A stretch of 64,000 bases of DNA from Owenia fusiformis (lineage: Eukaryota > Annelida > Polychaeta > Sabellida > Oweniidae), in the NCBI GenBank assembly GCA_903813345.2, contig CAIIXF020000006.1, positions 28,029,936-28,093,935 on the forward strand. The letters are read 5' to 3'. A program made the translations under genes and the position numbers. This document shows, in pieces, positions 1-64,000 of this stretch. Numbering within the stretch: position 1 is the first letter of the stretch; the number at the start of each line of letters is the position of its first letter. The notes beneath the pieces are model-generated. The model was not told the DNA's origin, made no database searches, and saw only the letters and a list, made by a program, of their open reading frames with translations.

Positions 1-461
1 GAACAAAAAACCAAGCTGTAAAGGTAAACAAGACTTTAGATACATTATGGTCATTGTATTACACTCAGTACTGTAAAATCGGTGACATGGCACAGTTGGC
101 ACCTGTATAATTTTTGCTTAAGAACCTAATAAGTGTGAGACTCTAAAGTCTACATAAATCTTTTTCTCTATTTGAGTGATTTCCTTTTTTATTTCTTTTT
201 CAAAAAACGTGAATATCTGAGTGAAAATCCCATGCAAATCTTACATACCATTTTTTAAGGTATTTAACGTGAGACAATCCTTGGTCAGAATAAGTTCTGA
301 ATTCTAGTATGCAGTAACGAATCAGCTTGTCTGAACATAAAGTGCAATTTACACCATCAACAGACTTGATATAAAGCTACACTTACCAATAAATATTTAC
401 GTTGGAACAAGTACTCACCTCGTAGTTGCTTAATATTTTATTTATCATTGTCTTCCTTTAG

Positions 462-3400
462 GATCGGGCGTTACAAAATGTAATGAGGGTACTAATGGCA
501 TTCAAGACGAGTGAGGTGGCCGGTGCTGTCAAATCTTTAGATGACCCCACAATTGATGTACTCATGAAATATATATACAGAGGCTTTGAAATTCCATCAG
601 ATAACAGTAGCGCAGTTCTCCTAGCTTGGCACGAAAAGGTAAAGTATGATTTTAAGACTACAGTAAAACCTGAAAAGTGGAACACCTCTGAAAGTGGAAC
701 ACCTCCATTAGTAGAACACTTCTCAAAACACCGTTACCCATTCGTTTAAGGTAAAATGAACCTCTGTAAATGACACACCTTCAAAGTGGAACGCTATTTT
801 GATGAATTAAGGCAGGCCCCACTTGTACAGGATTTACTATACCTTATATGATGTTTTATATAATCAAAATGATGATGCTTTCTTTGAAGTGTTCACATTT
901 GATATGTTGGAGGTTTGCTGAATTGAAACATAGTTGAAATCAAGGTCAAACTGAAGGTCAACTTAAGGTCATGTGTTATAAGTCACTATGCAGCAAGAAA
1001 GAGAGTACTTCTTACTATAAAGCATGGTGGTCTGTCTTTCATTCTGTCTGTGTGTCTGTCTGGATATCTCCTCCTAGACAATTTAACCTTGGGGCCTCAT
1101 ACTAAGTCAACATACTAAATGGGTTGGTGGGCATTCTACGAATGTCAGAGATCAAGGTCATTCCAAGATAAAAGTTTAATATCCAGGTATTTGGCTTTAT
1201 AAGACCCTTGGTCTGTGCTGTTCCCCTTGATGACCCATGATAAGTGACATAAGATCAAGGTCAACTTTACGGATCAATGTTGTTCCAAGGTCAAAAGTCA
1301 ATATCTTGGTATTTGGCGTTTTAATCCATTTGGGGCCTGTTGTGACCCTTAGATTACCTGAGTTCAGTGTAGAGAAAAACTTTGAAATGATGGAGGTTTT
1401 GTTATAAATATACAATTAGGGTGAACCAAGTCTCGTATGAATTAATTAATAAATACTAATTTGCTATAATCAATGTATTAGTTATTGTATGTATTTCATA
1501 CAAACTGCACATACATGTACTATATATATTGCATATATCAAATGCTAACTGTACATAACATCTAAGTAAATATTGCATGCTGCACATAACAACATATATA
1601 TTGTTTACAATAAGTCACATATTAAGTGATATAAGCAAGTTAAACTGTTAAAATAATTACTAAAATCATGCATTTAATACATTGTGTTACTATTATAGAA
1701 TAATTAATTTGAGATTCCTAAGGAATCTTAGTCTTATAAATGAAGCATAAATATGGCATACAATATGTACTAACTGTACATAGTGTACACCGACAACTGT
1801 ACACACCTACATGTGCACATATTTTTTTTACTTAAATTGTGCCATAAAATAGATATTTAGAAAGAATTATTGAAAGTATGTGTATTGTTGAGAACATAAA
1901 TTAAAATGTGCTATATTTTGAAGTAACACTGTAAAATATAATGCTTAAAACTAATTTTGTGACACAAAAGTAAGTATTATACTTATTGGAAAGCAGTTTA
2001 TAATGCATTTTATCTTTTAATTATATGTTAAAAAGTTGTGTGATGCACACTACAATAGTAAGGTTCAGTCCACTAACTGTGGAGATGTTGGATTGAGATA
2101 TGTGTCCACTTAGAGCAAGGCTTCTCGGTGTCTTTTAAACTCTGCGTGGATGTAGTCCATAACAGTTGCGCTATCCCTGAGGATGAGATAGTCCCGATTG
2201 TATCTCTCAGCATAGTTGTGAGAGTAGGGGAAGGCATATTTCTTGGCACCCTCCATTGTGACATCACTAGGGTGTGTGATACCATGTGATGTCACAGTAC
2301 AGCACACTTCCATGGAAAGCTTGTGAAGCCCTGTGTCTTGAAGGTATACCTTGATTTGACTTGCCATTTCAAGACTCATTGTGTCCACTGAAGCTTGGAG
2401 GTCATGTTCTTGGCGCAATTGTTCAACGAATGATGATACAAGTTGGATATCGCCATAAGCTCGTTTAAGGGAAATGCTGACCTATAAAAAAAGTTTATTT
2501 TTAAAATTGAAAATTTAGCATTGAAAACAAACATTTGTCAAACTAAAGAAATTCTGAAGTTTTTTATTGCTGAAAAATTATATTTATTTGAATAACCTAT
2601 ACTTACATCATTTGTGGGAAGGGATGGGAGAGTGGGAAACTCGCCAAATGCAGGATAAGAGTACTTGTCAAGTTCTTCCTTGTCACTGTTTGCGATCAGA
2701 CCCTTTCCCAACTGAAACAAAAGAGACTATGTTTACCAAAAAAAGTGCAATATTTTGATTTGTCATAATTAAACATCTGGTCATTAGATAATTTAAAAAT
2801 AAATGGGAAGTTAATATGTGACAAATACTAAACAATGTGTCATCATTATGTCATTTAGAGTAATTTGTGACACATACTTAACAATGTGTCATCATTATTT
2901 CATTTAGAGTAAATTGTGACACATACTAAACAATGTGTCATCAATATGTCATTTAGAGGTTTCGCTTGGTAAATGATTCACTGTATGTATTACTACTCAC
3001 TTTTATATGAATCTCACTATGGACTATGCACTAGATTTAAAACACTTCAAATATCAAAAAAATATTTCTGTACTTACATATAAGTCATTGATGACAGTTG
3101 TCAGGTTTGTCTTTATATTTTGAGCTAAGGCGCTAATCACATGATATTCATGGGCACGATCTGATGGAGAGGGAGTGACCCCTTCCCATCCATCTCCTCC
3201 AGACCCTCCTTGGCAGTTTATGCATGCCACTGGCTTCTGCCAAGGGTACGCTGGGGATACTGTCGTTGTTGGTGCAGATCTGGCATATCCCACCATCATA
3301 CAGACACAAACTGAAAATTAAATATGTTCAAGTTTGAGTGACCAATGATTTAATTTTTAGCATCGGGTAGTACCATATCATCACATTTTTGTATGTCAAA

Positions 3401-6221
3401 AAATGTTGAAAATACATTGAAGAGTTTGATTTCATATAATTCCAGATTTCATCATATACTCCATCATCTGTTATTTGTTGGACATGTTTTCTATTGGTAT
3501 GATCTTAATAGAAATTCCAATGCAAACATTTTGGTTCATTGTTAAAAAGTTAAGATTCATATTGATTCATATTGATATCTGATATCAAAAATATATTTAT
3601 GGATGGATTAACACACTTTCAGACTTCAGTTTCATCATAGATTTTTTGTGTGATAATTTCTAGGAATTCTAATGTATTTAACTAGAAATCAGGATGCATC
3701 TAATTTTAATTCATTGTTAAAACCCCTTAAAGTAATTATCATTCTTTAGGTGTTATATTTGTCATACATGTATATTCAATATATTTTTCATCAAACAGTT
3801 ATACTTTATTTAAAAAAAAATTGGCTGAAATGAGTCATTGTCCATCCACCAAAATATAATCTCTCCAATTTTAAACAATATGAAAAGAATCGATTTCGTT
3901 TTTTATGGCAAAGTATCGAATATGACCCGTGACTTCATTCTTTTGTGAATACAAATTGATTCAAAAATAGTTCACTCCATAATGGCATTGAAAAGTAAAT
4001 AATAATCAATGCAAACTTTGAGTTCATTCAGGACTTACGTTCTTTCATTTAGCATTGTATCGCAAATATAAAAAATTCAACACACATTGAAAAGTAGAAT
4101 CCTTTTGTGAAATATTAAAAATCATAATTGGCTGTTGTATGCTTTTTGTAATTAATAAAATAATTTAAAGGTTTGAAAATAAAAATTAAATCTCATGTTA
4201 TTATAAAAATATTTTTACCGAGTATGAATTTCATGTCCATTTTCTTTTTAACTTCTTGATCAACCTTGCGTTTGTAGCAAATATTCCAACTTAATGTTTC
4301 TAGCTGCCTTTTCCTTTGTGGATGAGTTTAATAAATTGTTGATGGATGGGTAGGGGTTTGGATCTCATATTTATATACATTAGACTGAAACCAATTCTGA
4401 ATCTTAATGAACAGTTCTATTTTAAGATATTAGTGAATATAGTTGAATTTCTGAAACCACACCTTGAATGAATATGTATTATCTATGTACAGGGTGTCCC
4501 GAAAGTATGATTTGCCGAAATTGAAGTTCACTTTACACCAAATTAAAAGTCAGTGTGTCCTCTCTGGCCATGTTAACAGTAGCAATTCTTTTAGGATATG
4601 ACCTTAAAAGAGCCTCACATAGGGGTGTGACATTTTGTAATCCTCTTAAAACCTTTTTTAAGACATTTAAGAAGAGTTTCCTTGCAGTATCTGCCCTCAA
4701 CGTCTTCTTTTCTCAACTCAATATATATCCTATCATGGACGACAGCAAGCAAATTTTCAGTAATATTCAGGTCAAAACAGACAAAAATTGATACTTAATT
4801 GAGTGATGCATCTTTTTGATGGGGTCATCCTAAGGTCATAGTATTTAGCTTATTAATGTACCTTTAAATATTCTTCAAAGTGGTGGTTAGCAATGAGCCA
4901 CACCTACTGTGGGTATATCTGCCAAGAGGGGGGGGGGGGGGGGGTCCCATACTTAACTTTCTGGACACTTTGTATTTAAGGAAGTAATAGATATTGTATG
5001 ATAAATCTTAATACTGTCATACTTTCAGGACACTTTTTATTTAAGGAAGTAATAGATATTGTATGATAAATCTTAATACTGTTACATTTTATCACTCAAT
5101 TGCCATCACATAAAGGTAAACTACAGTTATTCGAGAATTCATATCGTCTTCTAAGAATTTTGATTTCACTTATGAAAAAATGGGGAAAAATGTTGATGTT
5201 TATAATCAGATTACTATGCTGTGGTTATTATTACTGGTAGATATAGTAAAGGTGTATAGGCCAATAGATATACCTTTATGTATTTTTACCTTACAGTGAA
5301 ACCTGTATATTCCAACACCTCTCTAATCCGAACACCTCTCAATATGAACACTTTTTTCTTAGTCCCATAATTGTTACCTCCCATTGACTGACATGTTAAT
5401 AAAACTTGAGATGTGAACACCTGCTAATCTGAACACTTTTTGTTGCTCCCAGAGGCGTTTGAATAAGACAGGTTTTACTGTATGTAAAAAAGGTACGATA
5501 TTGTCGTCAGCTTGGCTTAGGTTATAATTGATGTAAAGTAAACCTGTCGTGACAGATTTGGCAAAAAATCATGCGAAAAGTGCTCAGAATGGTGAAAAAC
5601 TGCATGATTTTGAAAGAATTTCTGGCCGCCAGGGGGAGGCGCAGCATGTTTATTAATTTGAGTTGTAGAAACTGAGGTTGCAGTCATTAGTCATTAAGTT
5701 TCCAGTGTTTGAAATTATCATAAAGTAATTTTCTTGTGAGGGTACGGTTATCAGGATTGAGATCAACATTGTTATCTCAATTAACGTCAAACTTAAAGGT
5801 GAAGGTCATTGTGGTGATAACGACCAGGTAGGCTGTTAAAAAATTGTCACTTTGACAATGAGTAATATTATACTAAGTGATGGTGTCCACTTATAAACAG
5901 CTGTGGATTATGAAATTAATTTGGTTATGGTTTCCTCCACCCCCACCCCTCATCTAACGAAATTTTAAATGTTGATTTGTCACTTTTTCACTTGAATTTT
6001 AAAAAAATCAGCACTATGAGCTCAGGATACCATCCTTTACCCCTCCCCCCATAGTTAAATTAAACTAATTTCGTTATTCCACAACTGTTGATAATTTGAC
6101 AACATTCCAGAGCTTTGACTTCAATAATTATTATTTCCATTTTAATTATGTTTTTCAGGCATTTGAACAAGGAGGCTTAGGAAGTATAGTACGAACACTT
6201 ACTGATAGAAAAAGGGTGTAA
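462..6221 (+). CDS. ARPC5: Actin-related protein 2/3 complex subunit 5 (p16-ARC), last two coding exons
   Basis: ARPC5 is the smallest subunit of the seven-protein Arp2/3 complex, which nucleates branched actin filaments in the cytoplasm. Two coding exons are visible: 462-638 (59 codons, acceptor AG at 460-461, donor GT at 639) and 6159-6221 (20 codons plus TAA). Joined in phase 0 they give the conserved C-terminal half: an alpha-helical stretch with MAFKTSEV, then [11 protein letters not shown]-type residues and [11 protein letters not shown], and the terminal block [16 protein letters not shown] that ends the family. Earlier exons lie left of the window. The 5.5-kb intron carries an antisense gene (2110-4240) and several small transposons. 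AATAAA polyadenylation candidates lie at 6953 and 7218; a MITE sits in or just beyond the 3' UTR. Family assignment is near certain. Confidence 0.95.
659..841. mobile_element. pogo/Tigger-like MITE remnant in ARPC5 intron
   Basis: The sequence starts with ACAGTAAAACCTG and ends with a diverged CAGGATTTACTATA. Between them are repeated GGAACACCTC-type motifs like those in the copies near 5.3, 22.6, 35.5 and 43.4 kb. It begins only 20 bases after an ARPC5 splice donor. Confidence 0.5.
950..1430. repeat. AAGGTCA-rich degenerate repeat in ARPC5 intron
   Basis: The stretch has many AAGGTCA/CAAGGTCA words and a short pyrimidine-rich CTGTCTGTSTGTCTG tract. It looks like a decayed interspersed repeat. 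No coding potential was seen. Confidence 0.35.
2110..4240 (-). CDS. Small secreted four-helix protein, candidate IL-6/CNTF-type cytokine, nested antisense in the ARPC5 intron
   Basis: Four exons on the minus strand join in consistent phase: 4240-4219 (MDMKFIL plus one base), 3310-3078, 2711-2607 and 2481-2110, giving 243 aa. Every junction is GT-AG. Residues 1-20 form a signal peptide (hydrophobic core FILVCVCMMV, then YARSA). The mature protein has Cys37, Cys40, Cys180 and Cys181, a long amphipathic helix at about 61-85, a proline-rich loop around 100-118, helices near 124-170, and a C-terminal helix from 210 to the end. The layout of short first exon breaking in phase 1 inside the signal peptide, second exon with helix A, last exon with later helices resembles LIF/CLCF1/CTF1 genes. 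The last helix starts YAER, placed like the FxxK receptor-contact motif of CNTF/CLCF1, and ends in an EFKR-type segment. What is seen: a secreted, helical, four-exon gene. Cytokine identity is inference; any other small secreted helical protein remains possible. Confidence 0.75.
2816..2957. repeat. Three-copy tandem repeat (unit about 46-60 bp)
   Basis: The phrase with GTGACACATACT, AACAATGTGTCATCATTATG and TCATTTAGAGTAA recurs three times in tandem inside intron 2 of the nested cytokine-like gene. Confidence 0.7.
4488..4974. mobile_element. mariner-like non-autonomous element
   Basis: The left end TACAGGGTGTCCCGAAAGTA matches the inverted right end (read on the minus strand TACAAAGTGTCCAGAAAGT...). 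TA borders both ends, as for Tc1/mariner targets. The interior has no transposase. It lies about 250 bp upstream of the nested gene's start codon. The right end is part of a 64-bp tandem duplication that extends to about 5080. Confidence 0.6.
4956..5080. repeat. 64-bp tandem duplication
   Basis: Two near-identical units contain GGACACTTT, TATTTAAGGAAGTAATAG and GATAAATCTTAATACTG. The duplication includes the mariner-like right terminus. Confidence 0.8.
5292..5482. mobile_element. pogo/Tigger-like MITE
   Basis: TA plus CAGTGAAACCTG at the left and CAGGTTTTACTG plus TA at the right form an inverted pair. The interior has CTAATCCGAACACCTCTC-type motifs. This is the clearest copy of a family seen at least four times in the window. 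Confidence 0.75.
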
Positions 6222-6618
6222 CTATGACAACCGATGGCGTAGATATTGAACAACCCCTACTAAACAAAACCATCTCTCACATTGCACCGACTTGGATTAT
6301 TTAACACTTAGTGCTATGTTTTGATGGCAATACTACATACTTTCCGTTGCAATATTCCAAGTGGATCCCTACGAGGAACTGAGTTGTAGAAAGTGAACTC
6401 CTATAATATATAACCGAAATGAGGAAATGAAAGATAGTTTTTATGATACAAGATAAAAACCCAAGCAGGTATTGTCAGGTGATTAATTAAAGCATGATAT
6501 ATGAAGGATATATGAAGCACAAACCCGATACTAAAAAATCAACACCAGCTTCAACAAGTTTCAGAGTTGGAGCATTTTCATGGCACTATTTTAACAGTTT
6601 ATTCTCACACTTGCCATC

Positions 6619-6931
6619 TACTGTACTCCCGGATTATTTCGCAAGTTTTAATTTCGCGAATTTTGAGAAACGCCAATTTCGTGGCCATTATATTTCGCGG
6701 ATTTTAAAAGTTTAAATTCCATTATTTTCTGAATTCTCAAGCTCTGTAAATTGATTTACCCTATCTACATTAGCTTCACCTACCCAATGTCATATTTGGA
6801 TAAGATTTACAATTTCTAGATCACCTCAGCCTTTAATTGGGGAAATTCGCGACGATAAATTTTCGCGATTTTAACACAATTGCGAAAAGCGCGAAACTAA
6901 ATCGCACATGAAACATACCGGGAGTACAGTA
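6619..6931. mobile_element. TIR MITE downstream of ARPC5 stop codon
   Basis: Perfect 14-bp inverted ends, TACTGTACTCCCGG and CCGGGAGTACAGTA, enclose about 285 bp rich in TTTCGCG words. It has no coding capacity. The TA at each end fits a TA target. It lies in or just past the ARPC5 3' UTR. Confidence 0.8.
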
Positions 6932-7578
6932 TGTGGTCTTACTAATGTGAAAAATAAATCTAGTAATTATAACAAAGATTTGATTTAAGATCATTGTAGC
7001 ATTATCTGTTTATTTTATCATTCTATAAATGTAAAGTATATGAAGTACAGGCTTACAATATTAAAATCAATATGTTCTTATTCAATCCCTTAGTACAAAT
7101 ATGTCAGTGCAAAAAGTTCAAATTCAAATGTAATTACAAGTAAATTAACTTATGTGTATTGGTCATTGGAATTTAAAATACAATGATATATTTGTGGAAG
7201 ATGTGTTATATAATATAAATAAATCATTTTGTAAATAACTATAGATACATTGTCCAGTTTATTTATTACATTTTAAACACATTAGTTACCAGCAAATAGG
7301 TGGCCATTTTAAAATATTAAACAAAAATTGGATTGGGTATCCTATAAAGAAACTTCCCCTCCCTCCTCAAGCCTCTGAACACAACTCAACCTATGTTACA
7401 GCTATTATAGAAATGAATGATGAAATTCTTACTCTGAACTTAAAATTATCTGTCTAATATTTGATTGAAGATATGGTTGATTTAATGATCCATACACTAG
7501 AAAACCAAGCAATTTTTGTGACAAATTACATCAAGTTCTGATATTTTGGACTTTTATATTGAAAATAATGACATTTGT

Positions 7579-7879
7579 TTAACCTCTTGAATACCCAGAG
7601 TGACGGATATATCCGTCACAAATGAAATAAGACTGGTGCCCAGAGGGACGAGAAAATCCGTCACAAAATTTTTCACAAAAATTGCTCTCATTTGAACAAT
7701 TTTCATCCAATTTACACAAAAATTGTTTTAAAACGTGTAGAAATGATCTCTGCAGTCCAATTTTACTAAGCTGAGCATCTAAAATTGTATAGGTATGTAA
7801 TAAAATGTCAAAAGGTGGCAAAAAATGAAAAATTCTCTGGTTTCATGCCAATTTTAGAGCCTGGGATTCAAGAGGTTAA
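7579..7879. mobile_element. TTAA-flanked MITE, family I (piggyBac-like ends), copy A
   Basis: The element is bounded by TTAA on both sides. Its ends are CCTCTTGAATACCCAG and the inverse CTGGGATTCAAGAGG. One end carries GTGACGGATATATCCGTCAC, a perfect palindrome. Copies recur at 30701-30999 (opposite orientation) and 57141-57383. The TTAA target and CC-starting ends suggest the piggyBac superfamily. It starts immediately downstream of the FKBPL-like stop codon on that gene's strand. Confidence 0.8.
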
Positions 7880-7964
7880 AAATCACAGCTCTGAGTATGA
7901 TACTTATGTGCAACTCTTCATATTTTATCAATTTAACCTATTAGTAAAACATGTTTTTAAGTCC

Positions 7965-8855
7965 TTATTTTTTATCCTCAGATTTCTGGAATTTATTTAT
8001 CTGACTGAGAAGTTTATGCACGCTTTTATTCCCAGGTTCAACTGCCAATATTTGTTCAAAGTCAGATTTTCCATTTTCAAATTGTTTAAGATGATAATAC
8101 GCCTGTCCTCTTCGATACAGTCCCTTCACATTGTGTTCCTCAATTTCTAGAGCTTTTGAGCAATTTTCAATGACATTTTTGTAAAGTCCATGCTTAAACT
8201 GGCAGATGCTTAAATTCAGATAACACGCACAAAGGAGAGAAGAAAACTCCTGGTATATCAAAGTTGGAATGTTGAATTTTGTATTTGTGTCTTTTTCCTT
8301 GGACATGATACAGTTTCCATTTTCAAGTACAGCCACTTCATTTGTTTTCATATTTTTCATAATAATCAGATACTTTAAAGCCTGGGAATAGTGACAAGAA
8401 GCGATTTTAGTTCGTCCAAGGTTATAAGCATCTGTTCCGAGTTGTTTATGATGCTTTGCACGCTCAAATCGTTCAGATATATCCAATTCATGAATCTCGT
8501 TGGCATTTGTAAACTCAAGTAAGCTAATGTGTAAAATCAAAGGATTCATTACTTTTTCTAGTTTTAATGTGATTTTAATTTCACTGCCTTGCGTCATTAA
8601 AGTCACACTCTTATGTATCACATGTTCTACCTCACTTGTATAGCAATCAATCACAATTTTGTTTAATTCCAATAAACCCTTGAGAGATTCATAGATTGTG
8701 TCTTCAGTAAAATTATCTAAATCTGTACATGTGATTTCGATGTCACATTTTGCAAATGTGTTTGGAGATGAAATTCCATTGGTTGATGATGTTATCTCAG
8801 TGGCATAACTTGCAACGTTGAGATTGCCGTAAGATTTATTGCCCTCCAAAGACAT
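7965..8855 (-). CDS. FKBPL: FKBPL-like TPR protein (FKBP-like co-chaperone)
   Basis: A single coding exon gives 296 aa. The N-terminal half (about 35-120) looks like a degenerate FKBP-type fold, with ...QGSEIKITLKL near residue 90 and LHISLLEF at its end. An acidic/charged linker (DISERFERAKHHKQLG) leads into a three-repeat TPR domain (about 135-285) with LNLSICQFKHGLY, ENCSKALEIEEHNVKGLYRR and GQAYYHLKQFENGKSDFEQI. This layout is that of FKBPL (WISp39), an Hsp90-binding co-chaperone without peptidyl-prolyl isomerase activity; orthology is inferred from the linker and TPR pattern. The ATG at 8855 is the first codon after an acceptor (AG at 8872-8873, exon from 8871), so a 5' non-coding exon is expected; a good minus-strand donor (GAG-GTAAGTAG) lies at 11964, beside the golgin-97 promoter. 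Other FKBP-TPR proteins are the alternative. Confidence 0.75.
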   Translation of the reverse strand: MSLEGNKSYGNLNVASYATEITSSTNGISSPNTFAKCDIEITCTDLDNFTEDTIYESLKGLLELNKIVIDCYTSEVEHVIHKSVTLMTQGSEIKITLKLEKVMNPLILHISLLEFTNANEIHELDISERFERAKHHKQLGTDAYNLGRTKIASCHYSQALKYLIIMKNMKTNEVAVLENGNCIMSKEKDTNTKFNIPTLIYQEFSSLLCACYLNLSICQFKHGLYKNVIENCSKALEIEEHNVKGLYRRGQAYYHLKQFENGKSDFEQILAVEPGNKSVHKLLSQINKFQKSEDKK

Positions 8856-9026
8856 TGTAATAGTTCATCAACTGAAAAAAAATAAAGAAAGTATATGTAC
8901 ATGTTGCAAAATGATTACCAAAATGTTTGACATTCAGCCATATCACCGTGTATTTCATAAAATGAAAAGTAATATTTCCTATACATGTAGGTTTTGATAT
9001 ATCGACACCCCCCCCCCCCCCCCCCC

Positions 9027-9270
9027 TTGTCAGGATCCTAACATGATCTGTTTTAGAAAATAAATGGTACAGGGAGGTATCCTCTGCATAGAGAAAGCAA
9101 AAAGAATTCAGTTTGTCAGGAAGGTCATTTATATAAAATGAGAAATAGTAAAGGGCCTAAGATAGACCCTTGAGGCACTCCGGCATTGATCTCACCTTCC
9201 ATTGAAAAATGTGAACTCATTCCGTTAATGGTTACTTTGATTTTCCTAAGATTTAAATAAGATTCAAAGA
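9027..9270 (-). pseudogene. Non-LTR retrotransposon reverse transcriptase fragment, frameshifted
   Basis: Read on the minus strand, the stretch encodes FESYLNLRKIKVTING..., then AGVPQGSILGPLLFLI (RT motif B region), then after a small frameshift YINDLPDKL and FLYAEDTSLY. The last is the catalytic YxDD box with an Asp-to-Glu change. The pattern is that of jockey/CR1/RTE-type elements, not the full-length LINE at 24.4 kb. It is a dead relic inside the 5' intron of the FKBPL-like gene. A 12-13 bp direct repeat (ATCCTAACATGAT) occurs at both edges. Confidence 0.75.
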
Positions 9271-9299
9271 GAAAAACCATCCTAACATGATAGTGGTTC

Positions 9300-10120
9300 C
9301 TTTATCACAAATGATGTCACAACAGCAATAAGAAATGGTCAGATTTAGCTAATATGCTAATTTGAATTATACTTCCAATGCGTTTGAATTGCGAGGACTG
9401 AATGGTTATTATGTCTTTGGAGCCATCGTATCCAGAGGGAGACCCCCTCCCCCAACTTATTTTACTTAAATACAATATAGGTATTGAGGTAAAAGAAGGA
9501 GGGAAGTAGGTGACTTAATCCCCATGATCATACTCTCATATTTATGGTAATGTATGTGTGTATTAGGAGTCCTACAATACATGATGTAACAATACAATAA
9601 GTATCTCCACACTCAAGTCACGATATGCACAATACGAGTAATATGATACTGGGAGGGGGGGTATAGCACTGTAATTAAGTTAGTTGAAAGTCTATCAGTT
9701 GCTGTAACATCGATTCTGATAAGATACAAAATCTGTTTGATGAAATCTGCTGTTAGACCATGAAGACTACAGCGCCTTTAGCGGCAAAAATAAGCAGAGA
9801 CAAGAATTGGAAGAGTTTTCAATCCATTTCTCTAGGTCCATGCTTTTATAAAAGCTATCAATGAGTGAACATTTTAAGCCATGTTTTGTCAGATAAAAAA
9901 CAAAGAATATATTCATTTGTATCTTAATTTTGTGCATACATGTGCTTTCAACTAGAATGGTAGGCAACTTCCCATATTTCATTCATAAGCATTGCCTTTG
10001 GGTTTTCAAAATTGGAGAATGTACATGTACAGTAATTGTACACATTCCAAGAAAATCTTTCCAAGAAAATCTTATTTTGTCCTTTTTATGGATGATTTAA
10101 AGAAATAACTCAAAATGCAG
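9300..10120. other. Non-coding intron sequence
   Basis: AT-rich sequence in the inferred 5' intron of the FKBPL-like gene. No convincing ORF, repeat or RNA gene was seen apart from short G or C runs. Confidence 0.5.
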
Positions 10121-10785
10121 ATTTGACTAGATCGTGAGTATATCTTTATATGTGTGAAGTTTCGGTGAAATTCATACTAATCATCGATGCCTATAAGCGC
10201 CCCCCCCCCCCCCCAGCCCCCGTTTTTTCAAAATCGGTGGGTGCTTAAACGCTATCTAAATCATGTCAGTAAGATCGTAGACTTGGCATGTGCTTAGAAT
10301 GAATGTTGATCTAGTCAAATCCACAAATCACTTTCATGAAAAATAAATCAATAAAGTACGAAATACAGAAGATAATCTCTCAAAATCAAAAAGCTATAGC
10401 AGTGTGGCCTAATTGTGACGTCACTACAAGACAGAATTCATCCAGTGATAAATCATCAATTGATGATTTGCGATCACCGAATGGATTCTATCTTGTAGTG
10501 ACGTCACAATTAGGCCACTCAGCTTTAGATGTTTGATTTTGAAAGATTATCTTCTTTATTTCGTGCTTTATTGATTTATTTTTCACGAAAGTGTTCGATT
10601 TGACTAGATCAACATTCATGCTAAGGACATACCAAGTCTAAGATCTTACTGACATGATTTAGATAGCGGTTAAGCGCCCCCCAATTTGGAAGAAAATGGG
10701 GGGCGCTTATAGGCATCGAAGTTTAGTATGAATTTCACCCAAACTTTGCACATATATAGATATACTTATGATCTAGTCAAATCGG
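10121..10785. mobile_element. 665-bp fold-back element
   Basis: The two halves are inverted copies of each other around a centre near 10457 (TCATCAATTGATGA). Matched blocks from outside in: TTTGACTAGATC, ATAAGCGCCCCCC, CTATCTAAATCATGTCAGTAAG, GTGACGTCACTACAAG. No protein is encoded. It is a fold-back or long-arm MITE. Confidence 0.85.
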
Positions 10786-10799
10786 CATACCTGGTTAAT

Positions 10800-11960
10800 A
10801 TCCGACCCATGGTTTTCATAAAAGAAACGACAATATTTTTAGCTCAAAACTGCCAAGTGTTCGCCATTTCGTGATTCCATCATGTCTAACATCATTTCTA
10901 TATGACGTCACACCAATAAGACAAAATACATGACAACAGTATCCATAAACAAAATTCCTGAATTCTGATCGCAAAAGGTCAATTGAAAGCCCATGGTGCA
11001 TATCACCATGGAGTTCAGACTATAAATATAAAAATAATTTCTCCAAAAAGTCAAATATTCTAAAGATTTTAGCAAAAATGGCACATTTCAGCTGAGACTA
11101 ACATAAAATGTTATTATTATGTAAGTCTCAGATTTCAGGTATGTTAAAAATATTTTGGTTCATTGATTTTTGATACTTCATATCAATACACTTGTATCAT
11201 CACCATTTCCAAACAAGCCCAGTGTGCATGTAAACTCGATTTCAGTGTATATTTTAGGTGGCGATTTTTTACTTTTTGTCCAAGTACCCATGGAACTTTT
11301 TTATTTAGAATATAGTTCGGAGTAGGGATACTAGCGGCTACCGTTGGTTATTTGGTTTCCTGTATAAAAAAGCTTTTTCTCCTTTTCTGGCCCATCGCAG
11401 CGCCATCTAGTGTTTGATAAATGAATCAATGTTTATTCTCGATAGGGTCAGTACTAATCTATCAGGAAAGATTTACAAGTTTGGTTAGAAACAGAATTTT
11501 TAGAGTTGGCAGAGTGATTTTGGAGACTATGTAGAGCAGAATAACTTTCTGAAACAGGTAGCTTTACAGTGGTAGCTCTCTCCAGATTGAGTTATCTCAA
11601 AAACGGTGTGGTCACCGTATCATTATTTTGTAACGGCAAGCTAGACAAGACTCCAATGAACACTAGGCACTGTTTCGCTGAGCTAGATCTGTGTCCATAA
11701 ATATATTATGAAATGAAACGTTATAATGGTCTTCAATGGGATTTTTAACTGCAACCTTAACCCTTAGGGTAAGTAAGTTGCTTTCTACCTTAGATTTGAT
11801 TGACGCAGAGAAATTGCTATGGGCGATAATACACTGCTTTACGTTTAGCTTCAATTTTTCATGTTATGAATTGTGAATTTTTCTTGACAATCGATTTAAA
11901 CAACTTTAAAAAGTAATACTTATAAGATATATAATTGTTCTTTTACTTAGAAGTATCTAC
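10800..11960. other. Non-coding sequence in the inferred FKBPL-like 5' intron
   Basis: No supported gene or clear repeat boundaries. Short ORFs here lack splice or codon support. Confidence 0.45.
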
Positions 11961-11963
11961 TTA

Positions 11964-12150
11964 CCTCGCAAAACAGAGATAACTATGGAGATTTTTGATA
12001 TTTTCGAAACGGAAGTAATCTTGAAATGACGTCATTGTGCGTCAAATTGCTGCGCAGAAAAATTATTTTACTTCCGTAAAAATTGGTGTGTTGGCAGATT
12101 TTTTCTATTTCTTAGCGATACTTACATCCATGTTTACCTGTACAACTGGT
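11964..12150. promoter_or_regulatory. Probable bidirectional promoter of FKBPL-like (-) and GOLGA1 (+)
   Basis: Two strong donors point outward: GAG-GTAAGTAG on the minus strand with GT at 11964-11963, and CAACTG-GTAAGTTAA on the plus strand with the donor near 12149. Between them are a CRE-like TGACGTCA at 12027-12034, an ETS-like ACGGAAGT at 12009-12016 and an inverted ETS-like ACTTCCGT at 12070-12077. There is no TATA box in an obvious position. This fits a housekeeping divergent promoter flanked by two 5' non-coding exons. Inference from motifs and splice signals only. Confidence 0.5.
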
Positions 12151-12569
12151 AAGTTAATGTTACACTGCCGAAATACTTGTCAATATATTTTAAAACTTTT
12201 ATTTTGTCATCTGAGTGTCAAATGCTTCAAAAATTGAAGAGAATTTCTATCTAAATTTTCTGTCAAAAATTTTGACTGCTGACATAACATAAACAAACTG
12301 ACGCTTGTCGGTTATTTAGTGTTGAGTCTTGTTCCCCATCATCATACAGTAGCATATTCTAAACTTTTCCCATATATGTTTGGCTCCAAATATAGTAGAG
12401 GCAATTCTGCCCATGTATTGTAAGTAAATGTCACGACAAATATGGAAGCAATGAGTATCCTGAATTGCTTACATGGATGACAGTGTCTAATCCAGGACCC
12501 TCCGCTCCAAAGTCTGACACCCTAAACATATTGTGATCTCATGTAATGCTACTGTATCTTTATCTTCAG

Positions 12570-15500
12570 TGTCACAATGTTTGCAAAGTTGAAAAAGAAG
12601 ATCCAAGAAGAAGGGGGCGGGGCCCCACCATCTTCCCCAGGGGAGGGTGAGAAAAGACAACTGTCCCCTGGGCCAGGTCTCGCTAGTCCAGTCGCAGATG
12701 AAGGTGCTAAAGGTACAACTGTTATGCTTCACTTAACATACATGGATGTCAATTTCAATGAAAATAATTTTATTAATACATTTATTTTTCCATGAAAAGT
12801 TTATTTAAGTTGTTCATTTAAGAAAGATATTCAATGTTTAGTAGCTTGAAAAATGTTTACCAGATAAACTAAAATACTGCAAAATGGAATCAATTTGTTA
12901 TTAGAACATAAACAACAACTCACGGGGCCAAAATGTACATTTTATTCATTTTCAGCTACTGGACTAGGACTTTTTCCAAATAAATCGCCATCTAAAGATT
13001 CAGAGGCTTCTGCACAGTTAGATACAGGGGTAAGATATTTTTGACACGATTATATAGTTCTAAACTGGTGAATACTTGTGTTCAAAATCTTCTAAATAAT
13101 ACAATAAAAATAAATTTTTAAGAGGGCAATGAACTTCTCTGAATAAAGCGATACAAGATATTCGATTTTTTCAATTTTAATCTTAATGATCACTTTATAG
13201 ACTCTAATAACCACATATATTATAGTAGTTGTTTGGGGTCACTAATGTTATCACCCTACATGATGATACTTATATGTAATTCTATATTGTTTATGCTGAT
13301 AGCATTCCAAAGAGACAAAGGATGAGGTCCTGGCATTGTTGGTGAAGCGCACGGATCAAGTAAAGAAATTAGAGTCAAAGATAAGTGGTAAGTGAGAAAT
13401 TAATATTTACTGAAACATCATGTACATATTTCAGAGGATAACTTACAGGATAAAATATTTGGAACAACTTCATGTAAGCCCATGCAATTACATATAAGGG
13501 TTATGTAGTGGGAGGTTTTGGATATGGGGTTTATCTAGATATGCATATCTCCTGAGGAATAAATCACATTTCCAAACCAACCATACATAATACTTTATCC
13601 TATACCCAGTAGAGTTTTCTAAATTTCTCAAAAAATGTTCAACATTTTTTTTCAAATTTTTTTTAACTACTAGAAGATATCCCCGGGAGCGGGTGATATG
13701 GAGGTTCTGGATATTGGAACCTCAAAATCAAGATAAAAGATATATCTTACCAACTTGTCTCCCTAAAACTCTTATCAACCTTGACTTGAAAATCATTATT
13801 TTATTTTAATTGAGGAATATCTGAGAAGTTAATTTACCCATAGTTAACATAAGATAGATCATTACAAGTCTATTTATCAAATATATGTAAAAGTTCATTT
13901 TGTCCACTTTTAGTAAAATAAGACACAGGCTATTCATCACATTCTTATAATGTTGTAAACATTGTACTACATGTACATGAATATTGTAATGTTTAAGAAT
14001 TTTTATTTATTGTATTTATTCTTATTTTAGAACTAGCTGCCTTGATAAAAGAGAAAAATAAATATGCAGAAAAATTAGAAATATCCTTGGAAAAACAGCA
14101 AGATGGTAAGGAATTAGCTCCAATTAAAAGATTTAGACAATTCTCGCAGCTATGATTTGACCCACCTGCCAGATTTTCATTGGAAAATATTCTTGAAAAC
14201 TTCATTCACTTCGACCAATCAGAATTTTTTGAAATCTTGTGTGGTGTTATGTATTAGTATCTGTATTTGTTACACTTTCCCAGGAATCCCAGGCGATGGA
14301 TTTTATCATGTGAACGCCTCTTTTGTTTTTAAAGCTGTAGCCTGACAAAAGGTCAATCCATTCATTCACTCCAATCATGAAAATGAATCTAAGTCCATTT
14401 TAAAACACATAACAAAGAAAGGATGAGTCTGGGAATGAGTCTGGGTATCGACTTAGAAAATATTGAAAAGTGTAATGTCTGAAAAACCAACTCAATCACA
14501 CATATTATTAAACTTCAATATCTTATCCTTCTTCTGAGATTACAAAAAATCGATTTGTATCACAATTGATGAAGAATATTGGCATCAAAGACAGTGCATA
14601 TCACTTTTTCAGAATTGAAAAAAAAATCAATGGCAAATATTAAATGAATTATTTATACAAAAAGTTTGAAACATATCCTCCAAAACATTGCTTACTTTCT
14701 TTGTATAGACATTGAATGGTATTTCTTGATAAGTGAATTGGTGTTTATCTGGGTAATCAAGGGATTATAGTCACTCAAAGTTACTGAGCATCCAGTTTTG
14801 AGACTTCAATTGTGTTGGTGAAGTTACATCTACTTCAGTCAAATTCATGCTCAGCACAACATTTTGGTTTCAATTTTATAATCCCTATACATGACCCTGG
14901 TGATGAAGAGTCAGAATCAGTCAAAAAACCAAAACCGGAAAACTGTGCTCATTGTAAAAACTAAAAGTGAAGCAACTTTTTTTTTGATATTTCTTACATC
15001 AAATGACAGCCATCTTGTTTTTCCCCCTTCAAATTAAACTGGCGGGAAATTCAAAAATTTGAAAAAAAATGTTATCCTTAAATATATTTCAAAAATATGA
15101 TTTTCTTATTAATTCTTCATGGGTCTTAAGTTATTTCTTCTTTGTATGTCATACATGTTGCCATTGGTGTTTTTTTCTATGATAATGACCTTTTTTTATT
15201 TATTAAGATACTTATTCTGACTCTCAGCAGGGGGTTAATTATGCATCAAAACCCATGAAAAAGTAAATATACTTATCAAATATAACTAAGACAGTTATAA
15301 AAACCATATTTCACATCCATTTGACTGAGGGACCAAAAGGGCATATACCCAGACACATCCTTTGAGGTATCAACAACTTATTGGATGAAACCTTGTTTTA
15401 TTTTAGAAAGTATTGCTAAACAAAAAGAAATGCAGGAGGATTTCAAAAAGAAAAGCAATCAAATGACAGAGAGTTTCACCCTAGCATTGGATAAAAAAGA

Positions 15501-18500
15501 TGATGATTGGAAGAAAAAAATTGCTGAAATAGAAAAGGTATTGTACACGATAGTTGACCTTGCTTGAGGTTGACAGTGAAAATTATACACCTCAACTGTA
15601 AATCAAAATATTTGTATTGACAAAAGTTACATCAAATCCTCTTATTTTTTGTGTTCTATTTTTATTATTTTATAGTATGGCTTCTCATATTTTTTAAATT
15701 CTATTTTATAGTATGGCTTCTCATATCTATTCAGTTAGGCCTGAGCCCCCCCCCCCCAAGTCAAAAATTCTTTCAAAATCATGCTGATTTTCACCATTCT
15801 GAGCACTTTTCAAGTCATTTTGGCTATTTTTGGGCCAACGTTTTCATAAGTGAATCCCCCTGAAATTTCTTAAAAAGTGAACCCCTTCCCTTGGCAAATC
15901 CTTTCTACGGGCTTGTCAGTCATTCACTTTTGACTATTATTCATCGCATTCTTGTCTACAGGAGAAAGAGAATTTACAAAAAAGTCTGGAAAAGGCGGAG
16001 GAATATCGCATGAAATATTTCAAGAAGGAGGAAGAATCAGAGGAGATGGAGGGATTAACTACTCAGGAATTAGCAAAACTCAAGCATATGGTAGGAGTTA
16101 TTACAATTTATATTGTTTGGGGGTGTTGTTTTTCTTCATTTTCCACTGTTACTCATCTACTTATTCTTTTTTTGCTTAAGTCGGTTAATATGAAAATCTG
16201 GAATTACGATATCAAATGATAACTCCACGACCTATATTTAGTATATTTAAAAAAATATGACAGCACAATATCTATGTTTCCTCCAGTATTGAATCTATCC
16301 AACAAATATCTTAAAATGGTACTTTATAAAGAATGCAATACAATTTGAAAGATTCCACTTTCAGCTCTTAAACAAGGATCAACTGCTAGAAAAAACAGAA
16401 AGTAACCTCAAAGAAAAAACAGAAGCTCTAGTCATATCAGAGAAGTCCCTCAAAGAACTGCAAAACATATGTGAGAAATTAAAAATGGAGGTTGACGACT
16501 CAAAAATACAGAAGTGAGTAATATTTCTTTGTATTTATTACTTGTTGCATCTTGCTTCCTGTATTTTCTAAATACACTATTGCAATTTTTGAGTCACACA
16601 CAATTATACTCGTACATGCTACATGAAATTTAATGGCTCATAATTTTATAGTGTATTCTGTTATGACACAAAGGTTTAAAGAGCTTTACTTGAATCATAC
16701 ATGAATTATCACCTTTAAAGTCCCCGTCTAAAGTTTGAAAATATTTTTTTATCATTCATTTACTATTTGTCAGGACTTAAAAAGTGGTTTTAGAGATTTC
16801 TGAACAAAAAAAAATTTTGAAAAAAAAGTTGTGAGCATTTCATTTCTCAAATATTCAAATTTCCCGCCATTTTTCAAAAAAAGTTGAAATTTCTTAATCA
16901 TCAAATATTTCTTAATGCATTTCAAAAAAGATTATCTTTTTAACACCAATGCAAAGATTGAACAAAGGACACACTATTTCAATAATAAAATGCCATATTT
17001 AATGGGCCACTTCAATGTTTTAGCATATCAAAAATATTTTGAAACATTAGTGATGTCACTAAGGTACCAAAAACTTTTTGAAAAAAATTGAAATTTTTTT
17101 TTCGATGTCAATCTTTTCTAAATATGTTAGACTTTCATAAAAAAACAATGTTGATTGTCTCACCAGGTCAAAAGAAAGAATAAATTATGTTTTAGATATC
17201 ATTGTACCATTGGTTTCTATGAGAACTAAAATTTTGAAATGCATTTTTCTCAGAACCATTTTCATGCACTGATAAGTTCATTTCTCACTTATTTATGAAC
17301 CGATTTTCTTAATTTTTTCGGCAAAAAACATGGAAGGATGAATGCTATACATTGGTATGAATTGTGGCTAATTAGAAGATATGAGTGACCTCTAAAAGTT
17401 GGTTTTAAATAAATTCACAAATTTTGGAACAAAAAGTCTATCAAAAACCACTTTTTGAAATTAAAAAAAAAAGTTTCACATATCACACTTTGATAACATT
17501 GGGTAAGACTACAATATAAGCCAAAGTGGTTTAAACTTAATATGGGGCCTTTAACAATTCAAATGAACTTGAGATATAAATAGGACCATGACTGTGATAT
17601 CAGGAATTTCAGGGCACCTTTGAATAAAACTCATCCACCTTTGCATTACATTATTATATTGAACAATGTCCCATAAATCAACCTTTCTGTTGACCTTGAC
17701 CCTGCCATGGATTTTGTGACTTTATATATCATACACACACATTATACCCACCATCAGATGATATTGAATACTATCTCTAATATAGGCAAAGGTGTGAGGA
17801 GGAGAGCCAGCAACATTACACAACAATACTTGGTCTCAGGGCTGAAAAAGAAGCTTTGGCTAAACAGCTGGAAACTGCTACAGAGACGTTGTCTCAGGTA
17901 AGAATTGGTGAACGGGCTTTGCTTTATAAAGGGCTTTATCTTATATAAGGCTTTACCTTAGCTGCAGTATTATGTTTGTTTTATGATTATGATTGTATAT
18001 TAATAGATAGTGTGAGTGTTTAGCAATTAATTATAGTAACACCCTTATCCTCTATCAGGGCTACTAGAATTCTGCACTACATAATGCAAAATTCGCCAAG
18101 AAAAAAATTTAAATTCTGCAATACAAGCCAAAATGTGAAATTCTGCAAAAATTCTGCATTTTATCTTGGCCTTTTTTCATGGCATTTTTTGTCGAAATAG
18201 TCTAAAAATCAAAATGAAACTGCCATATTTTTCTAATGTGTACATGTACATGTATTTGAACAAATTGGCCAGGAGCAATATAAAAGGAGTATCTAAGTAT
18301 CACATATTTCGTGACTCCCATGAGCTCAACCTGCACAATTTTGCATCTTCCTAATATTTTATGTAGACACTATAAGGTATCCAAAAATGCAAAGAAAAAA
18401 ACTTTCTACTACGAAACGACCTTTGGGGTGTTTTTCCCATTTGGCAACTAGACTATATCCCTTACAAAGCAACCTCAAAGAATGAAATAAAAAAATAAAA

Positions 18501-21500
18501 GTTTTCTGTTTAAATTGCTACAAAAGTGACCTGATCGACCCAATCTACAAGCACTTAAAACAATGCTAGGTCCTTTCAGTTCAATTTATGTTCTCAAAGC
18601 TTGAATTTGGTGAAAATTCTGTAAAAATCAACAGAAACGAAAAATTCTGCATTTTTTCTGCTGCGGCGAGAAAAAATGGAATCTAGTAGCCCTGCTCTAT
18701 GTTATGATTATGATTTGTTTTTGAAAAATATGATTTAAATAAAGATATAAAATTCTATGATTTATGATAAGCAACTTTTTTCTGTTATTTGATAGACAAC
18801 TGAAATCGTGAAGTGATTAAGGTCTTTGGCAATGAGGTCACATTTAGGTCATATTTTTGCCATAAATCATAGAATCGAGGTCTTCGTAAAGATTCTAATA
18901 TGATAAAAATATGTCATTGTACTAGATACTACATTTACTGGTCTTTAATGAAAGTCACTGGTCACATATATCCTATTATAAACCAGTAAATCAATTATTT
19001 ATCAATTATTATTGACCATGATCCCATTGACACTGATCCCAGTAACCATGATTCAAATGTCCATGATACCATTGGCCATGATCCCATTGACCATGATCCT
19101 ATTGGCCATGATCCCTGTAACCATGATCCCATTGACACTGATCCCAGTAACCATGATCCAAGTGACCATGATACCAGTGACCTTGATCCCATTGACTATG
19201 ATCCCATTGGCCATGATCCCAGTAACCATGATCCCATTGACACTGATCCCAGTAACCATGATCCAAGTGACCATGATCTCATTGGCCATGATCACAGTAA
19301 CCATGACCCAATTGACCATGATCCAAATGTCCATGATTCCATTGGCCATAATACTCACCAGTGACCATGATCTCATTGACCATGATCCTATTGTCCATGA
19401 TCCCTGTAACCATGATCTCATTGACACTGATCCCAGTAACCATGATCCAAGTGACCATGATACCAGTGACCTTGATCCCATTGACTATGATCCCATTGGC
19501 CATGATCCCAGTAACCATGATCCCATTGACACTGATCCCAGTAACCATGATCCAAGTGACTATGATCCCAGTGACCATGATCACATTGGCCATGATACCA
19601 GTATCCATTATCCCATTATTCATGATCTAAGTGACCATAATCCAAGTGACCATGATTCCATTGATCATAATCCGAGTGACTTGACCACTGTATAAAAACA
19701 TGATCAACAGAGTCTTTTTATTAACAGCTTGTTTTCCAATTAATGTTGTCAAATTTAATGTTATTCAATGTTGTTTGTAATTTATGTAGAAAACTAAACG
19801 ATTGTCATCACTAGAACAGACGCTGACTGACATGGAGAATGATTTCCAAACTTTGCAAAGAAACTATGATTTATTTCAAAATAAGGTACATGTACAGATA
19901 TTATGGATCCTTATTTAGGGAAACAATTACCATTTCTTATTAACATGATTGATGAATATAATACATACAAAATACATCATGTATAATCATCTTCCTCTAT
20001 TTCTATTTATCCTTTCTATTCTATTCTTAAAAGAGAGCTTCATCTTCTTTACTTTCAGGTAACCTCTGCTTGGGGTATCATCTCTCATAAATATTGTTGT
20101 TATATGACAGGGCAAATTAGGTTTTTTGAAATGAAGTAGATGTTTCACAAAGAACCTCACAATTTTACATAATTTATAATTTTACAACTATATATTAGGC
20201 TTTACTATATTAAGTTGTATCCTAAAATTTCCAGATATTCCTAATTATTTCAGGAACATGAAGAACCAGTATGTAAATATAAAAACACTATTGTTCGTTA
20301 TTTTAGCATGCAGTAGATGTAGAGGAGAAAGATAGTCATATACAACATGTGCAAGAGCGTGTCATCTTACTTGAGCAGAGACTTAAGGATACAACTCTTA
20401 GTGGAGATGAGCATCTTACAGCTCTTCAAACGGAGGTATAAATGAGACCCCACATAAAATATCATTTTGGTCAAAATTTGAATAAAATTAGGGGATACAG
20501 TTGAAACAGGGATACATCCATGCCAGAATTTTTTGGGTATTAAAGGATTGAGTACATAGTCATTGCTAAAATATTAAAGCCTTCTTTATTACTGTGACAC
20601 TTTTACTGTATTTGTTTACCATGTAGATATGTGAAATATGTCAAATGAGGTCAAACAACTTGGGCATGCATAAATGGTCCTTTGTTCAGCTAGATTTCGA
20701 ACTAAATACAACTCCACTATTTAAGAATACGTTTTCCTTCTTTCATGATACATTATAATTTAAATGATTTCAAATGATTTATCGAAAATTGGTGACGTCC
20801 TTTATAGTACTAAAGAGTTTATTAAGTTATATTTCAACTGAACATTCAAAATTTATTATTTCTTAAATTGTAGAGAACCAACTTGGAGAAGAAACTTGAG
20901 GAATCGCGTCAGCAGCTTACTGAAGTGAAAAGTGTTTGGAGTGAGAAAATATCCCATCTTGAATCACAGGTAAGCTCACCCCTTCCTCATCCACCCCCTT
21001 TATATTGTACAAAAGCAATGACAATTGTGTTGATCAAAAATGCCATCGCTGACATACTGTATTTGTTACATATGAACGAAAAATCCCTGACGACAACATG
21101 TGTGTACTGATCAATAAGACCTGAGTGAAATTTGTTCATATTAGTATTAATGTACGTTGTTCATCATTGGGGTGTTCACAGGTGGAAGTATCTTTTCGAA
21201 AAGCTTTGGACAGCTTTGGAAGCATCCACAAAGTTGCGCTTCGGTTCGCGCGTTTACGTTCCCAATCGTCTGATTTATAATTTACCCAACTTGAAAGACT
21301 GTGTTTGGTGGATTCGTTCATATGTGAGGAGGCCTTTAGATATAATATTGCGATTAGTAACTTTTTGCATTTAATTTGTAGATCTCCAATTTGAATGCCA
21401 AGATAGTTGAAGACAGTGAAGACTTCAAGGGAAAGCAACAGGAAATGGAAACCATGAAGGCCAATTTTGAAAAACAGGTAGATGTGGTTACTTACCTGTA

Positions 21501-24500
21501 CATGTATGATTGTATGTATATTGCCAGATTTTGTGAACCTCTCTAAGGTAAATAAACATATGAACTCTAGGTAAACAGATGAACTCAAGTAAAATTGTGA
21601 ACTTTAAGGTAACCATATGAACTTTAAGGTAACTGTATGAACTCATAGGTAAACATGAACCTTTCTTATGTAAAAACATGAACTCTAAGGTAAACATGAA
21701 CTTCACTTAGGTTAACATACAACTCTAAGGTAAACATTAACTTTAAAGTAAACATAAACCTCTCTAAGGTAAACATTACCCCCTACCTACATACAGTACA
21801 TTCATGTTTCTCAAGGATAGTATATCATTGGAATGCTAACTACATGATATAGTTATCTATTTATAGATTGAGTCGCTGCACAGTAAGCTCGAGGCAGCTG
21901 AAACAAAGGTGCTACGAACCAATGAGATTGTAGATGAGAAAGATCGCCTGCTAGAAAAACAGGTATTTTACCAAAATAAAATTTCTCAAAAATATCTGAA
22001 ATCATTATTCCTTGTTATGGTACAATATAGAGTAATTAAATGTGAAAAAATATGTGAAATCATTATTTCTTGTTATGGTACAATATAGAGTAATTAAATG
22101 TGAAAATGAAATGCTAATAAACTAACGAGCAATAATAGTGAAATTGATAGCTCAAATAAAACTGATTCTAAATTTTTTTAAAAAGTAACATGCATACATT
22201 GACTTTGCAGAAATTGACACTGGAGAATGAGACATTGCGTGCTCGAGAGATGTCATCTGAAAGTGAGGCTTTATTACGAGAGGAAGTGCACACACTCAAA
22301 TCTAAAATAACTTCGCTGGAACATAATTTAGAGAAGACCAAAAGAGAACATGAGGATGAGAAAGTAAGTTAAAAAGAATCTATACAATCTTTGATAATTT
22401 CTTATTTCTCCTTGATTTGTGTTACAATAGCTACCATACACTATTTTATGACTTTTTAATGGCTTGATTAAATTCATAACTTCACTCCATGATTAAATAA
22501 CTTCTCAGTGACTCTGCTGAATGACTTGACTCAACGATTCATCTCATCAAAATCAATACAGTAAAACCAGCCAAAAGTGTTCAAATTATCAGGTGTTCAT
22601 ATTTTAAGGTGTTTTCAACATGTAGAGATAACAAATTTGATACTGAGAAAAAATGTTTACATTGAGAGATGTTCAGAATAGAGAGGTGTTTGTATAGAGA
22701 GGTGTTCGTATTATTTATACATGCTTCAATGTGTTTCAGGTAAAGTTACATTCCTCGCAGGATGATTACTTAGAACGTGAAATTGAGACTGAAAGGCAGA
22801 TTACAACATTAGAGGACCAATTACTAACAGTGAAGGGAGAGTTAAAAGTAGCTACAAAGGAGTGCAGTAGAATCTCAGCTCAGATGCAGGAGTGCAAGCG
22901 ACAAAATGAACAGCTTGAATCAAAGGTATCATTTGTTAGGCCCCTAGCCAGCTTTAGCCAAGTTGAGGTTCACTTTTCAAAAAATTCCAGGGGGTTCACA
23001 CTTGACAATTTTTGCCCAAAATCATCTTGAAAAGTGCTTGATTTTGAATCGCCAGAACCCTTCCCCTGGTTACGGGTTTGTAAATGAGTTACTACATTCT
23101 GGCTTGACTTTGAAATCAATGCTTTTGATAGGACCATTGCTCTTTAAAGGACCATTAATGCTTTAGAGAATGTGGCTGAGAAAAAAGCATTTCCCATGTT
23201 GTAGGGGTTTAGGACTTTATCCTGAAAATCCTTTGTATTATAGATGGAATAAATCTGGAGGCATCTTGGATTTTAAAACAAATATGAGTGATGTAAGCAA
23301 ATGATTCTATATTCTCATTCTATTTCAAATATTTATTTCAGTTTGCTAGTGTTGAGAAAGAACTGTCCGAGACCCATGACCAATACCAGTCTCTGGATAG
23401 GAAATACAAGAACAAGTGTCTAGAATACCAAGAATGCAATACAGGTAAGTAATTATGAAAGCACAAGAACAAGTGTCTAGAATACCAAGAATGCAATACA
23501 GGTAAGTAATTATGAAAGCACAAGAACAAGTGTCTAGAATACCAAGAATGCAATACAGGTAAGTAATTATGAAAGCACAAGAACAAGTGTCTAGAATACC
23601 AAGAATGCAATACAGGTAAATAATTATGAAAGCACAAGAACAAGTGTCTAGAATACCAAGAATGCAATACAGGTAAGTAATTATGAAAGCACAAGAACAA
23701 GTGTCTAGAATACCAAGAATGCAATACAGGTAATTAATTATGAAAGCACAAGAACAAGTGTCTAGAATACCAAGAATGCAATACAGGTAAGTAATTATGA
23801 AAGCACAAGAACAAGTGTCTAGAATACCAAGAATGCAATACAGGTAAGTAATTATGAAAGCACAAGAACAAGTGTCTAGAATACCAAGAATGCAATACAG
23901 GTAAGTAATTATGAAAGCACAAGAACAAGTGTCTAGAATACCAAGAATGCAATACAGGTAAGTAATTATGAAAGCACAAGAATCAGTGAAAGGGTAAGAT
24001 CCCAAAATTATTAATAAAAAACACATCTTACATGTACTTCACTGCACATTGCATGTGTGTGTTACATTGTACATGAATTTGAATAACTTTGTCAAACTTA
24101 ATACAAACTACTTCAAATCTGTCATATATTTTCAGAACGGGACCAGCTAATGTTGAGAAATGCGGAGTTGTCACAAAATTGTGAACATTTGAAAAAATCC
24201 AAATCGGAAGAAATAAATTCACATCAAAATGAAATTGAGGCTCTACAGCTGGAAATTCAGGAGAAATCAGCGAAAAACAAAGATTTAGAAGTGAAACTCG
24301 GAGACCTCCGTAGTAATATAGTGCAATACCAAACAAAGGTAAGATTAGCTTATTGATAACCAAAAATTTTATAGAATAGCACTTGAGATGACCCCTAGGT
24401 GAATATAAATGTACTGCATATCTCTCTGAGAATTTTGGACAAATTCTAGTTTTCAACAACAGTTCGAATTCTACAAGTTGGATATTAATGTACATGAATA

Positions 24501-27500
24501 TACCAGGAACGCAAGGACACTAAATATATGGGTATTAATGGAATTTGCATGGACTAATTGGAAAGGTAAAATTTTTCAATTGACTCACTGTAAATATTAC
24601 ATCAGCCATTTATGTGGACATTAGTGACCTACTTTCAACATAAACAGTGTAGTGTGCTTTGTAGAAGCCTATACTCTTAGTGCATAGTATACACTGGAGT
24701 GTTGCTGAATAAGTTCAAGGGACCATCTCAAAACGAGCAAACTGATGAAACTTTTCTGAACCATGGATAATGATAGTGGTCAGATGAAACTTGAAGGGGT
24801 AACCCCTGCATTCATTAAACTGAATGACTTAACAAACAATAACAGAAATGTAAAAGATCTGGAAATTTGTAGATCAATAGCGAATGTAGTTGATGCCAAA
24901 GAGATTCAAGGTGTACAACGTGTGAGAGGACTATGGCGTTTATATATGAAAACTATAGATGCAAAAGCTACTCTCATTGCGAATGGTATAAGCTTGAGAG
25001 GCCAGATGATTCAACTGTATGACACTAATCCATACACATCAAATATACACAATCCGAATGTTGAAGCCACCAAGGTGACAATTAAGGATATACCTCTATC
25101 TGTAGCTAATGATGAGATCCTCAAAATGTTAGCTGACCTTGGAGTACAATTATCATCTAAACTTTTCTATGGAAAGATTCGTGATGAAAATAACGCTCTC
25201 ACAGAGTTTCTCAATGGAGATCGTTATTTCTACAGTGAAAGAGCTGCACTGATGGCTAAACCACCGCCTGCAACATCTAAGTGTGGAAATCACCCTTGTA
25301 GAATATGGTACCAAGGTCAAGTTGTCCGTCAAAATCAACCGCAGAAACTGGTCTGCTTTAAATGTCAAAAAGAAGGGCACTTAAAATCTAGGTGTACAAA
25401 TGAACCTGTCTGTAGAATATGTACGAATGAGGGGCATCAAGCTGGAGATAACACATGCCCATTCTACAAGCTCAATGATGACATGACAATTATCGATAAT
25501 GCGAGAAATCCTCTCTCCATCAATTCTATGTCCTCAATCATGCATGGTGATGTGTTGTACCCATCGATAGAGATTGCATATCTTACAATCAAAGCTAGGC
25601 GTAATGGTCTCCCTGATTTGGCTAATAAAATTAGCAATATCAAATCCAGTATGCAGGCCCGTGAGATGGCTAAAGAAATCAAATGCACTGATGATTGGGA
25701 TATTAACAACATAGATATTATGAAACAACTGATATCTGAGAAAATACAACAGCACCCTGAGATCAAAGATACATTGCTCGATACTGGTGATACCTATATA
25801 GCAATGGCCTCTTTTGAAACAACATGGGGAAGTGGACTTGGCCAAAAACTAACATGTACTACTGACCAGGAACTTTGGCCTGGCAAGAATACAGTTGGCT
25901 CTTACTTGATGGAATTACGTTCCACACTGAATGATGAAATAACTGATATCTCCTATGCTCAAACTGATGTCACATTAGCTCCTGCTACCACACCTAAGCA
26001 TGAAGAAGTCTTCAGTGACGCTGTAGAGCATCCTTCTCCAATTAGAAAAGAAAGTACTCCACAACGGATTAAATCCAAACTCAGGAAGTTCAGACGTAAG
26101 AGGAGCCGTGATTCACCTGAACCTACATCACATCCCCCAAAGAAACCAAATCCACTGAAACATTTTGAGACCAAAATTGACAACAGTTATTCCCCTCTCA
26201 CTTATGACAGTGACCCCTCATAGACATCTGATGATTACAGTGTTAACTTGTAAATATAAATACATGAACACTGTATTTGCACTAGTACACAGTGATAGAC
26301 AGATATGTATAATATGTAAAAAATGTAAATATTTCTGTTTTTGTTTTTCTTGGTATTCTGTTATTATGAATATTTTTATTAAAAACCATAAATAATGGCA
26401 GAAAAACTTACAATTTTATCTCTCAATGTGAGAGGCCTAAATGATAAGGTAAAGCGAAAGAGAACCTTTAACCTTTTCAAGCAGTATAATGCTGATGTAA
26501 TTCTTCTCCAAGAAACATTCATCACTCAATTAATTGTAAATGAAATTGACCAAGAATGGCCAGGGGAAGCAATTCACAATGTGAGTAACTCCCCCCACAG
26601 TAGGGGTGTTTCTATCTTATTCAATGAAACTTTGAATGTAAGTGTTATTGAAACTTTTAAAAGTGATGACGCAAGAATGATATTGGCAAATGTAAAGATA
26701 AATAATAATATATTTTCTTTTGTTTCAATGTATGCACCTAACAACCCCAAATCAAGGCTTGAATTCTTCAAGCAAAATTCAAAAAAGATCAAACAACATA
26801 TTGGGCTTATTGAAAATGTATATGTATGTGGTGACATGAATTGTTATAGAACACAACATGACAAACAAAATCAGGTGCTTGAAAATGATCAAAGTAGAAT
26901 GTATTTTGAAAATATGATAAAATATTTAGATCTAATTGATGAGATGAAACATCAAGGTTTCACATGTATGTCACGTCAGGGTAATAGCAAATCAAGAATT
27001 GACTATATGCTTGTTCAAAAAAATGCTCAATTTAAAATTTTGAAAAAAGAGAAGAAGCATTTTGCTTTCTCAGACCATAAAATACTTTTACTAACTTTGA
27101 ATATAACTTCGAATGAAAAAGGACCAGGATATTGGAAATTCAATAATTTGCTTTTACAAGATGACAACTATGTTAAAATGATCAAACACATAATATACCA
27201 TCATGATCAAGAAAATCCTCAACTTCAATCTAATCAATTAAAATGGGAATATCTTAAAATCAAAATTAAAGAAGAAACAATTCGATATTCAATTAAACTG
27301 AGACATTCGAAAAATACCATGATAAAAGATATGGAAAATGAACTTGAGGATTTAGAGAAAATGAATGTATTATCAGAAACTGAACAAATTAGACGTGCAA
27401 CAATATTGACGTCTTTAGAAAATGATTTAATAGAAAAAACATCAGGGGCTATTTTGAGATCCAAACAGGAATGGATAAAAGATGGAGACAAAAATAGCAA

Positions 27501-30500
27501 ATTATTTCTAAATCTTGAAAAAACTAGACAGAGTAGTAATGTAATTAGATCTTTAAAAACAAACTCTGGAACTGTATCCTCAGATGCAGAGATAATGAAA
27601 GAGGAGGTTCTCTTCTATAAAGAATTGTATAAATCTAAAGCTTGCACTAACGAAGAGCTTGTTACATACTTTAATAGCATTAATTTTCCAAAAATATTAG
27701 ATGAAAATGACAAAAACTTTTTGATTGGAAAAGTAACAAATGAAGAATGCTTAACAGTGATAAAAAATATGAAGTTAAATATATCTCCTGGGTCAGATGG
27801 ACTTACATCTAATTTTTACAAGTTCTTTTGGCAGGATGTTAGTTTGTATGTTATAAATGCTATAAATGAATCCTATGAAACTGGCATAATGCCACCATCT
27901 TTTAGAAAAATTATAATTAGTTTACTTTTTAAAAAAGGAGATAGGGAACTTTTGAAAAACTTTAGACCTATCTCACTCTCTAATACAGACTACAAGATAC
28001 TAGCTTTTATTTTGGCAAAGCGAATGCAAAAAGTAATTGCAAAAATAATTGGTTCTCAGCAGACTGCCTATATAAATAATCGTTTTATTGGAAATAGTTG
28101 TCGACTTACGCTTGATATTTATGAATATGCTGAAAATTATGAAAAAGAGGGCGCTATTTTATTCATTGATTTTAAAAAATCTTTTGATAGTATCGAGTGG
28201 AATTTCATCTTTGAAACATTCAAAAAATTCAATTTTCCTGAACAGTTTATTAAGTGGATAAAAATACTCTATGTAAAACCAATGGTAACTATTAAACAAA
28301 ATGGATGGTTTTCTGAAAATATACACATGCAAAGATCCTGTCGGCAAGGCTGTCCAGTATCTGCTTTGGCATTTATTATGTGCACAGAGGTCCTTGCACT
28401 TAAAATAAAACAGAATATTAACATAAATGGCATTGAAATAAACAATAATGAATACAAACTCTCTCAATATGCAGATGATGCTAATTTATTTTTAAAAGAC
28501 AAAGATTCAATATTGCAAGCAATTCAAACGATTCAATCATTCTCTTATGTTTCTGGATTAGAACTAAATATAGACAAAACTGAAGGAATTTGGTTAGGGA
28601 GAAGTAAAGTGAATGAAAATAACTTTGCAAATATAAAATTTAGCAATGAGGCGGTAAAAACTCTTGGCATTTTTATTGGACATGATAAAGACAAATGTTA
28701 TGAGCTAAATTGGCTGAACAGGATAACAAAATTAGAGAAAGTGTTAGATTCTTGGAAAAAGAGGAATTTAACATTAATTGGAAAAATAACAGTGATAAAA
28801 TCAATCGCCCTTCCAAAATTGATTTATGCGGCATCAATACTTCAATATGATAATGAAATTGTAAAAAGAGTTAATACAATAATTTATAAATTCCTTTGGG
28901 ATGGAAAAGATAAAATAAGGCGAACTATTATTATAAATTCATTAGAAAAAGGTGGACTTAACATGATAGACTTTGAATCTCAATTGCATGCTCTAAAAGC
29001 TGCTTGGATTCCAAGGTTATATGATAAAAAACAAATGATGAATAAAATACCATATCTCTATTTTGATAATATTGTAAATGATTTTGATGTATTATTGAAA
29101 ATGAATAGTTTTGATTTGCAATACTTTCAGAAAATACCAATTTTTTATCAGCAAGTATTATGTGCTCATGCCAAATGTAAAGACAAAAAAAATCTTGAAA
29201 ATATGAAAACATGTGATATCCTGCAAGAGACTATATGGGGTAATAGTTTGTTTACTGTAAACAAAAAAACTCTGTATTTTAGAAATTGGATTGAAAGTGG
29301 TATTGTCTATGTAAAGGATCTAATAATAGAGGATACATTTAATGATATCAACCACATTTTTCAAAAGTTACAGGAAAAACAAAATTGGATTTCTGAATTT
29401 TATCAAGTTAACTCAAGTATGAATATTGCAAGAGGTTTTATTGATGTCAATAAAGCAAAATACACAAACATTCCAAATTACAGATTGAAAGCAAATAATG
29501 TTTTATTCCAAATTAGAGATCAAAAATCAAAATTCTTTTATGAAATTTTGAAAAATAAGCAATCTGAAAAATGGTTCATGAAAAAGAAATGGGAACGTGA
29601 ATTTTGCTTCTTAAATAATGAAACCTTCGATGAAATAAATTGGGAAAACTTTTTTTTTACAAAGATAAAATGTAAAGAAAAGAAAATAGCTAATTTCAAC
29701 TATAAGATTATAAACAACATCCTTCCTAGTCTAAATGACTTACATTTATATGGAAAAAGTGAAACATTTAATTGCAGTTTGTGCGGAGAAGTATGTACAT
29801 TAAAACATTTGCTTTTCACATGTACACTCTCCCAAAATGTTTGGAAATATATCTTTAATATATCAGGTTTAAAAATAACATATAGAAAGTTGATAATAGG
29901 CTATAATGGAAATGACAACCAGACTGCATTTTTGAACTATTTTATTAGTATTGTAACATTTGTGATCTATAAAGCATACATCCAAGAATTAAATAATGGA
30001 ATAAAACGGAATTTTGAAGGAATTGTTAAAACTCTAAAATTCGAAATTTATGTACGTAAAAATGTATTTTTTAAAAACAAATGGAATATGATAAGATTGT
30101 AATTGATTTATTACTACTGTATCTGTACTTACTTTAAAAAACTGAAATAAACTATATTGAAAAGAAAAAAAAAAAATAAAATAGCACTTGTAGTTTTTTA
30201 TATGATTTTGTTTCCCTGAATTGAGATCTTTAATTTTACAAATCTCAGTATCAATCTATTTAAATTCAAACAAGGTCTCAGAATTTCTCTTACGTAATTC
30301 CGATCCTTACACCTCTTACATGCAAATTTAGAAAATACCATCTTTGGTTTTCATCCTAATTTAGAAAACTCCATCTTTGGTTTTCTTCTTCATTGATAAT
30401 TCACCGTTTGTGGTCACTTCAGATTGAGCAACAAGAGACGAAGCAGGTGGCAGCACTGTCTGCAATGGAGTCAACAGAGATCCAACGCCACAAAACAGAG

Positions 30501-32611
30501 ATATCATCTCTTGAGGACCAATTGGCAGAAAAAAATAAAGTATTGTTTATTTGCTAAATAAAAATATTTTTTTGAGAATTTGTCATTACATAAATAAAAC
30601 AAATATGTAATTATTCAACAATATTTTTCAAAACATAACATATAACATTAGTATTAAACAAAAATTTCAAAAAGGCCTTTGTTAAGCTTTAATATCCTGT
30701 TTAACCTCTTGAATCCCAGGCTCTAAAATTGGCATGAAACCAGAGAATTTTTCATTTTTTGCCACCTTTTGACATTTTATTAAATACCTATACAACTTTA
30801 GATGCTCAGCTTAGTAAAATTGGACGGCAGAGATCATTTCTACACGTTTTAAAACAATTTTTGTGTAAATTGGATGAAAATTGTTCAAATGAGAGCAATT
30901 TTTGTGAAAAATTTTGTGACGGATTTCCTCATCCCTCTGGGCACCAATAAATTCATTTGTGACGGATATATCCGTCACTCTGGGTATTCAAGAGGTTAAG
31001 AACCCCAATTCTAAGGCTAAAATCCTCATTTTCTCAGAAGAACTCAAGTTGATTGAATTTCAACAAGTAGATTCCTGTTGGATAGAATAGGGGTTCTTAA
31101 ACAGGACATTGGACTTGCTTTTTGGAACTTTTTGTTGGTACTACATAAAACTTCTCTGTAATGAACTCCTGTCCACAAGGAACAGTTTCGGTCTGTACAG
31201 AAAGTGTTCCCTGTTTGCAGGTTTTACTGTATAATTAATTATTCAGCAGTAGATAAAATATGGCATAAAATCTTCAATTAGTTTGTTAAGCATTCATTCA
31301 TCTTTGTTCATCTTTTTTGTTTATTTATTTTAGTTCAATTTTCAATCTTCTTCCAGGCAATAAAAATGCAGCAACAAAGACTGACAGATCTTAAGAAAAC
31401 CCTTCAACGGGAGCTCAAAGTTCAATCCTTACCTTCAGATGAATCAAATGGCACATCAAACTCTCCTAGGGATTCCCCTAGCAACAATAGGAAATTCCCT
31501 AGCAATGGGAGTCAAAATAAACACACAGTGCCATCTATAGGAAATAATTCTAAAAGTGAACAATCCGTAAACTCAATTATACGGGAAAAGGAAAAAACAC
31601 CACCAGCAGTCATTGAACAAACTACAATAAAACAAGATGCTTTAATGCGGAATGTTGTCACAAATGCTGATCACAGAGACTCATTTGAAAATGCTCGTGA
31701 ACACTTAGATGTAAACTTTGAGTACCTCAAACATGTTGTGATGAAGTTTATGCTGAGTAAAGAAACCGAGGTAAGTTTTTATTAATCAAAATTTGGGTGG
31801 AGCTTCACCAGGGGCCGTGAATTTGTACGATCCCCAATCCAATCCAGATAAATTTTATCTTTTGGGATAAATCTTGGATTACTAATCCGATAAATATTTG
31901 GTGAATTCGTACGATCCGAGGATTATGAGGGGGAATCCCCAAAATTCATCCAATTTGCATTGGAATTAGGATAAAATTTATCCAAAAAGTAATCCACCTC
32001 AAGAGGTGGATTGAGATTTATCCTGAGATTAATCTCAGGATCGTACGAATTCACCAATTTTTGGATTAATTCTTTGATCAAACCCACAATGCATCATTAC
32101 CATGACGAAATTTATCTGGATTGGATCGCGGATCGTCCGAATTCAATGCCCCAGCAGTCTTTTGATATGATTTCCCCAACCTGGGATCTTCACATTGGTC
32201 ATTTAACCTGACCTGTTTGCTGTATGCATATACAATGTACTCATATTGAATACACATGGCCAAAAGTGATTGCAGACAGTCATATCTTTGACTATAAATG
32301 ATGATATGACTGTTTAAAATTACTTGTCTACCATATCTGGTCATTTTGTGAATCATTTCGTGTTAATTGAATACTATGATAGATTGGTGATCCCTTTGAA
32401 ACTTAAACATTTGTAACAACCCTTATCCATGACTTATTTCTTACACTTCCAGGCAGTGCATTTAATTCGTGCAATCAGCATCCTATTAAAGCTGAACCAA
32501 AATGAACAGAGACTAATGAAAGACACGCTAGAGTACAAAATGAGTTGGTTCGGATCAAAGCCAAATCTAGGGAAAGGACAAACAGCGAAAGTTATTCCAC
32601 CGTCTTACTGA
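12570..32611 (+). CDS. GOLGA1: Golgin-97 (golgin A1), 20 coding exons, GRIP-domain tether of the trans-Golgi network
   Basis: The ATG is at 12577. Coding exons: 12577-12712, 12956-13029, 13303-13387, 14031-14105, 15407-15537, 15962-16090, 16365-16513, 17786-17897, 19790-19885, 20307-20435, 20874-20969, 21382-21477, 21867-21962, 22211-22363, 22740-22925, 23342-23444, 24136-24338, 30423-30539, 31357-31770, 32453-32611. All junctions are GT-AG and in phase; the total is 912 aa. The N-terminus [12 protein letters not shown] and the block [16 protein letters not shown]-like around exon 6/7 match golgin-97. The middle is continuous coiled coil. The last two exons hold a Ser/Asn-rich linker and the GRIP domain, with [13 protein letters not shown] (its Tyr is the ARL1-contact position) and [11 protein letters not shown] at the end. 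Golgin-97 is recruited to the trans-Golgi network by ARL1-GTP and captures endosome-derived vesicles. Intron 17 contains a full LINE, and exon 16 runs into a donor-spanning minisatellite. Confidence 0.95.
15729..15920. mobile_element. Diverged copy of the GGCCCGTAGCC-end MITE family
   Basis: It ends CTACGGGCTTG and contains CACCATTCTGAGCACTTTTC, which is shared with the complete copy at 50285-50492. It lies just before golgin-97 exon 6. Confidence 0.55.
16715..17554. mobile_element. TTAA-flanked element, family II, copy A (about 840 bp)
   Basis: TTAA plus AGTCCCCGTCTAAAGTTTG at the left pairs with the inverse of ...TTAATATGGGGCCT plus TTAA at the right. The interior is AT-rich and non-coding. 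The same ends delimit 40684-41666. Confidence 0.7.
18056..18694. mobile_element. 639-bp TIR element with 6-bp target duplication
   Basis: The ends CAGGGCTACTAGAATTCTG and GAATCTAGTAGCCCTG are inverted. CTCTAT directly flanks both sides (18050-18055 and 18695-18700). The interior is non-coding and has repeated AAATTCTGCA words. The CAGGG ends suggest a hAT-like element, but hAT targets are usually 8 bp, so the superfamily is uncertain. Confidence 0.75.
19010..19690. repeat. 15-bp minisatellite in golgin-97 intron 8
   Basis: About 45 units of the type CCATGATCCCATTGA / CCATGATCCAAGTGA. The 15-bp period keeps several frames open on both strands, which explains the artefactual ORFs here. Confidence 0.95.
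21545..21785. repeat. Degenerate 18-20 bp tandem repeat in golgin-97 intron 12
   Basis: Units are of the form AAGGTAAACATGAACTCT. Each contains a GGTAA word that resembles a weak 5' splice site. Confidence 0.75.
21995..22108. repeat. 58-bp tandem duplication in golgin-97 intron 13
   Basis: GAAATCATTATT, CTTGTTATGGTACAATATAG and AGTAATTAAATGTGAAAA occur twice at a 58-bp offset. Confidence 0.85.
22558..22716. mobile_element. pogo/Tigger-like MITE remnant
   Basis: It starts ACAGTAAAACC and is followed by several GTGTTCATATT / AGAGAGGTGTTCGTA-type motifs, the inverse of those in the 5.3-kb copy. The right end is truncated just before golgin-97 exon 15. Confidence 0.5.
22938..23083. mobile_element. 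GGCCCGTAGCC-end MITE family, diverged copy
   Basis: GGCCCCTAGCCAG at the left and CTGGTTACGGG at the right, with GAACC/GGTTCAC blocks inside. It begins about 12 bases after the donor of golgin-97 exon 15. Confidence 0.55.
23407..23979 (+). repeat. 57-bp minisatellite spanning the golgin-97 exon 16 splice donor, ten copies
   Basis: Units begin at 23410 and recur exactly every 57 bp (23467, 23524 ... 23923). Each has the last 35 bases of exon 16 followed by CAG-GTAAGTAATTATG. The first unit is the real exon end; nine more lie in the intron. Copy 4 has GTAAAT and copy 6 GTAATT at the donor; the other eight are identical there. The period is 19 codons, but the intronic part adds an in-frame TAA. 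Confidence 0.97.
24763..26223 (+). CDS. LINE ORF1, nucleic-acid-binding Gag-like protein
   Basis: 486 aa. This is the retrotransposon's RNA-binding protein, expected to coat its transcript in the RNP. Residues of about 100-150 look like an RRM-type fold ([10 protein letters not shown]...). Two zinc knuckles follow: [14 protein letters not shown] (C-x2-C-x4-H-x4-C, about residues 199-212) and [16 protein letters not shown] (C-x2-C-x4-H-x6-C). The C-terminus is basic and Ser/Pro-rich (about 420-470, [10 protein letters not shown]). RRM plus CCHC knuckles is the type of ORF1 found in Tx1-like and plant L1 elements, unlike the coiled-coil trimer of mammalian L1. The start is taken at the ATG at 24763 since the leader upstream has stops. 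Called from domains; the exact clade is not tested. Confidence 0.9.
   Translation: MDNDSGQMKLEGVTPAFIKLNDLTNNNRNVKDLEICRSIANVVDAKEIQGVQRVRGLWRLYMKTIDAKATLIANGISLRGQMIQLYDTNPYTSNIHNPNVEATKVTIKDIPLSVANDEILKMLADLGVQLSSKLFYGKIRDENNALTEFLNGDRYFYSERAALMAKPPPATSKCGNHPCRIWYQGQVVRQNQPQKLVCFKCQKEGHLKSRCTNEPVCRICTNEGHQAGDNTCPFYKLNDDMTIIDNARNPLSINSMSSIMHGDVLYPSIEIAYLTIKARRNGLPDLANKISNIKSSMQAREMAKEIKCTDDWDINNIDIMKQLISEKIQQHPEIKDTLLDTGDTYIAMASFETTWGSGLGQKLTCTTDQELWPGKNTVGSYLMELRSTLNDEITDISYAQTDVTLAPATTPKHEEVFSDAVEHPSPIRKESTPQRIKSKLRKFRRKRSRDSPEPTSHPPKKPNPLKHFETKIDNSYSPLTYDSDPS
26395..30102 (+). CDS. LINE ORF2, endonuclease-reverse transcriptase
   Basis: 1235 aa. The N-terminal apurinic-type endonuclease (1-230) shows [31 protein letters not shown] and FSDHKILLL (catalytic His). 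The reverse transcriptase (about 450-720) shows [28 protein letters not shown] (first catalytic Asp), [11 protein letters not shown] and [10 protein letters not shown] (paired catalytic Asp). A C-terminal zinc finger, [17 protein letters not shown], follows near residue 1125. This set and order are those of L1-clade elements, with motifs closest to my recollection of Tx1-like members. The protein nicks target DNA and primes reverse transcription from the 3' nick; the flanking duplication and A-rich tail fit that. No stops or frameshifts are present, so the copy could be active. Confidence 0.95.
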   Translation: MAEKLTILSLNVRGLNDKVKRKRTFNLFKQYNADVILLQETFITQLIVNEIDQEWPGEAIHNVSNSPHSRGVSILFNETLNVSVIETFKSDDARMILANVKINNNIFSFVSMYAPNNPKSRLEFFKQNSKKIKQHIGLIENVYVCGDMNCYRTQHDKQNQVLENDQSRMYFENMIKYLDLIDEMKHQGFTCMSRQGNSKSRIDYMLVQKNAQFKILKKEKKHFAFSDHKILLLTLNITSNEKGPGYWKFNNLLLQDDNYVKMIKHIIYHHDQENPQLQSNQLKWEYLKIKIKEETIRYSIKLRHSKNTMIKDMENELEDLEKMNVLSETEQIRRATILTSLENDLIEKTSGAILRSKQEWIKDGDKNSKLFLNLEKTRQSSNVIRSLKTNSGTVSSDAEIMKEEVLFYKELYKSKACTNEELVTYFNSINFPKILDENDKNFLIGKVTNEECLTVIKNMKLNISPGSDGLTSNFYKFFWQDVSLYVINAINESYETGIMPPSFRKIIISLLFKKGDRELLKNFRPISLSNTDYKILAFILAKRMQKVIAKIIGSQQTAYINNRFIGNSCRLTLDIYEYAENYEKEGAILFIDFKKSFDSIEWNFIFETFKKFNFPEQFIKWIKILYVKPMVTIKQNGWFSENIHMQRSCRQGCPVSALAFIMCTEVLALKIKQNININGIEINNNEYKLSQYADDANLFLKDKDSILQAIQTIQSFSYVSGLELNIDKTEGIWLGRSKVNENNFANIKFSNEAVKTLGIFIGHDKDKCYELNWLNRITKLEKVLDSWKKRNLTLIGKITVIKSIALPKLIYAASILQYDNEIVKRVNTIIYKFLWDGKDKIRRTIIINSLEKGGLNMIDFESQLHALKAAWIPRLYDKKQMMNKIPYLYFDNIVNDFDVLLKMNSFDLQYFQKIPIFYQQVLCAHAKCKDKKNLENMKTCDILQETIWGNSLFTVNKKTLYFRNWIESGIVYVKDLIIEDTFNDINHIFQKLQEKQNWISEFYQVNSSMNIARGFIDVNKAKYTNIPNYRLKANNVLFQIRDQKSKFFYEILKNKQSEKWFMKKKWEREFCFLNNETFDEINWENFFFTKIKCKEKKIANFNYKIINNILPSLNDLHLYGKSETFNCSLCGEVCTLKHLLFTCTLSQNVWKYIFNISGLKITYRKLIIGYNGNDNQTAFLNYFISIVTFVIYKAYIQELNNGIKRNFEGIVKTLKFEIYVRKNVFFKNKWNMIRL
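30701..30999. mobile_element. TTAA-flanked MITE, family I, copy B
   Basis: TTAACCTCTTGAATCCCAGG at the left and CTGGGTATTCAAGAGG plus TTAA at the right; GTGACGGATATATCCGTCAC lies at the right end. It is the inverse orientation of copy A and very similar along its length. Located in golgin-97 intron 18. Confidence 0.85.
31811..32152. mobile_element. 342-bp inverted-repeat MITE in the last golgin-97 intron
   Basis: The left end GGGGCCGTGAATTTGTACGA pairs with the right end, which reads GGGGCATTGAATTCGGACGA on the minus strand; both continue into TCCAATCCAGATAAATTT. Internal GATTTATCC / GGATAAAT blocks are also inverted. Non-coding. Confidence 0.8.
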
Positions 32612-33972
32612 GTCAAAAACCACAGTAGCAACAGAGTCATTAATTGTTTAATAACTATCATAAAGTTGAGAAAACCTTCCCATCATCACGCACAGCCGGA
32701 CAAACTTCTATGATATTAACATCAAATTGGACCATCATTAAAACCTTTGCTTGATATGTAATGTATGTATGATGATAGGATATATGTAAATTAAAAAATT
32801 AATGTAACGATTCATATGAGATTCTGATTTCTCTTCGTTTAAAGAGGGCGCTCCAAAAATTGAAAGTGTTTTAAATGATATGCAGTAACCATTTTATAAA
32901 AGAGGTCATATTTGTCTATTTGTGAGATTCTTCATGTTTTGGGAATCATGTTTTGATGTTACAGGATTGAAGAGAAAATCTATGAAAGCCATGACAATGT
33001 AGAGAAAGTTATACCCTGGACAAGAGCTAAACTTGGACGGCACTCTTAAAATTCAAATATATTCAGATATACCATAATGCAACTCCCTACCCTCTATTGC
33101 CTTAATATTGCTGAGATCTCAATGATCTAAAATGGAATTTCATGGGAGTTGAATGTGAAATGAAAGTCAGCTACTAATAGGTAGAGAATGTCATAGAGAG
33201 GTTTTGTACAATCTTTGTAGCTCATGGTATCTAGATTCCGTAATACATTCACCAGATTTATGCGTAGTTCAATTAAAATGAGATGTGGTTGCAAATACGT
33301 TTTAGCTTTAACCTGATGTCCGAAACCTCTCTAAAATGTTTTTCCGATTATGAACACGTGTTTTTAAAAATACCTCAGATATGAATACTCTTTTGTTCTT
33401 GTTCATTCTTGTGCGTGGAAAATTAAATGTAGGTGGAAATATTAATAGTATCCCATGGATTTGGCTTGCTCCATCTATTTGAAAAAAAGAAATTGTAATC
33501 TGCAATGTTTATTACCACAGTCGTCGGTAGAAAGTGTGTCTTGGCAAATATTTATTCCGTTAAAAGTTTTTTTGGGGCACAATTACTCATGTATTCTTTG
33601 AACTAATGAAATAAGAATCTGTATCGCTGATATTTGATTCCTGTTTATCACATTAGCTATTATCTTTTATGATTTTGTTTCATATCAAACTTCAGTTATC
33701 TTGCACAGGTAGCTTCCTCATATTCACCTGTACAGGAACCTGACACAGTGTGGCTGTTGTTCTTTTGTGCTTTCTCAAAGTTCTTGAAATTGAACATCAA
33801 TATTTCCCTCCTTATGGAATTGATTAAATCTGGTACCTCTCTCTTCTGTAACACTTTTTTCCTATAAGTCACTCCATTTAGTATCAACCCTATATCAGAA
33901 CAAACAGTTATTAATGACATCAAAGGGCATGTACTTGTTGTAAACAATGAATTCCGTTGTTAATCTTAGTGC

Positions 33973-34142
33973 ATACAGGGTGACTCAAAAATGTTACCTT
34001 TTGGAACAATTATATAGGAATCATAATACACCACTCGCTGTTTTTTCAAGGGACACTTTATCTACAAAGAAAATCAAACATAAATCATATTTGAGAAAGT
34101 TTTTCCAAATTAAAGGGTAATATTTTTTTGGTCACCTTGTAT
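33973..34142. mobile_element. 170-bp mariner-like MITE
   Basis: The ends ATACAGGGTGACTCAAAAA and (inverted) ATACAAGGTGACCAAAAAAA match. The right end is repeated immediately after (to about 34206) as a tandem duplication of GGTCACCTTGTATATTGGAG. Confidence 0.7.
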
Positions 34143-35532
34143 ATTGGAGATAATAAATTGGGTAATGTTTTTTTGGTCACCTTGTATATTGGAGATAATA
34201 AATTGGATCAGATATAGATTTGGCATCTGAGAAAGCTTTGTTACAATTGATCAGCTTGGTGTAACTTGATGAGTCTCAAAGTGGGTTAATGGTAATTCTT
34301 GTTTGTTCTTCTGCACAGTTTTCTTTTACAATATTTTGAATCTGATATTCAGGGTGCAAATAATTCTAATGTGTCATTTTTCCAACATGTGTAAAAGCTA
34401 TAAAAGCAATGAACTTTGTCTGTTTAGCAATGCACCTTGTCTGTTTAGCAATGCACTTTGTATTTTTGCATTCCATAGTTTTCTTTGGGCCATAAACAGA
34501 AATTTCATAAAGTTGAAAATTCCTAAATCGATTGTAACCATCAATATGGTGAAGCCAAAAACAAAAGACTTCCCATTTTCTTAACTTGAGTTCAGTGCCC
34601 CTCTCAATGATACTTATTGGCAACCAATGGACAGATCTGCTGTACCCATTTTCTTGATAGTCTAATATATTGTTAAGTTATACTTACAGATAATTGAACT
34701 ACAGTTCATATGATGTTATATGTAGTATGTGAATGGCAAACAGAGGTACATAGAGACATATTTGAGTAAATCTGACCTATTAATTTATGTATGCATTAAA
34801 ACATGATTAAAGTTTACAAAAAGTCATCATCAATAAAATGGATGGATGATACTATTAAACCTTGTTAAATGATTTCAGAAATTGTATGTACTTTTCAAAT
34901 TGTGAAGTTATGGGACTTTTTAAATATTTATTAATTATGCCTAGTGCCAGAGTGGCCCAGCCAAACATATGAGTAAATCTACATAATTAAATAATTGTTA
35001 TTTATATATTTTATATTATATAATTTATTCAGAAAAAATATTGTGTACAATGCGCTCAATGTAATTACAGTGTATTTAGTTTGAGTAGAATGATTTGTAT
35101 GTGTAAACTTGCATACTCTGTCATATACATGTAATTCATAAACAGGACGAGGTCAATACTCCAACTAGGACACTGGACCCATCATTACATGGCCTGTTAA
35201 AACCATCCTCTGTACACAGGCCTCCAAAATCCAGAATATCATCTGGGAGAAGGAGGTACGGATTCTGGACACTTGGCCAGGCCTGTAGCCAGGATTTGCC
35301 AAGGGGGGTTCACTTTTTGAAAATTTCCATTTTTGGAGAAGGAGGTACAGATTCTGGACACTTGCTTAGGAGGATGGTTAAAATAACATATAACATTTAT
35401 AGTAAAATGTATAGCATTCATTGTCATAATAATTTTAAAAAAATTTTGTACACAAACGAGGGAATTTAGTTAAGAATAAAGTAAGGATACACAGAAACTC
35501 AACATAACTGACATTTTGATTTTGAAACCTTT

Positions 35533-35713
35533 AGTAAAACCTGCCTTAACTGAACCCCGTGGTCAAAAAAAGTGTTCGGATTGGCAGGTGTTCGCATTTC
35601 ACAGTTTTCTTAAGAAGTGAATCGATGAGAAGAATCAAAATTGTGAAAACAAAAAGTGTTCACACTAATAAAGGCATGTTCGGATCAGAGAGGTCTTTAC
35701 AGTTTTTACTGTG
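35533..35713. mobile_element. pogo/Tigger-like MITE remnant
   Basis: AGTAAAACCTGCC at the left and a diverged ACAGTTTTTACTGT at the right enclose GTGTTCGGATT-type motifs seen in the 5.3-kb copy. Confidence 0.55.
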
Positions 35714-36572
35714 CTCATGTTGACACTAGAGCTGTAAATATAAATCCAGTTGACATCCTCATGTCTGATATACCTCTTATCAATCGAATTCCCATGAATA
35801 TATATGCAGTGCATTGTATTTAATTACATATTTCCAGAGGCTCAATTGTTGATATCAGGGATACCATGATTATGTACACGCTATGTTTACACATATTTTA
35901 TAATTAAAAATTAAATCAAGTCAAGCCTAAAATTAGTCCACTGACTACAATGTATTTCCTCAGCCAGCGACGCGTTTTGTCCGAGTCTGTCTCAGCGTCC
36001 CCATGCTGCTTACGTTTAAACCCCAACATTCACAAATGTGTCAAAATCCCATTTGCTCAATCGAGTCCCATTGAGCCTCAACGTGCCCCAGGGAGTCCCA
36101 CGCAATGTTAAATCTATGGAGGCCCAACCTTGCCCTGTTGGTTTATGTTGGGTTTAAGAGTGAATGAAGGAAGAGAACTGCGCGATACCGTCTACAAAAA
36201 TGTGACACTTTGTTAAAGACCCTTCCCGCCAAATGACGGCCACAGAAAATGGTTGGTATGAGCCTCACTAATCTCCCTTCTTCTTGGAGGTGACAGATAA
36301 AAACAATACGATATGGAGACTCAGATAAAACAGCAACGATCTTGTTACATTCTGCAAGAATCTGAACACACGGACATTTTGAGTGTAATGTTTTTAAATA
36401 TATAGAATCTCGATTTATGGCATATCTAAAGTTCACAATCTAAAAACAGGCATAACAATCATGTTAGTTCTGACATTTTTCTCTAGTTGTGTGCGCATTC
36501 TTTTATAAGTCACATGAGTTTAATTAAAAAATTAAGACTGGCCTCCATAATGTTTCTCCTAGACATTCACTT

Positions 36573-38563
36573 TTATTTATATATTTGGTACATCTGGATG
36601 GAAGGAGGGCTGGCCATTCCATAAGATGTCACTGCGAGTCTTCCTGTTCCATCCGCGGCGATGCTCCGTGGTTCCCCCATGAGATCTTCGTGTAGCAATA
36701 CATGCGAGATGAACTGTCCATCGCTAGTGAATTTACACACTCTGTGGTTCCCCCCATCAGCCACTATGATATTACCGTGTGGGTCTACACAGACTCCATG
36801 TGGATTCCTCAACTGACCCTTGGTACGTCCATAGCAACCAAACTTTTTCATGAAGTCACCATTCGAGTTGAATATTTTCACGCAATGGTTTTTACAGTCA
36901 GAGAGAATGATTCTATCGTTTCGGTCAATCGCAAGGTAATATGATAAATCACGCTGTTGAACGGTGTCCAACGATGTAACCTGTTTTACCAAAGCTCCTT
37001 CTGAGTCATGAATGCTTATCTTGTGCTTCACTTTATCAGTTATGATGAATTCGTTCTTAGAGTTTGTACCAAGGGCGACGGGCTCAACAAGGTCTTCTTC
37101 GCCAAACTGTGTAATCATTCTCCCTTCCATTGTCAAAATCTTAATCGCGGGATCCTCATATGCCGTGACAGCCATTTTGTTGTCCTTTGTCAAACACACT
37201 CGTTTGATACTCTTTAGCCGTTTACACAGTTTCACCAACTCACCAGCCTCGTCAAAAATACTCAGTCCGCATTTATCTGCGACGATTATGTGCCCATTAT
37301 CTTTAAACACAACATCAGCCGGAAGCATCAGTTTTGCTTCATTTGGACCTTTCGTTCCTATTTTAAAAACTTGTTGCGCCCGTAGTTCGATAGTTAGGGC
37401 TTTATCCAGAGGGTCCACTGAAGATGGGACGTCATCAATATGTGGAGTCTTTATAGGACGACTTAGAACCACTGAAACATAAGAATAAAAAATTAATTCT
37501 GTTTAATTAATCTAGGTCACCTCCTCCTCTCTGTAGCTTTTCATTTCCCAACATCCCACACAGTATCCCACTTAATAGTATCTCGCTCATAATGTCCAAT
37601 GATAAACCCACCTTTCTCATTATCATAAACCTACTTCTCTCACAGTGTCCAATTAACCAACCTCTCGCAAAGTATCTAAATAACCCACCTTTTTCAGTGT
37701 CCAATTATTCAAGCCTCTTCCAATGTGTCTTATTAACCTACTTCTCGATCGTATAGTGTCCAATTAACCAACCTCTCTCAAAGTGTCTCATTAGCCTAGT
37801 TCTCTAATAGTGTCCAATTAACCAACCCCTCTTATAGTGTCTCAATAACCCACCTCTTTCAAAGTGTCTCATTTACATACTTCTCTCATAGTGTCCAATT
37901 ACTCAGATGCGAGTAGGTAGTTACCAGTTTCGCCACCAGGTGGCTGATTCGGGGGAAATAACATGGCAGGGTATTACAAAATTCCCTTAAACTTGAATTA
38001 TCATCAGTTTTAGTGGTTCACTTTTCATATTACCCTTATGTATCTGATAGTTATACAAATTAAAATATGTCCAGTAAAGGAAAATGTTATCTGCCCAACA
38101 CAAGAAAAGATATTTCACTTTTTGTGGTTTTACAACATGGGGTCTATGGGGAATCTCCCCGACTTAGAAGTCACATTTTCAAAGAAAATTAAATTTTCAA
38201 AGTTGATAAACTCTTTGCAAAACCACATTTCTAGATGTAATTTTACATGTAGATTCGAAATATGACATCAGTTTGACTGAATTTTGAATTTTTAATGACG
38301 TAAATCAAGATTATTTCTACTCGCACCTAGTCTATTAACAAACCCATCTCATTGTGTCTCAATAGTCTAACTCTTTCAAAATGTCTCATTAACCTACTTC
38401 TCTCATAGTGTCCAATCAACCAACCCATCTCATATTGTCTCAATAGCCCACCTCTTTCGTAGTACCTCTTTAACTTACCTCTCTCATAATGCCTCATTGG
38501 TTTGATTGACTCAATTGGAGCGATACTGCCCTCCTCTCTCAGCTTCTCTCTCAGGGACGACAT
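36573..38563 (-). CDS. NHL-repeat beta-propeller protein, two exons
   Basis: Exon 1 is 38563-38479 (28 codons plus one base, donor GAGAG-GTAAGTT); exon 2 is 37471-36573 (acceptor TTTCAG). They join in phase 1 as ...HYER-V-VLSRP, giving 327 aa. Residues of about 60-325 form an NHL-type propeller: IIVADKCGLSIFD, NEFIITDKVKHKISIHDSEG, RIILSDCKNHCVKIFNSNGD, LRNPHGVCVDPHGNIIVADG and GNHRVCKFTSDGQFI. NHL propellers bind protein or RNA and are common as the C-terminus of TRIM-NHL ubiquitin ligases. Here there is no RING, B-box or coiled coil within the two exons, so this is either a stand-alone propeller or a TRIM-NHL derivative. An AATAAA (36577-36572) overlaps the TAA stop. The intron is largely a minisatellite derived from its own donor region. 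Exon 1 is inferred from phase and donor only. Confidence 0.85.
37530..38480 (-). repeat. 27-bp minisatellite overlapping the NHL-gene splice donor
   Basis: On the minus strand, units of 27 bp like TATGAGAGAGGTAAGTTAAA... repeat with drift (TACGAAAGAGGTGGGC..., TATGAGAGAAGTAGGTT...). The unit at the right edge contains the last codons of exon 1 and its GT donor; the others fill the intron. The array is interrupted by a 418-bp insertion at 37908-38325. Confidence 0.85.
37908..38325. mobile_element. Insertion within the 27-bp minisatellite, short TIRs
   Basis: TGCGAGTAG at the left and CTACTCGCA at the right are inverted 9-bp ends. The sequence inside is unique and non-coding, while 27-bp units continue on both sides. 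No clear target duplication. Confidence 0.5.
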
Positions 38564-41500
38564 TCCACCAATCTTTACATTTCTCCGTTTACAGATATAT
38601 CAGACTGTTCACAAAGGTTGCTGTTTGTAACGCTGCTTCTTATAATCTTCAGTTTATCCAAAGCATCGAACTCTATTTTATCTCATAAAATAGTTATTGA
38701 TTCCATTAATCAAAATTCTTGATTCTTAAATATCAAATTGTGACTTGAAATCTCTACAAATATCCCATTAATCACGCCTCTCTTGTTTTGGTAATTAACA
38801 ATAAACAATATTCAAAATGTTTGGATATATCAGACGTGTATGATACTTTATAATTGAGAGATAAATCATTGTTATCCAAGTTCTTATTCATTAAGTTATC
38901 CTTTCTCAATCTGTGTAGTTGTAACCCCAGGAGCCCGGACCTAACATACATTTCTTCTAGTTTCTATTTGTTCAACAAACAACTGAGCGAGAATTGAATT
39001 GTTGCACTGCTGAGAATAAACAGCCCCGGTTCTTTCTTAGAACTTTCTTACTTTCTTAGCTTTTATTGAAGTTGAAGCCTCTTGCCTTTTGTATACGTTT
39101 TATTCATTATGTTGATTTTTAACATGTTTAAGTCAATAGTGTTTTCTCTATTTTATCTATAGCTGTGTTGATTTTACTCATTTATAAGTATCTGTTTCTG
39201 TTTACAGAAAAACTTTCTTTGTGAATCCGTTCTTTTCACGTCAAAAATGATAAGTTGAGTTTAGATTATAGCAGTATTAAATTCTGAATTCTACCGTTTC
39301 GGTTATTGACACCGAACACATTAGCACCGGGCACGTTACCCATGTCACCACTTGAAAAGTGTCATTTGAAATTCATATAGCACCAGACTGAGAAAATAAC
39401 TTATTCTATGTAATTGGTTTACCATTTCAACGTATTTCTGTTTGAAGCCAAATAACGCCGTCATTTTTTATTTTATTTATGGCGTGTATATTATTATATG
39501 AAGTTCGAATAATTTCATTTATGGATATTTTCTCTCAACGTTTTATTAAAAAAACGTGGTGCTTTTCTTGAAACATATCTTATCAAAAAGTATGATTTAA
39601 ACTGGAATCCAAGGTCTTCATGCAAGCATTTCTGAACGTTCAGTCCAAATGCATTCTATATTTGAAATAAAAGTCCTAGGCAAATATAGATTGTGCTGAG
39701 TACTTTGTCACAATGGATTTGAATAAGTAAATATTGCTTCAATTTAGGGGTGGAAACTTGTAAAGTTTGACATGAATTCCTTGTTCACAAATCAAACAAA
39801 CTCCCAATTGGTCTTGAAAACCTGTTTACTTTTCTTAAATTGGATTCTAGAAATGGATGTTTAAATGCCATTCAAATGTCTCTTATGCAATGCCGTTAAT
39901 TGCTTTAATTTGATGATTCACCAATATTCAACGAGGTTGCCAAGCTAAATCTGCATCAATAACCAATGTATTATGCAAGGTGGTATTATGGTATTTTAGA
40001 CATTGTCAAAATTTACACCAATAAATAGTTGCCAGTAATTTGAATACAAAACTAAACACAAGTAGCCCCAAATTATTACGAATTAGGAGATTGATGAAAT
40101 TCAGTTTGCACCATTAATAAATGAGAAGTCGAAATTCATCACCATTTCCAAACCATGGTGGTTTAAAAGCCCATAGTTTCCAATATTGTATAGATACATA
40201 TCGCCTAACATTTGTATATTTTCATTTTATATACTCTCGTCCACTGATGTATGGCCTCTTGAAAATTCTTTTATTTTCACTTTAGCAAATCCATGACTCA
40301 TTTATTTATGGTCCAAACTGTAATTGAAAGCCTTTAGGTAAGAGAACACTGGAGCACCATCTTTATAATCCAAACATATAAATCACATCAGATATAAACC
40401 AAAGAACAAAGGCAATAAACGTAATTTATGAATGATTTTTAATATTTATTTTTCATAGCATATGCTTCTAAGCACCCAATTGCAACAAACTAAAGTCTAA
40501 AAATACATCTACACAACACTGCAATATACACAATGCTGCAATGTACACAACACTGCAATGTGCAATACACAGTGCATGAAACAATACTTTTTGAAATAAT
40601 GCTATATAAAAACCATATCTTTACTGACTGAAGTGTTTTTATGTAAGGTTAGAGTAATTTAATCTACATTTGGCATTTACTTTTTAAAGGCCCAGTGTGA
40701 AGTTTGAATTATCATTCAAATATTATACAAATATTTAATTCTATTGAGGTGAATACCTGTGCATCTTTCACAAATGATATTCCACGAAGCCTGAAGGGCT
40801 CGTGGAATATCACCTTGTGAAAGTGTCATAGGTATTCACCGAAAATAGAATTAAATATTTGTTTTATTATATCACTGTCATAACATCTTCTATAATTAAA
40901 TACGTCATATCAGAGACATATAATGTTTTTTATGTCTCTGGTCATATGTAACATTGAAATACATTTATATTTCTTCTAACAATATAACAATAAATATCAA
41001 CTCCCAAATTGTAGTATTATAATTTAAGGTGTCATGTTAACATTATAATTAAATGTAACATTGCAATGGATCAATGAAAATGGAACCATTGTGTTCATAC
41101 TCATAGTATTAGCCATGTGGGAAACAGGGTTGGGAATGTTTTTCAAATGTCCATTCTGAGATGACTCCTTGTTAGCACTGCCATTAACACTTGGTAGCTC
41201 ACATAACTCCAGTATCTCCTTTTCCTAAGATGCTGTGAGTGGATCTATTTCGAAATTATAATTGAGGTCACTGGCTAGGCCTATTATTTTATATCATCTA
41301 AATCACTACATGGCTCATTCTCCTGATTTATTCCTAGTTCTTTTGTTATTGTTTCCGACATCTTTCGTGACCTTTAAATATCATTTGATATTCACCGGAA
41401 GTCGCTAGTTATTTTTTAGTCACGTGTAGGACATGGACCAATAAGAGAGTGAGGAATATGACAGTGATATAATAATACTTTTTATTACTTATTCAACCAT

Positions 41501-43192
41501 TTAAGACTTTTATGGAAAATATGACTTTTAGAAAAAAAATTTCAAATATTCAGATTTTTCTTTACTCCATTGAATAGATTAGCCAGTTCCACATATACAT
41601 TTTGATAATAATGGGTAGGATTATAATATAAGCCAAAGTGGTTTAAACTTTATATGGGACCTTTAAGGAGGCGAGTGTATTGCTGATTAATTTTTGTCAT
41701 AATATACATTACTTATTTTCAAATTGATGAATACTTATATTTGCATTTTTTAAATTTGCAGGAAATAATGCCAAACATCTTATTTATTTACCCCAACCTA
41801 ATACTATTGTACATATACGTATACTATTGTACATATACTAATACTATTGTACATATACACTATGGCACCATACTGTACTTATTCCACATTGTACCCAATC
41901 ACTATTGACAATCGGATTCATGACCAGGTGGAATATAGGTCAAGGTCACAAGAAGTTTGTAAATATATGTTATACAATACGAAATCAGCATTTTATCATT
42001 TCCCATATCTTATAATCAAATAGCAGGTACATGTATTTGAAAATCAGGTGTAAAATGTAACGATAATGTGACATGTGACCTTGTGTGCATAGTTATAAAG
42101 TAAATGTACTATATAGTTCACCGTGGCTGTATATTCAATTATTGACATTTTCAGGAGTACCTTTCATTTATCACATAACCATATACATTGTACATATTCT
42201 ATACATCTTATATTCAAGCTATATTTCTGCACCTTTATCAAAACTAATTTTGGCCTGTACAGTTCAATATTAGTTTTGATAAAGGTGCGTTTATAGTTAT
42301 TAAGATATTGAATAGAGGCATTAATATTAAAGGCACCAAAGTGTAAAGCATGAATTTATTCATATTTTGTAATACATGGAAGATTTAAAAATATGTCCTC
42401 TATACGAGCTGGCTGCTTTTACTATGTACAATATTATTATATACAATCATTTGATAATTCTATTTACAGTAAGGTCTGTGTACATGGAATGGTTTCCACA
42501 CTGGCAGAAATGGTTCCACACAATACATGAAATCTTTTATTTAGTATGTAATTCTATTTACATCTTTCTTTTAAACCCATCATTTACACATCTTCCATTT
42601 TATACATATGAAAGAGAATTAAGAGGAGAGGGGACTTCTGTGTGTACCTTACCAGATTAAATTCATACTTATTCTACTCGGTACTTATGTGTATACATAT
42701 ACGAAGCATGGCTATTCATTAATATAATGTTCATTGTCATTCAGCATGGGTGTGTATGCATCGTGTGTTATATCTGTCATAAAAATAGTGAAAACGATTT
42801 CTATAAATACATATAAAAATTAACATTTCAATGAAAATAATGGGTGTCATTTAACTACATTGGTACTTTACTTAATTATAATAAATAGCCAATGTGCAAT
42901 CCTTGTCTCTCCCAAAACTGTCTCTGTCCCATAATCCATGTTGAGGCTCTGGGATTTCTGGGTAATAGTCTCCATTACTAAGCCACAGTGAATGATGGTC
43001 TAACATTGGGATTTCTGGGTGATGATATCCTTTGTCAGAACTTCGTTGTAATAATATTTCTCAGAAGCACTCAGTTGTAAAATATCTATTTATATATAAT
43101 ATACTACAATGGCACCTTTTCCATATTTTCCCATAATGCATAAGTAAATGGCAGCCCATCCTACTATGGAAGTATCCAGGCATTATGGGTAA
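38564..43192. other. Intergenic region between NHL gene and giant coiled-coil gene
   Basis: No supported coding exon on either strand. It must contain the NHL-gene promoter (near 38.6-39 kb) and the 3' UTR of the giant gene (below 43193). Seen in it: short tandem words ACACAACACTGCAATGT at 40505-40570, the TTAA element at 40684-41666, and ATACTATTGTACATATAC repeats at 41800-41860. Confidence 0.5.
40684..41666. mobile_element. TTAA-flanked element, family II, copy B (983 bp)
   Basis: TTAA plus AGGCCCAGTGTGAAGTTTG at the left and ...AACTTTATATGGGACCT plus TTAA at the right. Inside, 40735-40860 forms a hairpin with about 50-nt arms (GGTGAATACC, CTTTCACA, GATATTCCACGA and their inverses). No ORF. 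Confidence 0.75.
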
Positions 43193-46100
43193 TTACATCC
43201 TTTGCTGAGAAGTCTTCACTTGTAAATTTCCTCTTGCCTCCTTCAAAACTTTCTCAGTCTTTGACACTGAAACACAAAAATTTATAAATACATAATAATA
43301 CAGAAATAAACTGTCGGAGTAGGGAATAAATATTAGGAATCACACAAAGTGCATGTTTACATTGCTTACAATATGAATGCCATTTTCAGTTCCATTGATA
43401 TTCTGCAAGAGATTGAGTTTTCATATACACCTCTCTAATCTGAACCCCTCTCAATGTTAACACATTTCTGGTCCCGATTTCTAATCTGCGATAGACTCCC
43501 ATGTGATGTGAGTCAAGGCATTAACATGACAAAATGTAAGTAAGTTTTTGCGAAGTGTTATAGAAGCCAAATGCCGCCCACCAACCAGCAAACACCGTCA
43601 CAAAAAAGTTGGACACCGTAACAATATGTCACCGACTCACCACTTTTGGTGATGACATAAAAACTTTGAAATGAGTAAACCTGCCAATTTGAACACTTTG
43701 GCCAGTCCTAGCAGTGTTTGAATAAGACAGGCTGGCTGTGTCAATAATCAACTAGGTGTGCGACAAATCAAATAAAAGAACCACATGTTCTCAAATGCAT
43801 TTCACTTACATTGCTTTACTAAAGTGCTTTCCATTCGTTTCTGTTTTGACTTGGTCCGAGCCAGGTCATCGAGTGCTTGCTGTTTCTGGGAATTCGTCGA
43901 CATTAGTCGTTGGTCAGCCTCTCGTAGTCGCTCCTTAACAGCGTTGTATTTATGAACAAGTTTCCGTATTTGATCTTGGAGTTTAACCATCTCCTCACTC
44001 TGCAAATATACAGATTATGTGGTTTTCATTATTGATAAATATATCAAAGACAGGAGTGTTCTCCCCCGGATTTTCTCAAGTTGGTGCAAAATTCTTGATT
44101 TCACAATTTAGACCAAATTTGGTCAAAATACTTATTCATGATTTTTCTCATTTTCAAGTAGGTGCAAATGGATTCTCAGGTGGGTGCAAACTTGTTTTTA
44201 AAATCGCAAGTGGGTGAAGCGCCCACTTGCTTTAATGCTGGGGAGATCACTGGACAGGAAGTATGGAAACTGGACTATGGGGTCTACATTATCATTGTTT
44301 TGAGATTGTTAGTCTTTTGTTTCTTTGATGGCTATCTTCCCCCTCACTTGGCTGTTTAAGTCACTTGAACTTCAAATCATATCACACTAATCGTCACCCT
44401 AAGCTCACTAGACTGCCCACCATCCTCAGTTTAGGATTAACTATTTCACAGTTTAATGTTGACCAAACAGGAGCACTGTATTACAGATTGAATCGACTGA
44501 TCAAGAATTGTGTGAGGTGTGTATTATTCAGTCCACTTACCAATGCTGTCACCATGCTATTTGTCCACAGCTTGCCATTTTCGTCACGAGGAAGTTGCGT
44601 GATGACAAACTGCCGTATAAGCTCTGTTTGTTCAGTTGCATAGATGTCCAGCTCTGATGCCACTTGGGATATGGCCCTTAATGTACTGTACTCAACACTC
44701 TGAAAGATGTTCATTTTAAATCATTAGAAAACGAAGCACACAAATATGTTGAAAAGGTAGAGTTAGGTACAGTTAATGGGTGGGGTGTCAATGTTTCTCT
44801 TTTGCCTAAACCAATTTAGCACATCCCCAAAATTACTCAAGATAAACATATCACACTGATATTTAAAAATATGCTCAGGTGTAGAGCGATTTCCTGAACA
44901 AACTGCATTGCACACATGAATAAGGCATTATAACAATATGTCACCACTTCTGATGGTGACATAAAAACTGAATACGTGAGCATTGGTCCTTTCAAAGGGT
45001 CTTTCCAGAATGTTCATTATAGCTTTATTTTGTGAATGTTTGTAAATCATCATCATGGTGATATCTCATATAATGCTATTCCACTTAATATTATAATGTT
45101 CTGCCACATATTTTAAAGAAATTCTTGATTTTGACATATCTCTCATAAAACTACATTATAAATCTGGGATTTTCAAAGTACATGTACAAACAAAATTCTA
45201 TAAAATGGAAAAAGTTAAAAATATATTTCGCAGAAGGACTAAAAATTGATAAAACTGAGCATGTCTTCATACTGTCCCAATAAATACTTTATTTGAAACA
45301 CATACCCCTTTGCTAATAAAAATAGTTATATTGAAAATGATTTTGTAATAAACTTAAGGGAAATAAAAAGACCAAAGAAAGAATTAATATAGTTCAGTTG
45401 AAATTGTGACAGAATTCAAGGCAATAAGGCGATTTCATTTTTACAAATACTTACATTATAAGTTATAACCCATATGGCATATTATCCTATTTAAGCCTGA
45501 AGAAAACCTATGGAAAACTTATAATTGTAAGGGGCTATATAATCATGAGACTTTAATCCTTTTGTTGATGGTATAATAGCAGCATTTGGTGTATCAGAGA
45601 ACAGACTATGGTACACTTGGGTGGGATTTGAATATCATACTTAGTCAAAAAATCTAAAACCTCAAGACAAGCAAATTAACAAATAAAGGCAGATAGATAT
45701 GAATACAATGATGAATAAATTACTGTTATATATATTAGGATTTATATGAATACAATGATGAATAAATTACTGTTATATATATTAGGATTTATATGAATAC
45801 AATGATGAATAAATTACTGTTATATATATTAGGATTTATATGAATACAATGATGAATAAATTACTGTTATATATATTAGGATTTATATCACTGATTTGTG
45901 AGATGGAAGCAAATGGGGAAGACGACAACCAAGCCTTACAGGACATACATTTTAACAACTTTACTATCGTAACTGGGTTAAGTTCAAACCATGTGGATGA
46001 ATTTTATATTTTTCTTGAAAGTAAGCAGCGGTTTCAACCAAATACTCAACTTGTTATTTACAACCTTGGACTCACAACAGCAGATGTTAACGAGATCCAT

Positions 46101-49100
46101 AAACGTTGCAATGCTTGTAAAATGCGAGATTTCAACTTCCGGAAATACCCAAGTCATGTGAAAAATCTATTGACATTTGCATTTAAGATTTTAATCATTG
46201 ACGAGACTCTGCAGGAATTCGGACAAATATTTTGGGCTGATACTTCCACACGCTTCACAACAAAAATCATCGAGCCTATAGTTGACCAAGTGAAACTTTC
46301 TGGAGTGCTAGCACTGCACAAGAATGGGCATCTCAGTAACAGTTATACACACCCAGGGATGTTTAAATATTTCAATGTCACCGCTGATGAGTACAAAAAC
46401 CAGTCTTCAATACAAGCTGGTAAAATACTGATTATTAACAGTGTAAGAATCCAGACAGAGTTCATGAGACCATTAGTTAGGTGTGCCCTTGATTTACAAT
46501 GTGTCAACCCCACAGGTGCAGTGCTATGGGACTCTATCTGGACTAAAATATATTATCATGTGGTATATGGTGTGAAGACACATATTCATAGACAAGATCA
46601 GTCTGCCTTCAATATAGTGCTTGGGAAAATGTTCAACATGACTTTGAAAAAATACTGCGCTCGGAAAGGAACATACAAGGAAGCACCCATTATTACGAGA
46701 CATTTACCAGAAAAATCGTCATATTGCTCGATCTTTAATTTTGCAATATTTGTAGCACTTATTCTTTTTGTGCTCTTTAAACAAAGGTTTAAAATTATTT
46801 TTAAGTCAATTTCTTGTATCTGTACATTATATAGCTAGTTAAAAAAAAGGTTCAAAAGCAGTCAGTAATTCATTCATGAGATCTTGTTCAGTGAAGTATA
46901 CTGTACACCCCTTTAAGTAACAGCATATATGCATGCATTACATCGTATTCTTGTTAATGTAATATCCTCATATGACATGAACAGCATAAAATACACACAG
47001 CTACCATCAAAACATGTGAAGCATAAAACATATACAGCATAACATGTATAGATAGTATAACATAACATGCACAGCATAAATATGAGTACATGTACTACAA
47101 TGCCCCATTCCCCTGATGCTCTTACACTGCAAATACAGGGCAATGTTGTTCATGCCAGGGCAATGCAATACAAGGGTAATAACATGCAAGGGCAATACCA
47201 TACAAGGGCAATACCATGCAAGGGCAATACCCTGCTATACAATACAATAGTAACACCCACAAAAAAAGCTATACAGGCAGACTTAACAAGGCATTAACAT
47301 GCAAAATGTCAACACTTGCATTTGTTACAGGTGCCAACTGCCAAAGGCCAAACACCATTCACAAAACTGTTGGAGACTATAACAATATGTCATCACATGT
47401 GATGGGTGCATAAAAATTTTAAAAAAAATAGTATGGAGATATCACTGGGTTTAGTTTAGTTATTCCAAGTGGTGTATAATTTTACAACTCCATTAAAATG
47501 GCTGATGCAAAAAAGACTAATTAAAACATTTTATTAACATGCATAATGTGAGTCTAATTGGGCCCAAATTCCTCACCCCATGACTTAGGTTAAACATTGG
47601 TCCCCACCCTTCCATAATCACAGGCCCGTAGCCAGAGGGGGAGCGGAAAAAACTCCCCCTCCTGGGAAAAACTGGCTACGGGCAAGAACCACCCACTTGA
47701 CTAAGGGAAATCTAATTGGTCAACAAGACCTAAAGCAAGCCATCTTTAATATTTACATCGATTGAGTACATTCACAAGCCAAACATGCATAAACAAGGGA
47801 TTTGGAGATGCTCTATACATACCCGCATTTTCTAAGTGAAAAGTAAAGGAAATAACATGGTGAAGCATTCAATTTCAAACAACATGTACAGTTCCTACAT
47901 TTTGAATCATCTCAAGTGACACGGACAGAAGGGATGGTGCAAGAAAGAGGGGGAAATATCCCAGAATTCATAGAGGAATCTTTCTCCATGTAGAAATGAA
48001 CCTTTGAACATGGAGAAAGGGTCAGCTATGATTTCTGGGATAATTCCTCATCTTGTATCTAAATATCAACAGTTGGAGATAAACGAAGGTCATTTTATTA
48101 GGTTGAGGGACAAATGACGATTTCATTACAATGAAATAGTGATTTTTGCCAATGTAAGAAAATCAACACTTTCCTTAAAGGTCCTGGCCAAAGTTTGATC
48201 TAAATATAATTTGTCATGACTTGAAAAGTTGTATTGGAATTTTTTTGAAAAAAGTTGACTTCTGAAAACAAAATTATAGGTATTTCTAACTAGGGGGTTG
48301 AACCATAAGGAAATGAACTATTTTCCCACTCTTGTTGATATTTGGGCACCATCCCTAGGACAGTAGAATGAAAAAGGTCGAATTATATTTTGTGCATTTT
48401 ATATGAGCTCATAGAATAGCAATGTTTACAATACAAAGAACAGAAACAGCGATGTATCAGCATTCAATCTGAACACTCTCATGAAACTGAGATCAAGATT
48501 ATTTTTGAGATTATATTTACCTGTGTTGGAGATGAGCCAACAAACACTCGCATTCGTTCATTGATTCTTGCCACCATTCCTCGCAATGCAACATGCGATT
48601 CCTCCACTTGACGCTTCAATAATTCATAATCGTCTAATTTGCAAATCGCATAAAGCATCCTCAGATCAGAGTTAACGTGGATGCCAGACATATCTGAAAT
48701 TTGATAATGCATAAAATAATTTTTTATTACATTGCAACAGCACAATGAACATTAAAATGTATAAACAAGACATAAACATGAAAAATGTCACCACCTGTCA
48801 TTTGTTACCGACATCGAACTCCAAAAGCCATTTGCCGAACACTGTCTGGCATCCACGTTAAAAAAGTTGGAGACTATAACAATATGTCGTCGCTCGTGGT
48901 GGTGACGTAAAAACTAATCCTACTCAGAATAGCTAAACATTTTCACATTTACTGTATATGAATCATGCTATTCAAAGTACATGTACTGTACAAGTCCAAT
49001 AAATATATATGGTAAAGAACTCATCTTTTCCTTTTATCTTTTTTCAATTATTGATTGCCTCTATGTAAATTAATTTATAGACATATTCTTGATATTTCAT

Positions 49101-52100
49101 TAAAATTTATTGAAACAGAACATGTACATTGAACATTTTGAAACATGTTCATTCACATACCACATTTATTGGGATTTTTCAAAAGTAAATTCAGTTAACT
49201 TTGCCAGATTTAACATGTAACAAGAGTATGCATTATTCAATAAGTGATAAGTAGGAATAGAAAAATATTTTGTGCACCGTGATGTAACTTCAGTGAAGAC
49301 AATAAAGTGTCATGGATGACTAAATCTAGCCAATCATATCAGTTCTATGTTCAGTGTTTTCAGTAGGCTTGTCCAAAATTGCGTCCCTTGGACGTAATGA
49401 TTTTCAAAAAATGCGTCTCCCTTCAAAAAACTGCGTCCCTTGAAAAAATATTCCCGGGAATTCAAAAGTCACGTTTTTACACTGGATGAAATAAATTGAT
49501 GAAATTTTGTACCACTGCTTTTGCTATTTATCGGTCTGAATCAGCGTTCTTGCAAGTCTAGTATGTCATTGAATGATACAGATACCATCATAACTTATAT
49601 TCTCCCATTTAAAACACCTTTTCCTTGCGAATTTCGAAACAATTTGCTATTGATTTTGCTTTAGCATGTTTAGTTTAGGGGCAATCTGCGCGAGGTTCAA
49701 CTTTTTAGTTCAGTTTCTTGCGCATATGCAGTCTCAAATAATGATCACGTGATCACACTTGACCAATTGAAAATGGTTTGAATCAGGTCTTAAGCTACCG
49801 GCCAATCGTAGGACTCATACTGATTACTGCTCGGAAATCGAGTATTGTATAAATTTTTGTCCTATCACATGCCTCGTACTATTTCGATCAGAAATCAACT
49901 TCCGGGAAGGAAATTTCGAAAGAAAATTTTATTTCTTTTAGAAATAGAATTTTCTTCAATTATTTATTGGATTCTGACGAAATAAAGAGACTGAAGGTAA
50001 GATCTTTATCAAATCATTCATCCAAAGTTGATTGTATGAGTATGGCTTGCACTGCGTCCACAAAACGCAATCACTTTTTATTTCCGGGTCCATGGATTTT
50101 TCATTACGTTTTTGCAATACTTGGACGGCGTTATTGAAATAGCAGATGTTACTAGATCCTATGTCTACAAGAAATGTTTGTGCTGACATTACTCCCATTA
50201 AACTGGTAATACAATGTGCAATGTGTGGATTTAAAACATATAAGCTCTAAACTATTCTATGTATTAGCAGTTTAAGGGTAGTGGCAGGCCCGTAACCAGG
50301 AGAAGGGGGATTCGGGGGGTTTGAGCGAACCAAAAACTGATCCCCTTTGCCAAAAATTCTTTTAATATAATGCATTTTTCACCATTCTGAGCACATTTCA
50401 AGTGTATTGGGCCTAATTTGTCAAATGTGAACCCCCTGGAATTTTTTGAAAAGTCAGAACCCCACCCTTGTCAAAAGCTGGCTACGGGCCTGAGTAGCTA
50501 GCTATAGTAGTGGGATAGCTTTATAACTATACCTTGTATAGGAAGAGCATCGTGTATGTTATAAATGGAAGTGTTTGCTCTGGAATGTTTCGTGTATGAT
50601 GACTGTAAATCTTCACGTGTTAGACCCATGTTAGAGCCCGAATCACTGGAAAATCTCCCATCATTAGAACCTCTCGATCCATGTGAAGTATGTGACCCAT
50701 GTAACCCATTTGGCAATTGTGACCGGTGTGACGCATTCGCCAACTGTGACCCATGTGAAGCATTTGACATTTGTGACCAATGTGAGGCATTTGATAATTG
50801 TGACATGTCCGATAATAGTGACTCCTTAGAACTTTGTGGGTCACTGTTCTTGTGTAATTTATAAGGAGGATATGTCCCAGAGTTCCTTGAATGGTTTCTT
50901 TGAGACCCATCACTTCTTCGTACACGTTTACTACGATCATGAGCTGCCCCAACAAAGTCGTGAGCCACCCCATAAAGATCATCAGTACGTAATGGTGCAT
51001 CTTTCACATACAGATCTGTTAGATAGAAAGAAAGATAGAAAATCAATATGATCATTCTCTAAGGGGAGACATCAACTTTTCAGTATCAAAACCCCCAACC
51101 CCAAAACTTTATAAGTTAAGTTTCGAAATTGACAATTTATCTTTTGATGCCTCCCCAATTCTAAAATATTAGTACACCCAAAATTAAAAAAATATTCAAA
51201 CAACCTATAACTTTCACCTGTAAAACAGTTTATGATAAACCATTTCTGTAAATAAAGTTTGAAAAATTGCTCAAATAAAAGTAAGTTTGAGTAAAGTTTG
51301 GTTAAATGAAGTAATAAAAAGGGAGTATCAAATTATTAATGTGTAACAGGTGAGCAATGCTTCCAAACTAGAGTATTCACAGACAAGGTTTGTGTCAAAT
51401 TATTTTAAAGTTACACACAGGCTGTTGTATTTTTCTGACTCATTTACAGCAGATGGCCAACCATAGATAGAAAATAGATTAAGTTTATGTTAGCCACAGC
51501 TTCATAATTTCAAGTGTTCTAATTTAACTAAAATGATCGTGTAAGAGTTAGACGTTAAACTATATTATCCGAAGTATTAATGAAAGATAATATTTAATTA
51601 CAAAATCAAACTAGAACTAAACTATAAAGAATTAAGCCTCAGTCACATTTGCTCTATGGTGACTGTAGCTTCAAAAAATTGATATAGAAAATCTACATCG
51701 TACTGCTTATCCCTATATTTTATGCTTCATATTTCTCTCAATTTTGGAAGGCTACGGCCACTGTATAGTTTCAGAAGATCAAATGTGACTGAGGCATTAG
51801 TAATCAAAAATTTACATTTTCTCACTTACCATTAGCTAGGTCCATCTGGTCAATAGTTCTTCTATTGCCCTTGTCTTCTAGTAACTGCAACGAGTCAGCA
51901 GAACTTGGTCTCTTTGTCCTCCTATCCCCCATGGTCTCCTGTCTTGCCTCATACACAGAACCACCAGCCTGTGTAACCCCCTGTCCCTGGCGTGTAGCAT
52001 CCATGAGCCCAGAGCTACCTTGGGAATCTAGTGGTTTATAGCTGGGTTTACCCTGGGAATCTAGGTATACTCTATACTGAGGGTTACCCCCACCCCCTAA

Positions 52101-55100
52101 CTGTCCAGCAGTTGACGGCACTATAGATTCATGTTGACGATTGTCTGTTGATTTATAGCTGGGGTTATCTGGGGCTTTATAGCTAGGATTGTCAGCAGCT
52201 AATTGTTTATAGTTAAGATTGCCTGGGTCTGTCAACTGAGGCTGCATTATGCCTGTTACAGGGTGCTCCGACACAAGGTTTTCTTGGCTGAATACAGAGT
52301 GGGGCTCATTTCTGTCAACAGGATGATGACCTAAAATAAAAGGTTGCATGTTAAGATTGCCTGGTTCTGTCAACTGAGGCTGCATTATGCCTGTTACAGG
52401 GTGCTCCGACACAAGGTTTTCTTGGCTGAATACAGAGTGGGGCTCATTTCTGTCAACAGGATGATGACCTAAAATAAAAGGTTGCATGTTAAGATTGCCT
52501 GGTTCTGTCAACTGAGGCTGCATTATGCCTGTTACAGGGTGCTCCGACACAAGGTTTTCTTGACTAAATACAGAGTGGGGCTCATTTCTGTCAACAGGAT
52601 GACCTAAAGTAAAATATGGCATGCACTAGCTACAGGGTGACACATAATTTTCTAGTTTATGATGGAACCTATCCGGTGATCTCCCAAGGATTTTTTCTCA
52701 AGTGGGTGCAAAATTCTCATTTTCACAATTCAGACCAAAATTGGTCAAAATATGCCCATTTTTTCATCATTTTTTCTCCTTTTCAAGTGGGTGCAAACCG
52801 ATTTTCAAAATCTCAGGTCGGTGCTGCGCCCACTTGCTTTAATGCTGGGGAGATCACAGTATCAACATGAAATTTCTTGAGTATATACATATAGAATGTT
52901 CGGAATTGGGAAACAGTGGTATGCTTAGAGAGTGTAAACAACAAAGAGAATTTAGGGAAATCTTATTTTTTATTGAGGCATGCTTTTCCACCAAAGCACT
53001 CAAACTTTACCAAATAAACCACTCAACTCATCATAACTTCAAATATTATGGATGTGAGTAAAAAATCAACATTTCAAGTGTTCGACATTTTGAATAATAA
53101 CGCATGTATACCTGGTTGTGAAGCTTGGCCTGCTGGGTAATGAAGATGATGGACATTGACGTTAGTTCCCCGAGGCTCACCTCCAAACCCCTTCGCCAGC
53201 TGTTCCTCAAGCCGCTGTCTCAGAGCATTGTTCGTATCAATGCTACGCTCAAGCTGTTTTCGCAGGAGGCGAATTTCTTGAAGGAGTTCATGGAGATCTA
53301 TACCTAATGTGGAGTCCTTCTTTTTAGCTCTTTCACCTGTAATATATTGTATTTGATGGTGTAATAAAGAAGGGGAATACTGAATGAAAACAAAATTGAT
53401 GTATAAAAGGGGAACACTGAACAAGTACAAAATAGGACTAGAGAACAGATTCATGTATATGTATATTGGGACTGTATTTATTGAAAACATACCCACTTTA
53501 ATGCCTGAACATAAATACAATTATTTTGAAAGACATTAACATGCAAAATGTCACCACCTGCCATTTCCATTTGTTACAGATACAGCACACCAACAACCGA
53601 ACACCATCTGCCAAACACCAACCACTGACATAAAAAAAAGTTGGAGACTATTACAATATGTAGCCACTTCTGGTGACATAAAAATGATCATTGACTCAGA
53701 AATAATCTACCTTGTTTATAAAACCAACTCACCTTGATTTTCTTCATTGTACATCTTGTCATAGACACTCAGCTCCAAACGAAGTGTTCGATTCAAGTCT
53801 GCATTTTCTGTGGCCTGGTCTTTAGCTCCAGCCAGGTCCTCTTTTAGTTTGATGTTTTCTCTAGAAGTTATCACCAACTGCTTTTTAAGATTCTCCACCA
53901 TTTGGTCAGAGTTTTCTGAATTTGTGTTCACATCTCTCAAAGCATTCATCTCCTCTTTTAAGTTTTTGTTCTCTGATAATGTCAAAATAAGCTGCTGCTT
54001 AACGTTCTCAATATTAGGTTCAGATTTCGAGGATTTTATTGAACTCTGCGAGCTGGACATTTTCGTTGCATTTTTCAACCTCAATTCCAAATCTTGAGAG
54101 GTTGTCTGCAGTTTTGTGTATTCAAGCTGCAGTTCAAACAATCTAGAATCTAAATCTGAAACTTGTTTTATTTTCTCATTTACTAAGTCTTCGAGACTTT
54201 TTTCTGTTTGCTCTTGACTATTAATCTTCGCCATTAAATCTTTGATTCGATTGTCCTTCTGAGAGATCAGCGTGTCAACTAGTTTCGCTTGACGATTTTT
54301 GTTATCAATATCTTTCGCTTGTTCATTAAGTTGTCTATTTTTACCATCAATTTCAGATTCCAAGTCTTTAATTCTAGAATTTTTATCAATCAGCACTGAG
54401 TCAACTTCTTTATATTTTGTGTCCAGTTCTATGAACTGATTTTCAATGTCCACTAATGAGCGACTTAAGTCTTTCACTTTTTCATTTCTTTCATTCACAA
54501 TTTTTTCTAATTCCCCAACATCGTGAACTTTCTCTTCAACAGTGGCCTCCAGGGTCATTATTCTGTTCATAGCCTCTGTTTTCTGTTTTTCTACATCCTT
54601 TAACGATCTTTCGTCCGCTTGTAGTTTTAATTCAAGGGGTCTTAATTTTGCCGCCATATTATCACAGTCTTTCTTATATTTATCACAATAAGATTCAATA
54701 TCATGGATTTCTTTGACTAGTTCGTTGTTGTGTGCTTGGACACGTCGTAATTCGTTGATCACTGTTTCCCGCTCGGCTAAGATATCTTCCTGTCCAGAAC
54801 CTGCATGGACAATCTTTGAACTTGTGCTGCCATCTGGCAGATAAATATTCGTTGTAGAATCTGTAAAATGAGAGTGAGAAATTGAATGTAGTGTTCAGCA
54901 TTTGTCGAAGGATGGGAAGAGGAAATTAAAATCTTTACTTACCTACTCATTCTGATATACATTAATATAATTTATCATATTTATTGCACAAAACAAATAT
55001 CACATTATTCCTGTCAAAATAAATGAAAAAAGTTTGCAGACAAGGATTTTAGCATTTTAAATTTTTTTCATCCACATCTGTATGCACTCATAAGTTATCC

Positions 55101-58100
55101 CTGAAAATTTGAAGGTGATGTCTGTAGCGGTTTTGGAGAAAACTCCCGGACGTACGGATGTATGGACAGACGGACGGACAGACGGACGGACAGACAGACG
55201 GATGGACGGACAGACAGACGGACGCGCCTAGGCCGACAATATGGCCCCACACTATGTGGTGGGGACATAATAAAATATATTGAAATCATTTTTCAATATT
55301 CATACTGTAAGATGTCAAGTGAACTTCAGCATTGTAACATTCATCCAAATAAAACAATGAAGTTCAAAGGAGAAAAAATTAGCCTGTTAATAAAGAATAA
55401 AGAAAAAAAGAACTTATACTTCACCTGGTTGTCGTTGTAGCTCTTCCAACTTCTGCTCCAGTTGTCTCCGCAGCCTGTCGTTGTTATCTATGGATTCTTC
55501 AAGCTTCTTGCGCAACTCACGTATCTCTGCGAGATATTGCTGAAGTAAATCAGAGTCTTCCATACCACTTGCTTCCCCTGCCCCTGCAGCCTGGCTCTGC
55601 GCTACCCCAGGGGAAAATGTACCCCCAACTGGACCTGCCCCAGTGGTAAATGTCTGACTAGCCCTTGAGCCTACAGCGGGGGAGTGCTGCACTCCAACTC
55701 CAATGCTCATATGTTTCATGGATTCATACAGATGGAGCTCACCACGTAATGTCTCATTCAGTTCTTCAACTGCATTAAGTCGACTTTTGAGGTTATCCAA
55801 CTCAATAGCTGCCATTGGATCACCTGTAACTTGACCTCTTGTTGACCTTGGATCCACTGTTGACCTTGCACCTGTGTGTCGCGTTGACTCTGTGTGGTCT
55901 GTGAAGAGTGATTGGGCATCCAGTGGACTGGCCTGGAGATATGGGAATAAGTCTCTATCAGCGGCTGTCTGTAATCCTGAACCAGTTACCCCAGTTCCTA
56001 TACTACTTTCAGATATATCCCCATCCCCTTGTCGTAATCCTACATCTCTTGGTTGTAAATAGGCAAAAAGATCTGCATCGGCTTGACTAGAATGTTTCGA
56101 TCTCTCGCTGGTTGTTGAGATATGGCTGGCTTGTGGGGCCGACCTGTGACGTGAGCTGTGTAGACTGGAGTGAGCGCTATGATCTGATAGGACATCGCCT
56201 TCACCTTCGACCAATCGAAATAGCTGCTCATGGGGTGTGGCACCACTAGCTGTACGATGACGTAGTCTTTCTATGGATTCAGCAGTCTCGTTACTCCTTT
56301 GAGACATTCTTTGACCCCTAGGGCCCCCTGGGGGTAGGGATTGTACACCGGGTGTAGGGGCATGTGGGGAGCCATTAGTGGAGAGCTGATCGAGACTCAG
56401 TTCTGAACTGTATTGACGGAGCTTGTCCTGAAGTTTCTTGACCTTCTTACTGAGTTTACTTATCACTTCATTCTTGTCTCCAACTTCATTACTCAGCCTG
56501 CAGTTGAAAATAACATAAACTAACATACAAAATCTTATGAATATCACATAAAAATAGTCTAGCTCTTCGCTTAATTTGGCTAAAATCATTGCTCTGGGGT
56601 TTGCTAGGGTATATGTGATGTATGGTTGATTTGGAAACATTCAGAGATTCAAAAATACCTGGCACATCGTTGATTTAAAACCAAATTTAATCAACATTAA
56701 TATTGCCTGAGTAAAAACTAGATGTTTTTGGCCTGAATAATTGGAATACATCGTTAAAAAATCGTTAATTTAATTTTTCTTTTATTACCAGGGGTGTTAC
56801 TTACTGATGTAACTGCTGCCTTGCTTTATTTGCAGAGAGCTGGTTATCCTGTAATAGTTCCTTCAGCTTTGTATTCAGCTCTTCTCTCTCCTGAACCTCC
56901 TCCTTCATATTTTCACACTCATTTTGAAGCTGTTGCTTTTCAATAGCATCCTCCCTCAGCTGGTTTCTAAGCTGTTCCATTTCTTGGAGTTGCCCTTTCA
57001 AATTTTCTATTTGTTTGCGTTGATTAGATATATCAGCTTTAGAACTGAAATAATTAAACCACTGACAAAATTCTCTCATATAAAAATTTCAATTTCAAGG
57101 TTTATTCTACTTTGCTTGAGAAATGTGTCTCTTTAATTCCTAACCTCTTGAATCCCAGGCTCTAAAATCATTTGAAACCAGAGAATTTTTCATTTTTGCC
57201 ACCTCTTGACATTTTACTAGCCTCTACAACTTTAGATGCTCAACTTCGTAAAATTAGATGTTAGAGATCATTTCATTTCGACATGTTTTAAAGCAATTAT
57301 TGGATGGAAATTGTTCAAATAAGAGCAATTTTAGTGAACAATTTTGTGACTTGATTTTTTCGTCACTCTAGTCAAGAGGTTAAGCATTCCCAGAAATAAT
57401 CATCAAGTAACCATCTATATTTATATTAGTTACCTTTTTTGAAGATCTGCATACTGAGCAGATAGTTCCTGGTGCTGTTCCTTCAACTGTTTTATCTCCC
57501 CTTCAAGCTGTTCCTTCAGCTTTGGGGACATCTGATCCTGATCTCCATTTACAGTGGGAGTCACATCGGATGTTGGAACAGCAGATTGGTCAAGATCATC
57601 CAATATTCGTTGAAGTTCTCGGTTTTTCTCCACCAATTCATCTAACCTATATGAGAATAAGAATTAGATATGAAGAAAAAGAGAAATGATTGAAGTAATG
57701 TATTGACCTAGATCTAAGGGTGCGTTCTTCGTAAACAAAGCAGAAGGCAACAACATAAAACTATATTACTAACAAGGCGTATAGCCTCCCATTTCCCGTG
57801 CAAACATTGGGTAGACCTTGTCGTTACCGGATGCCAGGAACACATAGATACTCGAATGATGTTGATTGGACATCAAGTTGCAGAGAAATCGTAATTTTAC
57901 TGAGTGGCTTCACAAAAAAATAAGCAGCAATTTAGGCCACTTTAAAGCTAGATGCAGATGGCTAATTAAATCCTTTTAGCAAATACAGTCGCCACCATTT
58001 TATTAGTCATGATAACAAATGGGGACATTCAAAATGGAATAGAAACATAAATGCCAAAACCTATTCCATATTATGATGCTGAAATAAGATGATACCAGAA

Positions 58101-61100
58101 TAGATGCCCCTTCACTTACCTGTTTTGCTGCTGCTCATACTCTTTCAATCCTTCCTGGTTCCGTTTCATCAGCTGCTGTACCTCCCCTTCCAGATGTGCC
58201 TTCATCTCATTGTATTTCTTTTCAAGGTCAGCATTATCAGAGGGAGTAATTCCAGATGTTTGAATGGCAGAACCATCAATTGGATCTGTGAAAATAATAT
58301 ATGACTTACATATTATTGCAAATAAATAAATAAGTACTATTTAAATAAAGCTAAATAAGTAAAAAATATATTTATTCTAATATTACAACACATAGATAAG
58401 CTTACACATCTAAAACATGGCACCTTTCCAGAAAAAAATTTACAACAAGCTACCAATCCGTAATAAATTCTAAAAATCACCCACCATATAACGTAGATGC
58501 CAGTGTGCTTGCGAGGTCACATGACTCGTTCAGCCTCTTTTTGAAATCGGATACTCTGCTTGGTGTTATATCCAGGACATCAACTTCCCCAGTGGAATCT
58601 TGATGAAGTAGCTCATTAAGGAAACCCTGTAACTCGTGGAGCTGTTCCTCCAATTGCTGACAACTTTGCTGACTTTCCCGTAACTGTTGGTGCAGCCCGC
58701 TAATCTCATCTTTCTGAGTTTGCAGCTTATTTTCTAATGAACCATCGGGAGGGATAAAATCTTGATTTTTAGCTGCCTCTAATTGTTCAAGTAAACTCCG
58801 CATTTTCTCTTGCTGGGAATATTCATCGTCATTTTTATCTCTGTGTCCAGGGTCGGTGATACATGAGGTTTGGGATTGTTGAGGGTAGGCTCTGTCCATG
58901 TAAGGACCCGAGTAAGCATCTTTATGTTCAAGGTCAGCTCGGTTTGATGACGTGGATTGTTGAGGGTGGGTTCTGTCTGTGTAAGCCCCAGGGCCACCAT
59001 ACGCCTCAGACCCAGGCTCTGGATAGCGAGGACTCCCAGGGAAAGGTTTATCCACATTAGGTGCTTCTCGATTAACTTCCAGCGTAGAATCATCCAGTGT
59101 TATATCTTCTTGTCCATCTGGTGATAGAAAGCGCTGTCTTCTGGGGGATGGGATTGAATATTCTAATTGCTCTTGTAAGGATCTATTCAGCTGCTCTGAT
59201 TCTTTTAATTTATTATTCAAGTGTTCCATTTCTTCTTGAAGCCTCAGAAATGCTTCTTTGTTGACATCTGCCTGGAGAATATCCTCCTCTGAACCTCTCG
59301 AGTGCACTCTCTGCCTATTTATAAATGGAGCATCCTCTTCAGAACTTGATTTCCTTGTCTGGGTGTCCATATGCACTGTATCTCTAGGCCTGGTTCTATA
59401 AAGAGCATCCTCTTGTGAACTTTGTTTGCTTGTCTGAGTGTCCTTATTTTCTGTATCTCTAGGGCTTGCTCCATACAGAGCATCCTTCTGCGAATCAATA
59501 TTCCTTGTTTGAGTGTCTACATTTACTGTATCTCTAGGACTGGTTCTAAACAGAGCATCCTCCTGCGAACTTAATTTCCTTGTCTGAGTGTCAGCATTTG
59601 CAATATCTCTCATAGGCCTAGGAAGCCTACTTGCTTTAGCAGCAATGGCCCTATCAGATTTTCCCTCCAATGTCTTGTCCTCAGGAGCTGCACTTTCAGC
59701 CTCTTGTACTTCAGGTCCGGAAAATGACCCTTTCCTGGTATTAATTGGACTAGCTAAGGCACTGTCACTTTCAGCAACCCGGTTTCGTAGTTGTAAATTC
59801 CTAATCATATTCTTATATCGGTCGATTTGATCTTGCATAATTTTAACCTGATCTTTGAGCTCTTCAGAATTGTCAGTTTCCCCAAATTCCTCAAATACAG
59901 GCATTGGGAGAATCCTGAAGCTCGCTGTAGGAGACATAGGTCCTGTGATCTGGGATTGTCTATCCTGCTCAAAAGCTAGGTCTCCAGTTGATGCGGATAC
60001 AGTTCTGAACTTGGACAGACTCTGAGGTGTCATGCTGGAGAGGTTCGTCTCACTGTTACTACGTCTTGGACTCTGCGACAACAGTCCAGCATCCTGTAGT
60101 AAGCTCTTTAAGTAACGTATCTTCTCCGCTTGTGACCTCACAGTTGCCTCAGTCGCTCGCAGCTTCCTCTGTAACATCTTTGCGTCATTTTTAGCATCCT
60201 TGAGCTCACCACGCAAACGTTCAATTTCCTGGCGTAGAGACACATTGGGGCCCTGCCATTGAGACCCTGGTGCAGTTTTAGGTAGAACTGGAATCTGGGA
60301 TGGAGCTGAAGAAGCCTCGCTATTTGAAACACTGCTTGCGTCATCAGAATCAACATTTGCCTGGCTGCGTGACTTTGGCAATGGAATCTGACTCTTGGGA
60401 GGTTTAGAAGTACTGTTTTTACGTAATTGGACTTTCAACTTCTCCCTTGCAGCTGATAATTCTTTTTTCAATCGTTCTATTTCCTCTGCCATTTCAACAA
60501 TCAACTCAGGATTGAACTCGCTCTGTGTATTCATCTCAATTTGACGCTTCAATAAGTCATTCAGATTGTTAACATGGTCCAGTTGGGTCTCACCTTGTTT
60601 TATCTGATGCTGGAGTTCTCTCATTTGTTCTTGAAGATCTTTAATATTTTCTTGGAGTTCTTGGATATTTTGATTGGCGGGTAAAGATTTGGCTTGAATT
60701 TGTTCAATTGGTTGATCTGTAGTAATACCCAGTAAATTACGAAGTATTCCATTCTCTTCATTTATTCTATCCTTTTGTCTATTTGATCCTTTAGAATCAC
60801 CCACTGAGACAGTGTCACTGGGTTTTTCAGTACCATATGCACCATCACGTATGGGAGGAGCATCATCACCTACACCAGGAATCTTACTGAGAGCACTGTC
60901 CTTAATTCTGGCATTATCACCAGCCTCACCTTGAAGTGTCTTCAAAAGCTCCTGAAGTTTGATGTTATCACTTTTTAATGTACCAAGATCATCTTTCAAT
61001 TTTTTAATTTCAGCATTTGCTGATTGCAGTTTGTCACATAGTTCACAGTTCACTTCATCTAGGCTTTCATTCTGTTGCCGTAGTTGAGTTATCACATTTT

Positions 61101-64000
61101 CTAGTGTATTTACTTTATCTTTAAGGGCTGTGATTTCACTGTCTGTGTCACCTAGCAAGGTTTCAATGGCACTTTGTATCACTTCATCAGTTGCTGGACC
61201 TTGGAGGTCAATATTCAATTTGGTCTTGAACAACCGATTTTCCTTCTCAAGATCTTTTACATCAGACTGTGCTTTCAGTAGTTTATGTTTCAATATGACA
61301 TTGTTATTGGATGCTACTTCACTAAGAGAATCAGAATCAACTGGGCTGTTAGGGTCAATACCCAGTGTATGTCTCAGTAATGTATTCTCTTGCTGTACAG
61401 CATCTATAGCTTGTTGTGTGTGAGCTGCATCACTCTCAGTATATTGGTCTCTCATGTCTTGTGAAGGTTTAACATGTGTTAGCTTGTCATTATGTGGTGA
61501 CATTGGTCTCTCTTGTGTTGTAGGCTTTCCTTGAGATACCAATGCTTTATGTTCTTCTTCCAATTGTTTCAAGTTGTCGTTTGCTTTTATAAGTTTATGT
61601 TTTAGGATAACTGTATTGTTCGTCTTCAATGCCTCAAGATCTTCAGGGGTAATTGTTGCATTTTGTTCAACACCAAGAACTGATCTCAACATCATATTCT
61701 CTTTATCCTTCTCCCTGTGATCTTGTCCAACTGTTGCTCCATCTCTATTCTTATCACTTTCAATGGCTTTAAGGTTTTCTTCATTTACCGCTTGATTATG
61801 AGGGAGCTTAAGAGCCGACTTCATCATTGAGTTCTCAACATTAGCCTCATTCAGTTCATCTTGTAATCCTGTAAACTTTTCCTTGGGAATTGTAACTACA
61901 TCTGTTAGGTCTTCCTCAGAGAGAGGTTTATCCTTGTTGATTCCTAGTGCTTTCCTAAAAAGAGCATTCTCTCTCTGAAGTCGATGGATATTCTCATTAT
62001 TGTCATCAGTATCATCCTGAAATGGCCCATCTTTCCTGGTCTGAGTAAGCCTATCAGTTCTTGCTTTTGTGCTCTTTGACTTCCCACTAGGGTCTTCCCC
62101 AGACTTGAGTTTATTTATAGCACAATGGTCCACTATATCTTCTGGATTCATCCCAACCAACTCCTTAAGGGCAGCATTTTCTTCAATTAGCCTCTGGAAC
62201 TCATCATTCAATGCATTAGGATCATTTGTGAGACTTTCATCAAAAGGCCTTATGTGGTCTTTTTTAAGTTGTTCTATTTTCTGCAGAAGGTTTTCATTAG
62301 TTTTCTGAGCTTCTGCTAATTCAGCATTTGCTTGAATCAACTTTCCTTTCAACTCATTATCCTTCTGAGAAAATTCCTCTACAGTATGGGCATCTATGGG
62401 CGATGTTGGGTCAAGACCTATAATTTCTCTTAATGCTTGGTTTTCTGTTTGAATCTGTGCAACATTTGGAGGTCCATCCACATGTTTAGATCCAAGTTGA
62501 TCATGGCTAACTCCAGCTTTCTGTAAGGCCTCCTTAAGGGAAACATTCTCAATTAGTGCTTGCTGGAGATCAGAGTTGACCTTAAGGAGTTCCCCGTGGA
62601 GGGTATCTCCATTGCTTCTAGCTATCATTTCCAATGTGTCCTCGTCAATAGGGGTATCAGAATCCAAGCTTAAGATACGTTTAAGATTTCTATTTTCTTT
62701 TGATGCAGACTGTAGGGCTCTGTTTGTTGCGTCTAATTTGGATTTGAGATCAGACACACCTGGTTCATCTAATATTGTGATCAGTGGCTCATGTTCACCA
62801 GGACCTGATGGACGATATGTGGCATTAGGTGGTATCCCTGTGTCCTGTAGATCAATAAGCACTTCACTCCCTGCATCACTCCCAAGGCGATTTCTAGCAT
62901 CTTTCAGTTTATGTGCTCCCAAAAGTTCACTGTAAGATTCAGGATCATCTGTATCTGACGCAAGGCCTCTACTCCGCAGTAGCTTATTCTCCTCATGTGC
63001 CTTTCTCAGTTGTTCACGTAGGACATTTAGATCAGGAGGCTTGCTGGGAGACTCACCTCCTGTTGGAACAATTGCATCATATGTGTCAATGTTATCACGA
63101 TTAGACTCACTGTCATACTTCTTGGACTCGGGATCACTCATCTTTCTAGGATCATTAACTGAGCCCCTTAATTTCATTATCTCATTATTCGCCTTATCAA
63201 GCTCAGCTTTAGTTTGGTTGAGCTGTCTTTTCAAACCTATCAAGCTGCCATCAACAAGTTTTTCAGTAGCACCAGGTATTGTGAGAATTGAATCTAATTG
63301 TTTTTGGAGATCAGTATTTCTCAATTCACTCTCTTGCAATTTCGAATTCAAATCATTTATCTGATCTGCTTGGGGATTTCTAAAGTTATTTAATTGATCT
63401 GTTTGGGGATTTCTAACGTCATTTATTTGATCTGTTTGGGGATTTCTAAAGTCATTAATAAGGTCTGCTTGGGGATTTCTAAAGTCATTTATTTGATCTG
63501 CTTGGGGATTTCTAACAGCGTCCAGCTGTGATCTAAGATTACCATTTTGAGTCTTATATGAGTTCAAATCTTTTCTCAATCTATTGGCAAGATTTTTTAA
63601 TTGTTCGGCATCCATGTCATTTATGTCTATTTCACTAGCTTCCTTATTTGTATCATCATTTAGATGGTGGCCATCTTGTGTGGGGGTCACATGTTTCATA
63701 TCATGGTGTCCTTTGGCATCAATCTGTCTCTGTACATCTCCTAGCTGTTGTTTAGTATTCATAAGATCACTTAACAGCTGTTTATTTTCTGTTTGCAGAT
63801 CAAAAAGCTGCTGCTTATCAGTCTGTGACTGTTTATTTTGATCATGCAGCTGTTTGAAGTCTGAATTCAGCTGTTGGTTCTCTGATATTAGATGTTGATT
63901 AATTTCCTGTAATTCCTCCAGCTGTAGGATGGTTTCTTGTACCTGTTTATTTTCTATGTCTGGATCTTGCAGCTGTAGATATGTTTCACGCAGCTGTTTG
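43193..64000 (-). CDS. Giant coiled-coil protein, C-terminal 3,470 aa; possible centrosomin/CDK5RAP2/myomegalin-class scaffold (5' end outside window)
   Basis: Exons: 64000(partial)-58485, 58285-58120, 57646-57434, 57044-56805, 56497-55425, 54860-53733, 53336-53112, 52603-51830, 51015-50533, 48693-48521, 44699-44541, 43999-43810, 43266-43193. All junctions are GT-AG and phase-consistent; stop TAA at 43195-43193. The protein is heptad coiled coil with Ser/Pro-rich breaks. It contains: five RNPQ-type 11-aa repeats (63361-63520); about ten EN-x2-L...LG modules (60690-63000); a basic Ser/Pro-rich segment and KIRYLKSLLQDAGLLSQSP (about 60050-60400); four TQT repeats (59290-59640); two strong copies of a LRKxLExSIDxN motif; three 46-aa repeats; and a helical tail ending QVKTSQQRM. 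The LRKxLExSI motifs and size recall CDK5RAP2/PDE4DIP/centrosomin, which organise gamma-tubulin at centrosomes and Golgi, but the diagnostic CM1 would be outside the window. AKAP9/pericentrin-like or golgin-like scaffolds are alternatives. Gene structure is firm, the family is tentative. Confidence 0.8.
43424..43742. mobile_element. pogo/Tigger-like remnant, apparently interrupted
   Basis: ACACCTCTCTAATCTGAACC at the left and GTTTGAATAAGACAGG at the right match the 5.3-kb copy. The middle holds a copy of the intronic short repeat (43515-43675), which suggests nesting. Confidence 0.45.
43515..43675. repeat. Intronic short repeat, copy 1
   Basis: Contains AAGGCATTAACATG, AAAATGT, AAAAAAGTTGGA, AACAATATGTCACC and GGTGATGACATAAAAACT. 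These occur in order in the copies at 44.9, 47.3, 48.8 and 53.5 kb. Confidence 0.7.
44070..44253. repeat. 180-bp dispersed repeat, copy 1
   Basis: Shares CAAGTNGGTGCAAAATTCT, TTTGGTCAAAATA, GTGGGTGCAAAC and CGCCCACTTGCTTTAATGCT with 52679-52858, in the same order. Confidence 0.85.
44921..44970. repeat. Intronic short repeat, copy 2 (right end only)
   Basis: AAGGCATTATAACAATATG joined directly to TCACCACTTCTGATGGTGAC, with the middle deleted. Confidence 0.65.
45699..45886 (+). repeat. 47-bp tandem repeat spanning a start codon, four copies
   Basis: ATGAATACAATGATGAATAA followed by ATTACTGTTATATATATTAG recurs at 45699, 45746, 45793 and 45840. Only the last copy continues into the open reading frame of the DUF1647-like gene; the three upstream copies each end in TGA after 16 codons. 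Confidence 0.95.
45840..46838 (+). CDS. DUF1647-like secretory-pathway protein, single exon, nested in the giant gene
   Basis: 332 aa. A hydrophobic N-terminus (MNKLLLYILGFISLICEMEA) acts as signal peptide or anchor. Residues of about 40-280 carry the pattern of the DUF1647 family, which looks like a glycosyltransferase-type fold: FTIVTGLSSNHVDEF, LVIYNLGLTTADV, FRKYPSHVKNL, KILIIDETLQEFGQIFWAD and STRF. WADTS is the position usually compared with a metal-binding DxD. A C-terminal hydrophobic segment (about 302-318, FAIFVALILFVLF) may be a second membrane span, unusual for such proteins. The gene has no intron and lies antisense in an intron (44700-48520) of the giant gene. The ATG at 45840 was chosen as the only one of four repeated ATGs followed by an open frame; an internal ATG at 45852 is also possible. 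Function is unknown. Confidence 0.75.
   Translation: MNTMMNKLLLYILGFISLICEMEANGEDDNQALQDIHFNNFTIVTGLSSNHVDEFYIFLESKQRFQPNTQLVIYNLGLTTADVNEIHKRCNACKMRDFNFRKYPSHVKNLLTFAFKILIIDETLQEFGQIFWADTSTRFTTKIIEPIVDQVKLSGVLALHKNGHLSNSYTHPGMFKYFNVTADEYKNQSSIQAGKILIINSVRIQTEFMRPLVRCALDLQCVNPTGAVLWDSIWTKIYYHVVYGVKTHIHRQDQSAFNIVLGKMFNMTLKKYCARKGTYKEAPIITRHLPEKSSYCSIFNFAIFVALILFVLFKQRFKIIFKSISCICTLYS
47287..47418. repeat. Intronic short repeat, copy 3
   Basis: AAGGCATTAACATGCAAAATG ... ATTTGTTACAGGTGCC ... GTTGGAGACTATAACAATAT ... GATGGGTGCATAAAAA, in the same order as copies 4 and 5. Confidence 0.8.
47621..47684. mobile_element. Minimal GGCCCGTAGCC-end MITE (64 bp)
   Basis: CAGGCCCGTAGCCAG and the inverse CTGGCTACGGGC enclose a short C- and A-rich core. 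Confidence 0.7.
48175..48300. mobile_element. Solo left end of a TTAA family II element
   Basis: TTAAAGGTCCTGGCCAAAGTT matches the left ends at 16715 and 40684. No right end was recognised. Confidence 0.4.
48767..48915. repeat. Intronic short repeat, copy 4
   Basis: AAGACATAAACATGAAAAATG, CACCACCTGTCATTTGTTAC, GTTGGAGACTATAACAATAT and GGTGGTGACGTAAAAACT. Confidence 0.8.
50285..50492. mobile_element. GGCCCGTAGCC-end MITE, complete copy (208 bp)
   Basis: CAGGCCCGTAACCAGG at the left and CTGGCTACGGGCCTG at the right are inverted. The interior has CACCATTCTGAGCACATTTC and GAACCCCCTGGAATTTTT, shared with the copies at 15.8 and 22.9 kb. It lies about 40 bp from a giant-gene exon end. Confidence 0.8.
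52190..52622 (-). repeat. 138-bp in-frame repeats that include a copied 3' splice site
   Basis: Three units of 46 codons at exact 138-bp spacing encode HPVDRNEPHSVFSQENLVSE-type blocks. The first unit begins at the exon's acceptor (TTTTACTTTAG, exon from 52603). In units 2 and 3 the equivalent intron-derived bases (CCTTTTATTTTAG) are read as the codons for QPFILG. Confidence 0.9.
52679..52858. repeat. 180-bp dispersed repeat, copy 2
   Basis: Same order of blocks as 44070-44253, ending CGCCCACTTGCTTTAATGCT then GGGGAGATCAC. Confidence 0.85.
53530..53687. repeat. Intronic short repeat, copy 5
   Basis: AGACATTAACATGCAAAATG, TCACCACCTGCCATTT, TTTGTTACAGATACAGC, GTTGGAGACTATTACAATAT and TCTGGTGACATAAAAATG. 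Confidence 0.8.
55100..55275. repeat. GACG/GACA tetranucleotide tract with terminal hairpin
   Basis: About 60 bp of GGACAGACGGACGGACAGAC-type repeats, followed by the short hairpin CCCACACTATGTGGTGGGG. This composite is common in interspersed repeats of molluscs. Intronic in the giant gene. Confidence 0.65.
57141..57383. mobile_element. TTAA MITE family I, copy C (diverged)
   Basis: TAACCTCTTGAATCCCAGGC at the left and GTCAAGAGG plus TTAA at the right. The internal palindrome is lost. In an intron of the giant gene. Confidence 0.75.
59290..59640 (-). repeat. Four 25-aa repeats with DTQT motifs in the giant protein
   Basis: Minus-strand codons for DTQT lie at about 59355, 59430, 59505 and 59580, exactly 75 bp apart. 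The repeat consensus is SPRDTVNxDTQTRKxSSQED followed by ALYRT. TQT is the anchor of dynein light chain LC8 ligands; KDTQT in the third repeat fits the classical K-x-TQT form. Confidence 0.85.
60690..63000 (-). repeat. About ten diverged EN-x2-L...LG-x5-P modules in the giant protein
   Basis: Examples: ENQALREIIGLDPTSPIDA, ENTLLRHTLGIDPNSPVDS, ENALFRKALGINKDKPLSE, ENMMLRSVLGVEQNATITP, ENGILRNLLGITTDQPIEQ. Most are followed 10-20 residues later by a KHKLxKAN-type helix. Spacing is irregular (about 40-130 residues). Confidence 0.75.
63361..63520 (-). repeat. Five 11-aa repeats (RNPQADQINDF type)
   Basis: A 33-bp period in the coding sequence; units differ by a few residues (DQLNN, DLIND). The repeat lies within the first visible exon of the giant gene. 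Confidence 0.9.

Follow-up and report, generated by a model that had tools for sequence, protein, structure and literature searches.

What does the gene that runs antisense inside ARPC5 of the annelid Owenia fusiformis encode, and is it a cytokine? The window examined here is a stretch of 64,000 nucleotides (C6:28029936-28093935), and a preliminary description of its letters had proposed an IL-6/CNTF-type ligand. In the available part of one survey, IL6R-type receptors reach as far back as Mollusca and both JAK and STAT as far as sponges, and IL-6 family ligands are given for vertebrates only (PMC13203501). According to an excerpt of a second survey, IL-6 superfamily members have not been located in invertebrates (PMC8226699). 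The same portions of the two texts mention Unpaired, a lectin ligand of a crustacean and, for a starfish, an IL-6-like report (PMC13203501, PMC8226699). Among the matches listed in our literature search, which had preprints and most subscription journals outside its scope, none named a ligand family of this kind from a lophotrochozoan. The features of the window gene and its host are as follows.

462..638, plus strand: penultimate exon of the host gene ARPC5, borders set by eye
2110..2481, minus strand: exon 4, which holds the last three predicted helices (B, C and D), the CC pair in helix C, R-x6-I-L-R-D and the stop codon (2110-2112)
2607..2711, minus strand: exon 3, in phase 0 on either side; its 35 codons encode the predicted A-B loop, including [14 protein letters not shown]
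3078..3310, minus strand: exon 2, which completes the putative signal peptide and carries PWQKP and CINC in the N-tail, followed by predicted helix A, ending in phase 0
4219..4240, minus strand: exon 1, a 22-nt piece from the start codon into the putative signal peptide, ending in phase 1
6159..6221, plus strand: last exon of ARPC5, borders set by eye

Joined, the four minus-strand exons (4240-4219, 3310-3078, 2711-2607 and 2481-2110, the last with the stop codon) give an open reading frame of 243 aa, and all three introns are GT..AG, in phases 1, 0 and 0. At the N-terminus, [21 protein letters not shown], the first 19 residues resemble a signal peptide by eye. The host was identified from the joined ARPC5 exons (462-638 and 6159-6221), which match P16-Arc in Pfam at E 2.2e-29; the last ARPC5 intron (639-6158, splice sites by eye) contains the window gene in antisense orientation. 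The four-exon, secreted-looking gene nested in ARPC5 that had been described from the letters is thereby confirmed. Exon 1, the smallest part of the model, is backed by a nucleotide match of window positions 4208-4248 to the C7 locus, at the candidate start MDIKFIL.

To place this gene among its relatives, we searched the genome (498 Mb, 525 contigs) with the window protein. Exon-by-exon matches were found at C5:21.71 Mb (C5a; 82% over exon 4), C7:16.23 (58%), C5:25.66 (C5b; 40%) and C1:60.63 (32%), with weak ones at C3:9.92 (E 2.43) and C11:17.96 (E 9.89). When the C3 exon was used as the query, C11 was found at E 5.9e-13 together with an extra copy at C5:26.09 (C5c; 72%), and the window gene was reached only at E 0.353; the C1 exon found C7, C5:25.66, C6 and C5:21.71, and not the C3 group. 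By these comparisons the genome contains eight paralogues, named C6 (the window gene), C5a, C7, C5b, C1, C3, C5c and C11. Seven of the eight were assembled over the mature protein. An exon 2 was looked for at the C1 locus and not found there, and C1 is left out of all seven-member counts.

The assembled members fall into a C6-like subfamily of four (C6, C5a, C7 and C5b) and a C3-like subfamily of three (C3, C5c and C11; loci L009, L014 and L016), the latter with an N-tail signature TW[QND]NPCGDG and a single cysteine pair. Aligned with hhalign, the two groups match at a probability of 97.4 (E 1.1e-11; reversed control 0.6), with 67.9 for exons 2-3 alone and 92.5 for exon 4 alone. Because seven further loci carry relatives of the last exon, and because two diverged subfamilies are homologous over their length, the predicted gene is real and more than a chance open reading frame. 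Conservation across the paralogues likewise backs the predicted splice model. At the nucleotide level, window positions 1-9000 match the C5a locus at about 84% across most of the gene, exon 1 not being covered, and the dN of 0.083 and dS of 0.173 between C6 and C5a (235 codons) indicate mild constraint. Mature proteins are 210-236 aa long in all seven assembled members (mature starts chosen by eye), in keeping with the single chain of approximately 200 aa of long-chain class I helical cytokines, and hydrophobic N-termini are visible by eye in the paralogues.

The paralogues also share their exon structure. In all seven assembled genes, phase-0 introns follow predicted helix A and precede predicted helix B, enclosing an exon 3 of 34-38 codons, and all eight last exons start in phase 0 at one shared alignment column, directly preceded by an AG. 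The exon 3 of C5b and of C11 was chosen with an eye to similarity among candidates that were required to be in phase 0 at both ends, so that their phases are partly by construction; C11 had two candidates, and the C5b donor reads GTACAG. The opening phase of exon 2 was read in six of the seven and is 1 in every one of them, C6 and, by eye from the acceptors, C5a, C7, C5b, C3 and C5c. Exon 1 itself is clear in C6, with one candidate in C3, three in C7 (one with the nucleotide match), three in C5c, two in C5b, and three in C5a of which none is convincing. As described in the accessible part of one paper, three phase-0 introns between the helices are a mark of four-helical cytokines (PMC12327624). 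Set against that rule, the family has two phase-0 introns between helices (7/7), with no further intron from B to D, and in 6/7 the signal peptide is split by an intron in phase 1. The cytokine-like gene structure that had been proposed is supported by the phase-0 introns, which agree with that rule in part. The tiny first exon ending in phase 1, which had been counted with them, carries little weight: an excess of phase-1 introns is found near the cleavage sites of signal peptides, according to the portion available of the relevant study (PMC1626468).

Conserved residues were concentrated in a few places. Six positions are invariant in the eight last exons (F18, H66, R93, I100, R102 and D103 in exon 4 numbering), and a motif R-x6-I-[LF]-R-D at the last predicted helix is common to all eight. 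A tryptophan in the N-tail is invariant in the seven mature proteins, as WxxP in six of them (C7 has WQKQ). In these seven, cysteines are confined to the N-tail and the end of predicted helix C, in equal numbers: C6, C5a and C7 carry two at the first site and two directly neighbouring ones in helix C, and C5b, C3, C5c and C11 carry one at each site. The last exon of C1 has one cysteine in helix C and another near the start of the exon, and C1 may thus depart from this rule. The equal numbers at both sites argue for disulfides between the N-tail and helix C in the family. In LIF, Cys131 and Cys134 are likewise located at the end of helix C. Within the part of the LIF study consulted, the Cys18-Cys131 pair was detected by mass spectrometry, Cys12-Cys134 was expected and not detected, and a third pair, Cys60-Cys163, was expected (PMC3865251).

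Structure prediction gave models of uneven quality. For exon 4 alone, which lacks helix A and was aligned over eight rows, the best of five AlphaFold models had a pLDDT of 80.8 and a pTM of 0.69 (others 65.2-51.5), with helices at 2-28, 34-49, 52-65, 76-80 and 90-122. The full-length model was of low confidence (pLDDT 53.8, pTM 0.48; helix A mostly below 50), with helices at 37-67, 75-80, 102-129, 135-150 with 153-166, 177-183 and 191-223. Residues 37-67 and 191-223 of that model correspond to 56-86 and 210-242 of the preprotein, in agreement with the long helices predicted earlier at 61-85 and 210-243, most of helix A being below pLDDT 50. Four long helices can be made out, C being broken in two, and the loops between them are of 34, 5 and 24 residues; at this low confidence, the long-short-long order fits an up-up-down-down long-chain class I cytokine.

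Structural neighbours were equally mixed. With Foldseek, the exon-4 model reached a best E of 0.49 and the full-length model one of 0.36. No class I cytokine was among the best 50 Foldseek matches of the exon-4 model; among those of the full-length model, prolactin ranked 11 (E 1.6) and G-CSF 35, 36 and 47. In VIA, the best 50 matches of the exon-4 model were mostly unrelated or designed bundles, with a designed G-CSF-receptor binder at rank 1 (Z 8.2) and G-CSF (1rhg) at rank 40 (Z 5.7). For the full-length model, VIA matched CNTF (8d74) at Z 5.1 over 104 residues at 3.8 A, prolactin at Z 5.0 and G-CSF at Z 4.7, all of them among unrelated bundles, one of which was the top match (Z 6.6). The four long predicted helices and the loop lengths are compatible with the proposed cytokine fold; the full-length model is too weak to decide it, and neither Foldseek nor VIA sets cytokines apart from unrelated bundles.

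A receptor module of the expected kind was found in the same genome. At C1:39.100-39.125 Mb, on the minus strand, lies a cytokine-receptor homology module, of which two joined exons (junction unchecked) exceed the Pfam cut-offs for LIFR_D4 (3.9e-9), EpoR_lig-bind (1.4e-7) and IL6Ra-bind (1.8e-6), with the prolactin receptor (7.1e-7) and gp130 (1.9e-6) as best PDB matches. Downstream on the same strand are a WSEWK stretch with no Pfam match and FN3 domains (5e-9 for two stretches joined, others by eye). No Pfam family matched the stretch taken as D3, the canonical WSxWS was absent from the two receptor-locus stretches scanned, and the C1:39.1 Mb sequence examined yielded neither a transmembrane nor a cytoplasmic part. 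The domain layout at this locus is, we assume, that of gp130, LIFR and Domeless. By these domain matches the genome encodes a gp130/LIFR-like receptor module, a candidate for the gp130/Dome-like receptor that the preliminary description had called for. Searched genome-wide exon by exon, LIFR_D4 exceeded its cut-off only at C1:39.1 Mb (E 0.00234), and IL6Ra-bind gave no match at cut-off, the weak ones including L011 and L012. STAT_bind (2.1e-8) exceeded its cut-off at C1:53.98 and C4:2.84. So did FERM_F1, which we take to be a JAK domain, at C3:12.81 (4.1e-5); a genome search with FERM_F2 found nothing (best E 0.858). A search for the haemocyanin beta-sandwich was likewise empty, which does not prove that the domain is absent.

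Two further observations concern receptor loci. Between the exons at C1:39.1 Mb, frames that by eye resemble endonucleases and reverse transcriptases (L017, about 1732-5069, and L018, about 1353-4390) mark non-LTR retrotransposon sequence. Elsewhere, four Interfer-bind matches were spread over 0.18 Mb at C11:17.02-17.19 Mb, approximately 0.8 Mb from the C11 ligand paralogue, and one match at C7:24.71 Mb was over cut-off. One of the C11 matches exceeded the cut-off together with its frame neighbours, all being weak (E 0.069-0.98). These matches may represent class II-type cytokine receptors.

The best reading of these results is that the window gene and its paralogues encode secreted helical ligands of the genome's class I receptor, which we consider probable; a ligand family is the simplest account of the gene structure, the cysteine pattern and the pathway. 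All eight paralogous proteins would be secreted, and each would fold as a long-chain up-up-down-down four-helix bundle in which the N-tail is linked by one or two disulfides with the end of helix C. Most likely they would act as ligands of the gp130/LIFR/Domeless-like class I receptor, and engagement of this receptor would signal through JAK and STAT. A bolder statement is that the eight genes are the missing ligands of gp130/Domeless-like receptors in an animal that is neither a vertebrate nor, probably, an insect, as a class I expansion that kept phase-0 introns and the LIF-type disulfide. This we hold tentatively, leaning very slightly against it. Confidence in both statements was lowered because the published intron rule applies here only in part and because two exon choices were partly by construction.

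Direct sequence comparison bears on whether the family can be assigned to a known branch of cytokines. No Pfam family (2025 copy) reached its cut-off for the window protein, exon 4 or the family, and PDB searches with the same three gave no significant match. Human CLCF1 alone, searched against the PDB with E up to 10, found itself as the sole cytokine match, and by this yardstick a failed single-sequence search says little. That the genes are true IL-6/CNTF/LIF-subfamily orthologues, sharing a more recent ancestor with those vertebrate ligands than with other class I cytokines, is improbable. Against seven human IL-6-family cytokines (sequences and helix limits entered by hand), the family scored an hhalign probability of 0.1, level with reversed controls of 0.2 and 0.3, whereas each of the seven scored 71-98 against the other six, in controls that reuse an alignment built with the held-out member. 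Among 60 within-segment shuffles, the CNTF and IL-6 scores were reached by three and four, those of the other five cytokines by 24-39, and the summed score, which is not outstanding, by nine. The LIF-like placement of cysteines speaks for such orthology, and so does the position of the best local match, which for four of the seven cytokines lies in the corresponding structural element (the A-B loop of LIF, helix A of CNTF, and helix D of CLCF1 and IL-6; shuffle mean 1.6, with 4/60 shuffles reaching four), a hint only. A counterpart of LIF Cys60-Cys163 is missing, and FxxK, the motif that opens helix D in LIFR users and serves in receptor binding, is not conserved: at YAER, which had been likened to it, the aromatic residue (Y) is present in three of the eight paralogues and the R in all eight. 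An EFKR ending, formerly compared to DFNR, is present in 3/8. The subfamily membership first proposed is accordingly not supported. We are as doubtful of a relationship to the Unpaired ligands of insects, which would make the family a protostome branch of class I cytokines. Unpaired (PF15972) was the first Pfam match of the mature window protein (E 0.15) and the second of the preprotein (E 0.18), and it matched two of the seven family members (best E 0.052); however, the window protein scored 11.8-12.0 bits against a curated cut-off of 27, and the surely unrelated Rad26-like_N did equally well (first for the preprotein at E 0.13; 2/7 members, best 0.082). Across the whole genome, PF15972 found nothing, the best E of 3.77 being elsewhere.

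The remaining alternatives lie outside class I altogether. A secreted helical family unrelated to cytokines, such as a carrier, antimicrobial, reproductive or matrix protein, would agree with the lack of any homology or fold match and with the diversity of the bundles that top the structural comparisons, but under it the gene structure, the matched cysteines of N-tail and helix C, and the co-occurrence of receptor, FERM_F1 and STAT sequences in the genome would have to be put down to coincidence; we judge it unlikely, while taking it seriously. Very much less credible is a class II helical cytokine of the interferon/IL-10 kind. Such cytokines have about six helices, against the four long ones predicted here, and the Interfer-bind receptor matches that would favour this explanation are weak (best E 0.069). 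An interferon-like protein, CgIFNLP, has been reported in oyster, as stated in the part of that paper at hand (PMC9756803), but the fish type I interferon genes described in the available section of another have four phase-0 introns, against phases 1-0-0 here (PMC4929537).

If the eight genes do encode ligands of the gp130/LIFR-like receptor, their likeness to known systems is one of architecture. With LIF, OSM, CNTF and CLCF1 they share a length of approximately 200 aa, predicted long helices, long A-B and C-D loops and, as in vertebrate LIF-type genes, a phase-0 intron after helix A; with LIF they also share cysteines in the N-tail and helix C. Unlike those ligands, they have no detectable sequence homology to them, do not conserve FxxK and have a fold that is predicted only, and unlike LIF, as its structure is generally known, they carry an extra phase-0 intron before helix B and are without the third disulfide. 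Like Upd1-3, they would be expected to use a Domeless-type receptor, and the resemblance in Pfam is faint, 15 bits below the cut-off and no better than that to an unrelated family. Two non-vertebrate proteins can be likened to them by description only. CgIFNLP is a mollusc helical cytokine-like protein, but one which the portion seen of its report describes as similar to class II helical cytokines (PMC9756803). The amphioxus growth-hormone-like protein (GHl) is a type I helical ligand with low identity to its relatives, according to the text available (PMC9010856), but it is of a chordate and of the GH type.

In an animal with the matching kind of receptor, the family may provide a signal that had seemed to be absent. 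If so, such ligands predate the vertebrates and have escaped sequence search. With a ligand family and a receptor candidate in one genome, the origin of cytokine signalling would become directly testable, and profiles of the paralogues can be used to seek orthologues in annotated invertebrate genomes.

The window holds two further features of minor note. By eye, a stretch of approximately 60 bases is directly repeated at about 2816-2957, within intron 2 of the gene, in three imperfect copies, and on the minus strand at 7965-8864 lies an open frame of 299 aa, the C-terminal half of which resembles tetratricopeptide repeats by eye.
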